Shown: piece after piece, positions 1-64,000 of the stretch
How the letters are laid out: the number at the start of each line of letters is the position of its first letter
Position numbering within the stretch: the stretch's first letter is position 1
Source: Mobilibacterium timonense
GTDB lineage: Bacteria > Bacillota > Clostridia > Peptostreptococcales > Anaerovoracaceae
Direction: 5' to 3'
NCBI RefSeq assembly: GCF_900155555.1
Contig: NZ_FUHN01000008.1
Span: forward strand, 318,117-382,116
DNA length: 64,000 nt
Notes under the pieces: generated by a model
Databases searched by the model: none
What the model was told of the DNA's origin: nothing
What the model saw: only the letters and a program-made list of their open reading frames with translations
Made by a program: the position numbers and the translations under genes

Positions 1-991
1 GCTCTATGCGGTCCATCAGAAACACGACCTTATCAGCGTCCATGGAGCTTGCGATAAGCTGGGCAGATTTAAAGGATGTCATTGTTTTACCCGAACCTGT
101 TGTATGCCAAACGTATCCTCCAAGCTGGTTGCCTTCTGACCAGTCGTTCTTGGAAACCTTGTCGGATATCTTGTTTGCCGCATAGTACTGGTAACTGCGC
201 ATTACTTTCAGAACGCCATCTGAGTCGTCTGCAACGGTATAGAATCCAATAAGCTGATGCGCCATCGGAATGGAAAGGATCGTAGAAGCTATGGTCCTCC
301 AGTCGTTGATCGGCTCGTTGTTAAAATCCGCCCAGTGAAAATAAAAGTCCGGATTAAACTTGCCGTCCGGTCCCGGATTGGCAAAATACAATGTTTCTTC
401 CGGATTCATCGCAACAAAGATCTGGACCAGAGAAAACAGGCCGGTGTAGACACCTTCATGAGCATACTTCTCGATCTGATTCACCGCCTCCTGAACTGGT
501 ACCCCTGTCTTCTTCAACTCAATATGAAAAACAGGCATGCCGTTTATAAGGAGCATGAGATCTCCCCGTCTGTCCTGAAGCACCTCCTCATGACGGTGGA
601 ACTGTGGCTGCTCTACGATCTGGTAACGGCTCTGCCCAGCCGCGATCTCCTGCCGATCGTATATTTTCAGGCTTACCTCTTTACCATAATGGAGCTTGTC
701 CTCCGGATTTTTACGTGTTATAGCTACAGTTTTTCCGTTGATGAAACCATTTATGGCATGAGGTGTGCGGGCATTTTTCACCTGTTCCAGGAGCTCATCC
801 ATTTCTTCATCTATGAGAGGACAGTCATTGAGCCTGTCGATATTTCTGTTGTTTTCGAAAAGGATATCTGCCCAGTTCTTTATCAAATCCTTTTCAGTAG
901 GATTGCAGATTACTTCCTTCTCCCATCCATAACTCTGCAATGCAGCGATAAGAGCTCTTTCAAAATCAGCCTCTTTCTCAAAATGATCCAT
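1..991 (-). CDS. hsdR: Type I restriction enzyme, R (motor/nuclease) subunit, C-terminal part beyond window
   Basis: Cleaves and translocates DNA as part of the HsdR2M2S complex. The 330 visible codons hold the N-terminal PD-(D/E)xK nuclease, with D144 and the ELK pair E158/K160 in HIELKKTG, followed by the first helicase motif, Walker A TTGSGKTM near residues 297-304. The helicase core continues past the left edge. The ATG at 991 follows AGGAGC and lies 15 nt after the hsdS stop, so it is the third gene of hsdM-hsdS-hsdR. Nothing visible suggests inactivation, but most of the gene is unseen. Confidence 0.93.
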   Translation of the reverse strand, partial: MDHFEKEADFERALIAALQSYGWEKEVICNPTEKDLIKNWADILFENNRNIDRLNDCPLIDEEMDELLEQVKNARTPHAINGFINGKTVAITRKNPEDKLHYGKEVSLKIYDRQEIAAGQSRYQIVEQPQFHRHEEVLQDRRGDLMLLINGMPVFHIELKKTGVPVQEAVNQIEKYAHEGVYTGLFSLVQIFVAMNPEETLYFANPGPDGKFNPDFYFHWADFNNEPINDWRTIASTILSIPMAHQLIGFYTVADDSDGVLKVMRSYQYYAANKISDKVSKNDWSEGNQLGGYVWHTTGSGKTMTSFKSAQLIASSMDADKVVFLMDRIE

Positions 992-1006
992 AATAATTGC
1001 TCCTGT

Positions 1007-2170
1007 TTATAGTGTTATTAAACTTTTTCCCTCTCGTTGATGAAGGGTGATAAGGTTGTCGAGGCTCTTAAAGTAACGCCCAATCAATCGCTGTTCCTCT
1101 ATGTCTTGCGGAAGCGTCAGCGTTGTCTCAAAGAAATCGGCCGGCGCAATATTCAATAATCCATGGTTCCTAGCACCTTCAGCAGCAACAGCTTGAACGC
1201 CTTTATGCCAGAGGTCAGTATCATAATATGACACCAGATAGTCCGAGTCTGTCTTGCTATCATCAAGAATCCGGAACACGATATAAAGCGTTGATAATAC
1301 GCCACTTTCATAGCGGTCAAGACGTTTTATCGCTCCCCACGGGGCATCTGCTGAAGTGCTCTTGTTGTACGCAAATTCGCCTTTACGGACAAGGTAATAA
1401 CCGCTCACATCTTTACTGGCGATTCGTTTATCGAAGAACTCATTTTGATCGATTAACCCGTATTGAGCCGAAATCGTTAGTGGAAGAGTAGATTTCAAAT
1501 CTTGATTCTTGCGTGTGATTCGCTCAACTACATCTCCCAACTTACGCTGTTCCCAAGGGTCAGTAAATCCTGGAAATCTTATTTCCGGGACAGTCCCCCC
1601 ATTTTTCGGAAACATTTTTTGAAGCATACCATTTTTAAATTTTTTGTACGAGTCAAGCTCACGCTGATGAAGGGTGATAAGGTTGTCGAGTTGAGCAAGA
1701 TACTTGCCAATTCGTATTTGCTCAGCCTTGTTTGGCAACAGTAAGTCTATGCCCATTAGTGTTTCAGCATTGAGTTTTGCACGACCCCCGCCGACCAAAA
1801 GTGACTCAATATCCGCTTGACTAATGGCATAGGCAAGGAATTGATTGTCTGCACAATCATACTTTCCTTGTAGAACGTGAGCGTGATTATTGACCCAAAT
1901 TCTCCCTTTTACGCACTTTACAGGATAATTTTTAAGGTCATTCGCTCCATCTTCTGCGACAAGGATAAACTCACCATCGTGAGTATATCCATCTACATAG
2001 TCTTGAATTCCGTTCGCTCCGTAATAAGGAGTTGTGCCTGCAACTCGCAAACTTGCCGCCACCGGGATACGCAAATTATCATATCTGTCCGTTACTTCAC
2101 TAACCTTACGCTGTTCCCAATCATCTGTATAACCTTTGAATCTGATCTGAGGTGTCTTTTCTTTACTCAT
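1007..2170 (-). CDS. hsdS: Type I restriction enzyme, specificity subunit S, short C-terminal tail
   Basis: Recognises the target sequence for the methylase and nuclease. Two target-recognition domains each open with a similar motif (PQIRFKGYTDDWEQRK near residue 7 and PEIRFPGFTDPWEQRK near residue 198) and close with LDNLITLHQRE, the conserved helix region. After the second copy the protein stops after only seven more residues (GKSLITL), whereas the first copy continues into a longer KMFP-ending helix, so the C-terminus looks trimmed. The ATG at 2170 is chosen because GGGAGGTG sits just before it; a longer in-frame version to 2227 has no such site. It overlaps hsdM by 8 nt. Confidence 0.9.
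   Translation of the reverse strand: MSKEKTPQIRFKGYTDDWEQRKVSEVTDRYDNLRIPVAASLRVAGTTPYYGANGIQDYVDGYTHDGEFILVAEDGANDLKNYPVKCVKGRIWVNNHAHVLQGKYDCADNQFLAYAISQADIESLLVGGGRAKLNAETLMGIDLLLPNKAEQIRIGKYLAQLDNLITLHQRELDSYKKFKNGMLQKMFPKNGGTVPEIRFPGFTDPWEQRKLGDVVERITRKNQDLKSTLPLTISAQYGLIDQNEFFDKRIASKDVSGYYLVRKGEFAYNKSTSADAPWGAIKRLDRYESGVLSTLYIVFRILDDSKTDSDYLVSYYDTDLWHKGVQAVAAEGARNHGLLNIAPADFFETTLTLPQDIEEQRLIGRYFKSLDNLITLHQREGKSLITL
1038..1690. repeat. Pair of perfect 26-bp direct repeats inside hsdS
   Basis: Positions 1038-1063 and 1665-1690 are identical over 26 bp. They encode the LDNLITLHQ part of the two conserved helices that follow each target-recognition domain. A shorter 15-bp identity marks the starts of the two domains near 1553 and 2107. 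Such blocks in hsdS are known substrates for domain shuffling by homologous recombination. Confidence 0.9.
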
Positions 2171-4754
2171 GGCTTCCACCTCCCAGAAGGGCCTGCATCT
2201 CTCTGATGCCTTCCATGTCAGAATCACTTCCTGTCAGATCCGAAAGCATTGAATATAGAGCATCCTCTGTTTTCTTTATTTCCTCATCAAGGTCACGCAT
2301 TGTAACGGCATATTTCGATGCCAGTCCCTCAATGCATTTTGTAAAGGAGTCGATCATTGACTCTGCTAATGCCATTGTTCCAGATACGATTGGATCCACC
2401 CACTTTTCGTGAAGCATCAGATGCATTTCATCTGACGTGAGATTTTCTATGGTCTCTTTTGTTTTTTCGTGAAGTTTTTTCTCTTTAACCTTTAATTCAG
2501 ACTTGAGTTTTTTCTCCTTCTTGTTTAAATCCTCAGCTGTTTTAAGGACATCTATCAGTTCTTTGTACTCCGTTTCATCCTCTGACAGATTTTTTATGAC
2601 ACCCTTGATGTTTTTAAACACGAAGCCGTCATTCTCGTCGTTCAACGCATCAGATATAGTCCCTTTTTCCTCTTCACTCAAGTTGTCCAAGGCCTCGTCG
2701 TATGCCGAAGGGATATCTGCAAGCTCATTCTTCATTTCGTTGATCTTTTCCAGATCATCTGTTAGGAAAACCCTCTGCACAAGTTCAAACGGTAAAATAT
2801 GGCCCTTCCAGCCATCCTGCACCTCTGCATCCTTCCCGTTCTTTTTCTTTATCACCATGTTAGGATCTACCTGGTTTACAGCCTCCAGACCCTCTGTTTG
2901 TATCAGCTCGATATCCCCTGATATCGTTTCAAATTGATCCTTGAACACCTGATATGCCTCATATGGATCCAGCAGATCAACATTGGCAAATCTTTTGAAC
3001 AGGTCCTGAGCAATTTCTTCCTCTGTCTTCGGCAGTGACAAAGTTTCAACATCATCTATCAATCTATTGTCGAGACTGCTTCCCAGATCTGAAAACGTTT
3101 CTTCAAAGTTTTTCAGATAGGTTTTTACATCTGCATTCTGAAGGATGGTCTTTTTCACATCTTCAGTGCATATATTCTTGTATTCCTCCTCTCCTTCAAA
3201 AAGCTCATCCTTCAGTGAAGGGAACACACTCCAATAATCCGAGAAATCGTCTATTTCATTCTCGGGAATTCCACCAAACATAGAAGCATAAATATCGTAA
3301 CTCTCGGCTTCTTCTGAGGAATCTACGTAACGAGGGATATTCAGGTTGTAATCATTGTTCCTGATCTCATCGCGTCCCACGACTCTTGAATAACTGTCGA
3401 CGCTTTTTCTCTCACGGACAGTATCTGCTATCCTCCTGATATCGCAAGCTCTCAGCTTGTTGTTTTTCCCTTCTTTTGTAAACCCTTTTGATGCATCTAT
3501 GATCAGAACGTCTGTATTCTGGCGTTTCTGCTTCAGGACCATGATGATCGTCGGGATACCGGTGCCGAAGAAAATGTTGGCAGGAAGTCCTATGACCGCG
3601 TCGATATTATTATTCTCGATCAGATTCTTGCGGATCTCACCCTCTTCGCCACCGCGAAACAAGACACCATGAGGCAGAACGATAGTCATTATTCCATCTG
3701 GTTTCAAGTGGTACAGATCATGCAACAGAAACGCATAATCTGCTTTGGACCTCGGGGCTACTCCATATCTGGCGTAACGTGGATCATTTTCTTTTCCTGA
3801 CGGATCCCACCTCTGGCTGTATGGCGGATTGGAAACTACAGAATCCACATAGAGAGGCTCATATGTTCCCTTAGGATCGTTTTCATCAAAATAAGGCCAG
3901 TCATCCTCCAGCGTATCGGCATTTCTAGTAACGATATTGTCTGGAAGAATACCTCTCATGACCAGATTCATTCTTGTCAGGTTGTAGGTGTTGGCCTTCA
4001 GCTCCTGAGCATAGTAACGTATATGGTCTGAACTTCCCAGATACTTTGAAGCTGTTGTTCCTATGTTTATAAGCAAAGAACCAGATCCCGATGTCGGATC
4101 CAGGATCTTTATCTCCGATCTGTCCTTAAGATGATCTGCAACGATCTCAGACATCAAAAGGGACACCTCATGAGGTGTATAAAACTCCCCTGCCTTTTTC
4201 CCTGCATTCGCTGCGAATTTTGAGATCAGATATTCGTATATAAAGCCTAGTACGTCATAATCCTGGCGGCCGTTTATCGGAATTTCATCTATTAAATGGA
4301 TAAGATCACTGACAGCCTTGGTCTGTGCTTTTGCATTTTCTCCAAGTTTAGATAAGCCGGTTTCGAGAGTGTTGAATATTCCTTCAAAGACATTCTTGTG
4401 AGACTCGGAGATAAGCCTGCTGAACGAAGAGAGTGCTACACGCACGTTGTCAACAGAGAAGTCTGGTCCCATTTCTATCCATGTAGAGAACAGGTTTTCA
4501 TACGCAATGAAATAACCAAGACTCTGCTGCATTTCAGACTTTGATGAATCTTCGTCCTCAGCCGATTCATTCACATAGTTTTTGATATCTTCTTTCGTGT
4601 AATCCTTAGTGTACAGCCATTGCTCTTCCTTATCTGACAGGTATTTGTAAAATATGAATCCCAGTATATAGTCCTTGTACTCATTTGCTTCGATCTTCGA
4701 CCGCATACGGTTTGCGGACTCCCAGATTTTTGTCGCCAGCTGTTGCTTGTTCAT
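2163..4754 (-). CDS. hsdM: Type I restriction enzyme, M (methyltransferase) subunit, extended C-terminus
   Basis: N6-adenine methyltransferase subunit. The N-terminal HsdM helical domain is followed by SAM motif I DPTSGSGSLL near residues 218-227 and catalytic NPPY near 308-311. FFGTGIPT near 390 is typical of the family. At 863 residues it is much longer than the usual 500-550. The extra C-terminal third is charged and Lys/Glu-rich, predicted coiled coil (for example EKKLKSELKVKEKKLHEK). The ATG at 4754 follows AAGGAGA. First gene of the hsdMSR operon; no clean -35/-10 pair stands out, though an AT-rich stretch precedes it. Confidence 0.94.
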   Translation of the reverse strand: MNKQQLATKIWESANRMRSKIEANEYKDYILGFIFYKYLSDKEEQWLYTKDYTKEDIKNYVNESAEDEDSSKSEMQQSLGYFIAYENLFSTWIEMGPDFSVDNVRVALSSFSRLISESHKNVFEGIFNTLETGLSKLGENAKAQTKAVSDLIHLIDEIPINGRQDYDVLGFIYEYLISKFAANAGKKAGEFYTPHEVSLLMSEIVADHLKDRSEIKILDPTSGSGSLLINIGTTASKYLGSSDHIRYYAQELKANTYNLTRMNLVMRGILPDNIVTRNADTLEDDWPYFDENDPKGTYEPLYVDSVVSNPPYSQRWDPSGKENDPRYARYGVAPRSKADYAFLLHDLYHLKPDGIMTIVLPHGVLFRGGEEGEIRKNLIENNNIDAVIGLPANIFFGTGIPTIIMVLKQKRQNTDVLIIDASKGFTKEGKNNKLRACDIRRIADTVRERKSVDSYSRVVGRDEIRNNDYNLNIPRYVDSSEEAESYDIYASMFGGIPENEIDDFSDYWSVFPSLKDELFEGEEEYKNICTEDVKKTILQNADVKTYLKNFEETFSDLGSSLDNRLIDDVETLSLPKTEEEIAQDLFKRFANVDLLDPYEAYQVFKDQFETISGDIELIQTEGLEAVNQVDPNMVIKKKNGKDAEVQDGWKGHILPFELVQRVFLTDDLEKINEMKNELADIPSAYDEALDNLSEEEKGTISDALNDENDGFVFKNIKGVIKNLSEDETEYKELIDVLKTAEDLNKKEKKLKSELKVKEKKLHEKTKETIENLTSDEMHLMLHEKWVDPIVSGTMALAESMIDSFTKCIEGLASKYAVTMRDLDEEIKKTEDALYSMLSDLTGSDSDMEGIREMQALLGGGSHE

Positions 4755-4861
4755 TTGGTCTTATCTCCTTAACACACAATATTTCTATATACTACGCAGA
4801 AGAATTCCTTCCACGCTCTTAATAAATATACCAGAATTAGAATTGCTACCCACTTAATTTC

Positions 4862-4954
4862 TTAGTACTTAGATTTTTTCAGTATTGCTCTTAACACTGC
4901 AAAAGGAAATAGCAATATCATCAGTATTACAGTGCCCACATCGTTGTTTTTCAT
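4862..4954 (-). CDS. Small hydrophobic peptide (30 aa), unknown function
   Basis: Not a recognised family. The ATG at 4954 follows AGAGGGGGAT with 5 nt spacing. The 30-residue product starts MKNNDVG, has a hydrophobic core VILMILLFPFAVL and ends in the basic tail KKSKY, a layout seen in single-pass membrane peptides, including some toxins. A promoter-like pair lies about 70 nt upstream. It points towards hsdM, 107 nt away, so it could be a leader gene of that operon. The rest of the 4755-5280 gap holds only the TM2 promoter and hairpin. Confidence 0.4.
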   Translation of the reverse strand: MKNNDVGTVILMILLFPFAVLRAILKKSKY

Positions 4955-5022
4955 GATATCCCCCTCTACCAGTTACTTCTTGTCTGTCTCTGTGTTTTCG
5001 TGCATTGTTCAATTATTTATAC

Positions 5023-5049
5023 TTTATAGCATCTGAGTGATTTCGCCAA
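5023..5049 (-). promoter_or_regulatory. Candidate promoter for the small hydrophobic ORF / hsd operon
   Basis: On the minus strand, TTGGCG (5044-5049) and TATAAA (5023-5028) are 15 bp apart, with a TG one base before the -10 box (extended -10). The spacing is short, so the call is moderate. Confidence 0.4.
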
Positions 5050-5163
5050 TAGTTACACCTCTCGATTTCCCCCTCGAAATTACCCGCAGATCGTCAGAGT
5101 CACTTTTTTATGACTCTTTCTTTTCCCAGTCCAAAACGCCCCCTTTCTCCCTCGATATTGTTG

Positions 5164-5169
5164 TATAAT
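5164..5169 (+). promoter_or_regulatory. -10 box upstream of the TM2 gene
   Basis: A perfect TATAAT lies 112 nt before the TM2 start. No convincing -35 box is visible 16-18 bp upstream, so only the -10 is supported. Confidence 0.45.
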
Positions 5170-5190
5170 GCTCCTGTGTGGAACGCATAT

Positions 5191-5234
5191 GCGGTGCATG
5201 CGGACCCCACTCGTAGAGGGTGCGCATGCACCGC
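5191..5234 (+). promoter_or_regulatory. Long perfect hairpin in the 5' leader of the TM2 gene
   Basis: GCGGTGCATGCG (5191-5202) pairs perfectly with CGCATGCACCGC (5223-5234). After one mismatch the stem continues with ACCC/GGGT (5204-5207 with 5218-5221), closing a loop of about 10 nt. No U-tract follows, so it is not a normal terminator. It sits between the -10 box and the ribosome binding site. Confidence 0.6.
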
Positions 5235-5280
5235 GCGAGGCAACGAGACTAACGCCAGTTTCCAGAAGGGGTGTGATCAT

Positions 5281-5838
5281 ATGGAACATATAGTGAGGAT
5301 AGATGGGGAAAAGGTTTTTATCAGCGACGGCAGCGGCAATCTTTCGGAGGCCCCGCTCTCGGCCGTGCAGTACGAGGATCCGCGGGAAGGGGATACGGTG
5401 AGGCTTTTTGAGACCGACAACGGAATGCTGGTGTCGAAGGCGGAGGACGAGCCGCTGGATGCGTATCCGGCGGACGGCGCGCAGGCCGGGGCCGGCGGCG
5501 GACAGTATGGCGGACAATACGGAGATCAGTATGGATCCGGGCGGTATGCGGGATCTGGAGCCGCGAACGGAATGGGAGGACAGCGTGCCGGAGGGGCCAT
5601 GAGGAAGTGCAACAAGCACGTTTTTGTGTGGCTCTTCGCCTTCGTGCTGGGAGAGTTCGGAGTCGACAGGTTTTACAGGGGGCAGATCGGGCTCGGCATC
5701 CTGAAGTTCATCACTGCAGGCGGCCTCGGAATGTGGTTCCTGGCGGACTTCATCATCGCGGCGATTAAGGCCTACAGCAACTCAGCCTTCGGACCTGACG
5801 AAGATGTCGTATTCGTAAACGGGCAATACGCAAAATAA
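5281..5838 (+). CDS. TM2 domain-containing membrane protein
   Basis: A 185-residue protein. The first 70 residues are a soluble domain of unknown role, followed by a Gly/Gln/Tyr-rich linker with QYGGQYGDQYGSGRY repeats (residues about 75-100). The C-terminal TM2 domain (about 112-170) has two membrane helices joined by a short turn around FGVDRFYRGQ. TM2 proteins are small membrane proteins of poorly defined function. The ATG at 5281 is preceded by AAGGGG at 8 nt; an upstream in-frame start at 5110 lies before the -10 box and is rejected. It ends at a hairpin shared with the convergent CCA gene. Confidence 0.85.
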   Translation: MEHIVRIDGEKVFISDGSGNLSEAPLSAVQYEDPREGDTVRLFETDNGMLVSKAEDEPLDAYPADGAQAGAGGGQYGGQYGDQYGSGRYAGSGAANGMGGQRAGGAMRKCNKHVFVWLFAFVLGEFGVDRFYRGQIGLGILKFITAGGLGMWFLADFIIAAIKAYSNSAFGPDEDVVFVNGQYAK

Positions 5839-5852
5839 GCGCAAAATAAATC

Positions 5853-5900
5853 ACTGGCACACCGCGCCGGGCAACGGGCGGTATGCCAGTTTTTTATTTT
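5853..5900 (+). terminator. Rho-independent terminator after the TM2 gene
   Basis: ACTGGCA...TGCCAGT with inner GC-rich pairs forms a strong stem, followed by TTTTTTATTTT on the plus strand. It overlaps the 3' end of the convergent CCA gene and may weakly stop transcription from that side too. Confidence 0.8.
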
Positions 5901-7255
5901 CTGTTTTTCCTTTCTTTCCTGGCGTACGCCATTGTCTGCTTCAGTGCCGAGTCTCTGTCCACTCCCGCCAGCCGCATTTTGTGAGCGTAGGCCAGGAACT
6001 CGCCGAAGTCCGCACCTGGCTCCAGACCTTTTTCCATGAGATCGCGGCCGGTGAACCACGGCCTGTCCATGATCTGGCGGTACTGATCCAGCCTCTCCCG
6101 AAGAAATTCCGGATCGCCCGTAAAGGCTTCGGTGCCCGCCCTCACCGGGGCATCTGCCTGGGCGAACCATATCAGGTCCTCAGGCGCGCTGGCCTGGTCG
6201 AACATGCGATTCGTGGATTTGAGGGCCGGGTGAGATCTCGAGGCCACGTTGGGCTTCATGTGGAGGGGGACCATGTTCATGACATAGCTTTTCGTTTTTT
6301 TCTCGGAGACCAGGCGGTCCAGAAAAGCGCCGACCAGCGGCGCGCCCTCTGTCTCGTGGCGGTAGGCGTGGATGCGCCCCTTCACGAACTGCGTCGTCGT
6401 GATCTTCCCCAGGTCGTGGGTGAGGCAGAGGAGCATGAAAGCGTAAGGATCCGAGACCTCGCCGCGGAATGCGGCGGCCCTGTCGATCACATCCATGGTG
6501 TGGTTCCACACGTCGCCCTCGGGATGGAAAACGGGATCCTGCTCCAGCCCGATCAGCTGCTCCAGCTCGGGGAACCAGCAGTGGAGCTGCCCCATCTGCC
6601 GGAGAGCCTGGAAAAACCTTGAAGGCTCTTCCCCCTTCACCAGCGCCTTCCGCAGCTCCTCCTCCACCCGCTCCCGGGAGAGCGCCGAAAGGTCCATGAC
6701 GCCGCAGAGGTCGATGGTCTCAGGGGCTATGGAAAAGCAGAACCGCGCCGCGAACTGGGCGGCCCGCAGGACCCGCAGGGGGTCCTCCGGAAAAGTTCGG
6801 GGATCCACGTGGCGGATGATCCCTTTTTCCAGATCCTCCCTGCCCCCGAAAAAGTCCAGTATCTCTCCGGTCAGCACGTCCTCCATCATGGCGTTCATGG
6901 TGAAGTCGCGGCGGCGGACGGCCTTCTCAGGGCCGATGAACGGATCCACCTCCACCTGGAAATCCCGGTGGCCGTTCCCCGTGGCCCGTTCCTTCCTGGG
7001 CATGGCGATGTCCAGATCCAGGCCGCTCATGGACATGATACCGAAGCTGGCCCCGTACTCCAGGGGCTTGCCAAGCCTGCACAGTATCTCCTTGAGCTCG
7101 CCCGGCTCGATGCCGTGGACCTCCACGTCCACGTCCTTGTTTTCAATATTCAGAAGGCGGTCGCGGACAAAACCGCCAACGAAGTAGGCACGCCCGCCCT
7201 TCTTTTCCACCATCCCGGCGATCTCCCGGGCCTTTTCCATTGCCGGATCGTTCAT
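5894..7255 (-). CDS. cca: CCA tRNA nucleotidyltransferase with HD domain
   Basis: Adds or repairs the 3' CCA of tRNAs. The class II nucleotidyltransferase signature GGFVRDRLL is followed by DVDVEVHG near residues 40-47, giving the catalytic Asp pair; RRDFTMNAM follows. A metal-dependent HD phosphohydrolase-like domain (THDLGK near residue 281) lies downstream, as in multifunctional CCA proteins. At 453 residues the length is normal. The start at 7255 (MNDPAMEK) is preceded by GGGAGGG; the reading frame stays open upstream to 7834 but that part is low-complexity and lacks homology, so it is excluded. Confidence 0.92.
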   Translation of the reverse strand: MNDPAMEKAREIAGMVEKKGGRAYFVGGFVRDRLLNIENKDVDVEVHGIEPGELKEILCRLGKPLEYGASFGIMSMSGLDLDIAMPRKERATGNGHRDFQVEVDPFIGPEKAVRRRDFTMNAMMEDVLTGEILDFFGGREDLEKGIIRHVDPRTFPEDPLRVLRAAQFAARFCFSIAPETIDLCGVMDLSALSRERVEEELRKALVKGEEPSRFFQALRQMGQLHCWFPELEQLIGLEQDPVFHPEGDVWNHTMDVIDRAAAFRGEVSDPYAFMLLCLTHDLGKITTTQFVKGRIHAYRHETEGAPLVGAFLDRLVSEKKTKSYVMNMVPLHMKPNVASRSHPALKSTNRMFDQASAPEDLIWFAQADAPVRAGTEAFTGDPEFLRERLDQYRQIMDRPWFTGRDLMEKGLEPGADFGEFLAYAHKMRLAGVDRDSALKQTMAYARKERKNRK

Positions 7256-7364
7256 GACTGACCCTCCCGCTCTCGTACTCACTGCGACCATCTGCCGTTC
7301 AGTCTTTCCGGATGTCCCGGAACTTTCTGCCCATATGATACCACGGCCGGGGCACAGCCGGAAC

Positions 7365-7475
7365 GCGGCTGGTGCACTGCCTGCCGGGACACGATCTGGG
7401 CGCGGCTGGCGAACTGCCTGCCGGAACGCGATCTGGGCGCGGCTGAAGCATTGCCTGCCGGAGCACGGCTGGAGT
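7365..7475. repeat. Three tandem copies of a 37-bp GC-rich repeat
   Basis: Units start at 7365, 7402 and 7439, each opening with GCGGCTG and carrying CTGCCTGCCGG (TTGCCTGCCGG in the third). The third unit is degenerate at its end. They occupy the gap between the cca start and the surface-protein terminator. No ORF with recognisable homology covers them. The rest of 7256-7506 shows nothing else. Confidence 0.8.
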
Positions 7476-7506
7476 GAAGTGAGGACGCCGCAGGACGAGT
7501 CGGCCT

Positions 7507-7550
7507 CAAAAAAAAGTTCCCCCGCCAGGCGGATCAGTGCCTGACGGGGG
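7507..7550 (-). terminator. Rho-independent terminator of the 7572-9428 surface protein gene
   Basis: Minus strand: CCCCCGTCAGGC pairs with GCCTGGCGGGGG around an 8-nt loop, followed within 3 nt by a run of eight T. Very strong. Confidence 0.92.
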
Positions 7551-7571
7551 CGTGTATGTAAGGGTATCGTT

Positions 7572-9428
7572 CTACCTGTTCTGGTGAGCCTTCTTTCCGG
7601 ATGCCCTCCTTGCCGCAAGGAATAACAGCGCCGCTGCGGAGCCGGCCAGCAGCACCATGTAGTCTCCTGTTTTTCCAGGATCGTATGTCTTCGGCACCGG
7701 AGCCTCGGCCTTTGTGGCCTTTGTCGTTGCGGTCTTGGTGGTCGTCGTATTTCCGGAGTCCGGCTTGTCGGTCGTGTTTGCCGGGACGTTCGGCTTCTCC
7801 TCTTTCTTCTTGGTGTTCGTGACCACGAATCCATCGTCGCGGCCGCCGGTCACCTCTGTGGTGTACCCGTCAGCGCCGTCGGTCTCCATGGTATAAACGA
7901 TGTCTGTGCCATTCTCCTGCTTCTTAAGGTCGGTGAAAGTGTAACTCCAGTTGTTGCCCGGGTTCAGGTCGATCTTGCTCACGACCTTGCCGTTGGCCTT
8001 GAGGTACACGGTCTCAAACTCTTCCATGCCGCCGAACCACTTGCCATTAACGTCGATGGAAATCTTTTCATCCACAGGCTTCGGCTCCTCCTTCTGGACC
8101 TTGGTGGTCTTGGTGGTGTTGCCGCCCACGGAGTTCTTGACGGTGTAGCCCACCGGAACATCACTCATGTCAACGGTGAAACGCACGTATGTGGTGGTGG
8201 ATCCGTCTATCGCCTTGGTGTTGGTGATGTGGATCTTCTGCGGGTCGTCCTTGTCCTGTTTTATGGAAAAGTATTCGTTCTCCTCTGCGCTCAGGAACTT
8301 CACGTGGGAGTCCAGGTCGTCCGTGAGGTTTATCTCGTTCTCGGAAAAACCGTTGCTGTTCCAGAACTTGATTGTATACGTAACGATCTGGTCATCCGGG
8401 TCAGTGGTGATCTCCGTTTTGTCCACGCTCTTCTCTCCGTTGGAGGCGTTGTTGGCGCTGCCCTGGAGAACGTAGCTCTTGTGCTCCTGGTGGACATCTC
8501 CGTTCTCGGTATACGTGATGTTGGCCGTGTTTGTGAACTTGGCGGTGTTAGACCCGGCCGGAACCGTGGCCCAGTAAGTCACCAGGATGTGGTTGCTGAA
8601 GCTGCCCGGATACTTGAACACCAGGTTCTGCTGGTCCATTTCCCATGAGTACAGAGACGGATCTATGGCCTTATGTGAATCCCAGTCTGTGACCTGGATC
8701 CCCTTATCCTTGTCCAGTGTCATTCCATCCGGGATCCTGTCGTTCACTGTCACCTGGGAAATATTTCCTTCTTTCCTGTTGATATAAAGTCTGAACTTAT
8801 AGCTTCCGCCCTTTGTCAGGTCAGCGATGCCGATCTGAGCTGCACTGGACGGATCCGAGTAATCATAGCCACCAAAACTGATGCCAGGGTTGTCAACGGC
8901 GTCCTTCATTATGGTATCGGTGAACTTCCCGCTTCCTCCTGTCGATGAACTCTGAGGAGCCACTGTTATTTTTTTCGAAGCCTCTCCCAGAGATATGTTC
9001 CCTGCCGACGAGGTGTCTTTGCTGACAGCTGTGACGAAGGCGCTGAAGCTGCCGGACAGGCCGCTCTCGATGCCGTCGCCGAAGATGATCTTGTACCTGC
9101 CGCCCCCCAGGTCTTCTTTTCCTGAAAAGTGCTGGCTGTTCAGGGAAAAGCTGACTTTTGACGCGATGTCTTCCGGAATAGTGACGATGGCGTAATCACC
9201 AGGGTGGATGGATCCCCGGTCAATGGTGTATTTAAAAGACACTATGGATGTGACTCCTGCCTCCCAGGTGTCGTTGGTCACGGATATCTGGGCGTGAACA
9301 TGTGATGTTGCGTCGCTGCCGCCTGCCTCTGCAAAAGCCTGCCCCGGCAGGAGCATGGTGACGGCCGTGAGGAAAGCCACAAAAGCCGCTGCCACTCTGC
9401 GCTTGATGGTACTACGTCTGATAAGCAT
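7572..9428 (-). CDS. Sorted surface protein with adhesin-like and Cna-B domains
   Basis: Secreted, wall- or membrane-anchored protein of about 618 residues. A basic start (RRSTIKRR) and hydrophobic helix ending in QAFAEA form the signal peptide. Three beta-rich modules resembling collagen- or fibrinogen-binding adhesin folds follow, then a Cna-B-like module (about residues 455-545, ISIDVNGKWFGG), a Thr/Lys/Ala linker, and a C-terminal anchor PGKTGDYMVLLAG, hydrophobic helix and basic tail. The anchor has KTGD but no LPxTG. Start choice: ATG at 9428; TTG at 9434 has better spacing to AAAGGA and is a real alternative. Single gene with its own promoter and terminator. Confidence 0.82.
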   Translation of the reverse strand: MLIRRSTIKRRVAAAFVAFLTAVTMLLPGQAFAEAGGSDATSHVHAQISVTNDTWEAGVTSIVSFKYTIDRGSIHPGDYAIVTIPEDIASKVSFSLNSQHFSGKEDLGGGRYKIIFGDGIESGLSGSFSAFVTAVSKDTSSAGNISLGEASKKITVAPQSSSTGGSGKFTDTIMKDAVDNPGISFGGYDYSDPSSAAQIGIADLTKGGSYKFRLYINRKEGNISQVTVNDRIPDGMTLDKDKGIQVTDWDSHKAIDPSLYSWEMDQQNLVFKYPGSFSNHILVTYWATVPAGSNTAKFTNTANITYTENGDVHQEHKSYVLQGSANNASNGEKSVDKTEITTDPDDQIVTYTIKFWNSNGFSENEINLTDDLDSHVKFLSAEENEYFSIKQDKDDPQKIHITNTKAIDGSTTTYVRFTVDMSDVPVGYTVKNSVGGNTTKTTKVQKEEPKPVDEKISIDVNGKWFGGMEEFETVYLKANGKVVSKIDLNPGNNWSYTFTDLKKQENGTDIVYTMETDGADGYTTEVTGGRDDGFVVTNTKKKEEKPNVPANTTDKPDSGNTTTTKTATTKATKAEAPVPKTYDPGKTGDYMVLLAGSAAALLFLAARRASGKKAHQNR

Positions 9429-9489
9429 CTCCAATTCTGATCCTTTCAAATAACATCAGGTATTTACTATTTCTATGCAAACCTTTCAT

Positions 9490-9517
9490 AGTATAACGCA
9501 AATCTTAAAATTCACAA
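9490..9517 (-). promoter_or_regulatory. Promoter of the 7572-9428 surface protein gene
   Basis: TTGTGA (9512-9517) and TATACT (9490-9495) with a 16-bp spacer, about 60 nt before the start codon. The remaining stretch to 9713 shows no gene or clear structure. Confidence 0.65.
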
Positions 9518-9713
9518 GCGCATAATTATAAAATATACATCATTTATACAAAGTCACATGCGCGGATCAACATCTGAGTTTATTTGAAATTTGAGACCAG
9601 TCCCGCGGAAAATCTTCGGTTATCCTTCTCTAACCTAATATACATTTCCCAGTCTCACTGAGCGCAGGAGATCCACCTCCAGACCGCCACCTGACACTGT
9701 GACACCCCGACAC

Positions 9714-10238
9714 TTAGATCGAAAACACCCGTCCTTCTTTTCTCGGACCTGCCGGCGGGATCTCCCCCTCCGGGAAGCCTACCACCACGCTGTCGACGCA
9801 CTCGTAGGCATCGCCGTCGATGCCGGACTTCTTGAGGAGCTCTTTTCCCTCTGGAGTCTCAAACTGCTCCTTGCCCCTGTGGATCCAGCAGGTGCCAAGG
9901 CCCAGGGACGCCGCCTCGTTCATCATATTGGACAGTACGCTGCAGCCATCATGGATGCCGGTGCGGGCACCCCTCCTGGAAAAAATGCAAAGCACCGCCG
10001 GCGCTCCGTAGAAGCCATCGAATCCTTCCCGGCCCATGAGCTTCCCGTTGATCTGCCCCAGTTCTCTCACGGCAGAGGGCTCGGTGATCTTCAATATCAG
10101 AGTCTCCTGGCGGTTCATCCCGGTAGGAGCGTAGAGCCCGGCCTGGATGATCTCCTCCATGAGGTCTTCCGGAACAGGTTCTTCCTTGTACTTGCGGACG
10201 GAGCGCCGCCCCTTCAAAACATCTAAAATATCATGCAT
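9714..10238 (-). CDS. Nitroreductase family protein
   Basis: FMN-dependent NAD(P)H oxidoreductase of the nitroreductase fold, 174 residues, a normal length for the short members. The N-terminal GRRSVRKY near residue 10 binds the FMN phosphate, APTGMNRQ near 38-45 is the second conserved loop, and GLGTCWI near 110 lies in the core. The natural substrate cannot be read from sequence. The start at 10238 follows AAAGGAGA at ideal spacing; the frame is open further upstream without a binding site. A TATAAT -10 box lies at 10273-10278 with a poor -35. Confidence 0.88.
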   Translation of the reverse strand: MHDILDVLKGRRSVRKYKEEPVPEDLMEEIIQAGLYAPTGMNRQETLILKITEPSAVRELGQINGKLMGREGFDGFYGAPAVLCIFSRRGARTGIHDGCSVLSNMMNEAASLGLGTCWIHRGKEQFETPEGKELLKKSGIDGDAYECVDSVVVGFPEGEIPPAGPRKEGRVFSI

Positions 10239-10384
10239 ATCCAAGTCTCCTTTCTTTTTCTCTGTTCCGTTGATTATAACCCCGGCGGCGGGAAATTGCG
10301 CGGCCGCAGCAGGAACTTTGGGTGGCGGTATGGAAAAAAAACAAGATGCTGTCTGGGAGGCTGCAACGGCCAACAGGGCGCGGC

Positions 10385-10441
10385 TGGAAACAGAAAACAG
10401 GCCGCCGCACTTTCTCTCTCAAAATGCGACAGCCTGTTTCC
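10385..10441 (-). other. Long imperfect hairpin between the DUF488 and nitroreductase genes
   Basis: TGGAAACAG (10385-10393) pairs with CTGTTTCCA (10433-10441). Inside, AACAGGC/GCCTGTT and a CGCA/TGCG segment offer further pairing. It lies about 50 nt after the DUF488 stop. The T-run expected of a terminator is missing, so its role is open. No gene is seen in 10279-10492. Confidence 0.45.
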
Positions 10442-10492
10442 AAATCGATCATTTCAGGTCGTCATCGTGATCTGTTGTGATTCCAGAATGTG

Positions 10493-10840
10493 TCAGTCCA
10501 GCAGACACCACTCGCGGAGGACGACGGCGTTGTTTTCTTCAGGGTTTTTCGAGGAAAAAAGGAATGTCACTCTGCCCCAGCTTCGAACATGCTCCAGAAA
10601 TTCCGGGGCGCAGGGATTACGATCCAGTTCCCTTGTGTACTCCCGGGCGAACTCAATGAAGTCCATGCCTCCCTTGTGGTATCTGGTCCGCAGCTCCCTG
10701 GACGGAGCGATCTCCTTGCACCACACATCTATACCGGCTTTTTCCTTTGAGATCCCCCGTGGCCAGAGGCGGTCCACAAGGATCCGCTTTCCGTCCCCGG
10801 GTTCAGCCTCTTCGTAGATGCGCTTGATCTCTATTTCCAT
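10493..10840 (-). CDS. DUF488 family protein
   Basis: A 115-residue protein of the YeaO-like DUF488 family. Hallmarks are KRIYEEAEPGDGKRILVDRLWPRG at the N-terminus (shown here in two parts: KRIYEEAEPGDG and ILVDRLWPRGISKE), the WCKEIAPS segment and an F-x2-EY-x2-EL helix near residue 62. The biochemical function of the family is not settled. The ATG at 10840 follows GGAGAGGG. It stands alone between hcp and the nitroreductase, on the same strand; co-transcription with hcp is possible, but the gap is short and no terminator is evident. Confidence 0.85.
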   Translation of the reverse strand: MEIEIKRIYEEAEPGDGKRILVDRLWPRGISKEKAGIDVWCKEIAPSRELRTRYHKGGMDFIEFAREYTRELDRNPCAPEFLEHVRSWGRVTFLFSSKNPEENNAVVLREWCLLD

Positions 10841-10915
10841 AAACCCTCTCCTGACTTGCTCAAACGTGTTACCGGCATCTCCCGGCGTATCCCGGTACCT
10901 CGTCTTATCTCTCCA

Positions 10916-12553
10916 CTAGTTCAGGAACAGCTTCAGGTCGTCGTCAACTGTGCCGATACCCGCGATGCCGAAGTTCTCTACCAGTACGTTTGCAACATTT
11001 GGTGAGAGGAATGCAGGCAGTGTAGGTCCGAGGTGGATATTCTTCACTCCCAGGCTCAGGAGAGCCAGGAGCACGATCACTGCCTTCTGCTCATACCATG
11101 CGATGTTGTACGCGATAGGGAGCTCGTTCACGTCGTCCAGTCCGAAGATCTCCTTGAGCTTCAGGGCGATGAGGGCCAGAGAATAGGAGTCGTTGCACTG
11201 TCCGGCATCCAGAACTCTCGGAATACCGTTGATGTCTCCCAGGTTCAGTTTGTTGTACTTGTACTTCGCGCATCCTGCTGTGAGGATCACGGTGTCCTTT
11301 GGCAGCGCCTTCGCAAACTCTGTATAGTACTCCCTGCTCTTCATGCGGCCGTCGCAGCCCGCCATTACGAAGAACTTTTTTATAGCTCCGGACTTGACCG
11401 CGTCCACTACCTGATCTGCCAGGGCGAAAACCTGCTCGTGGGCGAACCCGCCGACGATGCTTCCGGTCTCGATCTCGGTAGGAGCCGGACATGTCTTAGC
11501 CTGCTCAATGATGGCGCTGAAGTCCTTTTCCTTGCCATACTCACCGTCGATGTGCCTGCATCCAGGGTATCCCGCAGCGCCTGTCGTCCAGAGGCGGTCT
11601 TTGTAGCTGTCCTTAGGAGGCACGATGCAGTTGGTGGTCATGAGGATAGGTCCGTTGAAGCTCTCGAACTCCTCCTTCTGCTTCCACCACGCGTTTCCGT
11701 AGTTGCCTGCGAAGTTGTCGTATTTCTTGAAGAATGGATAGTAGTGGGCAGGCAGCATCTCGGAGTGTGTGTACACGTCTACGCCTGTGCCCTTTGTCTG
11801 CTCCAGCAGCATCTCCAGGTCCTTCAGGTCGTGGCCGGAGATGAGGATGCCAGGGTTCTTTCTCACGCCGATGTCTACTGTTGTGATCTCAGGGTTTCCG
11901 TATGCCTCTGTGTTGGCCTTATCCAGGAGAGCCATGCCCTGAACGCCGTACTTTCCGGTCTCCAGAGTCAGGGCTACCAGGTCGTCAACGGTGAGGCTGT
12001 CGTCCAGTGTTGCTGCCAGGGCTCTCTGCATGAATGCGTCTACATCAGCATCGTCCTGCAGGAGAGCGTTAGCGTGCTTGGAGTACGCAGCCAGTCCCTT
12101 CAGTCCGTAGGTGATCAGCTCTCTCAGGGAGCGGATGTCCTCGTCCTTTGTGGCCAGAACGCCTACGTTCTTAGCCGCTGCGCCGTACTCATCTCTGGAA
12201 ACACTCCACTTCGCTGCTGCAGGGAGCCCGGAAGCATCCTTTACCTGTGAGAGAAGCTCAGCCTTTGTGTTGAGGGTCATCTCAACTCTGTCCGCGATGG
12301 CCTCAAGGTCGAAGTTCGCGTTGGTGATAGTGGTGAAAAGGTTTACCGAAACCAGGTGGTTTACGTCTTCTGCAACGGTCGTCCCTTCAGCTCTGAGCTG
12401 TGTGGTCACTGCAGAAAGGCCCTTTGTAACATAGATGAGCAGGTCCTGCATGGCTGCCACGTCAGGGGTCTTACCGCACACGCCCCTTACTGTACATCCC
12501 TTGCATCCCGCCGTCTCCTGGCACTGATAACAAAACATTTTTGCATTTTCCAT
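10916..12553 (-). CDS. hcp: Hybrid-cluster protein / hydroxylamine reductase
   Basis: Contains a cubane cluster and the hybrid Fe-S-O cluster, and is implicated in nitric oxide and hydroxylamine detoxification in anaerobes. The N-terminal cysteines C8, C11, C20 and C26 follow the C-x2-C-x8-C-x5-C spacing of class I proteins with a [4Fe-4S] cluster. Later conserved segments include [31 protein letters not shown] and GQCNDSYS, which carry hybrid-cluster ligands. At 545 residues it is full length. The ATG at 12553 follows AGGAGGATC. No associated hcr reductase gene is next to it. Confidence 0.95.
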
Positions 12554-12667
12554 TGTTGGATCCTCCTGTTCATCGAGAACTGTTATTACCTTTGATCAAC
12601 TTCCGGAGACCGTGCTGTTTCTGTGGCCGTCGGCGCACCCGGAATCTGTGCTCTGTTTTCCTTACAG

Positions 12668-12680
12668 CTGTATTCTACAG
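12668..12680. promoter_or_regulatory. Operator-like palindrome upstream of hcp
   Basis: CTGTA-TTC-TACAG is a perfect 5-bp-arm palindrome 115 nt before the hcp start. Read on the minus strand it contains TAGAAT, a possible -10 box, though no good -35 lies 17 bp upstream. Confidence 0.35.
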
Positions 12681-12691
12681 CAGGACAAAAA

Positions 12692-12722
12692 AACATCCCG
12701 TTGGAAATCCAACGGAATGTTA
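12692..12722. terminator. Bidirectional terminator-like hairpin upstream of hcp
   Basis: AACATCCCGTTGGA pairs with TCCAACGGAATGTT around an AA centre, with one mismatch. It is flanked by seven A (T-run on the minus strand) and by TATTATTTTT on the plus strand. It separates hcp from the decayed region upstream. Confidence 0.75.
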
Positions 12723-12749
12723 TTATTTTTCGCTATTTATTTGATCGGC

Positions 12750-12880
12750 TCGATAGATCCCAGGGAACAATCCGCCGCAGCATAGATTAACCTTGTCCAA
12801 CGGGTGAAACAGCACCTCGCCGCTCACCACGTTCACGCATATATTCCCTTTCGAAGGCTTTATTCATATTGCAGTACGCC
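12750..12880 (-). pseudogene. Fragment of a second msrB copy
   Basis: Translating the minus strand gives [16 protein letters not shown] then HPLDKVNLCCG, closely matching [16 protein letters not shown] and [11 protein letters not shown] of the intact MsrB at 13425-13853. The DNA shares a 22-bp identical block (near 12811 and 13709). There is no start codon or active-site Cys region, and frame continuity is lost upstream. A degenerate remnant about 900 bp from the intact gene. Confidence 0.75.
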
Positions 12881-12895
12881 TGAGCACACACTATT

Positions 12896-13009
12896 TTATT
12901 TATCTGAAAAGTCTTCCGTCTGACTTAACTGCTCGTGAACATCACGTCCATGATACATAATCCGCAGATCTCTTCTAGCTTCTGCTGTATACATCACTTT
13001 ATACTTCAT
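12896..13009 (-). pseudogene. Internally deleted RelE/ParE-type toxin
   Basis: A 37-codon ORF whose ATG overlaps the antitoxin stop (ATGA). The first 16 residues, MKYKVMYTAEARRDLR, match the start of RelE/ParE toxins. The remainder, IMYHGRDVHEQLSQTEDF, matches their last beta strand and tail. The 50-60 residues in between, with the core and catalytic residues, are missing, and the junction is in frame. A full-length toxin is about 90-100 residues. The product should be non-toxic. Confidence 0.75.
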
Positions 13010-13314
13010 AAACCGAATTCCCGTTTCATTGCTGCTTCAACTTCATCTGCTGAGTAAACTCTGCCAGCACAAATATCTTTCGTGCCTTTTTCTATTTCTG
13101 CATCAAACTGTTCCTTTGTAAGAGAGCCATATGCAACAGGTTCCTCATAAGCCGGAAGTTTCATTTCAAAAGGAATCCCTCCCTGGAGTACAATCTGTCT
13201 CAGAAACATTCCTACTGCATTGGACATCGGAATGCCAAGTCGATCAAGCACTTGCTCTGCCTGTTCTTTCACCTCAGGCTCAACACGTGCAAATACATTT
13301 GCTGTTCTTGCCAT
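13006..13314 (-). CDS. RelB/DinJ-family antitoxin
   Basis: A 102-residue antitoxin with an N-terminal ribbon-helix-helix domain: MARTANVFARVEPEVKEQAE then a helix with LGIPMSNAVGMFLRQIV, the classic DinJ signature. The C-terminal half (GSLTKEQFDAEIEKG) would neutralise the toxin. The ATG at 13314 is preferred because GAGGAGG lies 8 nt before it; the ATG at 13320 is only 2 nt from that site. It overlaps the toxin remnant by 4 nt. An inverted repeat over its promoter fits autoregulation. Confidence 0.88.
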   Translation of the reverse strand: MARTANVFARVEPEVKEQAEQVLDRLGIPMSNAVGMFLRQIVLQGGIPFEMKLPAYEEPVAYGSLTKEQFDAEIEKGTKDICAGRVYSADEVEAAMKREFGL

Positions 13315-13339
13315 AGACATCGCCTCCTCTTTTTTCTCC

Positions 13340-13381
13340 ATTATATTTCGTCTGATTGCAAATCGCATTCAGTTCGCAATC
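13340..13381 (-). promoter_or_regulatory. Antitoxin promoter and operator-like inverted repeat
   Basis: TATAAT (minus strand) lies at 13340-13345. GATTGCAAA (13354-13362) and TTCGCAATC (13373-13381) form an inverted repeat with 8 of 9 pairs matching, flanking the -35 position. RelB/DinJ-type antitoxins usually repress their own promoter through such sites. Confidence 0.55.
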
Positions 13382-13424
13382 TTTATCGTTTCTGCACTTA
13401 CAGTAGGCAGATGGGAAATGAAGA

Positions 13425-13853
13425 TCAGTCAAAAAGCTTCCTGTACTCTCCGTACCCCTGCTCTTCCATTTCGTCATACGGCACGAATCTCAACGCGGCA
13501 GAATTGATGCAATACCTAAGGCCTCCCGTTTCCTCTGGCCCGTCCGGAAAAACGTGCCCCAGATGAGAGCCTGCCTCTGCGCTCCGGACCTCTATGCGGA
13601 TCATGCCGAAGGACGTATCTGTTTTTTCCTTAAGTGCGTCCTCCGCCACTGGCCTGGAAAAAGCCGGCCAGCCGCAGCCCGAATCGAACTTGTCCAGAGA
13701 TGAAAAGAGCACCTCGCCGCTCACCACGTCCACGTATATCCCCTTTTCAAAGAAGTCATCATACTCCCCGGAAAAAGGCCTCTCTGTGGCGCCATGCTGC
13801 GTGACCTGGAAAGCCAGGTCGCCTATTCGTTTCCTGAGATCATTGTCGTTCAT
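13425..13853 (-). CDS. msrB: Peptide-methionine (R)-S-oxide reductase
   Basis: Reduces methionine-R-sulfoxide in proteins. The 142 residues carry the MsrB core: [12 protein letters not shown] near 58-69, [13 protein letters not shown] near 92-104 and the active-site Cys in [11 protein letters not shown] near 116. The zinc-binding CxxC pairs found in many MsrB proteins are absent, as in one known subgroup. It stands alone, without a fused MsrA. The ATG at 13853 is preceded by GGGGTGA. Confidence 0.93.
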
Positions 13854-14054
13854 AACTTCACCCCTTTTCCTGATGCAGAGAATACCTTAACCCAGATCAG
13901 AGATCCAGGCTTCCCGGGTCCAACATAAAATCCATTGCTCCGATCACCAATATACCATCATCTGTCCGCCATAGTCTAATGAAGATTTTTGCCATATCTG
14001 GCATTTTTCTTCAGTACAGAAACAGCAATTGCAAGAATCATGCTTGTGATCTAC

Positions 14055-14094
14055 CAAAAAGCACTCCCTCTCAGACCGCTTCTGAAAGGGAGTA
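14055..14094 (-). terminator. Terminator of the lysS operon
   Basis: Minus strand: ACTCCCTTTCAGA pairs with TCTGAGAGGGAGT around AGCGG, followed by GCTTTTTGG. It lies 36 nt after the lysS stop. The rest of 13854-14054 shows no gene. Confidence 0.85.
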
Positions 14095-14129
14095 CCTCTT
14101 ATCATCTGTATTATTCTATTATCCTTGTC

Positions 14130-16064
14130 TTAGTACAGCTTCGCTCCCGCCGGTATGTGGTCGTCCAGCAGTATGAAGTCCAGGTGCTCTTCGCCCTGGT
14201 ACTGGCACACCATAGAGCAAAGCATGCCGCAGGAATCGATGCCCATCATCTTCCTCGGCGGGAGGTTCGTGATGGCAAGGGCGGTCTTGCCCGCCAGCTC
14301 CTCCGGCTCGTAGTACATGTGGATGCCGCTGAGGATGACTCTGTCCTCTCCGGATCCGTCATTCACCACGAACTTCAGCAACTTGCTGCTCTTAGGCACG
14401 GCCTCGCAGGACTTGATCTTCACTGCCCTGAAGTCGCACTTGCTGAAGGTGTCGAAATCCACCATGTCCTGGAATAGCGGCTCCACCTGGACCTTGGAGA
14501 GATCCAGATCCACCTTTTCCTTAGGAGCCTTCATGCCCTCAGGCTTCATCGTCGGGAAGAGGATCACGTCCCTGATCGAAGGCTGGTCGGTGATCAGCAT
14601 GATCAGCCTGTCCACGCCGATCCCGAGTCCGCCCGTAGGAGGCAGGCCGACCTCGATGGCGTTCACGAAGTCCATGTCCATCGGATGGGCCTCGTCGTCT
14701 CCCGCTTCTCTTTCTCTCTGCTGCTCGGCGAAGCGCTCGTACTGGTCGATAGGGTCGTTGAGCTCGGAAAAGGCGTTGCCCAGCTCCCATCCGTTTATGT
14801 AGGCCTCGAAGCGGCGGGTGATGCGCGGATCGTGAGGATCCTTCTTGGCCAGCGGGGATATCTCCACCGGATGTCCCGTGAGGAAAACAGGTCCGTCCAT
14901 CAGACCCGGAACGTCCTCACAGTAGTCGTCGAACATCTCTGCGATGATCTTTCCGCGTGTCCACTTGTTTACATCTTCCGGATCCATTCCGTATTCGATG
15001 GCGGCCTTTCTGGCCTCCTCGTCGGTATCGATCCTGTCAAAAGGAATTCCCGTCACCTTCTGAACGGTCTCGGTCATGTCGATCTTGTTCCACGGCGGAG
15101 TCACGTCGAACTCCTTGCCCTGATACTTGATGATCGGTGAGCCGTTGATCTCCATCGCGGACTTGTACACGATCTGCTCAGTGATGTCCATCATGTTGTC
15201 CAGATTGCCGTAGGCCATATAGCACTCCATGGAGGTGTACTCAGGGTTGTGGCGCTGGTCCATTCCCTCGTTTCTGAAGCACTGTCCCAGCTCGTAGACT
15301 CTGTCCATTCCTCCCACGATGCAGCGCTTCAGGTAAAGCTCTGTGGCGATCCTCAGGTACATGTCGATGTCCAGGGTGTTGTGGTGGGTGATGAAAGGAC
15401 GGGCCGCGGCTCCTCCTGCTATGGTCTGGAGTATAGGGGTCCTTACCTCCAGGAATCCGTAGTCCTCCTCCAGCACCTGCCTGATGATGTGCTCGATGCG
15501 GGACCTCTTCACGAATGTGTCCCTCACCTCGCTGTTCATGATCAGGTCGACGTAACGCTGGCGGTATCTGAGATCCGGGTCCTTCAGGCCGCTCCACTTG
15601 TCAGGGAGAACCTGGATGGACTTGGTGAGCAGAGTGAGCTCATTTGTGTGGACGGATATTTCTCCGGTCTTCGTCTTGAAGACGATGCCCTTGATGCCCA
15701 CTATGTCTCCGATGTCGTAGGTCTTGAAGAGCCTGTACTCCTCCTGGCCGATATCGTCTCTCCTGACGTAGCACTGGATCCTGCCCTGCTTGTCCTGGAG
15801 GTCAAAGAAGGCTGCTTTTCCCATGACCCTCTTGGTCATTATCCTTCCGGCGATGGCCACTTCCTCTCCGTCCATGGCCTCAAAGTTGTCCTTGATGTCA
15901 CCGCTGTGGGCGGTCACGTCGTAAGTCTCGTGTACGAAAGGGTCACGGCCCATCTCCTGGAGATTCTTCAGCTTCTCCCTGCGGATCTTCCTCTGCTCGC
16001 TGAGGTCCTCTGCGGTCATCTCGCGGTCTTCAACAGGAGCCTTCTGTCCATTATCCTTGCTCAT
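14130..16064 (-). CDS. lysS: Class II lysyl-tRNA synthetase with C-terminal tRNA-binding domain
   Basis: Charges tRNA-Lys. An N-terminal OB anticodon-binding domain (about 60-160, IAGRIMTKRVMGKAAF) precedes the class II catalytic domain with motif 2 FRNEGMDQRHNPEY and motif 3 GLGIGVDRLIML. Unlike standard LysS of about 500 residues, it continues with a Trbp111/EMAPII-like domain from about residue 535 (FDTFSKCDFRAVKI, ending GAKLY) of the kind found at the end of many MetRS. Last gene of the seven-gene operon; the ATG at 16064 follows GGAAAGGA. Confidence 0.95.
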   Translation of the reverse strand: MSKDNGQKAPVEDREMTAEDLSEQRKIRREKLKNLQEMGRDPFVHETYDVTAHSGDIKDNFEAMDGEEVAIAGRIMTKRVMGKAAFFDLQDKQGRIQCYVRRDDIGQEEYRLFKTYDIGDIVGIKGIVFKTKTGEISVHTNELTLLTKSIQVLPDKWSGLKDPDLRYRQRYVDLIMNSEVRDTFVKRSRIEHIIRQVLEEDYGFLEVRTPILQTIAGGAAARPFITHHNTLDIDMYLRIATELYLKRCIVGGMDRVYELGQCFRNEGMDQRHNPEYTSMECYMAYGNLDNMMDITEQIVYKSAMEINGSPIIKYQGKEFDVTPPWNKIDMTETVQKVTGIPFDRIDTDEEARKAAIEYGMDPEDVNKWTRGKIIAEMFDDYCEDVPGLMDGPVFLTGHPVEISPLAKKDPHDPRITRRFEAYINGWELGNAFSELNDPIDQYERFAEQQREREAGDDEAHPMDMDFVNAIEVGLPPTGGLGIGVDRLIMLITDQPSIRDVILFPTMKPEGMKAPKEKVDLDLSKVQVEPLFQDMVDFDTFSKCDFRAVKIKSCEAVPKSSKLLKFVVNDGSGEDRVILSGIHMYYEPEELAGKTALAITNLPPRKMMGIDSCGMLCSMVCQYQGEEHLDFILLDDHIPAGAKLY

Positions 16065-16103
16065 TAAAATTCCTTTCCTGTTTTTTCTGTTATAACTGAA
16101 AGC

Positions 16104-16580
16104 CTATGCCTTCTCTATCTTCATTACCTCGTACTTAACGTCTCCGCCCGGTGTGGTGAACTCCACCAGGTCGCCCACCTTGTGGCCGTCCAGGTTGGAG
16201 CCTACAGGAGAGTCCTTGGAGATCTTGCCGCTGAACGGATCGGCCTCGGTGATGCCGACGATGGTATATGCCTCTTCCTCGTTCGTGAGGATGTTCTTAA
16301 CAGTCACCTTTCTTCCGATGCCGGCAACGTCGTCGGCCAAGTCATCGTCCCCTACGACCTTGGCTGTCCTCAGCATGTTCTCCAGCTCGGCGATCCTCTG
16401 CTCTGTCTCGGCCTGAGCTTCCTTGGCGGCGTCGTACTCGGCGTTCTCGGAAAGGTCTCCGTAGGAAATGGCGACCTTGAGCCTTTCAGCGTTTTCCTTT
16501 CTCGTTACAGAGACCAGGTGATCCAGTTCTTCCTCAAGCTGTTCCTTGCCCTCTCTCGTCATTTCTACAACTTCTGTCAT
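16104..16580 (-). CDS. greA: Transcription elongation factor GreA
   Basis: Rescues backtracked RNA polymerase by stimulating transcript cleavage. The 158 residues comprise the N-terminal coiled coil (MTREGKEQLEEELDHL through QRIAELENML) with the acidic tip motif YGDLSENAEYDAAKE near 40-54, and the C-terminal FKBP-like domain ending GDVKYEV. Full length. AAAGGAGA lies 10 nt before the ATG. It sits 39 nt before lysS; greA-lysS adjacency is common in Bacillota. Confidence 0.97.
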   Translation of the reverse strand: MTEVVEMTREGKEQLEEELDHLVSVTRKENAERLKVAISYGDLSENAEYDAAKEAQAETEQRIAELENMLRTAKVVGDDDLADDVAGIGRKVTVKNILTNEEEAYTIVGITEADPFSGKISKDSPVGSNLDGHKVGDLVEFTTPGGDVKYEVMKIEKA

Positions 16581-16596
16581 CGCGTTATGTCTCCTT

Positions 16597-17706
16597 TCAA
16601 TTCTCCTGCTTATCTATGATATGAACGTTTTCGCTCCCAGTGAGCCTGAGAAGCGCCGTATATCTTGGCTTGAATCTGATAATGTCTCCGACCTCCGGTG
16701 TCGCCGGGGCGTCCTCTACGTCCAGGATAAGGTGGTCTCCCGAGCAGCCGACTACCTGGATGCCGGGATCAAGAGGGATGATGTCGCCCGGGTCGCCGAA
16801 GTCCGCACCGCCGACGGCGCAGAGCGCCCTTTTTCTCATACCCCTGTCCACATAGGTGTTCTTGTGGCCGAAGGCATCCACTCCCAGGGTCCCGATCGGG
16901 TGAGAGGCCTTGAGCTTCACCTCTATGACCTGGGCCTCCAGGGTGAAGCTGTCGTCGTTGAGCATCTCCATCTGGTGGTAGCCATAGCAGGTGCAGGTCT
17001 CGTCCAGCGGTCCTACGAGGATCCCCGCTCCGATCCTGAGCATGTTTACCTTCGCAGGCATGTAGTCGTCGAAGACTCCCATGAGGCTGCTGGTGGCTCC
17101 CCCGGAGACGATCTCCAGAGGGCGTCCGATAAGGCCTTCCACGTCCTCCGCCAGGGCGGCAAGGGCGTCCATCTTGTCCTTCGTCGGCATCACGGAGCCG
17201 TAGCACCCCAGGTTCGTTCCGATGCCCAGGAGCTCGAGGCCCTTCATCTCTTTTTCCACCTTCACCGCGGCGTCCTTGAGTTCCTGGTGATCGAAATACC
17301 CTTCTCTCAGGTCTCCCAGGTCGGCCATGAGGATGACCCCATGGCTGGTGTTCTGGCTGAGAGCCGCCTCGTTCAGGGCCTCCAGGGTCTTCATCTCGCT
17401 GTTCAGGCTGGCGTCGCATATCTTCACCAGCTCTTCCACCTCCGAGAGCATCGGCACGCGGATCATCAGGAGCTTCGCCGGCATGCCTGCGTTCTTTACT
17501 CTGGCCAGCTGCTCCAGCCTGGATGAGGCCAGCAACTCTATCCCGCAGTCGGTGAAGTCCCTGGCCACGGAGACGATGCCGTTGGCGCCTTTGATGACCC
17601 CTGCAACTTTGATGCCGTGGCCTTCGCAGAGTTCCCGCACCTTGGTAACGTTTTCTCTAACCTTCCTGTGGTCTATCACTACCGCAGGATATCTGATCTC
17701 TCCCAT
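16597..17706 (-). CDS. PLP-dependent amino-acid racemase, alanine/ornithine racemase family
   Basis: A 369-residue fold-type III enzyme with an alanine-racemase N-terminal barrel. The PLP lysine is probably K39 in VAGVIKGANG, and phosphate-binding residues are expected around GIGTNLGCYG and IVSGGATSS. It resembles ornithine/alanine racemases of the YhfX-like group rather than Alr, so the substrate is uncertain. The ATG at 17706 follows AAGGGA; a longer frame to 17763 has no binding site. It lies 16 nt before greA and 57 nt after an acyl-CoA synthetase, in the same operon. Confidence 0.85.
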   Translation of the reverse strand: MGEIRYPAVVIDHRKVRENVTKVRELCEGHGIKVAGVIKGANGIVSVARDFTDCGIELLASSRLEQLARVKNAGMPAKLLMIRVPMLSEVEELVKICDASLNSEMKTLEALNEAALSQNTSHGVILMADLGDLREGYFDHQELKDAAVKVEKEMKGLELLGIGTNLGCYGSVMPTKDKMDALAALAEDVEGLIGRPLEIVSGGATSSLMGVFDDYMPAKVNMLRIGAGILVGPLDETCTCYGYHQMEMLNDDSFTLEAQVIEVKLKASHPIGTLGVDAFGHKNTYVDRGMRKRALCAVGGADFGDPGDIIPLDPGIQVVGCSGDHLILDVEDAPATPEVGDIIRFKPRYTALLRLTGSENVHIIDKQEN

Positions 17707-17763
17707 GAGTTCCCTTCTCTCTTCGGGCCATCGGCTGCGCCCTGCAGTCTGAGGTCCATGCAA

Positions 17764-19617
17764 CTAAGCCCTTCTGTTGTCCTTTACGAACCGCCTGATC
17801 TTCATGGCGGTGGTCACGTCAAAAGGCCTCTTCCTTATTATCACCTTGTTTATCTTCTTGAAGGCCGGAAGCTTTTTGTTCACTTCCTCCACCTCTCCCA
17901 TGATCAGGACGTATTCCTGTTCATCGGTGAAGTCCTTCCCCAGCTTGTCCTCCACGTTCTCCTGAGATGTCCTCAGGGTCACGCAGATCCGGTTGTTGTT
18001 CACCGTGCCGGCTTCCTCGTCTCCCCAGACCATGCACTCCTCGATGTAATCGGAGTTCAGCAGGTAGTTCTCCAGCTCTTCCGGATACACGTTCTCCCCG
18101 TTGGCGGTGAGGATCATGTTCTTCTTCCTGCCCGTTATGTACACGTAGTTGTCGTCGGTCATGTACCCGAGGTCACCGGTGTGGAACCAGCCGTCCACCA
18201 TGGCCGCGGCAGTGGCATCAGGGTCCTTGTAGTACCCCAGCATGATGTTCGGTCCCTTGAAGCAGATCTCTCCGACGCCCTCTTTGTTCGGCTCGTAGAT
18301 CATGCACTGGTCCATTGGAAAAACATGTCCTATGGATTCGTTCCTGGTGTGGCCGCCTGCATCGGGGTTCAGTGTCACCATAGGCGAGGTCTCCGTCAGT
18401 CCGTATCCCTGCACGGCTCTGTATCCCAGGTCTGTGAGGAAGTCCAGCACCTTCACGTCGGCGGCTGCGCCTCCAACTATCGGGGTCCTGAGCTTCGAGC
18501 CAAACGTAGCCCTTATCTGCTTCGTCACCAGTTTCGACGGGTCGAGGCCGACCTTTCTGGTCACACGGCTCACCGCAAAGACCGCCTTCAGACTCTTTTC
18601 CTTTCCTTTCTTCCTGACCTCCCTGATGATCTTCGAATAGATCTTCTCAAAGACCAGCGGCACGGCCAGGAGCAGCGTAGGCTCCACCTCCTGCAGATCA
18701 CTGACGATGTACTTGAGCCCCTGACAGAATGCCAGGGAACCCGTGCAGTAGATGGATTCAATGAATGAGCAAGTGCACTCGTAGGTGTGGTGGATCGGAA
18801 GAAGGGAGAAGAAAATGTCTCCCTTTTCCACCTGTATAAATGTCTGGGCCATCATGACGTCGGTGATGATGTTCTTGTGGCAGAGCATCACGCCCTTGGA
18901 AACTCCGGTGGTGCCGGATGTGAAAAGGATGATGGCCAGTCTGTCGTTGTAGACCTCCGCGTCGATGTAGTCCCTGACGCCGCTCTCCGTCATCCTTCGA
19001 CCGGTCTCCCTGAGCTTTTCCCAGGAGAGGATGCCCTTGTCCGGATCTTCGTCCTCCGGCGCCAGGTCGATCCCTATGACATACCGTATGTCTGTGTCTC
19101 CGCTGTCCTTGATCTGGATGAAATCGTCGAAATGCTTTGAATCGGTGACGACGGCGGCCAGGTCTCCCTTCCCGGAAAGCTGGTGCAGCTCTCCCTCGTG
19201 GAGCTCCTTGTCCAGGGGCACGATCACGCCCACGCCGCCGACCACGGCCAGGTAGGTCTCGGCCCACTGGTAGCAGTTCCTGCCGATGACTCCGATGTTG
19301 CGGTCCTTGAGACCCAGCCCCAGCAGCGCCGTTCCCAGCGCGTTCACGTCCTCCAGCACCTGCCTGTAGGTGATGGATCTAAAGGGCTCGTTCCGCCTGA
19401 ACTTCTGGAGGAAAAGAGTCCTGTCCCCATCCGTCGTGGCCCTCTTCTGGAGCATCTGCCGTATGTCCGTCACGGCGTCCCTCCACCTGTATAGCACGCA
19501 TGGATCCGGGCTCCCGTTGAGCTCCTCCATGAACCGCTCCATCTCCTCCATTTCCCTGGCCTTGACCGCCAGGTACTCAGAAGACTGGTTTTCCGGATTT
19601 GTCAGTTGATCCCACAT
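17764..19617 (-). CDS. AMP-binding acyl-CoA synthetase (long-chain type), copy 1
   Basis: ATP-dependent activation of a carboxylic acid, probably fatty, to acyl-CoA through an acyl-AMP. The adenylate-forming motifs are all present: P-loop FTSGTTGVSKG near 212, YGLTETSPMV, and GWFHTGDLGYMTDDNYVYITG followed by GRKKN with the C-terminal catalytic Lys region. 617 residues from the ATG at 19617, chosen because GGAGAGG precedes it; a GTG at 19683 overlaps the upstream gene but lacks a site. It is paralogous to its upstream neighbour. A role in fatty-acid or phospholipid recycling is inferred from the family only. Confidence 0.9.
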   Translation of the reverse strand: MWDQLTNPENQSSEYLAVKAREMEEMERFMEELNGSPDPCVLYRWRDAVTDIRQMLQKRATTDGDRTLFLQKFRRNEPFRSITYRQVLEDVNALGTALLGLGLKDRNIGVIGRNCYQWAETYLAVVGGVGVIVPLDKELHEGELHQLSGKGDLAAVVTDSKHFDDFIQIKDSGDTDIRYVIGIDLAPEDEDPDKGILSWEKLRETGRRMTESGVRDYIDAEVYNDRLAIILFTSGTTGVSKGVMLCHKNIITDVMMAQTFIQVEKGDIFFSLLPIHHTYECTCSFIESIYCTGSLAFCQGLKYIVSDLQEVEPTLLLAVPLVFEKIYSKIIREVRKKGKEKSLKAVFAVSRVTRKVGLDPSKLVTKQIRATFGSKLRTPIVGGAAADVKVLDFLTDLGYRAVQGYGLTETSPMVTLNPDAGGHTRNESIGHVFPMDQCMIYEPNKEGVGEICFKGPNIMLGYYKDPDATAAAMVDGWFHTGDLGYMTDDNYVYITGRKKNMILTANGENVYPEELENYLLNSDYIEECMVWGDEEAGTVNNNRICVTLRTSQENVEDKLGKDFTDEQEYVLIMGEVEEVNKKLPAFKKINKVIIRKRPFDVTTAMKIRRFVKDNRRA

Positions 19618-19679
19618 TTCGCCTCTCCTCGTTCTCGGGCTGATGAAAAAACGTATACGGTTGTGCCCCGCGTGGCGCA

Positions 19680-21497
19680 TCACCTGAAAGTACGGTCGTC
19701 GTACTTGTATTCGTAATTTGCTTCCTCGAAGCGCTTGATCTTGAGTGTGGTGGTCTTCACGAACTCCTTGTCCCTCACCTCGAACCTCCGCACTCTCTTG
19801 TACGGCGGCATCTTGGCGTTGGCCTCCTCCACCGCGGCGCTCAGGATGCTGGCGATCTCCTTGTCGGATGTAGCCCCGATCTCCTTGAGGGCGGCCATCT
19901 CAGGATAGATGATAGCCGTGCAGAGCAGGTCTCCCTTGCTCTCCTCCGGTTTGCCATAAACCAGGACCTCGTTGATGTACGGGTTCAGGAGCAGGTAGTA
20001 CTCCACTTCTTCAGGGAAGATGTTCTTCCCGCCCTTTGTCACGATCACGTTCTTCTTGCGGCCCGTGATGTACACGAAGCCGTCCTCGTCCATGTATCCG
20101 TAGTCTCCAGTCTGGAGCCATCCGTTCACTATTGTCTTCTCGGTGTTCTCCGGGTCCTTGTAGTAGCCCATCATCACCGATGGCCCTTTACAGATGATCT
20201 CTCCGATACCGGTCTCGTCCTGGTCGATCACCCTGACCTCCGTGCCCGGCATCACCTTTCCTGCGGCGTTGGCCTTGCTGTACCTGTCGGTGTTCATGGC
20301 GATGATCGGAGCGTTCTCGGTCATTCCGTAACCCTGGATTATCGGCAGACCCATGGCCTGGAACTCGATGATCACCTTAGGGTCGATCGCAGCTCCGCCG
20401 GCGATGAGGCAGTACAATTTATCGCCGAAGATCTGGTGTACCGGCTTGAACATCCGCTTCGTCACCGAAGGCCTGTTCTGGAGGTTCAGCCTCTTGGAAA
20501 GGGCGATCGCCCTCCTCAGCTGCTCAGAGCTGCCGCTCTTCTCCGCCTGGTGCCAGATCTTCCTGTAGATGTTTTCGAATATCAGAGGCACTCCCAGCAT
20601 GATGCAGCAGCCGGCGTCCACGAAGTTGGTCTGTATGTGCTTCAGGCCCTCGCAGATGACCACCGTCGCTCCCTGGTAAAAGCACGTCATGATGGTGCAT
20701 GTGCACTCGTATGCGTGGTGTATCGGGAGCACGGAAAGGACTCTCCCGCCTTCCGGTATGTGGAAGTACTTGCTCATGTTCACTACGTTCTGTGTCAGGT
20801 TCCTGTGGGAGAGCATCGCTCCCTTGGCCAGTCCCGTCGTGCCCGATGTGAACAGTATCGTGGAAAGGTCTTCCTGGTCCACCTCCTGCTCCATGTAGAT
20901 CCGGTCTCCTGCGGCCAGGCGCTCCCGGCCTTTTTCGATGAGCTCGGACTGAAGCAGTATCTCAGCCTTGCTGCCGAAAGCGTTGAGACGAGCGCCGTCA
21001 GGCCCTTCCTTTTCCTGGAGATACTTGTCAACATCATCGACCGGTGAATCCATGATCACCAGGTACTTCAGCTCGGGGAGCTGATCCAGGAAGGAACCGA
21101 TCTTGTCCGCCATCTTGGCCGAGGCAAAGAGGAGCTTCACGTCCGCCCTGGTCAGGAGGTTGACCATCTCTCCCTCCTCCAGGTTCTTGTCTATCGGGAC
21201 CACAACACCCGCTCCCGAGGCGATGGTGAAGTAGGAAAGCACCCACCTGTAGCTGGACTCTCCAACTACGGCCATGTTCTCGCCCTTGAGTCCCATATTC
21301 AGGAGGGACGTGCCAAGACCGTTCATCTTGCGGTAAAAATCCTGGTAGGTTATGTGCTTCCACGGCTCGCCGTGAACGTCCTTGTACATGTAAGCCCACC
21401 TGTCAGGGTATCTGTTGACAGTAGCCCTTATGAACTCACGGATGGTCTCCACGTATTCCACCTTGTACAGGCTGTTTTCATATTTCCTGCTGTTCAA
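19680..21497 (-). CDS. AMP-binding acyl-CoA synthetase (long-chain type), copy 2
   Basis: 605-residue paralogue of the neighbouring synthetase. Motifs: FTSGTTGLAKGAMLSH near 219, YGMTENAPII, and TGDYGYMDEDGFVYITG with GRKKN. The start is a TTG at 21497 with GGGGG 8 nt upstream; the nearby ATG is out of frame and stops at once, so TTG is the best choice. The two synthetases share the same domain layout and are probably an old tandem duplication with distinct chain-length preferences. Confidence 0.9.
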   Translation of the reverse strand: MNSRKYENSLYKVEYVETIREFIRATVNRYPDRWAYMYKDVHGEPWKHITYQDFYRKMNGLGTSLLNMGLKGENMAVVGESSYRWVLSYFTIASGAGVVVPIDKNLEEGEMVNLLTRADVKLLFASAKMADKIGSFLDQLPELKYLVIMDSPVDDVDKYLQEKEGPDGARLNAFGSKAEILLQSELIEKGRERLAAGDRIYMEQEVDQEDLSTILFTSGTTGLAKGAMLSHRNLTQNVVNMSKYFHIPEGGRVLSVLPIHHAYECTCTIMTCFYQGATVVICEGLKHIQTNFVDAGCCIMLGVPLIFENIYRKIWHQAEKSGSSEQLRRAIALSKRLNLQNRPSVTKRMFKPVHQIFGDKLYCLIAGGAAIDPKVIIEFQAMGLPIIQGYGMTENAPIIAMNTDRYSKANAAGKVMPGTEVRVIDQDETGIGEIICKGPSVMMGYYKDPENTEKTIVNGWLQTGDYGYMDEDGFVYITGRKKNVIVTKGGKNIFPEEVEYYLLLNPYINEVLVYGKPEESKGDLLCTAIIYPEMAALKEIGATSDKEIASILSAAVEEANAKMPPYKRVRRFEVRDKEFVKTTTLKIKRFEEANYEYKYDDRTFR

Positions 21498-21524
21498 TTC
21501 ATTTTCCCCCGTCGAATATGATCT

Positions 21525-21947
21525 CTATCCCAGTGTGCTGCCGTACCTGGCGTATATCTCCTCGAGCTGTGCCTGCTCTTCTGCGGTGAGCTTCTGCTGT
21601 GCAAGCTGAGCCAGCGCCTCTGTGTCACCGCTGCTGGCGTATCCGAGAGCCTCCTTTACCGTGGCCGGATCGTCGTGGTTCTTGATGATGTTCTCCACCG
21701 TGGCCTTGTCCCGGCTGCTCATCTGAGAGAGGACGCTGTCAACCTGCTCCTGGGTGTAACCCTGGCTGGCCAGGGCCTGGCTCACGGCCTCCTCCGAGAC
21801 CTTCGAGATCAGTTTGTCATACACGAAGAGACGGAAGATCAAACCCAGTGCCACCAAAACGATGATGATGATGGCAAGGACCTTCCGCCACTTTCTGCCA
21901 GTTTTCCTGTTTTCCTTCTTAATGTGCTTTGGGGCTGTTTCAGCCAT
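21525..21947 (-). CDS. Single-pass membrane protein, unknown function
   Basis: A 140-residue protein not recognised by family. A basic N-terminus (HIKKENRKTGRKWRK) leads into one membrane helix (about 24-44, VLAIIIIVLVALGLIF). The remaining 95 residues are predicted helical, polar and Gln/Glu/Ala-rich, outside or at the membrane face if the positive-inside rule holds. GGAGGTAGAG precedes the ATG. It lies between a phosphoribosyltransferase and the acyl-CoA synthetases in one operon. Confidence 0.75.
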   Translation of the reverse strand: MAETAPKHIKKENRKTGRKWRKVLAIIIIVLVALGLIFRLFVYDKLISKVSEEAVSQALASQGYTQEQVDSVLSQMSSRDKATVENIIKNHDDPATVKEALGYASSGDTEALAQLAQQKLTAEEQAQLEEIYARYGSTLG

Positions 21948-21993
21948 CTCTACCTCCGGTTTCCCGGCCGGCGGTGTCCCCTCTTATCCGGGT

Positions 21994-22587
21994 CTACTTG
22001 ATCTCCGGATGGTTGTCGATGTTGTCAGCCTCGGCCGGTTCCTTGATGGAGCCGTCAGGGTTGAATACAGGGAGCTTCTCCAGGTAGATTATGCCGTCCA
22101 TCTCGGTGGCATCTCCTTCCGCCAGGACCGCTTCCCTTGCTGTTATCACTCCTCCGGTGGCTTCTACCAGCTGCTCCAGAGCCCTCAGGGACTCTCCGGT
22201 GCTGATGACATCATCTACGATGAGGATCCGCTTGCCGTTCATGATATCCCTCTCCTGACGTCCCAGGCACAGGGTCTGCATGTGATCCGTCGTAATGGAA
22301 TCGACGTTAACGGTCATGATGTCCTGCATGTACAGCTTCGGGCCTTTTCTCGCAACGATATAAGGCTTTCCCGACTGCCTGGACATCTCGTATGCCAGAG
22401 GAATCCCCTTGCTCTCTGCCGTGATGATGACGTCGAACTCAGGTGACTTTTTCAGAAGGGCCTCTGCCGACGCCACGGTGATCTCCGTGTCTCCGAACAT
22501 GATGAAGGCTCCGATATACAGATCGTCTGTTACCTTGCACAGGGGAAGATGTCTCTCGAGCCCTGCTATCTTCATGATGTGATCCAT
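21994..22587 (-). CDS. Purine-type phosphoribosyltransferase (adenine/xanthine PRTase-like)
   Basis: Type I phosphoribosyltransferase, 197 residues, transferring ribose-5-phosphate from PRPP to a base. The PRPP loop is ILIVDDVISTGESL near 118-131. FDVIITAESKGIPLAYEMS near 51-69 and the flexible-loop segment ARKGPKLYMQ match adenine PRTase-like enzymes. The base cannot be assigned firmly. GAGGAAG precedes the ATG at 22587. First gene of the operon that runs to lysS. Confidence 0.85.
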   Translation of the reverse strand: MDHIMKIAGLERHLPLCKVTDDLYIGAFIMFGDTEITVASAEALLKKSPEFDVIITAESKGIPLAYEMSRQSGKPYIVARKGPKLYMQDIMTVNVDSITTDHMQTLCLGRQERDIMNGKRILIVDDVISTGESLRALEQLVEATGGVITAREAVLAEGDATEMDGIIYLEKLPVFNPDGSIKEPAEADNIDNHPEIK

Positions 22588-22598
22588 GATTCTTCCTC

Positions 22599-22634
22599 TC
22601 AGTCTGTTCTCTTCAGTCTGTTTTCAGTCTGTTC
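22599..22634. repeat. Three copies of a 10-bp repeat in the operon leader
   Basis: TCAGTCTGTT occurs at 22599, 22613 and 22624, directly upstream of the ribosome binding site of the phosphoribosyltransferase gene. On the transcript this reads as repeated AACAGACUGA. Confidence 0.8.
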
Positions 22635-22705
22635 TTCTCTCAAAGTTCATCGAAGGGGCGCGCCCTGCGGTTTTCGCCCGGCCGCCCGCTGTCTGTAACG
22701 GGGTT

Positions 22706-22733
22706 ATTATACCACAGACCTGCGTGTTTTCAA
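22706..22733 (-). promoter_or_regulatory. Promoter of the phosphoribosyltransferase-lysS operon
   Basis: TTGAAA (22728-22733), 16-bp spacer, TATAAT (22706-22711) preceded by TG-G, so an extended -10 as well. The predicted transcript has a leader of about 110 nt. Confidence 0.85.
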
Positions 22734-22810
22734 TGTCTGCGGGTCTCGTCAAACTACTTTCGGGCAGGCTTCACAAAGCGCCCGTCTTCTCTTCTGCCCG
22801 GTCTCAGCGC

Positions 22811-23608
22811 CTACTTCTGTGCGTCGATCTGCTTCTGGAGCTTCTCGCCTTTCGCGATCTCCTTTTTCGTCCAAGGGACCGCCTTGCAGACCGCCACGTA
22901 TCTGGCCTGATCGTACTCGTAGGCGCAGGTGGAAAGGGTGATCAGCTTGTCGCTTATGGTCGCCGTGTACTTAGGCGTTATCTCGGACTTGGAGACGGTC
23001 ATGTCCAGGAAATCCTGCTTCGCCTGGTCGTCTGCGAACGAGGTCTTGTAGGTGTCGCTCACCGCCGGAGTGGTGTAAAAGGAGATGACCTGCAGGTGGT
23101 ACTTGCCCGTCGGTGTCACGTACTCAAGCTGGCTGTGCTGGTCGTAGTAGTCCTGTTCCTTGTAGCTCTGTAGGGACCCGAACATGCTGCCGTCTTTCAT
23201 ATGGTGTCCGTAGATGATGGTGTTGAAATCGCCCAGGTCGTCCTGGTTGTTGCAGTCTATGAAAAGGGTCCCCGCTCCCGCTGCCTCTCCATAGATGTTG
23301 TGGTGGAGGTAGTAGTCGTTGTCCGCTCCCTTGGCCACCGGGTAATTGATGATGGTGTCCTTGGAATACAGCCATCCCGCCACGTTCGGGTCTATGTCAT
23401 GCAGGGCATCGAAATCTATGACTCCCGTGAACTGGTCCGGATCCACCTTTGCTGTCTTTTCTACTTTCTTATAATCCTGGCGGTCCGAGTAGTAGCCCCA
23501 CAGTCCCGTGGCCACCTTGTATCCGCTCACCGCGATTATACCCACGAGTGCCACGATGATGACCTTGTAGGCCGCATCCCTGGCGCCGCCCTTCTTTCTT
23601 TTTTTCAT
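22811..23608 (-). CDS. srtB: Class B sortase
   Basis: Membrane-bound transpeptidase that cleaves a sorting signal and attaches the protein to the wall or builds polymers. 265 residues: basic N-terminus, membrane anchor about 14-30, and catalytic domain with H135 in IIYGHHMKDGSMF, C228 in TLSTCAYE and R236 in DQARYVAV, the His-Cys-Arg triad of class B. Two KTGD-anchored proteins in this window (7572-9428 and 26370-31331) are its obvious candidate substrates, although neither is next to it. GAAAGGCG precedes the ATG. Confidence 0.93.
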   Translation of the reverse strand: MKKRKKGGARDAAYKVIIVALVGIIAVSGYKVATGLWGYYSDRQDYKKVEKTAKVDPDQFTGVIDFDALHDIDPNVAGWLYSKDTIINYPVAKGADNDYYLHHNIYGEAAGAGTLFIDCNNQDDLGDFNTIIYGHHMKDGSMFGSLQSYKEQDYYDQHSQLEYVTPTGKYHLQVISFYTTPAVSDTYKTSFADDQAKQDFLDMTVSKSEITPKYTATISDKLITLSTCAYEYDQARYVAVCKAVPWTKKEIAKGEKLQKQIDAQK

Positions 23609-23642
23609 ATTTAACGCCTTTCGCCTTCATTCAATGCGCTCG

Positions 23643-23672
23643 ATTATAACACGCCCGCCGAAGCTATGGCAA
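23643..23672 (-). promoter_or_regulatory. Promoter of the sortase gene
   Basis: TTGCCA (23667-23672), 18-bp spacer, TATAAT (23643-23648), 35 nt before the start codon. Confidence 0.7.
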
Positions 23673-23747
23673 TGCGGCCCGCCTTGGGTTATCATATTCG
23701 GAGCAGGGCATGGCCCGGAAGGCATGACCCGGAACAGGAGAAGTACT

Positions 23748-25262
23748 ATGAAAAAGAATCGTTTTATGGAGCTGCAGAACGGCAGCGATATACGCGGAGT
23801 GGCGCTCCCGGGAGTCGAGGGGGAAGAAGTAGACCTGACTCCGCTGGACGCCATGAAGATCGGGGCGTCCTTCGCCAACTGGCTGACATACAAGCTTAAC
23901 AAGAATCCGCTGAATCTGAAGATCTGCGTGGGCAGGGATCCGAGGCTCTCCGGGGAGGACCTGGTGGACGGACTGCTGAAGGGAATCGCATATTACGGTG
24001 CTCAGTCTGCCGATGCGGGACTGGCGTCCACCCCGGCGATGTTCATGTCCACGGTCATGGAATACTACGAGTTCGACGCCGCAGTCATGGTGACGGCGAG
24101 CCACCTGCCTTTCAACAGGAACGGTTTCAAGTTCTTCACGGCGGAAGGCGGGCTGAACAAGGAGGACGTGACTTCCATCCTCAAGATGGCCTCCAAGATA
24201 AACATGTCTCCGGATTTTCCATATGAGACCGAAAAAGTCCAGCTCATGGACATGTATTCCGCAACTCTCAGACAGATGATCGCAGGAGGACTCCGCAGTG
24301 ATCTCTCGGGGATGCACATCGTCATCGACGCGGGCAACGGCTCCGGCGGCTTCTTCGCCACGGACGTCCTGGCCCCTCTCGGTGCCGACATCTCGGGGAG
24401 CCAGTTCCTGGAGCCGGACGGGCATTTTCCGAATCACATCCCGAACCCGGAGAACCCTGAGGCCATGGAAAGCATCTGCAAGGCCGTAAAGGATTCCGGC
24501 GCCAATCTGGGTATCATATTCGACACTGACGTGGACCGGATCTCCGCCGTGGACGGACATGGTGAGCCGATAAGCCGGAACCACATAATCGCTCTGGCCG
24601 CCGCCCTTGCTGCCGACGATCATCCGGGCGGGACCGTGGTCACCGACAGCATCACATCCGATGAGCTGCGTGTCTTCCTTGAGAATGACCTCGGCCTCAG
24701 GCACCTCCGCTACAAGCGCGGCTACCGCAACGTGATCAACAAGGCCCAGGAGCTTCGCCAGGCAGGTGAGGACGCCTTCCTCGCCATAGAGACCTCCGGC
24801 CACTGCGCCTTCTCCGACAATTACTTCATGGATGACGGCGCCTTCCTGGCGGTGAACATCATAGTCGCCGCAGCGAAGATCAAGAAGGAGTCCGATGGTC
24901 GCGAGGACATCCGGTCCCTCATCTCAAGTCTGAAGACTCCTGCGGAAGCACGGGAGTTCAGGCTGGACATCGTGGATCCGGATTTCCAGGAAAAGGCCGA
25001 CGAGATCCTCGCCGCAGTCGAGTCTCTGGTTCGTGAAAACGACTGCCTGACTCTGGTGGAGCCGAATTTCGAGGGCATCCGTGTGAATTACTCACTGGAC
25101 GGAACCAACGGCTGGTTCCTTGCCAGGAAGTCTCTCCACGATCCGGTGCTGCCGGTGAACATCGAGTCGGAGCAGGAAGGTGGCGTGGAAAAGGCCGCCG
25201 CTCTGCTCGCGGACTGCCTCGGGGAGATCGAGGGAGTGGATCTGGCGCCGCTGGGGAGATAA
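23748..25262 (+). CDS. Phosphomannomutase/phosphoglucomutase family enzyme
   Basis: Alpha-D-phosphohexomutase, 504 residues, interconverting hexose 1- and 6-phosphates for sugar-nucleotide synthesis. The phosphoserine loop is VTASHLPFNRNG near 137-148, the metal loop DTDVDR near 261-266 and the sugar loop ETSGHCAF near 348-355. KRGYRN binds substrate. ManB-like versus Pgm-like activity cannot be told from sequence. Transcribed divergently from the sortase. The ATG at 23748 follows CAGGAGAAG; the open frame upstream to 23634 lies in the promoter region. No clear terminator follows in 25263-25453. Confidence 0.92.
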   Translation: MKKNRFMELQNGSDIRGVALPGVEGEEVDLTPLDAMKIGASFANWLTYKLNKNPLNLKICVGRDPRLSGEDLVDGLLKGIAYYGAQSADAGLASTPAMFMSTVMEYYEFDAAVMVTASHLPFNRNGFKFFTAEGGLNKEDVTSILKMASKINMSPDFPYETEKVQLMDMYSATLRQMIAGGLRSDLSGMHIVIDAGNGSGGFFATDVLAPLGADISGSQFLEPDGHFPNHIPNPENPEAMESICKAVKDSGANLGIIFDTDVDRISAVDGHGEPISRNHIIALAAALAADDHPGGTVVTDSITSDELRVFLENDLGLRHLRYKRGYRNVINKAQELRQAGEDAFLAIETSGHCAFSDNYFMDDGAFLAVNIIVAAAKIKKESDGREDIRSLISSLKTPAEAREFRLDIVDPDFQEKADEILAAVESLVRENDCLTLVEPNFEGIRVNYSLDGTNGWFLARKSLHDPVLPVNIESEQEGGVEKAAALLADCLGEIEGVDLAPLGR

Positions 25263-25453
25263 CTGCATTTCGGTTTCGGAATAAATTGCATATGCTTTAG
25301 AAAAAACAGGGCAGCTGTATCCTTCGTTTTTCTCAATTCGTTGAGATCGCGAAAGTACAGATGCCATGTTTTTTTATTTTGTATTCAGTTATTTCGTATT
25401 TTTCACGCCGCTCTGGAGCATCAACTTTCCTCCGCCCGGGGCGGCCGCTGCGT

Positions 25454-26176
25454 TCACAGGATCACGAAGTGGTTTTTCCTGAACTCTATCATCCCCTCGT
25501 CTCTCATGTGACCGAGCTCCGAGGACATGGCGCTGCGGTCAACGCACAGGAAGTCCGCCAGTCCCTGGCGGTCCAGGGAGATGTCGAAGCTGTTCGATCC
25601 GGCGCGCTCCGCCTCCATACGCAGATAGGCCATGAGCTTTTCCCGGGTGGTCCGGCGGGAGATGAGCTGGAGTTTCCTGTTCTGGATCAGGTTCTTGCGC
25701 ACCAGCACCTTCATCAGATTGTCGAGGATCCTTCCGCGGATGCTGTCGTCGCTGCGGTACCGGGCGAGGATCTGGCTGTCCTTTCCCTCGGGCAGGTCAG
25801 GCGTCTCGAAGGACATGAGGCTCTTGTATGATATAAAGGCTAGCTGTGAGTCCTTCTCACACATGGCATTCACTGGAATACTGTCGTACTCGGCCGCCAC
25901 GAAGGTCTCCGCGAAGATCTCCCCGGGCTCGACCACGGCTATAACGCTCCTCCGTCCGTCGAGGTCATCCTTTGTTATTGAAACGCTGCCGTCGATCAGG
26001 ATCGCGATCTCGGTGACCTTGTCTCCCTCGGAATAAATGAATTCCCCCTTCTTGAACTCCTGGAACCTCAACCTCGCGATCTCGTCCAGGCGGGCGATCT
26101 CATCTTCCGCGAGCCGGTCCATGATCCTGCACCTGGTCAGACCCTTGTACAATTCCTCTCTCGTCATTTTCCTCAT
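25454..26176 (-). CDS. Crp/Fnr family transcriptional regulator
   Basis: A 240-residue regulator: N-terminal cyclic-nucleotide-binding-like domain (about 20-150, FKKGEFIYSEGDKVTEIAIL then VEPGEIFAETF) and C-terminal winged helix (about 170-240) with recognition-helix region RQGLADFLCVDRSAMSSEL. The FNR cysteine cluster is not present and the cAMP-contact residues are not conserved, so the ligand is unknown. The ATG at 26176 has GAGGTG at 5 nt; the ATG at 26167 is an alternative. It has its own promoter and is a candidate regulator of neighbouring loci such as hcp, by analogy only. Confidence 0.9.
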   Translation of the reverse strand: MRKMTREELYKGLTRCRIMDRLAEDEIARLDEIARLRFQEFKKGEFIYSEGDKVTEIAILIDGSVSITKDDLDGRRSVIAVVEPGEIFAETFVAAEYDSIPVNAMCEKDSQLAFISYKSLMSFETPDLPEGKDSQILARYRSDDSIRGRILDNLMKVLVRKNLIQNRKLQLISRRTTREKLMAYLRMEAERAGSNSFDISLDRQGLADFLCVDRSAMSSELGHMRDEGMIEFRKNHFVIL

Positions 26177-26237
26177 CTCCCCACCTCTGGCTGTCTACCT
26201 AAGCAATTTCGTTGTAAATCCAACATTTCTTAATTAG

Positions 26238-26266
26238 AGTATAGTAGCCATAGTTGGTGGAGTCAA
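26238..26266 (-). promoter_or_regulatory. Promoter of the Crp/Fnr regulator gene
   Basis: TTGACT (26261-26266), 17-bp spacer, TATACT (26238-26243), close to consensus. Confidence 0.82.
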
Positions 26267-26311
26267 AGAAATTGTTTTTCCATTTTCCTGTATTTTAATG
26301 CGGTTCGAGCG

Positions 26312-26348
26312 CAAAAAGAGACGCAGCCACGATGGTGCGTCTCTTTTC
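26312..26348 (-). terminator. Terminator of the adhesin operon
   Basis: Minus strand: AAGAGACGCA pairs with TGCGTCTCTT around a 10-nt loop and runs into TTTTTGC. It lies 22 nt after the adhesin stop. The plus strand also ends in a T-rich stretch. Confidence 0.85.
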
Positions 26349-26369
26349 CTTACCTTATGGAAGGCCTGG

Positions 26370-29300
26370 CTACTGCCTGTGGCCTAACTTGTTTTTCCTG
26401 CGGTGCTCTGTGAGCATTATGGTAAGAAGGCCTACTCCTGCCGTTACCAGCAGCGCGGCCCAGATCATCAGGACGCTGTTGTCGCCGGTCTTCACGATGA
26501 CCTTCTGGACCTTCACGGAATCCGGCTGCTCTACGACCTTGCGGGTCTCCTTTCTGGTGACCTTGGTGATCGAGATATCCATCATCTTCAAGGTGTGGGT
26601 GTTTGCCAGCTTCTCTGTGGTGTCCTTGTCCTCCACGAAACCTCCGTCCGTGCCGGTCTTGTAGACGGTGATGCCGCTGTCGTACTGGCCGATGGCGAAG
26701 ACGATGTCGTCTGCCAGCTGGTACCCTTCAGGTGCGGATGCCTCGTGGAGCACATAGTACGTGCCCACGTTCAGAGATTCGCCCTTGTCGAGCCAGCGTG
26801 CAAACGGTTCAGCCTCTTTTCCGCTCGTCCAGCTTGCAACGACCTTGCCGGTCTCCGCCTCGCGGATCTCCATCTTAGCTCCCGGCAGATATTTTCCGGA
26901 GGAGTCGATCTTGGCTATCTCCAGCTTAGTGACCGCGTCGTTCACGTTCGTATCCGATGCGGAGATCACGTAGTTTCCGCTGAAGGTGCTGTTCCCGGCC
27001 AGGTCTACAACTCCGAATGTGGAGAAGGAAGCCGAGTTCACGCTCATCTGAGTCAGCTTGCCGCCACTCACGGATATGGTCCCCGTCACCGGAGCCACAG
27101 CCGTGGCCGAATCGTTGAGAAGGTGCACGATCTTCAGGTCTTTTGAAGCGGCGCCGTTGGTGTCAACGCCCGCCTTCGGCTGGATCGTCACGTTCACCGA
27201 CGTTGCCGGCTCAACTTCGTTTCCGGCCGAGTCTCTGAATGTGATGTCATAGAACGCCACATCCTTGTAGTCGCCGATCGATGCCTTGAGGTTAGCCTTA
27301 ACGGCATCTCCAGGCTCCACCTTCTTCACGGTCATGGAAGGCTTTATCACCTTGCCGCTTGCGTCAACGAATGCATCCTTGGATGTGATCCCGACGGCCT
27401 CAACGGTTCCGTCCGAAGACTTCGCCTCATATCTTGTCTCGCCCTTTTCGGCCTTGATGCTGTCGAGAGAGACCTTTTCCTTGTCCTGAACGTAGTCGAA
27501 GCTGCTGTCCGGCTTCGTCACGTCCGCGGAACCGATGGCGTTGCCGCTCTCGTCCACCATTACAGGAACTCCGTCCTGATACTTGATCTGGAACTTGACG
27601 CCCGGATAAGGATCCACCTCGTGCCCCGCCGGTGCGGAGATCTCCTTGAAGTAGTATGTCACGCCCTCCTGCACCTTATCGAAGTACATGTAGCCGTTCT
27701 TGTCCGACGTGGATGTCTGGACGAGGATGTCGTTTCCGCCGTCAACCACCTGATACAGCCCGTAGATCGCACCCTGCAGAGGGTCGTGAGGCTCTTCTCT
27801 GGAGGTCTTCTGGATACGCAGCACCATAGGCTTGTACGTGTTCACGAAGCTCTTCTTCTCGCTGGTGATCCTGCCCTGGCTGTCGTATGTTATGCTTCCA
27901 TCGTCGTATGCGATCTTGCTGTCCCTGGAGCCGTCGTCCGGGATGACCTCGGTGACGGTGTACCCGGCGCTGTCGTACTTCACGTTCTGGAAGCGGATGT
28001 TGCCGTTCTCGTCACATACTCCGTACTGGAGGATGCTGGAATCGCTGTTGCCAGTGAGCTTGAACACGAACTCTCCGTCCTGGAGCACTGCGCCCTTGAG
28101 GATCTTCTTAGCGGAGATGTCCACGCTCTTTTCCAGGGAGTTGGTGATGGTGGCCGTCCTCATGCCGCCGTCCCCTGTTCCGTAAACGATCTGGCCTGTG
28201 TAGCCCAGATCCTCGAGGCTCGTGTCTCCGATTGCCTTCTCCGTAACGGTGTACCCGCTTGTGTCAGCGTCGAGACCGGTGAAAACATATTCCCAGCCGT
28301 TGTCACTGGAGAGCACCGCGCTCTGGACCACCTTGTCTCCCTTGTGGAGCTGGACTGCGATCCTGTCAGGCCTCAGCCCGCTCCGGTCGTTGCTGTCGTT
28401 CCATATCTTTTTCACCTGGAGCTGTCCGGCTGCGGTGTTGGTGAATGCCGCGCCGTCCCCGCCGTTGTCGTAGGTGACGGCCGCGTTCAGGGCGTTGGTG
28501 TCCTGATCCTTTGTGACATCCACTGTCACCTTCTCACTGTGCCCGTCGTAGGCCACGTCGTTCAGGGTCTGGCCTCCGTGCTCCTCGGTGATGTAGTAGG
28601 TGTAAGTACCTTCCTTGTCGTATGTGAGCTTGGAAAAGTAGAATTCTCCACTGCCGTCGTTTGCGGCCGTGTCGATGATCTCGCCCTTCGGAGAGTCTTT
28701 TCTCAGCTGGAACCTGTAATCTCCGGCCTTCAGCTTTCCTCCGCTCAGGCTCTTGCTGCCGCTGATGACAGCCGCAGCCCTGGAGAACCTGTTGGTGAAG
28801 CTGGCCTTGCCGTTCTTGTCCAGGCCTGATACATTCGCTACAAGGCTCTCGGTACCGTCTTCCTTTACAGTGACTGTCACGTTGTAGACCTTTGAGTCGT
28901 ATGCGACTCCTGCCTCGCTCCCGGCCTCCTCCGAGATGGTATAGTGATACTCGCCAGGCTTGTCGAAGTTAAGCTTGCTGAAGCTGATGCCGCCCTTCCC
29001 GTCGTTGGAGACGGTCTCCACTACGTTGCCGCTTTCGTCCTTGAGGTCGAACTTGAATTCTCCGGACTTCAGGTCTCTGCCCTCCAGCTTCTTCTCACCG
29101 GTAAAGGCCACGGAAGCGGATGACTTGCCCTTCTCTTCCTTCGAGTTGTTGACGATGACCCTGGCTGTCCTCTGAGTGGTCAGGGAGTCCTTGTGGATCT
29201 CAGTTCCGTTGCTGCGGTCCACCTTGTTGGCGATGACCTCGCCCCTCAGGCCGCCTTCGTTGATATAGGTGGCTGCAGGAGCCAGGATCGTACCGGCTGC

Positions 29301-31331
29301 CACGTTCTGGATCTTTACCGTGCCGGTGTAAGGCACGTAGCTGTCCCCGTCCTTCTGGACGATGTTGTAGATGATGTGCCTGCCAAGTTCCTCGTAGTTG
29401 CCATCCGCACCGCTGCCATCAATATTCAACTGCTGCAAATAGTAAGTGTCATAACCGGTGGCATCTATGTTGATGAGAAGGAATCCATTCTCGTTCAGAG
29501 TGTTCTTGATGCCAGTGCCGTTCTGGACCCAGTTGAACTCGGCACCGTCGTTCAGGTCGTTCTCGAGCTGTCCGGTGGTGGATCTCAGGTTGATCACGCT
29601 GAGGGAGCCCTCTCCCTCCTTCGCGCCGTTCCTGGCGTTTGCCAGCTGGGCTGAAACCCCCTTCAGGTACTCAAGATTGCCACTGACCTTTGCAGTGATA
29701 CCATCACCTTTCTGGATGTACTTCATCTCGCCGTCGCGGTTCCGGTAGTTCTCCACGACCACCTTGTGTCCATCCGAAGTAAAGGTCAGATCTCTGTTGT
29801 TGTTCTTGTCTCCGTTGTTGCTTCCGGTCCAGGCAGGATCGCTGAAGTTTTCGATATAGGTCATGTAACCTCTGCCCTCGTTATCGAAATAGTTCATGAT
29901 CAGCTTGCCCTGGGTGTCCTGGATCAGGGTCCCGATATAGTTGGAATAGTTCGATTTATTCTCTATCGAACGGATGTGATTGTACTCGTAGGAGACTCTG
30001 AAATCTCCTGCCTTGTCCCCATCCTTGACAGGCGATCCGTCGCTCAGCTCGTAGACTGCCACGTCCTTCTTCTTCACTTTTTGCAGAGTATTCTTCGCGT
30101 TGTCCGACGTCAGGGTCACGGAAGCCTTCGTCTTTCCCGCAGGCACCGTTATCTCAAAGGTGTCCAGAGGCTCTGTGGTACTGCCTTCCTCGTATGTGGC
30201 AAACTTGAAGGTCCTGTCTTTTGCCAACGCCTTGTTCAGAGTCTTGGTGACGCTGATCTTCGTGACCGCGTTGTTCTCCAGGGTCCTGCTGTCCTGGTTC
30301 AGGTCGGCGCTCGGGCTCGTGGCCCTCAGCACGCCCACCTTGATGTTGCCCTCCAGGTGCTCGTGGTTGATCATCTCGTTGGCGTAGACGGCGTAGTTGG
30401 TGGTGTCGTCCTCCTTGTTGATCATCCTCAGGACCTGATTGTAGGTATAGTCAGTGGTGCCGTCCCAGTAGTTCTTCTGCTGGCCGTTCTTGAAGGCGAA
30501 TACGGAAAAACTGTCGGTGGAGAAATCGGCCTTCTCGCCGCTCCCCAGCTTCACTGTGGCATCGCTGACGTTTTCCACGGTAACGTCCTTTGCGCTTATG
30601 TCTGCGCCCTTCGTGACGCCGTTGTTCTGGGAAAGAACGTCGCTACTCAGCGCCAGGTGGCGGATCTCGATGTCCTTTTTTGAATCAGCTTCAAGGTCTC
30701 CGGAGAGCTGGTCGTCCAGGAATTCCACGGAGAGCTTTACGGAACCCTTCGCAGGCTCGTACTCCACCGTGCTTCCGTCACTTGCTTTTCCAAGAAAAGC
30801 AAAATCGTACAGCAGTGTGTTCGACGGTGTCCATGTGTCGTCGCCGGCGGATCTGCTCTTGTTCAACGCCTTCATGTAGGCCTTGTAATCGTAGTCGCCG
30901 GAGCCTGATACTACAGGAGTCACCGTGAGTTCTGCGTCGTCAGGCACTGCCGCCGGATCGCTTAGGGTGGCAGTCACTCTAAGGCTGCCGTCCTCGGACG
31001 TCCACTGGTACTCTGTCTTCTCGGCTGTGCTCAGATCTGCCTCCTGGGTCGCCTGAGATGTCTGCGCATTCTGCCCGTTCTGGGCGCTCTGTGCGCTTCC
31101 TGCGCTCTGTGCAGCTCCTCCGGATGCTGTCTGCTTCTGAGCTTCTGAGGCGGATGCAGATGAGCTGTTATCTTCCGATGCAGCGGATGAGGATGCCGCC
31201 TCCCCTGAAGTCTGATATGTCTGCGAGTCGTTCGACGCCTTCAGATTTGAAGCAGTGGTGAAAACTCCGCTGGTTATCACCATGGCCGCGCAGCAGAGGA
31301 GCGCCAGTATCTTCTTCATGTTATTTTTCAT
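26370..31331 (-). CDS. Giant multidomain pilin-like surface adhesin with KTGD anchor
   Basis: 1,653 residues. Signal peptide (1-28), Ser/Ala/Gln-rich low-complexity stretch (about 29-105), a large N-terminal region of unknown fold (to about 730), then Spy0128/FctA-like pilin modules beginning near 739, 850 and 1070, a Cna-B module near 970 (VKKIWNDSNDRSGLRPDRI), a SpaA-like module near 1167 (LQGAIYGLYQ), and another near 1467 (LPGAKMEIREAETG). The C-terminus has VIVKTGDNS, a membrane helix and a basic tail: a sortase signal lacking LPxTG. Such modules often carry Lys-Asn isopeptide bonds. Start ATG 31331 overlaps the upstream gene by 11 nt after GGGGGAAG. Confidence 0.9.
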   Translation of the reverse strand: MKNNMKKILALLCCAAMVITSGVFTTASNLKASNDSQTYQTSGEAASSSAASEDNSSSASASEAQKQTASGGAAQSAGSAQSAQNGQNAQTSQATQEADLSTAEKTEYQWTSEDGSLRVTATLSDPAAVPDDAELTVTPVVSGSGDYDYKAYMKALNKSRSAGDDTWTPSNTLLYDFAFLGKASDGSTVEYEPAKGSVKLSVEFLDDQLSGDLEADSKKDIEIRHLALSSDVLSQNNGVTKGADISAKDVTVENVSDATVKLGSGEKADFSTDSFSVFAFKNGQQKNYWDGTTDYTYNQVLRMINKEDDTTNYAVYANEMINHEHLEGNIKVGVLRATSPSADLNQDSRTLENNAVTKISVTKTLNKALAKDRTFKFATYEEGSTTEPLDTFEITVPAGKTKASVTLTSDNAKNTLQKVKKKDVAVYELSDGSPVKDGDKAGDFRVSYEYNHIRSIENKSNYSNYIGTLIQDTQGKLIMNYFDNEGRGYMTYIENFSDPAWTGSNNGDKNNNRDLTFTSDGHKVVVENYRNRDGEMKYIQKGDGITAKVSGNLEYLKGVSAQLANARNGAKEGEGSLSVINLRSTTGQLENDLNDGAEFNWVQNGTGIKNTLNENGFLLINIDATGYDTYYLQQLNIDGSGADGNYEELGRHIIYNIVQKDGDSYVPYTGTVKIQNVAAGTILAPAATYINEGGLRGEVIANKVDRSNGTEIHKDSLTTQRTARVIVNNSKEEKGKSSASVAFTGEKKLEGRDLKSGEFKFDLKDESGNVVETVSNDGKGGISFSKLNFDKPGEYHYTISEEAGSEAGVAYDSKVYNVTVTVKEDGTESLVANVSGLDKNGKASFTNRFSRAAAVISGSKSLSGGKLKAGDYRFQLRKDSPKGEIIDTAANDGSGEFYFSKLTYDKEGTYTYYITEEHGGQTLNDVAYDGHSEKVTVDVTKDQDTNALNAAVTYDNGGDGAAFTNTAAGQLQVKKIWNDSNDRSGLRPDRIAVQLHKGDKVVQSAVLSSDNGWEYVFTGLDADTSGYTVTEKAIGDTSLEDLGYTGQIVYGTGDGGMRTATITNSLEKSVDISAKKILKGAVLQDGEFVFKLTGNSDSSILQYGVCDENGNIRFQNVKYDSAGYTVTEVIPDDGSRDSKIAYDDGSITYDSQGRITSEKKSFVNTYKPMVLRIQKTSREEPHDPLQGAIYGLYQVVDGGNDILVQTSTSDKNGYMYFDKVQEGVTYYFKEISAPAGHEVDPYPGVKFQIKYQDGVPVMVDESGNAIGSADVTKPDSSFDYVQDKEKVSLDSIKAEKGETRYEAKSSDGTVEAVGITSKDAFVDASGKVIKPSMTVKKVEPGDAVKANLKASIGDYKDVAFYDITFRDSAGNEVEPATSVNVTIQPKAGVDTNGAASKDLKIVHLLNDSATAVAPVTGTISVSGGKLTQMSVNSASFSTFGVVDLAGNSTFSGNYVISASDTNVNDAVTKLEIAKIDSSGKYLPGAKMEIREAETGKVVASWTSGKEAEPFARWLDKGESLNVGTYYVLHEASAPEGYQLADDIVFAIGQYDSGITVYKTGTDGGFVEDKDTTEKLANTHTLKMMDISITKVTRKETRKVVEQPDSVKVQKVIVKTGDNSVLMIWAALLVTAGVGLLTIMLTEHRRKNKLGHRQ

Positions 31332-33045
31332 CTGCGCTTCCCCCTCTCCTTCTTCTCATGGCCAGAACGATCAGGGCAGCCGCCACAGCTGCGATGGCCA
31401 CGCACCATACCAGAGGCTGGTTTATGCGGTCCATGAGGCTGGTGTCTTTCTTGTTCAGGTCGATGTTGCCCTCTGGCGTCTTGATGTTGTCCTTCTGAAC
31501 GCCGTCAACGGAGGTGCCTGCCGAGCTGCTGCTGTTCACGGCTGCTCCGTTCGAGGTCTGCGTCCTCAACACCCTTGTGCTGCCCGTGGCGGTGTTCCTG
31601 GCCACGTATCTTATGATGTCCGGAAGCACCTGATATCTGGTGTTGCCGTTCTTAACGGTGATCACCTCGGTGATGATCTCCTCGACGGTCACGTGTCTGA
31701 ATTCAGTGTTCGCCTCGTCCCTGTAGTACACGGAATACGAGGTCCTCGGGGAAAAGTAGCTGTGCTCCAGTGAGGCCTGCTGCCCGTCCACTCTGAGATA
31801 GTGCTTCCCGTCCTTGTCCATGGAGTCTGGAAAAGCGATCTCCGTGTCACTGCCGGCTTTTGCGGCGACGGTGTCAGTGCCTATGACGTTCCCCGTGGCG
31901 ATGTCCACGTACTGGATCGTCACCTGCCTGTCCGGCAGGTCCGTAGAATTGCTGTATCCTTCCGGATCGTAGTAAACGTAGGTCTTCTGCTGGCCGTCAC
32001 CCCACTTGTGGGTGATCTTGCCGGAAAACTTCTTGTTTACGGTATATCCGTCTATCTTGTTCTCAGTTGAAGGATCGAAGGTCTCTGTGCCTCCCTCCGA
32101 GATGTTCTTTCTCACCACGCCGATGCACTTGTTGGTGGCCGAGTCGTATTGCAGGATGTACCAGGTGTAGGAGCCTGATCCGGAGCCTGCTTTTTTATAG
32201 GAAAAAGTGTATTCTCTCGTTGCGTCTCCCACCTTGTGGGTGATGGTGTTGCTGCGGGATGTGAGAGTGTAGTATGAATCTTTGCCGTTCACGGTGACCT
32301 TGAAAACATCCGGCGCATAGTAGGTCACCGGCTGTCCGTTCACTGTGAAGGTATTGGTCTGGAGCACGTTACCGGACTCGTCTTCGTATTTCACCTTTAC
32401 CTGATAGCTGTCCTTGCTGCCATTGTTTCCGGACTTCGTGTAAACAAGGGTCTCAGATGTGGAAACAGAGCCGTTGCCCTTCTTGTATTTCACCGGATAT
32501 GCGATATTTCCGTCACCTGCGCCGGAGCCGCTCACCGGACATTTGTAAGTTGCCGACCCGGACTTTATCTCCTCAGGTACGTCAACAGTGCCCCCGTCCT
32601 CTGTGGAGATGCGGGCGCTTACTTTTTTGAGCACGTTCTTGTTCTCATCCGTGCAATATACCGTGTACGTCACCTTCTCGCTGTGCTGAACGTACTTGAA
32701 GGTCACGTCTCCATTTGCCACAGCGTCCTTCGGAGCCGATACATCCACAAGGTCGTAGTCCTGCTTTTCCGAGGCGTCATAATAAGTGGACCTCACGGAA
32801 ACACCGTCCGCCAGCTCGTCCTGGGACAGCTTGTACCCGTAGTGAGCCCCGTCCTTGATCTCAAAAGTCACATCTTTGACCTTTGTTTTTCCGTCCGCCC
32901 TGTACAGCTGAAAAGTTATGGTATGGTTTCCGGAAGCCGCATAGGAAAACATCCCCGGCGCCATCATGCCGATACTCATCAGCAGCGCCAGCACCATGAC
33001 GAATATCCTTCGCACCGTACTGACTTTTCTCTCTTCTGCTCTCAT
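31321..33045 (-). CDS. Secreted MucBP-like repeat protein with C-terminal membrane anchor
   Basis: 574 residues: signal peptide ending MFSYAAS, then at least three MucBP-like beta repeats (VTYTVYCTDENKNVL near 125, VKVKYEDESGNVLQTN near 215, VTIQYVDIATGNVIGTD near 375), a Ser-rich linker, and a membrane helix followed by RRRRGG. No sortase motif precedes the helix, so it is probably retained in the membrane. MucBP repeats occur in mucin-binding surface proteins; binding here is unproven. First gene of the two-gene operon with the giant adhesin. AGAGGA precedes the ATG at 33045. Confidence 0.85.
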   Translation of the reverse strand: MRAEERKVSTVRRIFVMVLALLMSIGMMAPGMFSYAASGNHTITFQLYRADGKTKVKDVTFEIKDGAHYGYKLSQDELADGVSVRSTYYDASEKQDYDLVDVSAPKDAVANGDVTFKYVQHSEKVTYTVYCTDENKNVLKKVSARISTEDGGTVDVPEEIKSGSATYKCPVSGSGAGDGNIAYPVKYKKGNGSVSTSETLVYTKSGNNGSKDSYQVKVKYEDESGNVLQTNTFTVNGQPVTYYAPDVFKVTVNGKDSYYTLTSRSNTITHKVGDATREYTFSYKKAGSGSGSYTWYILQYDSATNKCIGVVRKNISEGGTETFDPSTENKIDGYTVNKKFSGKITHKWGDGQQKTYVYYDPEGYSNSTDLPDRQVTIQYVDIATGNVIGTDTVAAKAGSDTEIAFPDSMDKDGKHYLRVDGQQASLEHSYFSPRTSYSVYYRDEANTEFRHVTVEEIITEVITVKNGNTRYQVLPDIIRYVARNTATGSTRVLRTQTSNGAAVNSSSSAGTSVDGVQKDNIKTPEGNIDLNKKDTSLMDRINQPLVWCVAIAAVAAALIVLAMRRRRGGSADEK

Positions 33046-33120
33046 ACGATCCTCTTTCCTGGTCTTTCATTGCCGCAAGAATTCTGAGTTTTGATTTTTT
33101 TTGCCATTATCTGAAACTAC

Positions 33121-33149
33121 ATTATACGCCGGTTCAGACAATTATTCAC
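33121..33149 (-). promoter_or_regulatory. Candidate promoter of the adhesin operon
   Basis: TATAAT (33121-33126) with GTGAAT at the -35 position (33144-33149), 17-bp spacer. The -10 is perfect, the -35 weak. The surrounding 33046-33253 is AT-rich and otherwise empty. Confidence 0.6.
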
Positions 33150-33253
33150 ACGCTTTTCATTATCAGGACAATGTTTTTTCTTATAGCCAAAATCACAGCA
33201 TCTTCAACGCTAATGCGGCGTTCTATGGTTTTGTACTTCCCGACGGGCGCACA

Positions 33254-33290
33254 CTAAAACAGGGTGCCACGTGAAAACACGTGACACCCT
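33254..33290 (-). terminator. Terminator of the V/A-ATPase operon
   Basis: AGGGTG-C-CACGTG, AAAA loop, CACGTG-A-CACCCT: a near-perfect hairpin. On the minus strand TGTTTTAG follows. It lies 67 nt after the subunit D stop. Confidence 0.8.
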
Positions 33291-33357
33291 GCCTTTGCCA
33301 TTATTGCATTTTTGCCTCCCCCATGCGGTCCCAATGCGGTTCCACAGAGGTTACGGC

Positions 33358-34047
33358 CTATCCTGCGAAGTCCTTGAGGACCTCCTCGTCTTTTGCCCTT
33401 CTGGCCTCGATCTCTTCCTTCAGCATCATGTCCTTGACCTTCATGAGCCTTGTCTGGTTTCCACGCTCGTCCTCGTCGAGCTTCATCTTGATGTACTTGA
33501 TGGTCTCCTGGTAGTCAGGGATCTTCACGTACTCGAGGGCGTTTACACGACGGCGGGTCTTCTCGATCTCGTCCGCCAGGAGCATGGCCTCTTTTTCCAT
33601 GGCCGCAAGCTTGAGCAGCTTAGGAAAAAGCTCGGTCAGCTTCTCTATGGATTTGTCCAGCTCTCCCGAGGTGGTGGCAAATCCGTAAGGATATACATCA
33701 GACTGGTCGGTGGAGTTCATCTCGAAGTCGAACTCCGGGACCTCGACGCTCATGACGTTCTTGGTGGACGCTATGAGGTTCACGCTCTGCTTAGGATACA
33801 TCAGCGCTTCCTCCAGCATCTCCGGCGTCATCACCGCACGAGCCACCGAAAAGCTTCCGTAGACATCCTTCAGCTGGGGATCCACTTCTTCCCTCAGCTT
33901 CTGGATCTCTCTGGCCAGGTCAAGAAAGATCTTCATCATCTCGTCTCTCTTGTCCTTCAGGAGCTTGTGCCCCTTGATGGCGACTCTCAGCTGATCTTTG
34001 AGGGTGGACAGGACCATACGGGTAGGATTTACATTCATTCTAGCCAT
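33358..34047 (-). CDS. ntpD: V/A-type ATPase subunit D (central stalk)
   Basis: 229 residues of mostly helical coiled coil forming the rotor shaft inside the A3B3 head. MARMNVNPTRMVLSTLKDQL is the family N-terminus (NPTRM...L). The C-terminal helix with RRRVNALEYVKIPDYQETI returns down the shaft. AAAGGGATGA precedes the ATG at 34047. Last gene of the ATPase operon, 27 nt after subunit B. Confidence 0.96.
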   Translation of the reverse strand: MARMNVNPTRMVLSTLKDQLRVAIKGHKLLKDKRDEMMKIFLDLAREIQKLREEVDPQLKDVYGSFSVARAVMTPEMLEEALMYPKQSVNLIASTKNVMSVEVPEFDFEMNSTDQSDVYPYGFATTSGELDKSIEKLTELFPKLLKLAAMEKEAMLLADEIEKTRRRVNALEYVKIPDYQETIKYIKMKLDEDERGNQTRLMKVKDMMLKEEIEARRAKDEEVLKDFAG

Positions 34048-34074
34048 AGGATCATCCCTTTCTCTGTGCGGTTA

Positions 34075-35466
34075 TTACTTCTCTTCCTTCTTGCCTTCCG
34101 GATCGTAAAACTCGTCCAGATATGCATCTCTTACACGCTTCAGCTCGGAACGAGGCATCTCTCTCAGGAGCTCCCAGCCGATCTCCAGAGTCTCCTCTAT
34201 GGATCTGTCGGTGTTGAAGCCCTGGGATACGTACCTCTCCTCGAACTCGTCGGCGAACCTTGCATACAGCTTGTCCGTGTCGGACAGTGCGGCCTCGCCC
34301 AGGATGGCCATCAGTTCCTTGGCCTCCTTACCTCTTGCATAGATAGCGAAGAGCTGGTTCAGCACGTCTGCGTGATCCTTACGGGTCTTGCCTTCTCCGA
34401 TACCCTTATCCTTCAGACGGGAAAGAGAAGGAAGTACGTCGATAGGCGGCGTGATGCCCTTACGGTTCAGGTCGCTGGAAAGAATGATCTGGCCCTCGGT
34501 GATGTATCCCGTCAGGTCAGGGATCGGGTGAGTTATGTCTCCCTCAGGCATGGTGAGGATCGGGATCATGGTGATGGATCCTTCTACGCCCTTCTTCTTT
34601 CCTGCTCTCTCGTACATGGTAGCCAGGTCGGTGTACAGGTATCCAGGATATCCACGACGGCCAGGTACCTCTTTACGTGCGGCGGATACCTCACGGAGGG
34701 ACTCGGCGTAGTTGGTGATATCAGTGATGATGACCAGTACGTGCATATGCTTCTCAAAAGCCAGATACTCGGCTGCGGTCAGTGCCATACGCGGCGTGGC
34801 GATACGCTCTACCGCAGGGTCGTTGGCCAGGTTCATGAACATTACTGTCCTGTCGATGGATCCTGTCCTTCTGAAGTCGGATACGAAGAATTCCGCTTCC
34901 TCGTATGTGATACCTACGGCTGCGAAAACAACGGCGAAGTTGGAATCGGAACCCAGTACCTTGGCCTGTCTTGCGATCTGTGCGGCCAGCTCGGCGTGAG
35001 GCAGTCCGGCCTCGGAGAAGATAGGCAGCTTCTGACCTCTTACCAGAGTGTTCAGTCCGTCGATGGCGGATACTCCTGTCTGAATGAACTCAGACGGGTA
35101 CTCTCTTGCGGCAGGGTTCATAGGCAGGCCGTTGATGTCCATCATCTTGTCCGGGATGATGTCAGGGCCGTCGTCGATAGGGTTGCCCATTCCGTCGAAT
35201 ACACGGCCGAGCATGTCCATGGACACGCCCAGCTCGATGCCGTGACCCAGGAACCTCACCTTGGACTGCTCCAGGTTCAGGCCTGCAGAGTCCTCAAAGA
35301 GCTGTACCAGCGCATCTGTGCCGTTCAGCTCCAGGACACGGCAGTGTCTGATCTCGCCGCTCGCCAGCTCGATCTCGCCCAGCTCATCGTAGCCTACGTT
35401 CTCTACGCCCTTCACGAGCATAAGAGGGCCGGCTACCTCCGATATGGTTTTATATTCTCTTATCAT
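34075..35466 (-). CDS. ntpB: V/A-type ATPase subunit B
   Basis: 463-residue non-catalytic nucleotide-binding subunit of the A3B3 head. It keeps the beta-barrel start ([17 protein letters not shown]) and the RecA-like core without a normal Walker A, ending with the family C-terminal helical domain. The ATG at 35466 overlaps the subunit A stop by 4 nt, and GGAGGCAGG precedes it, so A and B are translationally coupled. Confidence 0.97.
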
Positions 35467-37238
35467 TCTGCTTCACCTGCCTCCTTGATCAGATCGTTGA
35501 TAGTGGATTCCATTCTTCCTACGATGCTGTCGTAGTTCTCGTCCACCTTATCCTCAGTCAGGTATTTGAAACGTCCGATTTCCTCTCTGATAGGAAGGGC
35601 TGCCAGCTTGCTGAACTCTACTCCGCCTTCAACTCCTCTTACTGACTCCTTGTAGTATCTGAGGATCATGTCGAGCATCTTGAACTGCTTGTTGGTGGAG
35701 GAGTAAGTGTCTATCTCGTGGAAAGCGTTCTGGTGCAGATAGTCCTCACGGATCATCTGGCATGTCTCCAGCTTCAGCCTGTCTGTCTTGGACAGTCCGT
35801 CGACACCTACCAGCTGAACGATCTCGTTGAGTTCAGCCTCCTCCTGGAGCATGTGGAGGGCCTCTGCTCTGTGAACAGGAAACTCCTTGTCAACGTGCTC
35901 TGCAAACCACTTGTCCAGTCTCGAAGAGTAAAGCGAATAGCTCTTCAGCCAGTTGATGGCAGGGAAATGTCTCGCGTGAGCCAGAGAAGCGTCCAGTCCC
36001 CAGAACACCTTTACGATTCTGAGTGTCGCCTGGGATACAGGCTCTGAAATATCTCCTCCTGGAGGGGATACGGCTCCAATGGCGGAAAGCGATCCCTCTC
36101 TCTGATCGGCGCCCAGGCAGATGACCTTTCCTGCTCTCTCGTAGAACTGGGAAAGTCTGGATGCCAGGTATGCAGGGTATCCTTCCTCACCAGGCATCTC
36201 CTCCAGACGGCCGGACATCTCACGGAGGGCCTCTGCCCATCTGGATGTGGAGTCGGCCATGAGGGCTACTGAGTAACCCATGTCTCTGAAGTACTCGGCG
36301 ATAGTGATACCTGTGTATACGGAAGCCTCACGGGCGGCTACCGGCATGTCTGATGTGTTGGCGATGAGCACAGTCCTCTTCATCAGGGACTCGCCTGTCT
36401 TAGGGTCGACCAGCTCAGGGAACTCCATCAGTACCTCGGTCATCTCGTTTCCACGCTCGCCGCAGCCGATGTAGACTACGATGTCAGCCTCGGCCCACTT
36501 AGCCAGCTGGTGCTGAACTACCGTCTTTCCTGATCCGAAAGGTCCAGGTACTGCGGCACAGCCTCCCTTTGCGATAGGGAACATCGTGTCGATCACTCGC
36601 TGACCTGTGATCAGCGGTTCATCAGGCGGAAGCTTCTCCTTGTAAGGTCTCTCTTTTCTTACAGGCCACCTCTGGAGCATCTGGACCTCTACGTCCTCTC
36701 CGTTCTCCTTTGTGATGACCGCCACCGTCTCGGTCACGGTGTAAGATCCGGACTGGATGGACTTGATGGTCCCCTTCAGTCCATAAGGCACCATGATCTT
36801 GTCCACAACGGCGATGGTCTCCTGGACAGTTCCCAGGACGTCTCCGGCGGCCACCTCGTCGCCGACCTTGGCCGTCGCCTCAAAAGGCCACTTTTTCTCT
36901 CTGTTCAGGGCAGGCTCGCTCACACCTCTCGTGATGTTAGTGCCGAACTTGTCCATCAGGGAGACCAGCGGTCTCTGAATACCATCGTAAATGGTCTCGA
37001 TAAGTCCTGGTCCGAGTTCAACAGAAAGCGGAACCCCCGTGGTCACCACCGGATCTCCCGGCATCAGACCTGCAGTTTCCTCGTATACCTGGATAGACGC
37101 ATTGCCCTCACGCATCTCGATGATCTCTCCGGTAAGTCCCAGTTTACCTACCTTGACCACGTCGTACATGTTGGCGCTGCCCATTCCAGAGGCAACTACA
37201 AGAGGTCCGGCTACCTTTACGATTTTACCTTGTTCCAT
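35463..37238 (-). CDS. ntpA: V/A-type ATPase subunit A (catalytic)
   Basis: 591-residue catalytic ATPase subunit. Walker [11 protein letters not shown] lies near residues 232-241. The non-homologous insertion typical of V/A A subunits (about 110-200, [18 protein letters not shown]) is present. [11 protein letters not shown] and [22 protein letters not shown] are further conserved catalytic stretches. The ATG at 37238 lies 15 nt after the subunit F stop. No sign of an intein, which some A subunits carry. Confidence 0.98.
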
Positions 37239-37253
37239 ATTTCCTTGCCTCCA

Positions 37254-37574
37254 TTATTTATCGCTGAACAGAATGTCGGCTCCTACCGCTTTTTCAACGG
37301 CTCTCTTGACATTGCTGAGACCCATGCCATAGCTGCCGTCTATTCCCGGTACAGGTACGATAGCAGGTATCCGCAGTTCCTCGTATTTCGCGATATCTTT
37401 TCCTAATTCTCTGTAGAACCTCTCTGTTATGTAGATGATTCCGTAATCTTCCTTGACGATCCTGTGCAGTGTCTCTGCGGCTTCTTCTCCAGTTTCACAG
37501 GCAAATGCTTCCATGCCGAAGACCTTGAACCCCAGAACACTATCGGCGTCGCCGATGATCCCGATCTTATTCAT
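37254..37574 (-). CDS. V/A-type ATPase subunit F
   Basis: 106-residue Rossmann-like rotor subunit that binds the D shaft. MNKIGIIGDADSVLGFKVFG is the family start, and the C-terminus is short. The gene overlaps the end of subunit C by 8 nt, implying coupled translation. Called NtpG in the Enterococcus hirae naming scheme and AtpF in others, so no symbol is given. Confidence 0.95.
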   Translation of the reverse strand: MNKIGIIGDADSVLGFKVFGMEAFACETGEEAAETLHRIVKEDYGIIYITERFYRELGKDIAKYEELRIPAIVPVPGIDGSYGMGLSNVKRAVEKAVGADILFSDK

Positions 37575-38562
37575 AAGTCTCTCTCATCCTTTCTCTGATG
37601 ACCTCCGGGTCCATGCCCGCCAGCTTTCCGGTCATCAGTATCCTGATGCACTTGATCTCCATCTGCCTTGCTATGAGAAATGCCACCAGGGGCTCCAGAC
37701 CGAAGGTTATCCCCTTCGCCTCCTTCACCTGCTCCATGAGAACATCATCACAGAGCTTCTCCAGGAGGGTGAAGCTTCCCTTGGTGTCGATCTCCTCTCC
37801 GCCTTCGCTTACAGCCCTGTAGATGTCGTAGGCCTCGAAGCGAGGTGCGGACTGTTTGTAGTCCTCTTCATACGCTCCGATGAAGGTCTGCAGATCCACG
37901 TTTCCTCCGGGAACGAAGACGTTCTCGTAATATGACCACGGGTGTCCGATCTTCTTTACTCTGGCAAAGGTCTTCAGATTCGTGGTATCTATGAGCAGCC
38001 TCACGTATTTCTGAACATAGTCGTTTCCGGACTCGTCCGCGATGCGGCAGATGTCCATGAAGCTGTACTTGTCACAGATAAAGTCGATGATCTGCGGGTC
38101 CTTCGTCCTGGCGTGGGTCTCCGATGCCTCGTCCAGAGCCATGCCCATGTACTCCGTGAGGTCCATCTTGTCTCTCTCGGTCACCGCCCTGACCATGTCC
38201 TCAGGCGCGATGGTGCCGTTGCTCAGCAGGATGTCGTTCCTGTTGATACCGAGTGACTCCGCCTTCAGGAGCACCTTGATGTTGTGGTAATCGGAAGGGT
38301 AGGAGAAAATGTTGAATACTGGATCCTCCTTGCTCAGCGTCTTCACGTTCCGGAAGATCTCCGCTTCGGCGTCCTTGAGGACCTGAGCGTAGTTCCCTGG
38401 TGTAAGAGGATTGCTCTCAGTACCGTAACCAGCGTCCTGCAGGACCTTGCATATATCGTCGATATTTTTGGATTCTGTCATCGCCCGCAGCTTCTCGCCG
38501 TTGAGCAGTTTGCATTCTTCTGCCCTGATGCACGCTGTGGCGTATATGAAATCAGCTCCCAT
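37567..38562 (-). CDS. ntpC: V/A-type ATPase subunit C (rotor funnel)
   Basis: 331 residues. The all-helical funnel subunit links the central stalk to the K ring; three repeated helical bundles are typical. The family is recognised from FIYATACIRAEECKLL at the N-terminus and YENVFVPGGNVD in the middle. The ATG at 38562 is chosen because AGGAGG lies 8 nt upstream; a TTG one codon earlier is possible. It overlaps subunit F and follows subunit E by 36 nt. Confidence 0.95.
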   Translation of the reverse strand: MGADFIYATACIRAEECKLLNGEKLRAMTESKNIDDICKVLQDAGYGTESNPLTPGNYAQVLKDAEAEIFRNVKTLSKEDPVFNIFSYPSDYHNIKVLLKAESLGINRNDILLSNGTIAPEDMVRAVTERDKMDLTEYMGMALDEASETHARTKDPQIIDFICDKYSFMDICRIADESGNDYVQKYVRLLIDTTNLKTFARVKKIGHPWSYYENVFVPGGNVDLQTFIGAYEEDYKQSAPRFEAYDIYRAVSEGGEEIDTKGSFTLLEKLCDDVLMEQVKEAKGITFGLEPLVAFLIARQMEIKCIRILMTGKLAGMDPEVIRERMRETYE

Positions 38563-38597
38563 CAATTCGACCTCCTTTCCGGTTCAATACTGTAGAA

Positions 38598-39173
38598 CTA
38601 TGCCTCCTCAAAAAGAAGCTTAGCGATCTCTGATGTTGCCTCGGCTTTCACGTTGTCCAGCAGTTTCTCAAGGGATGCGTTGTATGAGATGTTTCCTCTC
38701 CTGAGGATGAACCCTCCCTTGATATCCGCTGACTCGTCTGCCAGTACAAGGCCGGTGCCGGCGAATCCGCTGCTGAGGACCGAGGCCATTCTGTCTCTGT
38801 CCTTCTCGTTTACCAGGATCTCGCCGCCTCCGTCTCTGAACTCCTCCAGGAGTCCTGAGACGAACTTCTGATACTCATTGTCGTCCAGCGCCTGAAGCTT
38901 CTCTACAGCCTTCTCGAAGCTCTCCTCGATGACCTCCTGCTTGGCGGCCAGCTTCATTTTCCTGGACTCCAGGTCTGCCACGGAAGCTCTTCTGTCCTTG
39001 AGCACCTGACAGTCCCTTTCGGCATCTTTCTTCCTGTTTGCCTTGATCTCTTCAGCCTTACGGCGAGCATCGTCGAGAGTCGTCTGCTTCGCGGCCTCTG
39101 CACGGGCCTTCTGATCAGCGCCGTAGGCCTCTGCCTCACGGGTGATCCTTTCAGTTATTGACTCTATACTCAT
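38598..39173 (-). CDS. ntpE: V/A-type ATPase subunit E (peripheral stalk)
   Basis: 191 residues. The N-terminal half is a long right-handed coiled coil (ITREAEAYGADQKARAEAAK, rich in Ala/Lys/Glu), the C-terminal half the globular domain that binds the top of subunit B (GGFILRRGNISYNASLEKLL). It pairs with the H-type stalk subunit at 41665-41991. It lies 46 nt after subunit K. Confidence 0.95.
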   Translation of the reverse strand: MSIESITERITREAEAYGADQKARAEAAKQTTLDDARRKAEEIKANRKKDAERDCQVLKDRRASVADLESRKMKLAAKQEVIEESFEKAVEKLQALDDNEYQKFVSGLLEEFRDGGGEILVNEKDRDRMASVLSSGFAGTGLVLADESADIKGGFILRRGNISYNASLEKLLDNVKAEATSEIAKLLFEEA

Positions 39174-39219
39174 ACTGCCTGTTCCTTTCTTTTGTAAAAG
39201 AAGTACCTGTTCTGTTGAT

Positions 39220-39693
39220 TTAGCCTACAGAGATACCACTGTACATCAGGAAGGAAACGATGAATGCCAGGATGGCGTAGGTCTCTACCATTACAGCGTA
39301 GATGATGGCCTGACCGAGCTTGCCGTCCTTCTTGGATACAAGCATGATGCCGGCGGCTGCAGCCTTGCCCTGGGAAATAGCGGAAAGGATGCCGATGATG
39401 CCGATAGGGATTCCTGCTACCAGGAGAGCCAGTCCCTGCTCTGTGGAAACGCTTGCAAGGTTTCCGCCGAGAACGCCGACCTTAGTCATGATCATGATGG
39501 CGATAACCAGTCCGTAAATTCCCTGTGTGCCAGGCAGAGCCTGAAGTACCAGCGTGGATCCGAAGCTTGCCTTGTCTCCGGACATTACTCCGTCAGCAGC
39601 CTCACCTGCAAGGCCTACACCAATAGCGCTTCCGATACCAGCGCATGCTGCGATAGCAGCTCCCAGAATTGCTAAAACGATTCCTGTACTCAT
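39220..39693 (-). CDS. ntpK: V/A-type ATPase subunit K (membrane rotor ring)
   Basis: 157 residues with four membrane helices in two hairpins, a duplicated c-ring proteolipid as in Enterococcus NtpK. The ion site can be read: LPGTQG with T56 and Q57, Q108 in AISQGKAAA and carboxylate E137 in VMVETYA. These match the Na+ ligands of the E. hirae ring. Only the second hairpin carries the carboxylate, as usual for pumps of this class. It follows subunit I by 2 nt. Strongly expressed genes of this type often have optimal codons, as here. Confidence 0.95.
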   Translation of the reverse strand: MSTGIVLAILGAAIAACAGIGSAIGVGLAGEAADGVMSGDKASFGSTLVLQALPGTQGIYGLVIAIMIMTKVGVLGGNLASVSTEQGLALLVAGIPIGIIGILSAISQGKAAAAGIMLVSKKDGKLGQAIIYAVMVETYAILAFIVSFLMYSGISVG

Positions 39694-39695
39694 TT

Positions 39696-41678
39696 TTATT
39701 TGCCCTCCTCAACTATGTTGACAAATTTAGTATCTTTCTTAAACGGCTCGAATTCTCTGCCGCCGCCTTCATAGAATTTTCCGAAGAACTCAACGAACTG
39801 AAGTCTGCAGGAATGCACGAATGCGCCCAGTGCGTTGATGGCGAAGTTCAGAGTGTGTCCGAACAGCTCTATCAGTATGAACATCACGATGCCGGCGAAG
39901 CCCTTTCCTCCCATGGTCGCCAGGAAGTTGATGACCGTGGCGATGGAAGATGATGCCAGGCCCAGGCCGAGCAGTCTTGAATAGGACAGGATATCCGACA
40001 GGTTGCCGGTGACTCCGCTGTAGATGTTCCAGAGTCCCAGGCCCTTGCCCGCACCCTTCTCGATGAATATCGGCAGGACGATCGCCAGCACGAATCCGAC
40101 GATGGACATCCACTTTCCAATTGCGGAGGCGTTCTCTCCAACTCTTCCGCCGAAGATCCAGAGGATGATACCGATCACTATCAGGTACCAGATGAACACA
40201 TCGTTTATAGCCTCCAGTATCTTTCCGTCCTTGATCTCCTCATACGCCTTGATGCCCATTCCCACGAACAGGTGGATGACACCCAGGCCGCAGGAGAAGG
40301 CCAGGAAGAACATGGCTTTCTGAGCCGGATCCAGCCACAGCGGGCTGAAGTTTATCCTGTGGCTTCCGAAGGTCTCCGTCACCGCTCCGATGAGGTCCCC
40401 GAAGAAGCTTCCGAAGAGGAATCCCCAGATAACGCTGGAGATGCCGCTGTAGAACAGGACCTTCATGAGCTGGAGAACAGCTCCCTCCTTCATGCCACTC
40501 CTCTTGATGACCAGTCCTGTGGCCACCATGAGTATAAGACCGTATCCCACATCTCCGAACATGATGCCGAAGAACAGGATGTAGAAGAATGTGAAAATCG
40601 GTGTCGGATCCACTTCCCTCGCGTTTGGAAGAGAGTACATCCTGGTGATGAACTCTGCCGGCTCGAAAAAGCTCTTGTTGCTGAGCTGAGTCGGTATGTC
40701 ATCATCCTCAGCCGGTTCCTCGAACTGGAACCAGCAGGTGTACTTCTCCAGAAGCTGTGAAACGGCCGTGTTCGCCGCCACAGGCACCCAACCGTCAAAG
40801 GTGAAGGTGGATTCTGTCTTTACGAGCTTGCTGCGTATGCGGGCCTCATCTCTCCTGATCCCGTTGATGTCATGGTAGAAATGAAGATCCTCCAGCCACG
40901 ATGCTCTATCCTTGATATCGGCTGTCAGCTTGTCTCTCCTGGCGGCCAGGTCCGCGACCTCGGCCTCCAGCCTCTCGATGTTCTGACTTACCGTACCGGT
41001 GAGCTCACCCAGCTGTGCCAGGGTGAAGCCGCAGCCCTTCACGACATCAAAGACCTTTTCCTGGTCCTCCGTGAAGTACCAGAGACTCAGATAACACTGA
41101 TCCTTGTCCCTGTTCAGCTCTGTGAGCACACAAGGCAGGCCTTCTGCCTCCAGAGCTTCCGAAGCCGCGTTTACATCTGCTGTCGGCGGGCACACTCCCA
41201 GTCTCAGCTGAATGCGATCCGTATGGGTCTCTTCGAGAGGAAGCTCGTAGCTCGTCCAGGGTCTCAGGGAGGCGATCAGATTGTTGTCCGTGTTCTCCTG
41301 AGAAAAGGCTTCGTTCAGCTGGTCGTTGAGACTTATCAGCTCGTCGACCTCCTGCCGGAACTTTTCACCCTGCGATGCGAGCTTGAGGCTGTCCTCCGCA
41401 GAGATGGTCTTCTTGACGTTGAAAAGCGGTTTCTTCACCTCGCCGTATCTTGCGAGGACGTCCAGGGCTGCCTCTGTGCGTGAGACCTCCTTGTCGTACT
41501 GCGCCGCTGTCGTCTCGTCCCCGTCCCGGACTACCAGCTTCCGCCACTCCTCGTCCTGGAGCTTGTCCGTGGAGCTGGAGATCTCGACGACGCCAAGATC
41601 CATCAGATCCTTCAGCAGAGATTTCTTCTCCTCATTCATACCGATGACAGATAGTTTGTTCATCTTAACTATTGCCAT
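39696..41678 (-). CDS. ntpI: V/A-type ATPase subunit I (a subunit, stator)
   Basis: 660 residues. The N-terminal soluble half anchors the peripheral stalks (coiled coil, MNKLSVIGMNEEKKSLLKDL); the C-terminal half (from about 355, IFTFFYILFFGIMFGDVGYG) has about eight membrane helices forming the ion half-channels. The conserved helix-7 arginine is expected near SRLLGLGLASSSIATVIN. It overlaps the upstream stalk gene by 14 nt. GGTAGTGGG precedes the ATG. Confidence 0.95.
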   Translation of the reverse strand: MAIVKMNKLSVIGMNEEKKSLLKDLMDLGVVEISSSTDKLQDEEWRKLVVRDGDETTAAQYDKEVSRTEAALDVLARYGEVKKPLFNVKKTISAEDSLKLASQGEKFRQEVDELISLNDQLNEAFSQENTDNNLIASLRPWTSYELPLEETHTDRIQLRLGVCPPTADVNAASEALEAEGLPCVLTELNRDKDQCYLSLWYFTEDQEKVFDVVKGCGFTLAQLGELTGTVSQNIERLEAEVADLAARRDKLTADIKDRASWLEDLHFYHDINGIRRDEARIRSKLVKTESTFTFDGWVPVAANTAVSQLLEKYTCWFQFEEPAEDDDIPTQLSNKSFFEPAEFITRMYSLPNAREVDPTPIFTFFYILFFGIMFGDVGYGLILMVATGLVIKRSGMKEGAVLQLMKVLFYSGISSVIWGFLFGSFFGDLIGAVTETFGSHRINFSPLWLDPAQKAMFFLAFSCGLGVIHLFVGMGIKAYEEIKDGKILEAINDVFIWYLIVIGIILWIFGGRVGENASAIGKWMSIVGFVLAIVLPIFIEKGAGKGLGLWNIYSGVTGNLSDILSYSRLLGLGLASSSIATVINFLATMGGKGFAGIVMFILIELFGHTLNFAINALGAFVHSCRLQFVEFFGKFYEGGGREFEPFKKDTKFVNIVEEGK

Positions 41679-41991
41679 AAGTACCCACTACCTTTCCGAC
41701 TATCAGATCGGCTGCTTCTTCCAGACGTTTCCCCGCAGCCTTCCTGATCTCAGCACAAGCATCCTTCTCGCTGCTGATCCGGCTTTCATAGATCTCATCC
41801 GCCTGAGATCCCGCCTGATCCATCGCCGCTTTGTAATCCTCGTCGGCCTGCCGTCTGGCTTCCTCGAGTATGTCTCTGCTTTCCTTCTTGGCAGATTCAG
41901 CGATGGCCCCGGCTTCATCTTCGGCAGACTTCCGTATTGCCGCAGCCGAGTCTTCAGCCTGTCTGATCTTTTCAATACCTGCTATCGACAT
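41665..41991 (-). CDS. V/A-type ATPase peripheral stalk subunit H/G
   Basis: 108-residue coiled-coil subunit pairing with subunit E in the peripheral stalk. Nearly the whole length is Ala/Glu/Lys-rich helix (AEDSAAAIRKSAEDEAGAIA). The start MSIAGIEK at 41991 follows AGGAAGA; an extended version to 42015 is less likely. First gene of the operon, about 45 nt from its promoter. Equivalent to AhaH or NtpF; names differ, so no symbol is given. Confidence 0.88.
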   Translation of the reverse strand: MSIAGIEKIRQAEDSAAAIRKSAEDEAGAIAESAKKESRDILEEARRQADEDYKAAMDQAGSQADEIYESRISSEKDACAEIRKAAGKRLEEAADLIVGKVVGTYGNS

Positions 41992-42034
41992 AAGCTTCTT
42001 CCTTTCTGCGCACAAGTAAAAACTTAGTTATTTT

Positions 42035-42080
42035 GTGCACGATTTACGTGGATTATACCGCATCGTGCACTGCCTTTCAA
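42035..42080 (-). promoter_or_regulatory. V/A-ATPase promoter with inverted-repeat operator
   Basis: TTGAAA (42075-42080), 17-bp spacer, TATAAT (42052-42057): near-perfect sigma-A promoter. GTGCACGAT (42035-42043) and ATCGTGCAC (42062-42070) are perfect 9-bp inverted repeats, one in the spacer and one at the start site, so a bound repressor would cover the -10 box. Confidence 0.85.
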
Positions 42081-42088
42081 ACAAAGCT

Positions 42089-42117
42089 AATAAAAAACGA
42101 CCCCGCAGGATCGTTAA
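42089..42117 (-). terminator. Terminator of the small membrane protein gene
   Basis: Minus strand: AACGATCC pairs with GGGTCGTT around a short loop and runs into TTTTTTATT. It separates the small membrane gene from the ATPase promoter. Confidence 0.8.
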
Positions 42118-42162
42118 AGCGATATCGCGCATACGTACATATTTGTTTGTATACCTTTACAA

Positions 42163-42360
42163 TCAGTTGAGAAGATACATGCCCGCGGTAGCGAACGAGA
42201 AGATGACCATCAGTGCGATCATGAGGATAGCCATGAACCTCGCACCCTTACGTGTGCCTGTACCTTCAGATCCTCTCTTCTCATTTCTTGTGGACTTCTG
42301 AGAAAATGCGGTGTCCCCGCCCTTTTTATTCGATTTTGCTCTGGAGTTTTTTTCTGACAT
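42163..42360 (-). CDS. Small single-pass membrane protein, unknown function
   Basis: 65 residues, unrecognised. The first 40 are polar and very basic (KSNKKGGDTAFSQKSTRNEK, then RKGARF), followed by one C-terminal membrane helix (MAILMIALMVIFSFATAGMYLL). The layout suits a tail-anchored or type II membrane peptide. ATG at 42360 with GGAGGAGG about 11 nt upstream; a longer frame to 42411 has no ribosome binding site. Own terminator. Confidence 0.6.
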   Translation of the reverse strand: MSEKNSRAKSNKKGGDTAFSQKSTRNEKRGSEGTGTRKGARFMAILMIALMVIFSFATAGMYLLN

Positions 42361-42423
42361 TTCTTTCTTTTCCTCCTCCGTTACACGCGTTTCCTGATAT
42401 CCTGCGGTCATCTGTCAAATCAC

Positions 42424-42472
42424 AGGACCGGGCCCTTGTTCAAATAGGAAAACATCAGGCCCGGTCACTGTC
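42424..42472. other. Inverted repeat between DUF975 and small membrane genes
   Basis: ACCGGGCC and GGCCCGGT form a perfect stem around a loop of about 27 nt. The T-run expected of a terminator is lacking. It could end DUF975 transcription weakly or structure the leader of the small membrane gene. The gap 42473-42560 is AT-rich without a clear feature. Confidence 0.5.
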
Positions 42473-42560
42473 GTTAATAAATTATCGGTTTTTGTATTCT
42501 GGTTTTTTTATATACTTTCACAAAAGCACTTGCGTGAATTGTACTTTTTCTATCAGTGTC

Positions 42561-43514
42561 CTAGATGTCGAAATCACGATCATCCTGTGATTTTTCCTCT
42601 CCTGCGGCCTTTGCTTCGGAGACGTCGCCATCTGCCGACTGCTGCGGCTCCTGCTTTTCCGCCTCTCCCGAGCTTTCAGTATACTCGGAGAACACCTCCG
42701 TCTCAACATCCGTCACATTTTCTTTTGCATCGTCGCCATCCGGCATATCGAAGCCCTGATCTGCTGAAGGGGCTGTGGAAGGAGTGAACGGTGCGGCCCC
42801 GGTGGATCCGCCATATGCATCGCCATTTCCACCGCCGGCATACGCGCCGTAGTTATCCTTGCTGTCCCAGCTGCTGAAGTCCTCTCCGCCGCCGATCCTC
42901 TGGGCGAGCACCCTGTACACCTCGGCCTCTGTCTGGACCATGTAAGGAGTTACGAAGAAGATGTTGAGTATTCCGAACGTCAGGCCTCCCAGGAGGACCC
43001 AGCCGATCCAGGACAGGTCCAGGACGAACAGGTTCCATTTCTCTCCGTCGGTCATCCTCGTGGAGAGCTCCTTCGCCTCGTTCCAGGAAATGTCAGGATT
43101 CTCCGCCACCAGGTAAGGCACGAACTTGTACTGGTACGCCTTTATTATCCCCGGCACGACCAGGAGGAGCGTCCACAGGAATATGAAGAGCACCATCTGG
43201 AACATCACTATGATAACGTTGCTCAGGTTTTCCCTGTAGGCGCAGAACAGATCTCCGAGGTCCGCCTTACCCTCGTCGTTATTGAGCACGAACCTGCTGA
43301 GCCCCACCTGCACCGGCAGTGTGATGAATATCAGCACCGCGATGCTTATCAGCGCCGGTATGGCCGAAAAATATTCGGCGTTCCTGAAAACGAAGTCGAA
43401 TCCGGACCCGATGGCACCCAGTACCGTGGCCAGGAAGCATGCCAGGATCGTTCCTCCTCTGTTCGTATAAAATACCGATTTACCTCTGGACTTTACCATT
43501 TCGCGAGTCCACAT
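42561..43514 (-). CDS. DUF975 family membrane protein
   Basis: 317 residues. The first 205 are the DUF975 domain with about five or six membrane helices (IPALISIAVLIFITLPVQVG, MFQMVLFIFLWTLLLVVPG) and conserved segments AYQYKFVPYLVAENPDISWNEA (as two parts, AYQYKFVPYL and ENPDISWNEA) and STRMTDGEKW. A 100-residue acidic, Gly/Ser/Glu-rich tail follows and is probably disordered. Function of the family is unknown. AGAGGGG precedes the ATG. It may be read through from rlmH, 81 nt upstream. Confidence 0.85.
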   Translation of the reverse strand: MWTREMVKSRGKSVFYTNRGGTILACFLATVLGAIGSGFDFVFRNAEYFSAIPALISIAVLIFITLPVQVGLSRFVLNNDEGKADLGDLFCAYRENLSNVIIVMFQMVLFIFLWTLLLVVPGIIKAYQYKFVPYLVAENPDISWNEAKELSTRMTDGEKWNLFVLDLSWIGWVLLGGLTFGILNIFFVTPYMVQTEAEVYRVLAQRIGGGEDFSSWDSKDNYGAYAGGGNGDAYGGSTGAAPFTPSTAPSADQGFDMPDGDDAKENVTDVETEVFSEYTESSGEAEKQEPQQSADGDVSEAKAAGEEKSQDDRDFDI

Positions 43515-43595
43515 AACAGTTCCCCTCTTTCTATAACCGTCCCGGAACGGAGCCCGGGCACCTCGAATGTTGAATCAACTTTTTTACAGCAGAAC

Positions 43596-44075
43596 TCACT
43601 TGTGATACGCTTCCCCGGCATCTATCTTGAAACTGCGGTAAAGCTGCTCCAGGAGGATCACTCTCATCATCTGATGAGGGAACGTCATCGGAGAAAAGGA
43701 CAAGCCAAGATCTGCCCGCTTCTTCACTTCCGGAGAAAGCCCCAGGCTGCCCCCGATGATCAGGTCCACGGCCTGAGGGCTGGAGTCCAGGATCCCGCGG
43801 AGCTTCCTGGAGAGCCTTACGGAATCCATCATCTCGCCCTCCACCTCCAGAGCGATCACGTAGTCTCTCTGGCCGATGTGGCTGAGGATGGACTCCCCTT
43901 CCTTCTTCATGACCTCCGCCTCGTCGGCGGGACTGCTGTTCTTCGGAAGGGGAGCTTCCTTGAGCTCCAGAATGTTGAGCCGACAGAAGCGGCTGATCCG
44001 CCTGGAGTACTCCTCCACGGCCTCCCGCCAGTACCGTTCCTTCAATTTTCCAATGCATATCAGGTTTATGTTCAT
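43596..44075 (-). CDS. rlmH: 23S rRNA (pseudouridine1915-N3)-methyltransferase
   Basis: SPOUT-class methyltransferase, 159 residues, modifying helix 69 of 23S rRNA. MNINLICIGKLKERYW at the start and the knot region LIIGGSLGLSPEV, then FPHQMMRVILLEQLYRSFKI, are diagnostic. Full length. The ribosome binding site is weak (TTGGAA). A promoter-like pair (TTGCTT 44110-44115, TATTAT 44088-44093) would leave almost no leader, so transcription from the upstream operon is as likely. Confidence 0.95.
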   Translation of the reverse strand: MNINLICIGKLKERYWREAVEEYSRRISRFCRLNILELKEAPLPKNSSPADEAEVMKKEGESILSHIGQRDYVIALEVEGEMMDSVRLSRKLRGILDSSPQAVDLIIGGSLGLSPEVKKRADLGLSFSPMTFPHQMMRVILLEQLYRSFKIDAGEAYHK

Positions 44076-44173
44076 CTGTGTATTCCAATAATAAAGAATG
44101 AATGCAAAAAAGCAACCGAATATTCTTAAGTATTATCTTAATTTTTTGTAACATCGGGGCCGCAGGCCGCCTT

Positions 44174-44980
44174 CTAAACGCCTACAAGGCCGCTGAGCTG
44201 ATCTTTCCCCGCGATCCCCATGACGTAGTCCCGGTCCTCCGCAAAGCTGTTTTCCATGAGAACTCCCTCCACCGTGAGCCTGGCCTGGAGAGGTGTGTTG
44301 TTGTGGAAGCTCAGGTGTGCCAGCATGATCTTCGGTGCGTCTCCTCCGCCGCGGATGTCCAGCATCCTGCTGAGCGTGTTCCCCGCCGCAACGTTGGAAA
44401 GGTGTCCGTGATCGCTGAGGATCCGCCTTTTCACGGAATATGGATAAGGGCCCATCTGCAGGAGTTCCACCTCGTGGTTGGCCTCGAGCACGAGCACGTC
44501 CGCCGTGCGTATCTCCTGAAAGATCTCGTCGGTGACGATGCCAGTGTCGGTGACCACCGTGAGCTGCCGGCCGCCGCTCCTGAAGCTGTAGCTCACGGGC
44601 TCCGCAGCGTCGTGGGACAAGGCGAATGTTCTGACCTGGATGGTTCCGACGTTGAAGACCTCCTGGGATGAGACGTATTTCAGACGATCCTTCGGGACGT
44701 ACTGGAACTTTTCGCAGCTGTTCACCGTGCCCCTGCTGGCGAAGACCCGGGCGTCCCCGCAGATCCTTGAGATCATGCGGATGCTTTTCACGTGATCCTC
44801 GTGCTCGTGGGTCACCATGATCCCCTGTACGTCCTGCGGCCCGAGCGACCTCGCCGCCAGGCCCTCCCGTATCTTCTTGCCGCTGAGGCCCACGTCGAGG
44901 AGGAGCCGCGTTTTTCCATCTGAAATAATGTACGAGTTTCCGGCGCTGCTGCTGCCAATGGAAACTATTCCTATACTCAT
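44174..44980 (-). CDS. walJ: Metallo-beta-lactamase fold hydrolase, WalJ/YycJ type
   Basis: 268 residues with the metal-binding HEHEDH near 58-63 and the SSSAGNSY loop of the WalJ/YycJ family near the N-terminus. Members are linked to cell-wall regulation through walRK, or to DNA-end processing. The walRK genes are not in this window, unlike the usual neighbourhood. The start at 44980 lies 3 nt after the addB stop, so the two are likely co-translated. Confidence 0.9.
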   Translation of the reverse strand: MSIGIVSIGSSSAGNSYIISDGKTRLLLDVGLSGKKIREGLAARSLGPQDVQGIMVTHEHEDHVKSIRMISRICGDARVFASRGTVNSCEKFQYVPKDRLKYVSSQEVFNVGTIQVRTFALSHDAAEPVSYSFRSGGRQLTVVTDTGIVTDEIFQEIRTADVLVLEANHEVELLQMGPYPYSVKRRILSDHGHLSNVAAGNTLSRMLDIRGGGDAPKIMLAHLSFHNNTPLQARLTVEGVLMENSFAEDRDYVMGIAGKDQLSGLVGV

Positions 44981-44983
44981 GTG

Positions 44984-47900
44984 CTAGTCTTCCTTTTTCT
45001 TTCTCTTTTTCTCCGGCCTCTTGAGCACCCGGTAGCTGTTGCCCCTGTTGACCTGCTCGAAGCGGCAGATGGTCCTGTAGTTGCAGTACCTGCAGCCGTT
45101 CACTTCTTTTTTCAGGAAAAAAGGGCTTATGCTTATGTCGCCGGTGACGATCCCCGTGGAGATCTTCTCAAGCTCCTTCCGAACGTCCAGCTCCAGCTGG
45201 CGGAAGTCCTCGCCAGAAAGACCTGCGCTCTTTTTGTCCAGTGCCTCGCGGGGCATCATGTCCGGGATCCCCCCGTCCTCGACGTAGGCCCCCTGGAGCT
45301 TGAACCGGTTCCGCTCAGCATCGCTTACGGCCTTCTGGCTGTCCTTGCCGTTTGCGCTCACGTTCTGGTCGGCGATCCTGAAGTAGAACATCCCCGCGGG
45401 TTCCATTGCGGAGCTTCCGTCCTCGCCGGTGCCCGAAGCGCTCTGGAGGTACACCATGAGCTGGAGCTTGTATCCCTGGCGCATGTTGTTCAAGTCCAGC
45501 TCCTCGTTCCCGGTCTTGTAGTCGATGACCCGCACGCTGCGGTCGTCGAGGATGTCGACCCTGTCGATCTTTCCTTCTATGTACACCTTCTGCCCGTTCA
45601 GTGTGAATATCACCGGCTCGAAGGTGCAGCCTCTGCCGAACTTCTCTTCGAAGAAGGCCTCGGTTATGTGGCCCGAGTCTATCTGCTCTGCTATGGCTTC
45701 CACCGCCTTCAGGCAGATCTCCCGGATCCGCTCCATCCTGTACTGTTCACGTCCGGCAGACAGGAAAAGTCCTCCTTTGTAGTCCCTTGCCAGCCTGTCC
45801 AGCTCACTGTCCACCATGGATCTGAGATTTTCCTCCGATCTGGCCGTAACAGTTCCGGACTCTGACGGCTCGTTTTTTTCTTCCATTATCCTTCTGGAGA
45901 CCTCCATTATGCACTGGTGGTAGATGTCTCCTATGTCGTTGGCGGCGCTCCTGAACTCCTGTTCCTCCTGGGGCTTCAGGCCGTAGCTCACGAAATGGGC
46001 GAACGGGCAGGCAAAGAACCTGTCCAGCCGGGAGGCGCTGAAGGAAAAGTCTCCTCCCCTTGCGTAAAGTCTCCTTGCCAGCGACTGACTCACGGGTCCG
46101 CGGGAGTTGTCGTCTTCAAGCGTCCGCTTCACCCGCTCCATGAGTTCCGGGCGGTTCTCCTCGAACCAGGCCATCACTTGATGGACCAGCTCATCCCCGT
46201 CCTTCCCTTCCTCGGAGCCCTTCTCGGACGGCCGCTGCTTCAACCTGTTCAGCATGTGCCTTAGAGTCTCTTCCTCTCCCGCCACAAGGTCCATGGAGAA
46301 CCCGCGCTGAACGATGTCCTTTTCAACTTTTATTCCCGGAAAAAGCTCTCTTATCTGTTCTATCACCGACGAGGCCTTGGACTCCCCTCCATCCGCGCCC
46401 GCCAGAGACCAGCTGATGTAAAGCTCCTCCGAAGGCTTGGAGACGGCGCGGTACAGAGCTGCCCGCTCCTCCATCTGCTTCACCTCGTCCAGTCCTCCCA
46501 GTGACAGGCCGAACTGGCTGAATACCGTCTTGTCCTCAGGCGAGAAAAGCCCTTCTCCCGCCGGCTCCATAGGAAGCATCCCCTCGTTGGCACCGAGGAT
46601 CACCACCGCCTTTTTCTGGCCTGTGCGCGTCCTGATGGCCGTGCCCAGGGACAGACCGTCCGCCGCAGGAGGCAGCAGCCCCACATTGGTGTTGGCCAGT
46701 CCCTCCTTCAGCATGTTCACGAAGCTGTCGATGTCCAGAGGATCGTCTCCGATGAGCTCTCCGATCTGGTCCAGGATCCTGAAGATCCCGTTGTAGCTCC
46801 CCTCGCTCCTCTCGGCCTCCTCGTTCTCTCCGGCCTGCTGCTGCCGGCGGATGATGCCTTCCATTTTCCTGGTAAGATCCCAGGACTCTTCCAGGTAAGC
46901 CGCGAATCCGTCGATGAAGTCCCTCACCAGCGGCCCTGAAGCCACCAGCTCCTCAAGAGGCTGCAGCTTCTCCATCAGCTGAGACCGCGTGTCCTCCAGC
47001 GCCTGGAGCTCGCCCTCTTCATACTTGAACTCGCCGTATTTAAAAGGCCTCGTCCACATGGATCCCTTTATCCCGAAATCCCGGACGTAGTTCTCCAGCT
47101 CCTCCCACCTCTCGCGGCTGAAACCGGAAAGGCTGTTTTTCACCAGCGCCAGCATGGCCGCCGTCTGGTGGTCCCGGGCCACAGCCTCAAGCTGGCTCAC
47201 CACGAAAACCGCCGCCTGAGAATCGCTGATCCCCCGCCGCCCGTCGATGAACAGCGGCAGGCCGTACTCCCTGAAGGTCCTCTTGATTATGGACTGTCCG
47301 CCCTCCGGGTAGTTGGAGATCACGGAGATGTCCCTCATCCTCAGACCCCTGTCCCTCAGGAGCGAGAGTATGTATGCCGCGGCGCTCTCCGCCTCGAAAT
47401 ACTGGTTGGCGCACTCCACGAGCCGGATGGTGTCACCGGAAAAAGAAGTGTTTTTCTCTTCAGTGCCATTCCCCGGGGAGGCCTCCTGTGACGTTTCCTG
47501 CAAGGTCTCCTGCGCGATCTCCTGGGAAAAGAGTTCTCTCTCCAGGCGCACGATCTCCGGCCTGCGAGTCACTCTGTACTCCTCGCCTATCGCACGCGTC
47601 ATCATCGGGATGCCCCGCTCGCCTGCGGCCTTCTCGATCCTCTTTTCCAGGATCCTCTCAAGGCCGAAGTCGGTCTCGTTCACGATGATGTTCACGCTGT
47701 GGGCATTCACCGCGATCTCGCCGATGGTCCTTATGCTCTTCGGAGAAATCGTGTCGAAGCCGTAGAGCCACACGTCTGCGTCCTTCGTGACCGGGGACCC
47801 AGCCGCGAGATCCGTGTACAGGTCGATGTAGTCATCATTGTCTATGTACTTGCCTTTTATGGCTTTTTCGTATTCTTCCAGGATCAGGCAGATCTCCTCT

Positions 47901-48361
47901 AGCTTCCCGGCCAGAAGCTGATGTCCGCCGGACTCCTCCAGCATATCCAGGATCACCTCAGGCGAGCAGTTCTGCTGCTTGAAATCAGAGATGCCGCTGC
48001 TCAGCATCTCGATATAGGAGCTCTTGTCCGTCATGTTCTGGAATATCTGGAGCTGATCCCTGTACTGGTTGACCAGCTTGTACAGCAGGATGTAACGGCC
48101 GTCGGCGCTGAGCACCGGCGTGTTTTCCAGTCCCGCCTGGCTCAGGAGCTTCCGTCCGAAACGCCTCATGCTGGTTATCTCGACGTCAAAAAGGCAAGCC
48201 CCTCCCATATATTTCAGGGCTTGCTCTTCTGCATCCAATGTGTACTGGTCGGGAACTATGGCGAAGACGTTCCGCCTCTCCCGGGCCTGGGACTCCTTGA
48301 TAGTACCGTACAGGAACTTTTCCTTGTCTCTGTCCTCCCGGGCAGTGTACAGATAGATCAT
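44984..48361 (-). CDS. addB: ATP-dependent helicase/nuclease subunit B
   Basis: 1,125-residue subunit of the AddAB break-processing complex. The RecB-family nuclease has VIDYKTG near 947. The four iron-sulfur Cys are seen as C in FFACPFAHF near 784 and the CRYCNYRTIC cluster near 1092. The UvrD-like core is degenerate. The N-terminus reads MIYLYTAREDRDKEKFLY, where relatives have a Walker A loop (G-x-SGSGKS), so nucleotide binding there seems lost. No addA gene follows; downstream are walJ and rlmH. The ATG lies 10 nt after the HAD gene. Confidence 0.92.
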   Translation of the reverse strand: MIYLYTAREDRDKEKFLYGTIKESQARERRNVFAIVPDQYTLDAEEQALKYMGGACLFDVEITSMRRFGRKLLSQAGLENTPVLSADGRYILLYKLVNQYRDQLQIFQNMTDKSSYIEMLSSGISDFKQQNCSPEVILDMLEESGGHQLLAGKLEEICLILEEYEKAIKGKYIDNDDYIDLYTDLAAGSPVTKDADVWLYGFDTISPKSIRTIGEIAVNAHSVNIIVNETDFGLERILEKRIEKAAGERGIPMMTRAIGEEYRVTRRPEIVRLERELFSQEIAQETLQETSQEASPGNGTEEKNTSFSGDTIRLVECANQYFEAESAAAYILSLLRDRGLRMRDISVISNYPEGGQSIIKRTFREYGLPLFIDGRRGISDSQAAVFVVSQLEAVARDHQTAAMLALVKNSLSGFSRERWEELENYVRDFGIKGSMWTRPFKYGEFKYEEGELQALEDTRSQLMEKLQPLEELVASGPLVRDFIDGFAAYLEESWDLTRKMEGIIRRQQQAGENEEAERSEGSYNGIFRILDQIGELIGDDPLDIDSFVNMLKEGLANTNVGLLPPAADGLSLGTAIRTRTGQKKAVVILGANEGMLPMEPAGEGLFSPEDKTVFSQFGLSLGGLDEVKQMEERAALYRAVSKPSEELYISWSLAGADGGESKASSVIEQIRELFPGIKVEKDIVQRGFSMDLVAGEEETLRHMLNRLKQRPSEKGSEEGKDGDELVHQVMAWFEENRPELMERVKRTLEDDNSRGPVSQSLARRLYARGGDFSFSASRLDRFFACPFAHFVSYGLKPQEEQEFRSAANDIGDIYHQCIMEVSRRIMEEKNEPSESGTVTARSEENLRSMVDSELDRLARDYKGGLFLSAGREQYRMERIREICLKAVEAIAEQIDSGHITEAFFEEKFGRGCTFEPVIFTLNGQKVYIEGKIDRVDILDDRSVRVIDYKTGNEELDLNNMRQGYKLQLMVYLQSASGTGEDGSSAMEPAGMFYFRIADQNVSANGKDSQKAVSDAERNRFKLQGAYVEDGGIPDMMPREALDKKSAGLSGEDFRQLELDVRKELEKISTGIVTGDISISPFFLKKEVNGCRYCNYRTICRFEQVNRGNSYRVLKRPEKKRKKKED

Positions 48362-48371
48362 GCTGCCTCCT

Positions 48372-49016
48372 CTACACCAGAGCCATCAGATCCTCCGGTC
48401 TGGAGAGCCTGTAGTCCGGCGTGAATTCAGGTGCTTTCAGTTTTGTTTCGTCCACCGGGTGGCTCCACTGGACAAGGACGCTCTCCGCCCCTGCGTTGTT
48501 GGCACAGCCGATGTCGAACCGGGTGTCACCCAGCATTATGGAATTCTCCGGCCTGCCGCCCGCCTTGTCCAGCGCGGTGAGCAGAGGCTCCGGATCGGGC
48601 TTGTGGGCCTTCGTGTCGTTGCTTGTGATCACCACGTCGAAGTAGTCCCTGAGCCCGAAGTATTCCAGGTATTCCATGGTGGTGGGCTTCAGCCTGGACG
48701 TCACCAGGAGCAGGCTGTGCTCCCTCTCCTTCAAGGTCTCCAAGAGGTCCTCCACCCCCGGAAAAACGGATATGTCCTCTTTCCAGCTCTTCAGCTGGTA
48801 GTCTCTGTAGCTTTCGATGGCCATGTCCGCAGTATCTCCGGGAAAAAACTCTTTCATCGAGTCGTAAAGTGTCTCTCCGAAGGTATCGAGTATCTCCCTC
48901 TCACTGTGCTCATACCCGTGGTATTTCCGGAATGTGTACTGCCAGGAATTGATTATAAGCTGATTTGTATCCAGAACAGTTCCGTCAAAGTCGAAGACTA
49001 CGAATTTCTTTCTCAT
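48372..49016 (-). CDS. HAD-family phosphatase (PpaX/Gph-like)
   Basis: 214 residues. Motif I DFDGTVLDTN (nucleophile D10 area), motif II TSR near 107, motif III lysine in AHKPDPEP and motif IV LGDTRFDI are all present, with a helical cap between I and II. This layout suits pyrophosphatase PpaX or phosphoglycolate phosphatase; the substrate is not certain. The start overlaps the prfB stop by 1 nt (TGATG). Confidence 0.9.
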   Translation of the reverse strand: MRKKFVVFDFDGTVLDTNQLIINSWQYTFRKYHGYEHSEREILDTFGETLYDSMKEFFPGDTADMAIESYRDYQLKSWKEDISVFPGVEDLLETLKEREHSLLLVTSRLKPTTMEYLEYFGLRDYFDVVITSNDTKAHKPDPEPLLTALDKAGGRPENSIMLGDTRFDIGCANNAGAESVLVQWSHPVDETKLKAPEFTPDYRLSRPEDLMALV

Positions 49017-50159
49017 CAGTTGTTCACGCCCTCCCTGGCATCCTGTGTCAGCTTGGCCTTGATAAAGAGATCGAGGTCTCCGTCCATAACAGCGTTCACG
49101 TTTCCGGTCTCAGCTCCCGTCCTGTGATCCTTTACCATGGTGTACGGCTGGAACACATAGGACCTGATCTGGGCGCCCCAGGTCACCATCCCGGTGTCGC
49201 CCTTGAGTTCGTTCAGGTTCTCCTTGTGCTCTTCCTCTGCCATCTTTGTGAGCTTGGCCACCAGGATCTTCATGGCAACTTCCTTATTTCTCAGCTGAGA
49301 TCTCTCGTTCTGGCAGGTGACCACAGTGTTGGTAGGAAGGTGGGTGATCCTTATGGCGGAATCGGTGGTGTTTACGTGCTGGCCACCGGCGCCGCTGCTC
49401 CTGTAGGTGTCGATCTTCAGGTCCTGAGGATCGATGTTCACCTGGAGCTCGTCTCCCAGCTGAGGGACCACCTCCACAGCAGAGAAGGATGTCTGTCTCT
49501 TCCCCGCCGAATTGAAAGGCGATATTCTCACCAGCCTGTGCACCCCGTTTTCGCTCTTGAGATATCCGTAGGCGTTCTCGCCGCTCACCATCACCGTGGC
49601 GCTCTTTATACCCGCGGCCGTGTCGTTCTGCAGGTCTACGACCTCGGTCTTGAATCCCTTTTTCTCACAGTACCTGAGGTACATGCGGAGCAGCATCTCG
49701 GCCCAGTCCATGGCGTCGACACCGCCGGTGCCGGCGTGAATGCTCACGATGGCGTCGTTGGAGTCGTATTTTCCAGAGAGGAGCGTGTCCAGCCTCATCT
49801 CCTCGAGTCGGTCCTCCAGGTCGGATATCTGGTGGTCCAGCTCCTTCAGTTCCCCGAAGAGTTCTGACTCGTCCATGCTGTCTTCCACAGACTCGCTGAG
49901 GAGCTCGATCATGGCCTCGCCGTCCTCCTGGGTGGACTTCACCTCGTTGTATGACTTCAGCTTTTTCTCGGCCTGGCCCTTCTCGCGAAGGATCTTCGTG
50001 GCCTTCTCCTGGTCATCCCAGAAGTCCGGCTTCTCTATCTGTGCCGACAGTTCCTGATTCTTTTTCTCCAGCCCAGCCGGGTCAAAGAGAGTCTCCGAGC
50101 ACGGTTATCATCTCACTTGTCCTGTCGAGGCGCTGCTTCAGATCTGCTATCGTTATCAT
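49016..50159 (-). CDS. prfB: Peptide chain release factor 2 with programmed +1 frameshift
   Basis: Terminates translation at UGA and UAA. Translation from the ATG at 50159 (after GGGGAGG) gives 25 codons ending in CTT TGA C (50087 down to 50081), the classic RF2 autoregulatory site. Shifting +1 gives continuous RF2 of 380 residues with the GGQ loop SSGAGGQHVNTTDS and the tripeptide-anticodon region around SPFN (RF2 SPF). A GGAG lies 5 nt before the shift. Reading only from the internal ATG at 49942 would lose domain 1. It lies 84 nt after secA. Confidence 0.95.
50082..50087 (-). other. Programmed +1 ribosomal frameshift site in prfB
   Basis: CTT TGA (followed by C) in frame after codon 24, with a Shine-Dalgarno-like GGAG upstream that promotes the shift. 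Scarce RF2 slows termination at UGA and raises frameshifting, so RF2 controls its own level. Confidence 0.95.
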
Positions 50160-50243
50160 GGTTCCTCCCCGGCGGGGCCATCCCCCGCCTGTCTATTCAT
50201 CTGGTCCTCTGCATCCGGTCATCATCTTCCCGGTTTTCTGCGT

Positions 50244-53039
50244 CTAATTCTCGAATCTGCCGTGGCAGTTCTTGTACTTCTTCCCCGAGCCGCAAGGACA
50301 CGGATCGTTCCTTCCGATCTTCGGATGGTCTCTCCTGATCGGAGTGTGGTTCTCCTTCTTATCTTCCTTCGGCGCCTCCTGAGGCATGCCGCCGCCATTT
50401 TTCGCCATCCTGGCCATAGCCCTTCTCTCCTGAGCCGCCTGCTCCATCTCCTCATCCTCATACTCGTCCTTGCGGGTGATGCTGATGGTGACTGCATTCC
50501 GGCGCTCTGTCTTCGTCTGGAGAGTCATGCTGTAGCAGTACTTCACGGTCTCTTCTCTGATGTCGGCGACCATCTCGTCGAACATGGCAAAGCCCTCAGA
50601 TGCGTAAGCTGCGGTAGGGTCCTGCTGGCCCAGCGCTCTCAGGCCGATGCCGTTCTTCAGCTGATCCATGGCGTCGATGTGGTCCATCCAGCGGTTGTCC
50701 ACCACTCTCAGGAGGATCATGCGCTCGGCCTCCCTCATGTGCTCGGCGCCGATCTCGGCCTCCTTGTCGTCGTAGATCTTCCTGAAGGTCTCCTTCACGT
50801 CCTCCTTCAGCGACTCAGGCGTGAGGTCGAGCTTCTCCTCGTCGGTGTACACGAGGGCCTCTTTGAAAAGAGGGTTTATCTTGCACAGGTCCACGCTCAT
50901 GGCATCAAAGTCCCACTCCTCGGGGTATCTCGACTCCATGGTCACGGGATCGATGATGCTGTCCACCAGCTCCTCCATCATCCCCATGATGTATCCCTTG
51001 AGGTCCTCTCCATCCAGTACCATGCGGCGCTGGCTGTAGATGATCTCCCTCTGCTTGTTCATGACGTTGTCGTACTGGAGCACGTACTTACGGATGCCGA
51101 AGTTCTTGCCCTCAACCTTCTTCTGGGCGTTCTCGATGGTCCTTGACAGAAGCCCCGCCTCCAGGGCCTCGTCGTCCTCCAGCCCGAACCTGTCCATGTA
51201 CTTCTGGATCCTGTCGCCTCCGAAGAGCCTCATCAGGTCGTCTTCAAGGGATATGAAGAACTGGGTGTCACCAGGATCTCCCTGACGTCCGGAACGGCCT
51301 CGCAGCTGATTGTCGATACGCCTCGACTCGTGGCGCTCTGTACCCACAATGCACAGGCCTCCAAGGTCGATGACCTCCTGCTGCTCGCCCTTCATGGCAT
51401 CTTTTTTCCTGCTCAGGATCTGGCTGTATTTCTCTCTGGCCTCCAGGAGCTCGGGATCGTCGCTCTTCTCAAAGCCAACGGCGAAGCCGATCTGGTCGGC
51501 GGTGTACCCGGCCCTCTCCATTTCCTTTCTGGCCTCGAAGTCCGGGTTTCCTCCCAGGATGATATCCGTACCACGGCCGGCCATGTTGGTGGCGATGGTG
51601 ACGGCGCCCTTGCGGCCCGCCTGGGCGATTATCTCGGCCTCCTTCTCATGCTGCTTGGCGTTCAGCACGTTGTGAGGTATGCCCCTCTTCTTGAGCATCT
51701 TGCTGATGTGCTCGGATATCTCGATGGAGATGGTACCTACCAGCACCGGCTGCCCCGTGGCGTGGGCCTCTGCCACCTTGTCGGCGATAGCCTTGAACTT
51801 GCCGGTCTCGTGGGCAAAAACGGCGTCCTCTCTGTCGTCACGGATAACCGGCTTGTTGGTAGGGATCTCCACGACGTCCATGTTGTAGATCTCTCTGAAC
51901 TCGTCTTCCTCGGTCTTTGCGGTACCGGTCATACCGGCCAGCTTGCCGTACATCCTGAAGTAATTCTGAAGCGTGATGGTGGCCAGCGTCTTGGACTCGG
52001 CCCTGATCTCCACGCCTTCCTTGGCCTCGATGGTCTGGTGCAGGCCGTTGCTGAAGCGGCGGCCGTACATGAGACGTCCGGTGAACTCATCTACTATGAG
52101 GATCTCTCCGTCCTTCACAATGTAGTCCACGTCCCTCTTCATTATGTAGTTGGCACGGAGAGCCTGCATCACATAATGGTTCAGCTCCATGTTGTCCGGG
52201 TCGGAAAAGTTCTCGATGCCAAAATACTTCTCGCACTCCCGCACGCCATCTTCTGTGAGGGAGATCTGCTTGTCCTTTTCCTCGATCTCGTAGTCCTTGC
52301 CCTCGTCCAGCGTTCTCACGAAGGAGTTGGCGGAGCGGTACGTGCTGCTGGAATCCACGCCTTTTCCGGATATGATCAGCGGGGTCCTGGCCTCATCGAT
52401 GAGGATGGAGTCCACCTCGTCGACTATGGCGTAGTGGAGATCTCTCTGGATCAGGTCTTCCTTGTAGGTGACCATGTTGTCACGCAGGTAGTCGAATCCG
52501 AATTCGTTGTTGGTGCCGTATGTGACGTCCGCGTCGTAGGCGGCCTTCCTGTCCGGGCCGTTCACGGAATGGATCACGCATCCCACCTTGAGGCCCAGGA
52601 AGCTGTACAGGCGGCCCATCCACTCTGCGTCTCGCTTTGCCAGGTAGTCGTTGACTGTGACGATGTGGACGCCCTTTCCTTCCAGGGCGTTGAGATATGC
52701 CGGCAGTGTGGCCACGAGGGTCTTTCCTTCACCGGTCTTCATCTCGGCGATCCTTCCCTGGTGAAGCACGATGCCGCCTATGACCTGAACGCGGAAGTGT
52801 TTCATTCCCAGGCTCCTCCAGGCCGCCTCACGGCAGACCGCAAAGGCCTCCGGGAGCAGGTCGTCCAGTGTCTCCCCGTCCGCGAGCCTGTCCTTGAACT
52901 CCTGAGTCTTACCTCTGAGCTCATCGTCGGAGAGCTTTTCCATCTCCGGCTCCAGTGCCATCACGCTGTCGGCTATCGGATAGATCTTCTTGAGCTCACG
53001 CTCGTTGAGGTCTCCAAACAGCTTTTCCATTAAACTCAT
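50244..53039 (-). CDS. secA: Preprotein translocase ATPase SecA
   Basis: 931-residue motor driving post-translational protein export through SecYEG. Walker [14 protein letters not shown] near 100-112, [15 protein letters not shown] near 207, [10 protein letters not shown] near 500, and a C-terminal zinc-binding tail with [14 protein letters not shown] for SecB or membrane contacts. A single full-length SecA1-type protein. The ATG at 53039 overlaps the stop of the upstream gene (ATGA), with GGAGGAAG as ribosome binding site. Confidence 0.98.
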
Positions 53040-54364
53040 TGATCTTCCTCCTCCGGTCTGTCTTCGACCGTTATGTGGGTCATCAGCGCCCTTCTCGAGT
53101 CTGCCTTGGTGACTCTCACGCTGAATATCTTGTGCTTCGATTCGTATCTGAATGTATCTCCCGCTCTCGGCAGGCGGTCCATCTGGATCATGACCCAGCC
53201 GTTGATCGTTGTGGCCGGCTCGTCGATGTCCTCTCCGAAGAGCTCAAAGAACTTTTCCAGGTTGGCGCCTCCCGCCACCATGTAGCTGCCGTCGTAGATC
53301 CTCGTCACGTCGCGCATCTCCACGGTGTCGTGCTCGTCGTAGATCTTTCCAACCAGCTCTTCTATTATGTCCTCCATTGTGACCAGGCCGGTGGTGCCGC
53401 CGTACTCGTCGACGATTATGGCGATGTGTGTCTTCTTGGCCTGCATCTTCTTAAGGAGGACCGCCGCCTTGATGGACTCGGCAACGTAGGCGACAGGCTT
53501 GATGAACTCCTCGAGAGGCCTGCCCTCAGCCACCACGTAGTTGTGGAAATCCTTCTGGTTCAGTACTCCGATTATGTTGTCCAGGTCGTCCTCGTAGACC
53601 GGCAGCCTGGAAAGCCCTGTGTCCTTGAAAATCTCGGCGATCTCCCTGTTTTCCGTCCCCAGCTCTATGGCGACCATGTCCACCCTCGGGGTGATCACGT
53701 CGATGGCCTCCAGGTCGTCGAACTCGATGGCGTTCTTGATCATGACGCTCTGCTCTTCACCGATGCTGCCGCTCTCCCTGGCGTCGTCGATTATGGTGAT
53801 CAGCTCGTCCTCGGTGTAGGCAGGTCCTTCGCTGTCTCCGAAGATCTTTCCGAGAAGCTTCTTCCACTGGGCGAAAAGCCAGTTCAGAGGCGTGAGAAGC
53901 ACCACCAGCACGCTCACCGGTCTCGCCATGGCGAGGGCAAAGCCCTCAGGATGCTCCTTTGCTATATTCTTAGGGGATATCTCGCCGAAGATCAGCACCA
54001 GTACGGTTATCACGACCGTAGAGATGGTTGCTCCCATGTTCCCGAAGATCTTCACGAAAAGGACGGTGGCGATGGCCGTGGTGCCTATGTTGGCGATGTT
54101 GTTTCCGATCAGTATCGTGGTCAGGAGCTTATCGTAATTGTCGCTGAGCCTGAGCACGAGATCCGCGTTCTTCACGTCGTCCGCCGCCATGTTCTTCATC
54201 TTGATCTTGTTGAGAGAAGTGAAGGCCGTTTCCGTCGCGGAAAAGCAGGAAGACAGTAATATCAGGATCACTATGCTTATTATTTGCGGTGCCAAAGAAA
54301 GATCATCCCTCCAGTCGATTTTCTGAATATTGGTTCTGGCGTTCTGACTGCTCGCGGCCGCCAT
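53036..54364 (-). CDS. CNNM/CorC-like hemolysin-family membrane protein
   Basis: 442 residues: an N-terminal DUF21/CNNM membrane domain with about four helices ([20 protein letters not shown] near 30), two CBS domains (about 220-350, [20 protein letters not shown] at the end) and a C-terminal CorC_HlyC domain. Proteins of this type are associated with Mg2+ or other divalent-cation export or sensing; the name hemolysin is historical. First gene of the secA operon. The start at 54364 has only a weak binding site (GAGACGG). Confidence 0.92.
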
Positions 54365-54449
54365 GCGGGCACTGGCCGTCTCAGGCGTTGCCGTTTGGCG
54401 TGGCCTCCGGCCGTCCGGTAAGCCGTCAAAATCGTCTCATACAGAGGTG

Positions 54450-54455
54450 AGTATA
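54450..54455 (-). promoter_or_regulatory. -10 box for the CNNM-secA-prfB operon
   Basis: TATACT (minus strand) with a poor -35 (TTTTGT at 17 bp). The expected leader is about 80 nt. Confidence 0.45.
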
Positions 54456-54558
54456 CTACAGGTTTGTGTTGAACAAAAGTTAAGAGTTTGTGTGGTGTTT
54501 ACGTGAGTTGGGGGAGAGGCCTGCCTCGCAGGCTGTGGACGACTGGACCCGGATGTGG

Positions 54559-54564
54559 TAAAAT
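54559..54564 (+). promoter_or_regulatory. -10 box for tRNA-Arg
   Basis: TGG-TAAAAT, an extended -10, lies 41 nt before the tRNA. Right after it, AAATACG-TTG-CGTATTT (54561-54577) forms a small perfect hairpin. Confidence 0.45.
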
Positions 54565-54604
54565 ACGTTGCGTATTTTGATTCGAAGAAGTAAATAATGT
54601 TTAT

Positions 54605-54680
54605 GCGCCAGTAGCTCAGGGGATAGAGTAGCACACTCCGAATGTGAAGGCCGCGAGTTCGAATCTCGCCTGGCGCACCA
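54605..54680 (+). tRNA. tRNA-Arg (anticodon CCG)
   Basis: 76 nt with encoded CCA. Acceptor GCGCCAG pairs with CTGGCGC, D arm GCTC/GAGT, anticodon loop CTCCGAA giving CCG, T arm GCGAG/CTCGC around TTCGAAT. The top pair of the anticodon stem (position 27-43) is a G-A mismatch, the other four pairs are sound. CCG reads CGG codons. Confidence 0.95.
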
Positions 54681-54684
54681 GCTG

Positions 54685-54720
54685 AAAAGCCTGCAAGCTC
54701 AAGGACTTGCAGGCTTTTTC
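54685..54720 (+). terminator. Terminator of tRNA-Arg
   Basis: AAAGCCTGCAAG pairs perfectly with CTTGCAGGCTTTTT around an 8-nt loop, 5 nt after the tRNA. Confidence 0.92.
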
Positions 54721-54745
54721 ATTTGTCTTTCTTAGTTTAGATTTT

Positions 54746-54795
54746 GCCTGTTTTTACCTGTTTTTACCTGTAAAGTGTGGTACTCGGTGTGGTAC
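54746..54795. repeat. Short direct repeats next to tRNA-Arg, possible integration scar
   Basis: CCTGTTTTTA is repeated twice from 54747, then GTGTGGTAC occurs at 54775-54783 and 54787-54795. Such arrays often lie between a tRNA and a tyrosine integrase as arm-type sites, but no integrase reading frame is present here. Confidence 0.4.
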
Positions 54796-54836
54796 TTCGC
54801 AGATCGAAACTTGCATCACATACCATAACAGTTAAG

Positions 54837-55122
54837 TCACTGGAGAAGGTTTTTACTTTCCAATATCGATTCGTATTCTTCTTTTGACAACGGACAGTTC
54901 ACGAGATCCATGAATTGATTCTTCGACAGATTTACTTGCTTTGCCATCATACCGATAAGTGGATCCGATATTTCAGACTTCCCGTGACTGAGCTTCGTCA
55001 TGACTGCAGTCTTTTTCCCGTCACCATTAATATAATGGAAAAAAGTATGATCTCCTTCAGATGCAACAAAGCCTTTTTTTCTGTAAACTGCTCCTTATAC
55101 GAGCTGTCTTAAGGACCGTCAT
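54837..55122 (-). pseudogene. HicA-like toxin gene with a +1 frameshift in a seven-A run
   Basis: The ATG at 55122 overlaps the upstream stop (ATGA). The first frame reads MTVLKTARIRSSLQKK and ends soon after. Removing one base from the run of seven A (minus strand; T at 55074-55080) gives GFVASEGDHTFFHYINGDG, then TAVMTKLSHGKSEISDP, ending ESKNLLQ, a 94-residue protein. The KKGF...GDHTFF pattern with its His resembles HicA-type RNases. Either a decayed gene, a slippery on/off switch, or programmed frameshifting. Confidence 0.65.
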
Positions 55123-55505
55123 CTCGCGCCCCTCACATTCTCAAGCATCCATTTCTTTACCGCTCTCGCGCTTTCAGTCAGATCGCTATCATCCTCCGAA
55201 GTGTAATATTCCCATACATGGCTGAACTGACTTTTCAGATCTTTCAACAATTCGTCGACAGTATCTTCCGCAGATGCTATCACCAGGTCTCCGATATGAT
55301 AATTTGCCACGTAGCAACCATCTTCACAGTGATAACGGATCACCATTCTGCTCTTGAATTCCAGATGTTCATTTATCTGCTTTAATGAAATACAATATTG
55401 TGGCCTGCATTCACTATATTTTCTTCTGACAGACTCTTGCCTGTTGATCGGTACACCGCTGAAATTTCTTCTTGAATGCACTGATCTCATACTAGTCACG
55501 TTCAT
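55119..55505 (-). CDS. Probable antitoxin (HicB-like), middle gene of the cassette
   Basis: 128 residues. The first 50 are basic and of no clear fold. The rest resembles the RNase-H-like fold of HicB antitoxins: FKSRMVIRYHCEDGCYVA, IGDLVIASAEDTVDELLKDL, ending in an amphipathic helix with KKWMLENVRG. No DNA-binding domain is evident. The ATG at 55505 follows GGAGG and overlaps the upstream gene by 14 nt; the downstream HicA-like gene overlaps it by 4 nt. The antitoxin role is inferred from context and fold only. Confidence 0.6.
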   Translation of the reverse strand: MNVTSMRSVHSRRNFSGVPINRQESVRRKYSECRPQYCISLKQINEHLEFKSRMVIRYHCEDGCYVANYHIGDLVIASAEDTVDELLKDLKSQFSHVWEYYTSEDDSDLTESARAVKKWMLENVRGAR

Positions 55506-55818
55506 CCCCGGCCTCCATTTCGGTCACAACATCCTGCAGCCAATTGAGTAGAGCTCTTGCAGTCTCCTGGTTCATCACTACGCCATTTCTGACAGATCGG
55601 ATGAACTTATAGTCCTGAGGGGAAACAACGCTTGATTCACAGGTGCTTCCGTCTTCAGAAAACGTAAGTTCTTCCTCATAAGGTAGCGGAAGTCTCTCCA
55701 GATAAAAATGCATCACAAGTTCTCCGCTGGGATTTATCCCACCATAAAAACCGTTTACGTAATCCGGGTCGTATCTTTTATCAAACAAATACTTAAACCT
55801 GAATTTATTATCTTCCAT
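55492..55818 (-). CDS. Conserved hypothetical protein, first gene of the cassette
   Basis: 108 residues, not assigned. Features: KFRFKYLFDKRYDPDYVNG, then GGINPSGELVMHFYLERLP (beta strands), and a C-terminal helix after NGVVMNQETARALLNWL. Hydrophilic, no signal peptide or membrane helix. GGAGGTG precedes the ATG at 55818. Tight overlap with the antitoxin-like gene argues for a joint function. I recall similar small proteins next to HicA-like genes in other bacteria, but cannot check this here. Confidence 0.6.
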   Translation of the reverse strand: MEDNKFRFKYLFDKRYDPDYVNGFYGGINPSGELVMHFYLERLPLPYEEELTFSEDGSTCESSVVSPQDYKFIRSVRNGVVMNQETARALLNWLQDVVTEMEAGDERD

Positions 55819-55841
55819 ACCGCACCTCCTGCTTAAGAGCT

Positions 55842-55868
55842 GTGTGGTAAGTATAGCATATTTCACAC
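55842..55868 (-). promoter_or_regulatory. Cassette promoter with GTGTG/CACAC inverted repeat
   Basis: TATACT (55850-55855, minus strand) with TG-C before it (extended -10). GTGTG (55842-55846) and CACAC (55864-55868) flank the -10 as a short inverted repeat, a possible autoregulatory operator. Confidence 0.5.
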
Positions 55869-55879
55869 TCATCTTTTTA

Positions 55880-55908
55880 TAAAAGAAATGGCGGTCCGAA
55901 GACCGCCT
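55880..55908 (-). terminator. Terminator of the flavin-binding protein gene
   Basis: GGCGGTC-TTCG-GACCGCC on the minus strand, a perfect stem with a UUCG tetraloop, followed by ATTTCTTTT. It insulates the cassette from upstream transcription. Confidence 0.88.
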
Positions 55909-55918
55909 TACGATATGC

Positions 55919-56422
55919 TCAGTGTGCTTTTCCCGATATGTGCTCCACCGCGATGTCCACCACCTCGACCCTGTCCAGCGGGCCGGCAGCGCATTTTTCA
56001 GCGGCCAGGCGGGCCTCCTGGTCGCCGGGCGCGAGAGCGACGGTGAGGTCAACGAGGAGTTTCCTCTTTTCCTCCTGATCCCGGACCACTGAGGCCTCAC
56101 CAAAGGCTATGGCACTCTCGTAAAATGTGGTGATGTGCGGCCCGTCGACGGAATCGCTTTTTACCACAGTGAATGAGACGCGCGGGCAGCTTGCCAGGTT
56201 GTCCATCTTGTGGCCTTCGGCGGCGCAGTGGAAGTAGATGTGCCCGTTCCTGTAAAAATAGTTTACCGGCACTCCGTAGGGAAAACCGTCCTGGCCGAAG
56301 GTGGACAGGATGCCGTACTTTCCTTCCTTTAATATAGCCTCGGCCTTCTCAGGGCCGATAGCCCGCTCACTGCGCCGGATCTGCCGCCAGGCGCCGTTAT
56401 ATCTCTTGGTATCCTCATTCAT
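55919..56422 (-). CDS. Pyridoxamine 5'-phosphate oxidase family flavoprotein (NimA-like)
   Basis: 167 residues with a split-barrel FMN-binding fold. AEAILKEGKYGILST near 27 and FPYGVPVNYFYRNGHIYFHCA near 46 (in two parts, FPYGVPVNYF and GHIYFHCA) match the NimA/5-nitroimidazole reductase-like branch, and GHKMDNL contacts the cofactor. Substrate unknown. GGAGGTGAAAA precedes the ATG. It lies 81 nt after the beta-helix protein gene. Confidence 0.88.
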   Translation of the reverse strand: MNEDTKRYNGAWRQIRRSERAIGPEKAEAILKEGKYGILSTFGQDGFPYGVPVNYFYRNGHIYFHCAAEGHKMDNLASCPRVSFTVVKSDSVDGPHITTFYESAIAFGEASVVRDQEEKRKLLVDLTVALAPGDQEARLAAEKCAAGPLDRVEVVDIAVEHISGKAH

Positions 56423-56503
56423 TTTTCACCTCCGCTTCGGGTCAGCCCCGGAGATCGCATCATCGATCCCCGGAAGATTCTTGTTGTCGGAAACACTATA
56501 TCG

Positions 56504-58195
56504 CTACTCTACCACCGCGCCTCTTTTCTTTCCATCATTTTCGCCCATGGTGGTGGATGTGCCGAAGTATTCGTCAAAGGCGCTTCGGCTCAGGGACTTT
56601 CCACTTGATTTTGCCGAAGACGGCACACTTGCGGTGGTGCTGTATGTACCGCTCACCGTGACTGTGACGCTGCTCTTCCCATTGACTACCGTCTTACCGT
56701 TGGCGACAACGGAAACAGTTTTTCCATTCTCGTCCACCAGCTTTGCGCCGGAGGCCAGGTTCAGGGATGACACGGTGCAGTCGCCCGTGACCACCCACTT
56801 GGATCCCTTTGCCACCGTAACAGACGTGTTTGCCTCTCCGTCGGTCTGGCCGGTCCAGCTGGAGCCCTTGGTCAGGTACAGATCCACGCTGCTTATGCCG
56901 TCGGTGTAGATGTCCCCGGACAGGGTCTCGTCCTTGGCCAGCAGAGACAGGGTCCCGCCGTTGCTGCCGCTGGTCCCCCAGTTGTTGGATGAGTTGCCGG
57001 AGGCGTTCACAAGGTACACGTTGTCGCTGTCAAAGCCCAGCTTCGTGTTCTGGAGTATCACCTTCGCGTCGGTATTGGTCACGTAGAACATGGCTCCACT
57101 GGTGATGCTCGTCCTGAGCGTAGAACCATACGCTTCAAAAACAGATGCCTCGTCGGCGGAGGTATCGGCGTCCCCGGATGTGGACTGGTAAAGGATCACT
57201 CCGTTCTTGATCGGGTCCGAGCCGGAGATCGCGTCGTTGGTGCTGGTGAGAGTCGAGTTCTTGATGAGGATGCGGTTTTTTCCCTCCATGCCGGCGATCT
57301 GGCTGCCGGAGGCCGTTCCCTTGACGTTGTCCACCTCGATGTCTCCCGTAGAGTAGATCAGAGGAGAGCCGGATCCGCGAGTCTTAAGCGTGCTGTTCGT
57401 GACAGAAATGTATCCGCCGCCTCTGTCTGTTGCCAGAGCCGCAGAGTGGTCTCCCTCAGTGCTTACGGTGAGCTTGTTTCCGTAGATGCGGCCACCGTAG
57501 GTGGCGTCCAGGCCCCTGGAATTTCCGCCTGAAGTGGTGGTTATCTTAGTGTTGTTCACGTATACCCTGGCGGAATCCGTGGCGAAGATCCCGTTGGAGC
57601 CGATGCTGGTGCTGTAAATGCCGCTGTTTTTGATATAGAGCTTCGAGCCGCTGCCCGCTGCCAGGACGCTGGAGTTAACGCCGTAGAAATTGCAGTTGTC
57701 TCCGTCTTCATCGGAACCGCTCTTCTTGATCCTCACCCGGTTCAGCTTGAGTGTCCCACCATTCTGTGCCAGGACCGCATTCTGGTCCTTGTCCGATGCG
57801 GTGATCGAAGTGTCTTTCTTAGTGACGGTCTTTCCATCTGCTGTCAGGGCTCCCGTATAGCTTCCGCTGTAGTCGTAGGACTGTGTGTCAGCCCCGCCCG
57901 GGGCGCTGCCGCCCTGGCTCCCGTTTCCCGGACCGCCTGATCCGCCGGGCCCTCCGCCGGCGCCTGAACTTTTTTCCGAAGAACTGCTCGTGGCAGTGAT
58001 GACCTCTGAGGCATCGACCGTGGACGTGCTCGCGTGGTGCAGCTCCTCGATCCGGACGCCATCTCCGTCGCCACCGCTCGCGGTCGAGCTGGCGGAAATG
58101 GCCGCCGTGTCCGTGGCTATCATCGACAGGCAAAGCATGAATATCATGATGCCCGTCAGGATCTTGCTTCGGTATCTGGATAAAATGGAATTCAT
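56504..58195 (-). CDS. Secreted right-handed beta-helix protein
   Basis: 563 residues. Signal peptide (about 1-35, LTGIMIFMLCLSMIATDTAA), Ser/Thr then Gly/Pro-rich linker (GAGGGPGGSGGPGNG), then many short repeats with alternating I/V-x-N-S-x-L/I pattern (ILIKNSTLTSTNDA, LYIKNSGIYSTSIGSNG, VYVNNTKITTTSGG) typical of parallel beta-helix adhesins or polysaccharide-binding proteins. No LPxTG, KTGD or membrane anchor at the C-terminus, so it should be released or bound non-covalently. GGAGGTG precedes the ATG at 58195. It follows bioY on the same strand; no promoter is obvious in 58196-58327. Confidence 0.8.
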   Translation of the reverse strand: MNSILSRYRSKILTGIMIFMLCLSMIATDTAAISASSTASGGDGDGVRIEELHHASTSTVDASEVITATSSSSEKSSGAGGGPGGSGGPGNGSQGGSAPGGADTQSYDYSGSYTGALTADGKTVTKKDTSITASDKDQNAVLAQNGGTLKLNRVRIKKSGSDEDGDNCNFYGVNSSVLAAGSGSKLYIKNSGIYSTSIGSNGIFATDSARVYVNNTKITTTSGGNSRGLDATYGGRIYGNKLTVSTEGDHSAALATDRGGGYISVTNSTLKTRGSGSPLIYSTGDIEVDNVKGTASGSQIAGMEGKNRILIKNSTLTSTNDAISGSDPIKNGVILYQSTSGDADTSADEASVFEAYGSTLRTSITSGAMFYVTNTDAKVILQNTKLGFDSDNVYLVNASGNSSNNWGTSGSNGGTLSLLAKDETLSGDIYTDGISSVDLYLTKGSSWTGQTDGEANTSVTVAKGSKWVVTGDCTVSSLNLASGAKLVDENGKTVSVVANGKTVVNGKSSVTVTVSGTYSTTASVPSSAKSSGKSLSRSAFDEYFGTSTTMGENDGKKRGAVVE

Positions 58196-58327
58196 GATGA
58201 CACCTCCTAACTCCCTGTCTCAATCGTCAGGAGCCTGCTTTAACGAATCGTCCCAAGGATACTGCCTTACTGTGGAGAAAACTCGTCACTCGTATATAGG
58301 AAAAGAGGTGTTCGTATATCGATGGGA

Positions 58328-58891
58328 TCAGGTCCTCAGGAATTTTGCCAGGCGGCAGGCCAGGATCCAGGCGAGGATCATCTTCGCGACGTCTCCCGGT
58401 ATGAACGGGATAACGCACGCCGCCATTGCCGCGGTGAAGCCCGTCCCCGTAAGGTGGATGAACCACAGCGTTCCCAGGAGGTACAGCACCGCCTCGCCGG
58501 CGATGACCGCGAAAATGTATCTTTTTGTGCTTCGTACGTGGCCGATCGGCGATGCCAGTCCTGCGAATGCGGCCAGGAAAACATATCCTATCAGGTAGCC
58601 TCCCGTAGGGCCGGCGAGTATGCCGAGGCCTCCGGTGAAGCCGGCGAACACCGGGATGCCGACGGCGCCCAGCAGCAGGAACACAGCTGTTGCCGATGCG
58701 CCCTTCCTGCTCCCCAGGAGGAGCCCGGTCAGTATCACCGCGAAGGTGGCCAGATTGATGGGAACTCCCGTACCCGGCAGCGGGATGGATATCCAGGAGC
58801 ATACGGCCATGATGGCGATCAGCAGCCCGGACTGAGTGAGCACTGCTGTTTTCGAGATGTCGCGGGTCTTGTTTCTTGCAGGTCCTGTCAT
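58328..58891 (-). CDS. bioY: Biotin ECF transporter S component
   Basis: 187 residues with six membrane helices. GVPINLATFAVILTGLLLG near 53 and FAGFTGGLGILAGPTGGYL near 90 are the BioY signatures. It supplies substrate specificity to the shared EcfAAT module, which is not in this window. The ATG at 58891 follows GGAAGGGAT; an upstream in-frame ATG at 58927 lacks a binding site. A lone bioY suggests biotin scavenging. Confidence 0.92.
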   Translation of the reverse strand: MTGPARNKTRDISKTAVLTQSGLLIAIMAVCSWISIPLPGTGVPINLATFAVILTGLLLGSRKGASATAVFLLLGAVGIPVFAGFTGGLGILAGPTGGYLIGYVFLAAFAGLASPIGHVRSTKRYIFAVIAGEAVLYLLGTLWFIHLTGTGFTAAMAACVIPFIPGDVAKMILAWILACRLAKFLRT

Positions 58892-58957
58892 TTCGGATCC
58901 CTTCCTTCTTATATGTGTGTTATGCATATGCGGCTCGTATTTACGTCGTTGGAAACA

Positions 58958-58986
58958 AGGCTAACAGTTTGGTCACCCTCTGTCAA
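58958..58986 (-). promoter_or_regulatory. Candidate bioY promoter
   Basis: Perfect TTGACA (58981-58986), 17-bp spacer, weak -10 TAGCCT (58958-58963). TGTTAGCC over the -10 resembles one half of a BirA operator (TTGTTAACC); the second half is poor. Confidence 0.5.
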
Positions 58987-59064
58987 CCCACGACCAATTA
59001 ACGGGTGACAGCACTTCCGGTCATCCCGTGACATCCATGTGGATCTTGTGGCGGCGGTGCTGCC

Positions 59065-59093
59065 TTGATTCTTCTCCCGCCCGCTGATAGAAT
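59065..59093 (+). promoter_or_regulatory. Promoter of the histidine phosphatase gene
   Basis: TTGATT (59065-59070), 17-bp spacer, TAGAAT (59088-59093) with TG-A before it. Confidence 0.75.
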
Positions 59094-59165
59094 CTCCGGG
59101 AAAGACAAATACGGACATAGATTTGCCCCGGTGGATCCGGGGCAAAGACGACACGGGATATCATA

Positions 59166-59807
59166 ATGACAGGAACAATAACAGAGACAAACACAAACAC
59201 AAATACAGGAACGAAAAATGACCTTTTCCTCATCCGCCACGGACACACCGAGGGAACATCACAGAAGATCTTTTACGGCAGCACCGACCTGGCTCTCACG
59301 ACAGACGGTGCCCGGGAGATACGTGAGCTGCGCGACCAGGGCATCTACCCGTCCGCCGACCACGCCTGCCTCTATACCACTGGCATGCTGCGCACCGAGC
59401 AGACCTTTCGCCTGATCTTCGGGGATCAGCCCCACGGCACGATACCGGAGCTGCGGGAGATCAACATGGGTGAGCTGGAGATGGCGCCCCTGGAAAAGGT
59501 GATGGAGCACGAGCCGTCCCGCCGGTGGTTCAACGGGGAGACGGACCGTTTCGATTTCCCGGGAGGCGACAGCACCGAGACATTCACCAGGCGCATCCTT
59601 AAGGGCTCCGACAAGCTGATGGGGATAATGAAAAATGCCCCGGGCAGGGACACCATTCTGGTGTGCCACGGGGGCGTGATCTCAGCGCTTATGGAATTGT
59701 ATTTCTCGGGGATCAGAAACAACACATGGAAGTGGCTCCCGGAGCCGGGCCACGGCTACGAGATATCCTTCCGCGATCTCTCTCCGGTGGACTTCACCCG
59801 CATCTGA
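59166..59807 (+). CDS. Histidine phosphatase (phosphoglycerate mutase-like) family protein
   Basis: 213 residues. The catalytic RHG motif is in LFLIRHGHTEG near 21-31 and the second His in VCHGGVISAL near 165. The arginine and Glu of the pocket are in TTGMLRTEQT and ELREINMGELE. The substrate may be a sugar phosphate or an alpha-ribazole-like compound. The first 17 residues are low-complexity Thr/Asn (ETNTNTNTGT). The ribosome binding site is weak (CACGGGAT). Own promoter and terminator. Confidence 0.88.
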   Translation: MTGTITETNTNTNTGTKNDLFLIRHGHTEGTSQKIFYGSTDLALTTDGAREIRELRDQGIYPSADHACLYTTGMLRTEQTFRLIFGDQPHGTIPELREINMGELEMAPLEKVMEHEPSRRWFNGETDRFDFPGGDSTETFTRRILKGSDKLMGIMKNAPGRDTILVCHGGVISALMELYFSGIRNNTWKWLPEPGHGYEISFRDLSPVDFTRI

Positions 59808-59810
59808 AGA

Positions 59811-60758
59811 CTATTGACCAGCCGCCTGTCCGGCGGCTTTTTCTTGTGCTCTCTCTTCTTTCGAAGGAAGCTGCGCCACCATCACCGAAGCAAAGATCAG
59901 CAGGCACCCCACCAGTTCCCTCGGAGTCATGGACTCGTGCAGGATGACCACCCCGAACACCGCGGCGAATGCGCCCTCGAGGCTCATGATCAGGGACGCA
60001 ACGGTCGGAGAGACCTTTTCCTGGCCGAATGTCTGGAAGGAAAAGCCTATCGCCGTCGGGAAGACCGCCGTGTAGATGATGGGAAATATGCTCGCCCGGA
60101 TGGCCTCCAGGGTGTACCCGTCGAAGACGGCCCCGCACGCCAGGGATATGGCGCAGCATACCACAAGCTGGCCGAAGGCCAGGAGCATGGCGTTGTTTGC
60201 GGTCACATAGTGATTCAGAGCCACTATCTGCAGAGAGTATATGACAGCCGAGGCCAGCAGGATGATGTCACCGCGGCCGATGCCGCTGCCGCCGCCCTTG
60301 AGGCTGAGCAGCGCGAACCCGGCAATGGCAACGGCCACGCAGGCCCAGAGCCGGAGGCCGGGCCTTTTCCCAACGGCGACCCCCATGACCGGAACGATTA
60401 TCACATACAGAATAGTAATGAATCCTGAGCGCCCGGCGCTGCAGAGGCCGAGCCCCGCCTGCTGGAGGTTGATGCCCCCGGTGAGGAGGATGCCGCAGAT
60501 CAGGCTCCCGGTGATCATGCGGATGCGGCGAGTGCGCGCCAGCTCGTAGCCGTTTTCTTTTACGTTGAAATACTTCTGCCGGCGCAGGTCCCTCACCGCG
60601 AAGGGCAGGAGCACCAGAAAGGCCACCAGGAATCTCATCCCGTTGAAGCTGAAGAAGCTCATGGTGCCCGCGCCGATCTTCGCAGCCACATATCCGCTGC
60701 CCCAGATCACGGAGGCAAGGAGAAGGACCAGGCTGCCTTTCGTCTTTTCTGACATCAT
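59811..60758 (-). CDS. EamA-family (DMT) transporter, copy 1
   Basis: 315 residues with ten predicted membrane helices in two EamA repeats. LLASVIWGSGYVAAKIG at the start and GFSFQTFGQEKVSPTVASLI near 240 are typical. Drug/metabolite exporter class; substrate unknown. The start (ATG ATG at 60758/60755) overlaps the stop of the upstream paralogue (ATGA). Similar throughout to copy 2, hence a tandem duplication. Confidence 0.9.
   Translation of the reverse strand: MMSEKTKGSLVLLLASVIWGSGYVAAKIGAGTMSFFSFNGMRFLVAFLVLLPFAVRDLRRQKYFNVKENGYELARTRRIRMITGSLICGILLTGGINLQQAGLGLCSAGRSGFITILYVIIVPVMGVAVGKRPGLRLWACVAVAIAGFALLSLKGGGSGIGRGDIILLASAVIYSLQIVALNHYVTANNAMLLAFGQLVVCCAISLACGAVFDGYTLEAIRASIFPIIYTAVFPTAIGFSFQTFGQEKVSPTVASLIMSLEGAFAAVFGVVILHESMTPRELVGCLLIFASVMVAQLPSKEERAQEKAAGQAAGQ
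59819..59843 (+). terminator. Terminator of the histidine phosphatase gene
   Basis: AGCCGCC-TGTCC-GGCGGCT followed by TTTTTC, 12 nt after the stop. It lies within the 3' end of the convergent transporter gene. Confidence 0.88.
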
Positions 60759-61669
60759 TTTCCCCTTTCCTTTTCAGGAAGCTGCGCGACGACGATAGAA
60801 GCGAATATCAGAGCGCATCCCCCTATCTCCCGCAGGGACATGGTCTCCCCCAGGATCAGGGCACCGAAGATCGCCGCAAACACTGACTCCAGGCTCAGGA
60901 GCAGCGATGCTACAGTCGGCTCCGTGTGTCCCTGCCCCACGATCTGGAGAGTGTATCCCAGCGTGGTCGGGACCAGCGCCAGATACAGGATCACCGGCGC
61001 TCCCGCGGCAAGCTGAGCCATGGTGGCGTCCTCGAAGATCAATGAAAGGATTATTGAGATCACCGCCGCCACCAGCATCTGTCCGGCGGACAGGGCCACC
61101 GCGTTCCTCGGCGTGACGAACCGGTCGATGGCCAGCATCTCCACGGAAAAGGCCACGGCGCATCCCAAGGTGAGCCACACTCCCGGTGAGATGCCCATCT
61201 GGCCCTTGAGCGACAGAAGCCCGAAGCCAACTATGGCAACGGCCGCACAGCCCCAGATCTTCCTCGGGATCTTCAGCCCGAGAAACGTCCCGAAAAACGG
61301 CACTATAATAACGTACAAAGTCGTTATGAAGCCGGACTGGCCGGCGTTTATCCACTGAAGGCCCGCCTGCTGCATGTTGGTCCCGAGAGCCAGGAAAGTT
61401 CCGCAGATGAGGCTTCCCTGGAAAAGAAGTTTTTTCCTCCTGCGAACTTCGTCGAGCCCTTCGGCCTTCTCGTCTATGTAGCCGTTGCGGCGGATCATCC
61501 AGTACCCGACCGGTATCAGTATGAGGGCGGACACCAGGTGCCGCGAGCCGTTGAGTGCCAGCGGCGGCAGTGAGCCCAGTCCCAGCTTCTGACCAATGAA
61601 GCCGGAGCCCCAGATTATGGCCGTGAAGAGCAGCGCGATATTCCCCTTTATCTTTTCCGATCTGTTCAA
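60755..61669 (-). CDS. EamA-family (DMT) transporter, copy 2
   Basis: 304 residues, ten membrane helices, two EamA repeats. IALLFTAIIWGSGFIGQKLG at the start and LGYTLQIVGQGHTEPTVASL near 235 align with copy 1. The start is a TTG at 61669, with AAGGAG 10 nt upstream; no in-frame ATG is near. First gene of a two-gene operon with a consensus promoter. The pair could act as homologous half-sites or as separate exporters. Confidence 0.9.
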   Translation of the reverse strand: MNRSEKIKGNIALLFTAIIWGSGFIGQKLGLGSLPPLALNGSRHLVSALILIPVGYWMIRRNGYIDEKAEGLDEVRRRKKLLFQGSLICGTFLALGTNMQQAGLQWINAGQSGFITTLYVIIVPFFGTFLGLKIPRKIWGCAAVAIVGFGLLSLKGQMGISPGVWLTLGCAVAFSVEMLAIDRFVTPRNAVALSAGQMLVAAVISIILSLIFEDATMAQLAAGAPVILYLALVPTTLGYTLQIVGQGHTEPTVASLLLSLESVFAAIFGALILGETMSLREIGGCALIFASIVVAQLPEKERGK

Positions 61670-61682
61670 GTTCTGTATTCTC

Positions 61683-61728
61683 CTTACTCAAGTAAGAAAA
61701 TTATATGAGCCGCATTGGCTTTTATCAA
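61683..61728 (-). promoter_or_regulatory. Promoter and palindrome for the EamA operon
   Basis: TTGATA (61723-61728), 17-bp spacer, TATAAT (61700-61705). Just downstream, CTTACT-CA-AGTAAG (61683-61696) is a palindrome with 6-bp arms at the start-site region, a possible operator. Confidence 0.8.
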
Positions 61729-61758
61729 GGTTTTTCAAGGGTTTTATGAGATTTGCTA

Positions 61759-61787
61759 TTGACTTGAGGGAGCTCGGCTAATAAAAT
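61759..61787 (+). promoter_or_regulatory. Promoter of rplM-rpsI
   Basis: TTGACT (61759-61764), 17-bp spacer, TAAAAT (61782-61787). Confidence 0.8.
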
Positions 61788-62024
61788 GTTACAGCGTAAA
61801 TTTATCGGCGTCATCTCACGGTGCCGCGGGTTTGCGAATTGGAGCAGGTATCATCCGGAGCTCCGACACTAAGTTATTATTTAGTATGCCGAAAACGATG
61901 GGCAGGCGGCCTTGCCACCTTCGCATTACATCCAAGTAGGCAGTGCCGAAACCGAGGCGCGTCCGTCTTTCCTTTTTTCCAGGAGAAGCGGGAAAGCGAA
62001 CTGAGTAGGTAGAAAGGAACACAC
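61788..62024 (+). promoter_or_regulatory. Structured 5' leader of rplM, possible L13 leader
   Basis: About 230 untranslated nt with several short inverted repeats (GGAGC...GCTCC at 61843-61863, GGCAAGG-type complement around 61902-61920, CTTTCC...GGAAAG at 61969-61995). Autoregulatory L13 leaders precede rplM in Bacillota; I could not align this one to the known fold by eye. No gene lies in the stretch. Confidence 0.35.
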
Positions 62025-62453
62025 ATGAAATCTTACATTGCAAAGCCTGCAGATGTCGAGCGCAAGTGGTATGTGATCGACGCTGAGGGAAAGACTCTGG
62101 GAAAGCTGGCAGTCGAGGCTGCTATGATCCTGAGAGGAAAGAAGAAGCCGACCTACACTCCTCATGTTGACACCGGTGACTACGTTATCGTTGTTAACGC
62201 CGAGAAGGTGTGCGTGACTGGAAAGAAGGAGTCCGACAAGATCTACAAGCACCACTCCGGTTATCCGGGCGGGCTCAAGGAGACTCCACTGAAGGAGCTG
62301 AGGGCAAAGCAGCCTGAGGAGATCATCCGCCACGCTGTAAAGGGCATGATGCCAAAGGGCAAGCTGGGCAGACAGATGTACAAGAAGCTGAAGGTCTATG
62401 CTGGTCCTGAGCACCCACATGCAGCTCAGCATCCAGAAGAGTACACATTCTAA
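62025..62453 (+). CDS. rplM: 50S ribosomal protein L13
   Basis: 142 residues, full length. [20 protein letters not shown] at the start, [13 protein letters not shown] near 52 and [20 protein letters not shown] near 105 are diagnostic. An early-assembly large-subunit protein. A GGTAGAAAGGAAC ribosome binding site precedes it. Forms the standard L13-S9 operon with rpsI 17 nt downstream. Confidence 0.99.
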
Positions 62454-62470
62454 GAAGGGAGGAATCATAG

Positions 62471-62866
62471 ATGGCTAAGACACAGTACCAGGCAACTGGA
62501 AGAAGAAAGTCTTCTGTTGCAAGAGTCAGACTTCTCCCTGGAACAGGAAGAGTCGTTATCAACAAGAGAGACCTGGAGAACTACTTCGGCACCGAGCTGC
62601 TGAGGCAGGAAGTTCTGAGACCTTTTGACGTCACAGGCACTGCCGGCAGATTCGACGTTATCGCCACTGTTCACGGCGGCGGCACAACGGGACAGGCCGG
62701 AGCCCTGAGACACGGCATCTCCAGAGCGCTCTGCGAGGTCGACAATGACGAGTACCGTCCTTCCCTGAAGGCAGCGGGCTTCCTGACAAGAGACCCTCGT
62801 ATGAAGGAGAGAAAGAAGTACGGACTGAAGAAGGCGCGTAAGGCTTCCCAGTTCTCAAAGAGATAG
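62471..62866 (+). CDS. rpsI: 30S ribosomal protein S9
   Basis: 131 residues. [19 protein letters not shown] at the N-terminus and the basic tail [17 protein letters not shown], which reaches the P-site tRNA, are both intact. GGGAGGAATC precedes the ATG. Second gene of the rplM operon. Confidence 0.99.
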
Positions 62867-62922
62867 TTTCGAGAGAGGCTGTTTCGCGGGCCCGGGGACG
62901 GGTCTGGAAAAAAAGGATTTTT

Positions 62923-62958
62923 TTACCGCTGGAGGCGTGCGCTTCCGGCGGTTTTTTT
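62923..62958 (+). terminator. Terminator of rplM-rpsI
   Basis: ACCGCTGGAGGC pairs with GCTTCCGGCGGT, then seven T. Confidence 0.9.
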
Positions 62959-62965
62959 GATATAC

Positions 62966-63004
62966 GAAAAATGCAGCCATCTGTGTCACAACAGATAGCC
63001 GCAT
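62966..63004 (-). terminator. Terminator of the DUF4143 ATPase gene
   Basis: Minus strand: ATGCGGCTATCTG pairs with CAGATGGCTGCAT (two non-Watson-Crick pairs), followed by TTTTTCG, 19 nt after the stop. Confidence 0.8.
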
Positions 63005-63022
63005 GTATAAGGCAACGTGATC

Positions 63023-64000
63023 TTATCTTCCCAACAACCAGTCCGAAAGATTCACGACCTGGATGCCATCGTAGTTTCCTGCAGTGAGCCGGTCTCCGGT
63101 CAGGACGATCTTCTCGTAGTTGTCCCGTATATTCGTCAACGACTTCAGCTCGCGGTCGAAGGTCTCCTTCGCTGTCATATCTGCGGTGACCTGAAAATAC
63201 GTGTAAATTCCCTGCTTTTCTGCGACGAAGTCCACTTCCGTATTGCCGACTTTTCCGATCATGACACGGCAGCCCCGGCGAAGGAGCTCGAAATAGACTA
63301 TGTTTTCCAGTGAAAATCCCAGATCGTATTCGCTGCGCGGCAGGATGTAGTTACGCAGGCCAAGGTCTACGATATAAAGCTTCCGGTTTGCTTTCAGAAG
63401 CTGTTTTCCCACTATGTCAAAGCGCTCTGCCGGGTAGAAGATAAAGGATTCAGTCAGGGCCTCAACATAATCGCTGACCGTGTTGGGTGAAACTTTTCTT
63501 CCGTTTGAAGACAGGTAGTTTGTAATGCTCCGTATGGAAACCGGGTTCCCGGCCACACTGGCCAGATATCTGGCTATCGTCTTCAGCAGAAGAATATCAG
63601 TTATCTTCCTCCTGTCCGGCTCGCTCTCCTTCCTCGCCTGTCTATCTTCGATGTCCTTTACGATCACGGTATTGTAAATACCCTCTAAATAGGTATCCAC
63701 CTTCTCCGGAGTACGGTCCATAACGGCAACATAAGGGAGCCCTCCGTCACGCATATATTCTGCGAGGCCGCGATCTGGATCCATTCCGGTGATCTCCAGA
63801 AATTCCCGGAAAGACAAGGGCAACATCTGAATTTCCACATAGCGTCCAGTCAATAAAGTGGCAAGATCTCCAGAAAGCATGCAGGCGTTTGAGCCGGTGA
63901 TGTATATGTCCACGTCAGGTTTGACATACAGACTGTCTACGACCTTTTCAAATGATGGCACCTTCTGGATCTCATCCAGGAAGAAATAGGTCTTTTCCCC
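63023..64000 (-). CDS. AAA_14/DUF4143 ATPase, N-terminal part beyond window
   Basis: The visible 325 codons start in the ATPase domain at Walker B (YFFLDEIQKVPSFEKVVDSL), followed by sensor 1 ITGSNACMLSG and the STAND-like region (LPLSFREFLEITG). A winged-helix segment leads to the DUF4143 PD-(D/E)xK-like domain with GNTEVDFVAEKQG near the C-terminus, where the Asp-Glu pair could be catalytic. The Walker A and the start lie past the right edge; the GTG at 63961 is internal. Members are widespread in anaerobes and of unknown role, sometimes linked to mobile elements. Confidence 0.9.
   Translation of the reverse strand, partial: GEKTYFFLDEIQKVPSFEKVVDSLYVKPDVDIYITGSNACMLSGDLATLLTGRYVEIQMLPLSFREFLEITGMDPDRGLAEYMRDGGLPYVAVMDRTPEKVDTYLEGIYNTVIVKDIEDRQARKESEPDRRKITDILLLKTIARYLASVAGNPVSIRSITNYLSSNGRKVSPNTVSDYVEALTESFIFYPAERFDIVGKQLLKANRKLYIVDLGLRNYILPRSEYDLGFSLENIVYFELLRRGCRVMIGKVGNTEVDFVAEKQGIYTYFQVTADMTAKETFDRELKSLTNIRDNYEKIVLTGDRLTAGNYDGIQVVNLSDWLLGR

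Follow-up and report, generated by a model that had tools for sequence, protein, structure and literature searches.

Organisation of the locus

The window, a stretch of 64,000 nucleotides from Mobilibacterium timonense, carries on its minus strand (55818-54837) a cassette of three genes, here called g1, g2 and g3 in reading order. ORF calling showed that each gene overlaps the next, g1 and g2 by 14 nt and g2 and g3 by 4 nt (ATGA). The features of the cassette and its surroundings are as follows:

55492-55818, minus strand: g1, the first gene, 108 aa; weak DUF3467 match; homologues in the same position at L042, L047 and L115 (L numbers denote loci compared)
55119-55505, minus strand: g2, 128 aa; HicB-like antitoxin candidate with about 50 residues ahead of its HicB-like core
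54837-55122, minus strand: g3, HicA-like toxin gene, out of frame; the ATG at 55122 gives a 21-aa product
55074-55080, minus strand: run of seven A in g3, the site of its frame break
54605-54680, plus strand: tRNA-Arg (CCG), beside the cassette, beyond g3 and on the opposite strand
54684-54719, plus strand: terminator-like hairpin 3' of the tRNA-Arg
55890-55907, minus strand: terminator-like hairpin of the gene upstream, setting that gene apart from the cassette

A first-pass annotation had described three overlapping genes (108 aa, HicB-like and HicA-like) adjoining a tRNA-Arg, and our analysis confirmed the ORFs, the overlaps and the tRNA. It had also proposed that a terminator isolates the cassette; a hairpin (55907-55890, minus strand) does divide the cassette from the upstream gene, although it is that gene's own. 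The promoter with a short inverted repeat that had been suggested was not convincing in either part: scoring of the cassette strand gave no sigma-70-like site ahead of g1, the repeat found there (GTGTG...CACAC) has arms of only 5 nt, and no convincing inverted repeat with arms of at least 6 nt precedes g1. Just past the tRNA-Arg, positions 54742-54796 of the window hold three 10-bp TTTTRCCTGT repeats and two GTGTGGTACT repeats, and a similar AAAGTGTGACACTTGCTGTGCCACTT lies close to the tRNA-Arg of a congener; this is possibly a recombinase attachment region.

A divergent HicA-like toxin gene and its HicB-like partner

Neither Pfam nor NCBIfam gave a curated match for g3, and a PDB sequence search with the HicA-like profile returned nothing meaningful. 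Against PF07927 an intact relative of g3, the L017 protein (57% identical to g3), scored 18.6 bits, short of the curated cut-off of 27. Structure prediction for the L017 protein was confident (pLDDT 91), and the solved structures that best matched this model were 1whz (Z 8.2) and the HicA structures 6g26 (Z 5.6) and 4c26 (Z 3.7), followed in fourth place by 2hjj; both 1whz and 2hjj have been named as structural relatives of HicA (PMC3969222). The model thus has the dsRBD-like fold of HicA, to which it adds two C-terminal helices outside the region alignable to solved HicA domains. In the family alignment one histidine is invariant across the main g3 family, is kept in g3 and lies just before strand 2; the essential histidine of HicA is located just before or at the start of strand 2 (PMC12297915; PMC3969222). 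In a subgroup comprising L044, L045, L047 and L115, the catalytic histidine is not conserved. Judged by the model of its close relative, g3 is a member of a divergent HicA family.

Among 397 other genomes of this phylum, 11 carry a relative of g3; relatives were also found on a Geminocystis plasmid and at 31 bacterial and archaeal loci. HicA-like relatives stand behind HicB-like genes in many phyla, most relatives of g3 being immediately preceded by a gene with a g2-related C-terminal part. A HicB-like partner is adjacent in nearly all HicA-like relatives, its similarity to known HicB being weak: the g2 family profile reached the Thermus structure 2yzt with an E-value of 0.017 and 3k6q with 0.064, and sequence matches to HicB models, like those to HicA models, fall below the curated cut-offs. 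The partner has about 350 aa in most relatives, with the HicB-like part at its end, while g2 of the window, L042, L047 and L115 is short, with about 46-77 residues N-terminal of the core. A segment before the HicB-like core is also present in some relatives that have no g1. Two loci hold more than one pair: L018 (1111-2415) has an ordinary-looking HicA pair directly ahead of a divergent pair, and L019 (2759-4246) has two HicB-like/HicA-like pairs in tandem.

The frame break at seven A residues

The intact toxin frame of a HicAB system is not present in g3, where the frame that starts at the ATG at 55122 is broken at the seven A and gives 21 residues before a stop. Past the run, the conserved HicA-like frame stays open for 81 residues, up to a stop at 54837, and offers no ATG, GTG or TTG start ahead of the catalytic-histidine region. 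The first-pass figure of 94 residues for the full-length form is correct, and its statement that a shift of -1 or +1 restores the frame is half right, since a net +1 (or -2) does so and -1 does not. All invariant and conserved residues downstream of the break survive in g3; the break is thus recent, an error or tolerated, and old decay is argued against.

One explanation is that sequencing or assembly went wrong and that the organism itself carries an intact cassette. The position of the break, exactly in a homopolymer, and the retention of every invariant residue beyond it both favour such an error. On the other hand, 22 informative coding-strand runs of A7-A8 in 460 kb of this genome contained no frame jump, which speaks against an error-ridden assembly, although the sample is small and a single error could still have occurred. 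We regard this explanation as possible but less likely than a recent frameshift mutation.

The first-pass annotation had instead suggested phase variation or programmed slippage. On this reading the run is a functional switch, and changes in its length, or slippage of the polymerase or ribosome, would set toxin output. The frame is indeed otherwise open and conserved, the P-site Lys-tRNA could re-pair after a +1 shift, and an AAGGAG motif 10 nt ahead of the run is the sole feature favouring slippage. A Shine-Dalgarno-like site at such a spacing is, however, known for -1 shifts, whereas +1 or -2 is needed here, which is not the usual direction for an A-run. The codon after the run is AGG, the commonest Arg codon here, the RNA downstream folds no better than shuffled sequences, and a run of seven A is shorter than would be expected of a contingency locus. 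Nor does any relative carry an out-of-frame run: the relatives have in-frame toxin genes, with the exception of two decayed copies (L013, whose frame is likewise broken, and L046, whose gene lacks its front part), and at the same Lys-Lys-Gly site both L027 and L028 carry a run of seven A that is in frame. We also note that AAAAAAAGG is present six times in other open genes. A switch is therefore very improbable and we reject it.

The break in g3 is most likely the result of ordinary decay or a sequencing slip, and g3 most likely makes no active toxin here. Because the toxin frame is broken, this copy of the cassette probably survives as an antitoxin remnant. The break itself matters little, broken toxin copies being found in relatives too, and a single genome with a break in a homopolymer is no basis for proposing a switch.

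The extra first gene

Against DUF3467 (PF11950), g1 scored 17.6 bits, where the curated cut-off is 25. Its homologues are sub-threshold as well, with 11 of the 25 g1-family members matching at an E-value of 0.1 or better, and on these profile matches we consider g1 to be distantly related to DUF3467. Other searches were less productive. The structural model of g1 was poor (pLDDT 52) and a fold search with it gave noise only, a PDB sequence search with the g1 profile returned nothing meaningful, and PADLOC and NCBIfam gave nothing convincing. A scan of the genome collection with g1 alone found nothing because its relatives are distant. No SecB match was found among the 25 family members, and hhalign against SecB gave a probability of 0.1.

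The first-pass annotation had held that the extra gene sets the locus apart from two-gene hicAB and had proposed looking for the three-gene order elsewhere. This distinction is real: three other genomes share the order g1-hicB-hicA, namely a Methanomassiliicoccaceae archaeon (L042), a Deltaproteobacteria MAG (L047) and a genome of the same phylum as the latter (L115), each with its g1 homologue immediately ahead of the HicB-like and HicA-like genes. It could be argued that g1 lies outside the system, as a general DUF3467-like gene that chances to precede hicBA-like genes, given that members of its family are also found elsewhere, ahead of MiaB-like genes for instance, and that most HicA-like relatives have no g1 beside them. 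We find this unlikely, as the tight same-strand order is common to four distant genomes from two domains, and a relative that is 40% identical to g1 (L106) stands first in a different toxin cassette, whose third gene encodes a PemK/MazF toxin (E 7e-10). The g1 of the window is 36-38% identical to its hicBA-linked homologues in L042 and L047, about as close as it is to L106, and the closest relative of g3 has no g1, so these modules have been reshuffled.

At L101 and L102, true DUF3467 genes stand first in small cassettes that also hold PBECR2 RNase-like and DUF2283 genes (1381-2358 and 1480-2433, respectively); the PBECR2 frame in L101 looks broken. g1 looks like a portable third component. 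More tentatively, g1-type proteins might exert portable control over unrelated pairs, HicA-like, MazF/PemK-like and, via DUF3467, PBECR2, perhaps by acting on the N-terminal tail of the antitoxin; such a system would be tripartite and analogous to TAC (toxin-antitoxin-chaperone) systems, with a partner other than SecB.

Elsewhere among the loci compared, several genomes (L113-L120) have a g1-family gene immediately ahead of a MiaB-like gene, which suggests a wider cellular role for the family. At L109, L110, L118 and L121, g1-family genes head three-gene cassettes whose other genes (142 aa and 77 aa; 185 aa and 150 aa) have no Pfam matches and are possibly new toxin-antitoxin pairs.

Origin of the cassette

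The GC content of the cassette is 42%, compared with 54% for the window, and its codon scores are low. A search of 98 related genomes did not recover g3, nor was g1 found in 390 genomes of the class. In a genome of the same genus, the site between the tRNA-Arg and a BioY-like gene has neither the cassette nor the next two genes. The simplest reading is that the cassette was gained horizontally beside the tRNA, although the congener may instead have lost it. The window contains no duplicate of the tRNA 3' end such as would mark the border of an element. Scans of IMG/VR with g1, g2 and g3 found no true relative; the single match to g2 (L015) is antisense to a large gene and was dismissed as chance.

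The two genes that are also missing from the congener site lie between the cassette and the BioY-like gene of the window, and encode a pyridoxamine-oxidase-like protein (55919-56422) and a repeat-like protein of 563 aa rich in Ser, Gly and Thr (56504-58195). Unlike the cassette, they have a host-like GC content.

Proposed working of the cassette

Taken together, we favour, with a probability of about 0.68, the reading that the three genes form a toxin-antitoxin cassette of divergent HicAB type that was acquired horizontally and in which g3 is, or was, a HicA-like toxin with presumed RNase activity, g2 is its putative HicB-like antitoxin, g1 is a DUF3467-related third protein, and the break in the frame of g3 reflects a recent mutation or, with lower probability, a sequencing error. 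Set against this are the HicA and HicB matches, which stay below curated cut-offs, the weak likeness of g2 to HicB, the survival of every invariant residue past the break, unexpected after old decay, and the unconserved histidine of the L044/L045/L047/L115 subgroup. If the genes work as in HicAB, the product of g3 would cut mRNA, and that of g2 would bind the toxin and block it. Because g2 has no recognised DNA-binding domain, g1 may supply repression of the operon; alternatively, it may support the N-terminal segment of the antitoxin, much as SecB-like proteins do for C-terminal segments in TAC. g1, which accompanies such cassettes, probably has one of these two roles, and it is mostly g1 that gives the cassette its interest.

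Comparison with known systems

The cassette resembles type II HicAB (PF07927; 1whz, 6g26, 4c26) in its HicA-type fold, in the histidine before strand 2 and in having a small, weakly HicB-like candidate partner in the same operon. It differs in that its sequence falls below the PF07927 cut-off, the fold carries a C-terminal two-helix extension, the antitoxin gene comes first with the extra g1 ahead of it, and the toxin frame is broken here. The DUF3467 (PF11950) genes heading the PBECR2-DUF2283 cassettes of L101 and L102 offer a second parallel, with weak but repeated profile matches and a DUF3467 gene standing first in a small, toxin-like three-gene cassette; the g1 matches, however, are below the curated cut-off and alignable mainly over the C-terminal helix, and both toxin and gene order are different.

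In the literature on HicAB with a third gene, or on DUF3467, we found nothing on this arrangement except TAC, which includes a HicAB-type TAC (PMC5105189). Like TAC, the cassette has three genes, its proposed third component is linked to several toxin-antitoxin families, and its candidate antitoxin has what may be an equivalent extra tail. In TAC, SecB-like proteins support C-terminal segments of the antitoxin (PMC5105189), whereas g1 shows no relationship to SecB, stands first in the cassette and accompanies an extra antitoxin segment that is N-terminal. Should g1 serve several unrelated toxin-antitoxin families as a dedicated partner, this would give a role to the uncharacterised but widespread DUF3467-related family, and would constitute a second kind of tripartite control beside the SecB-type TAC systems.
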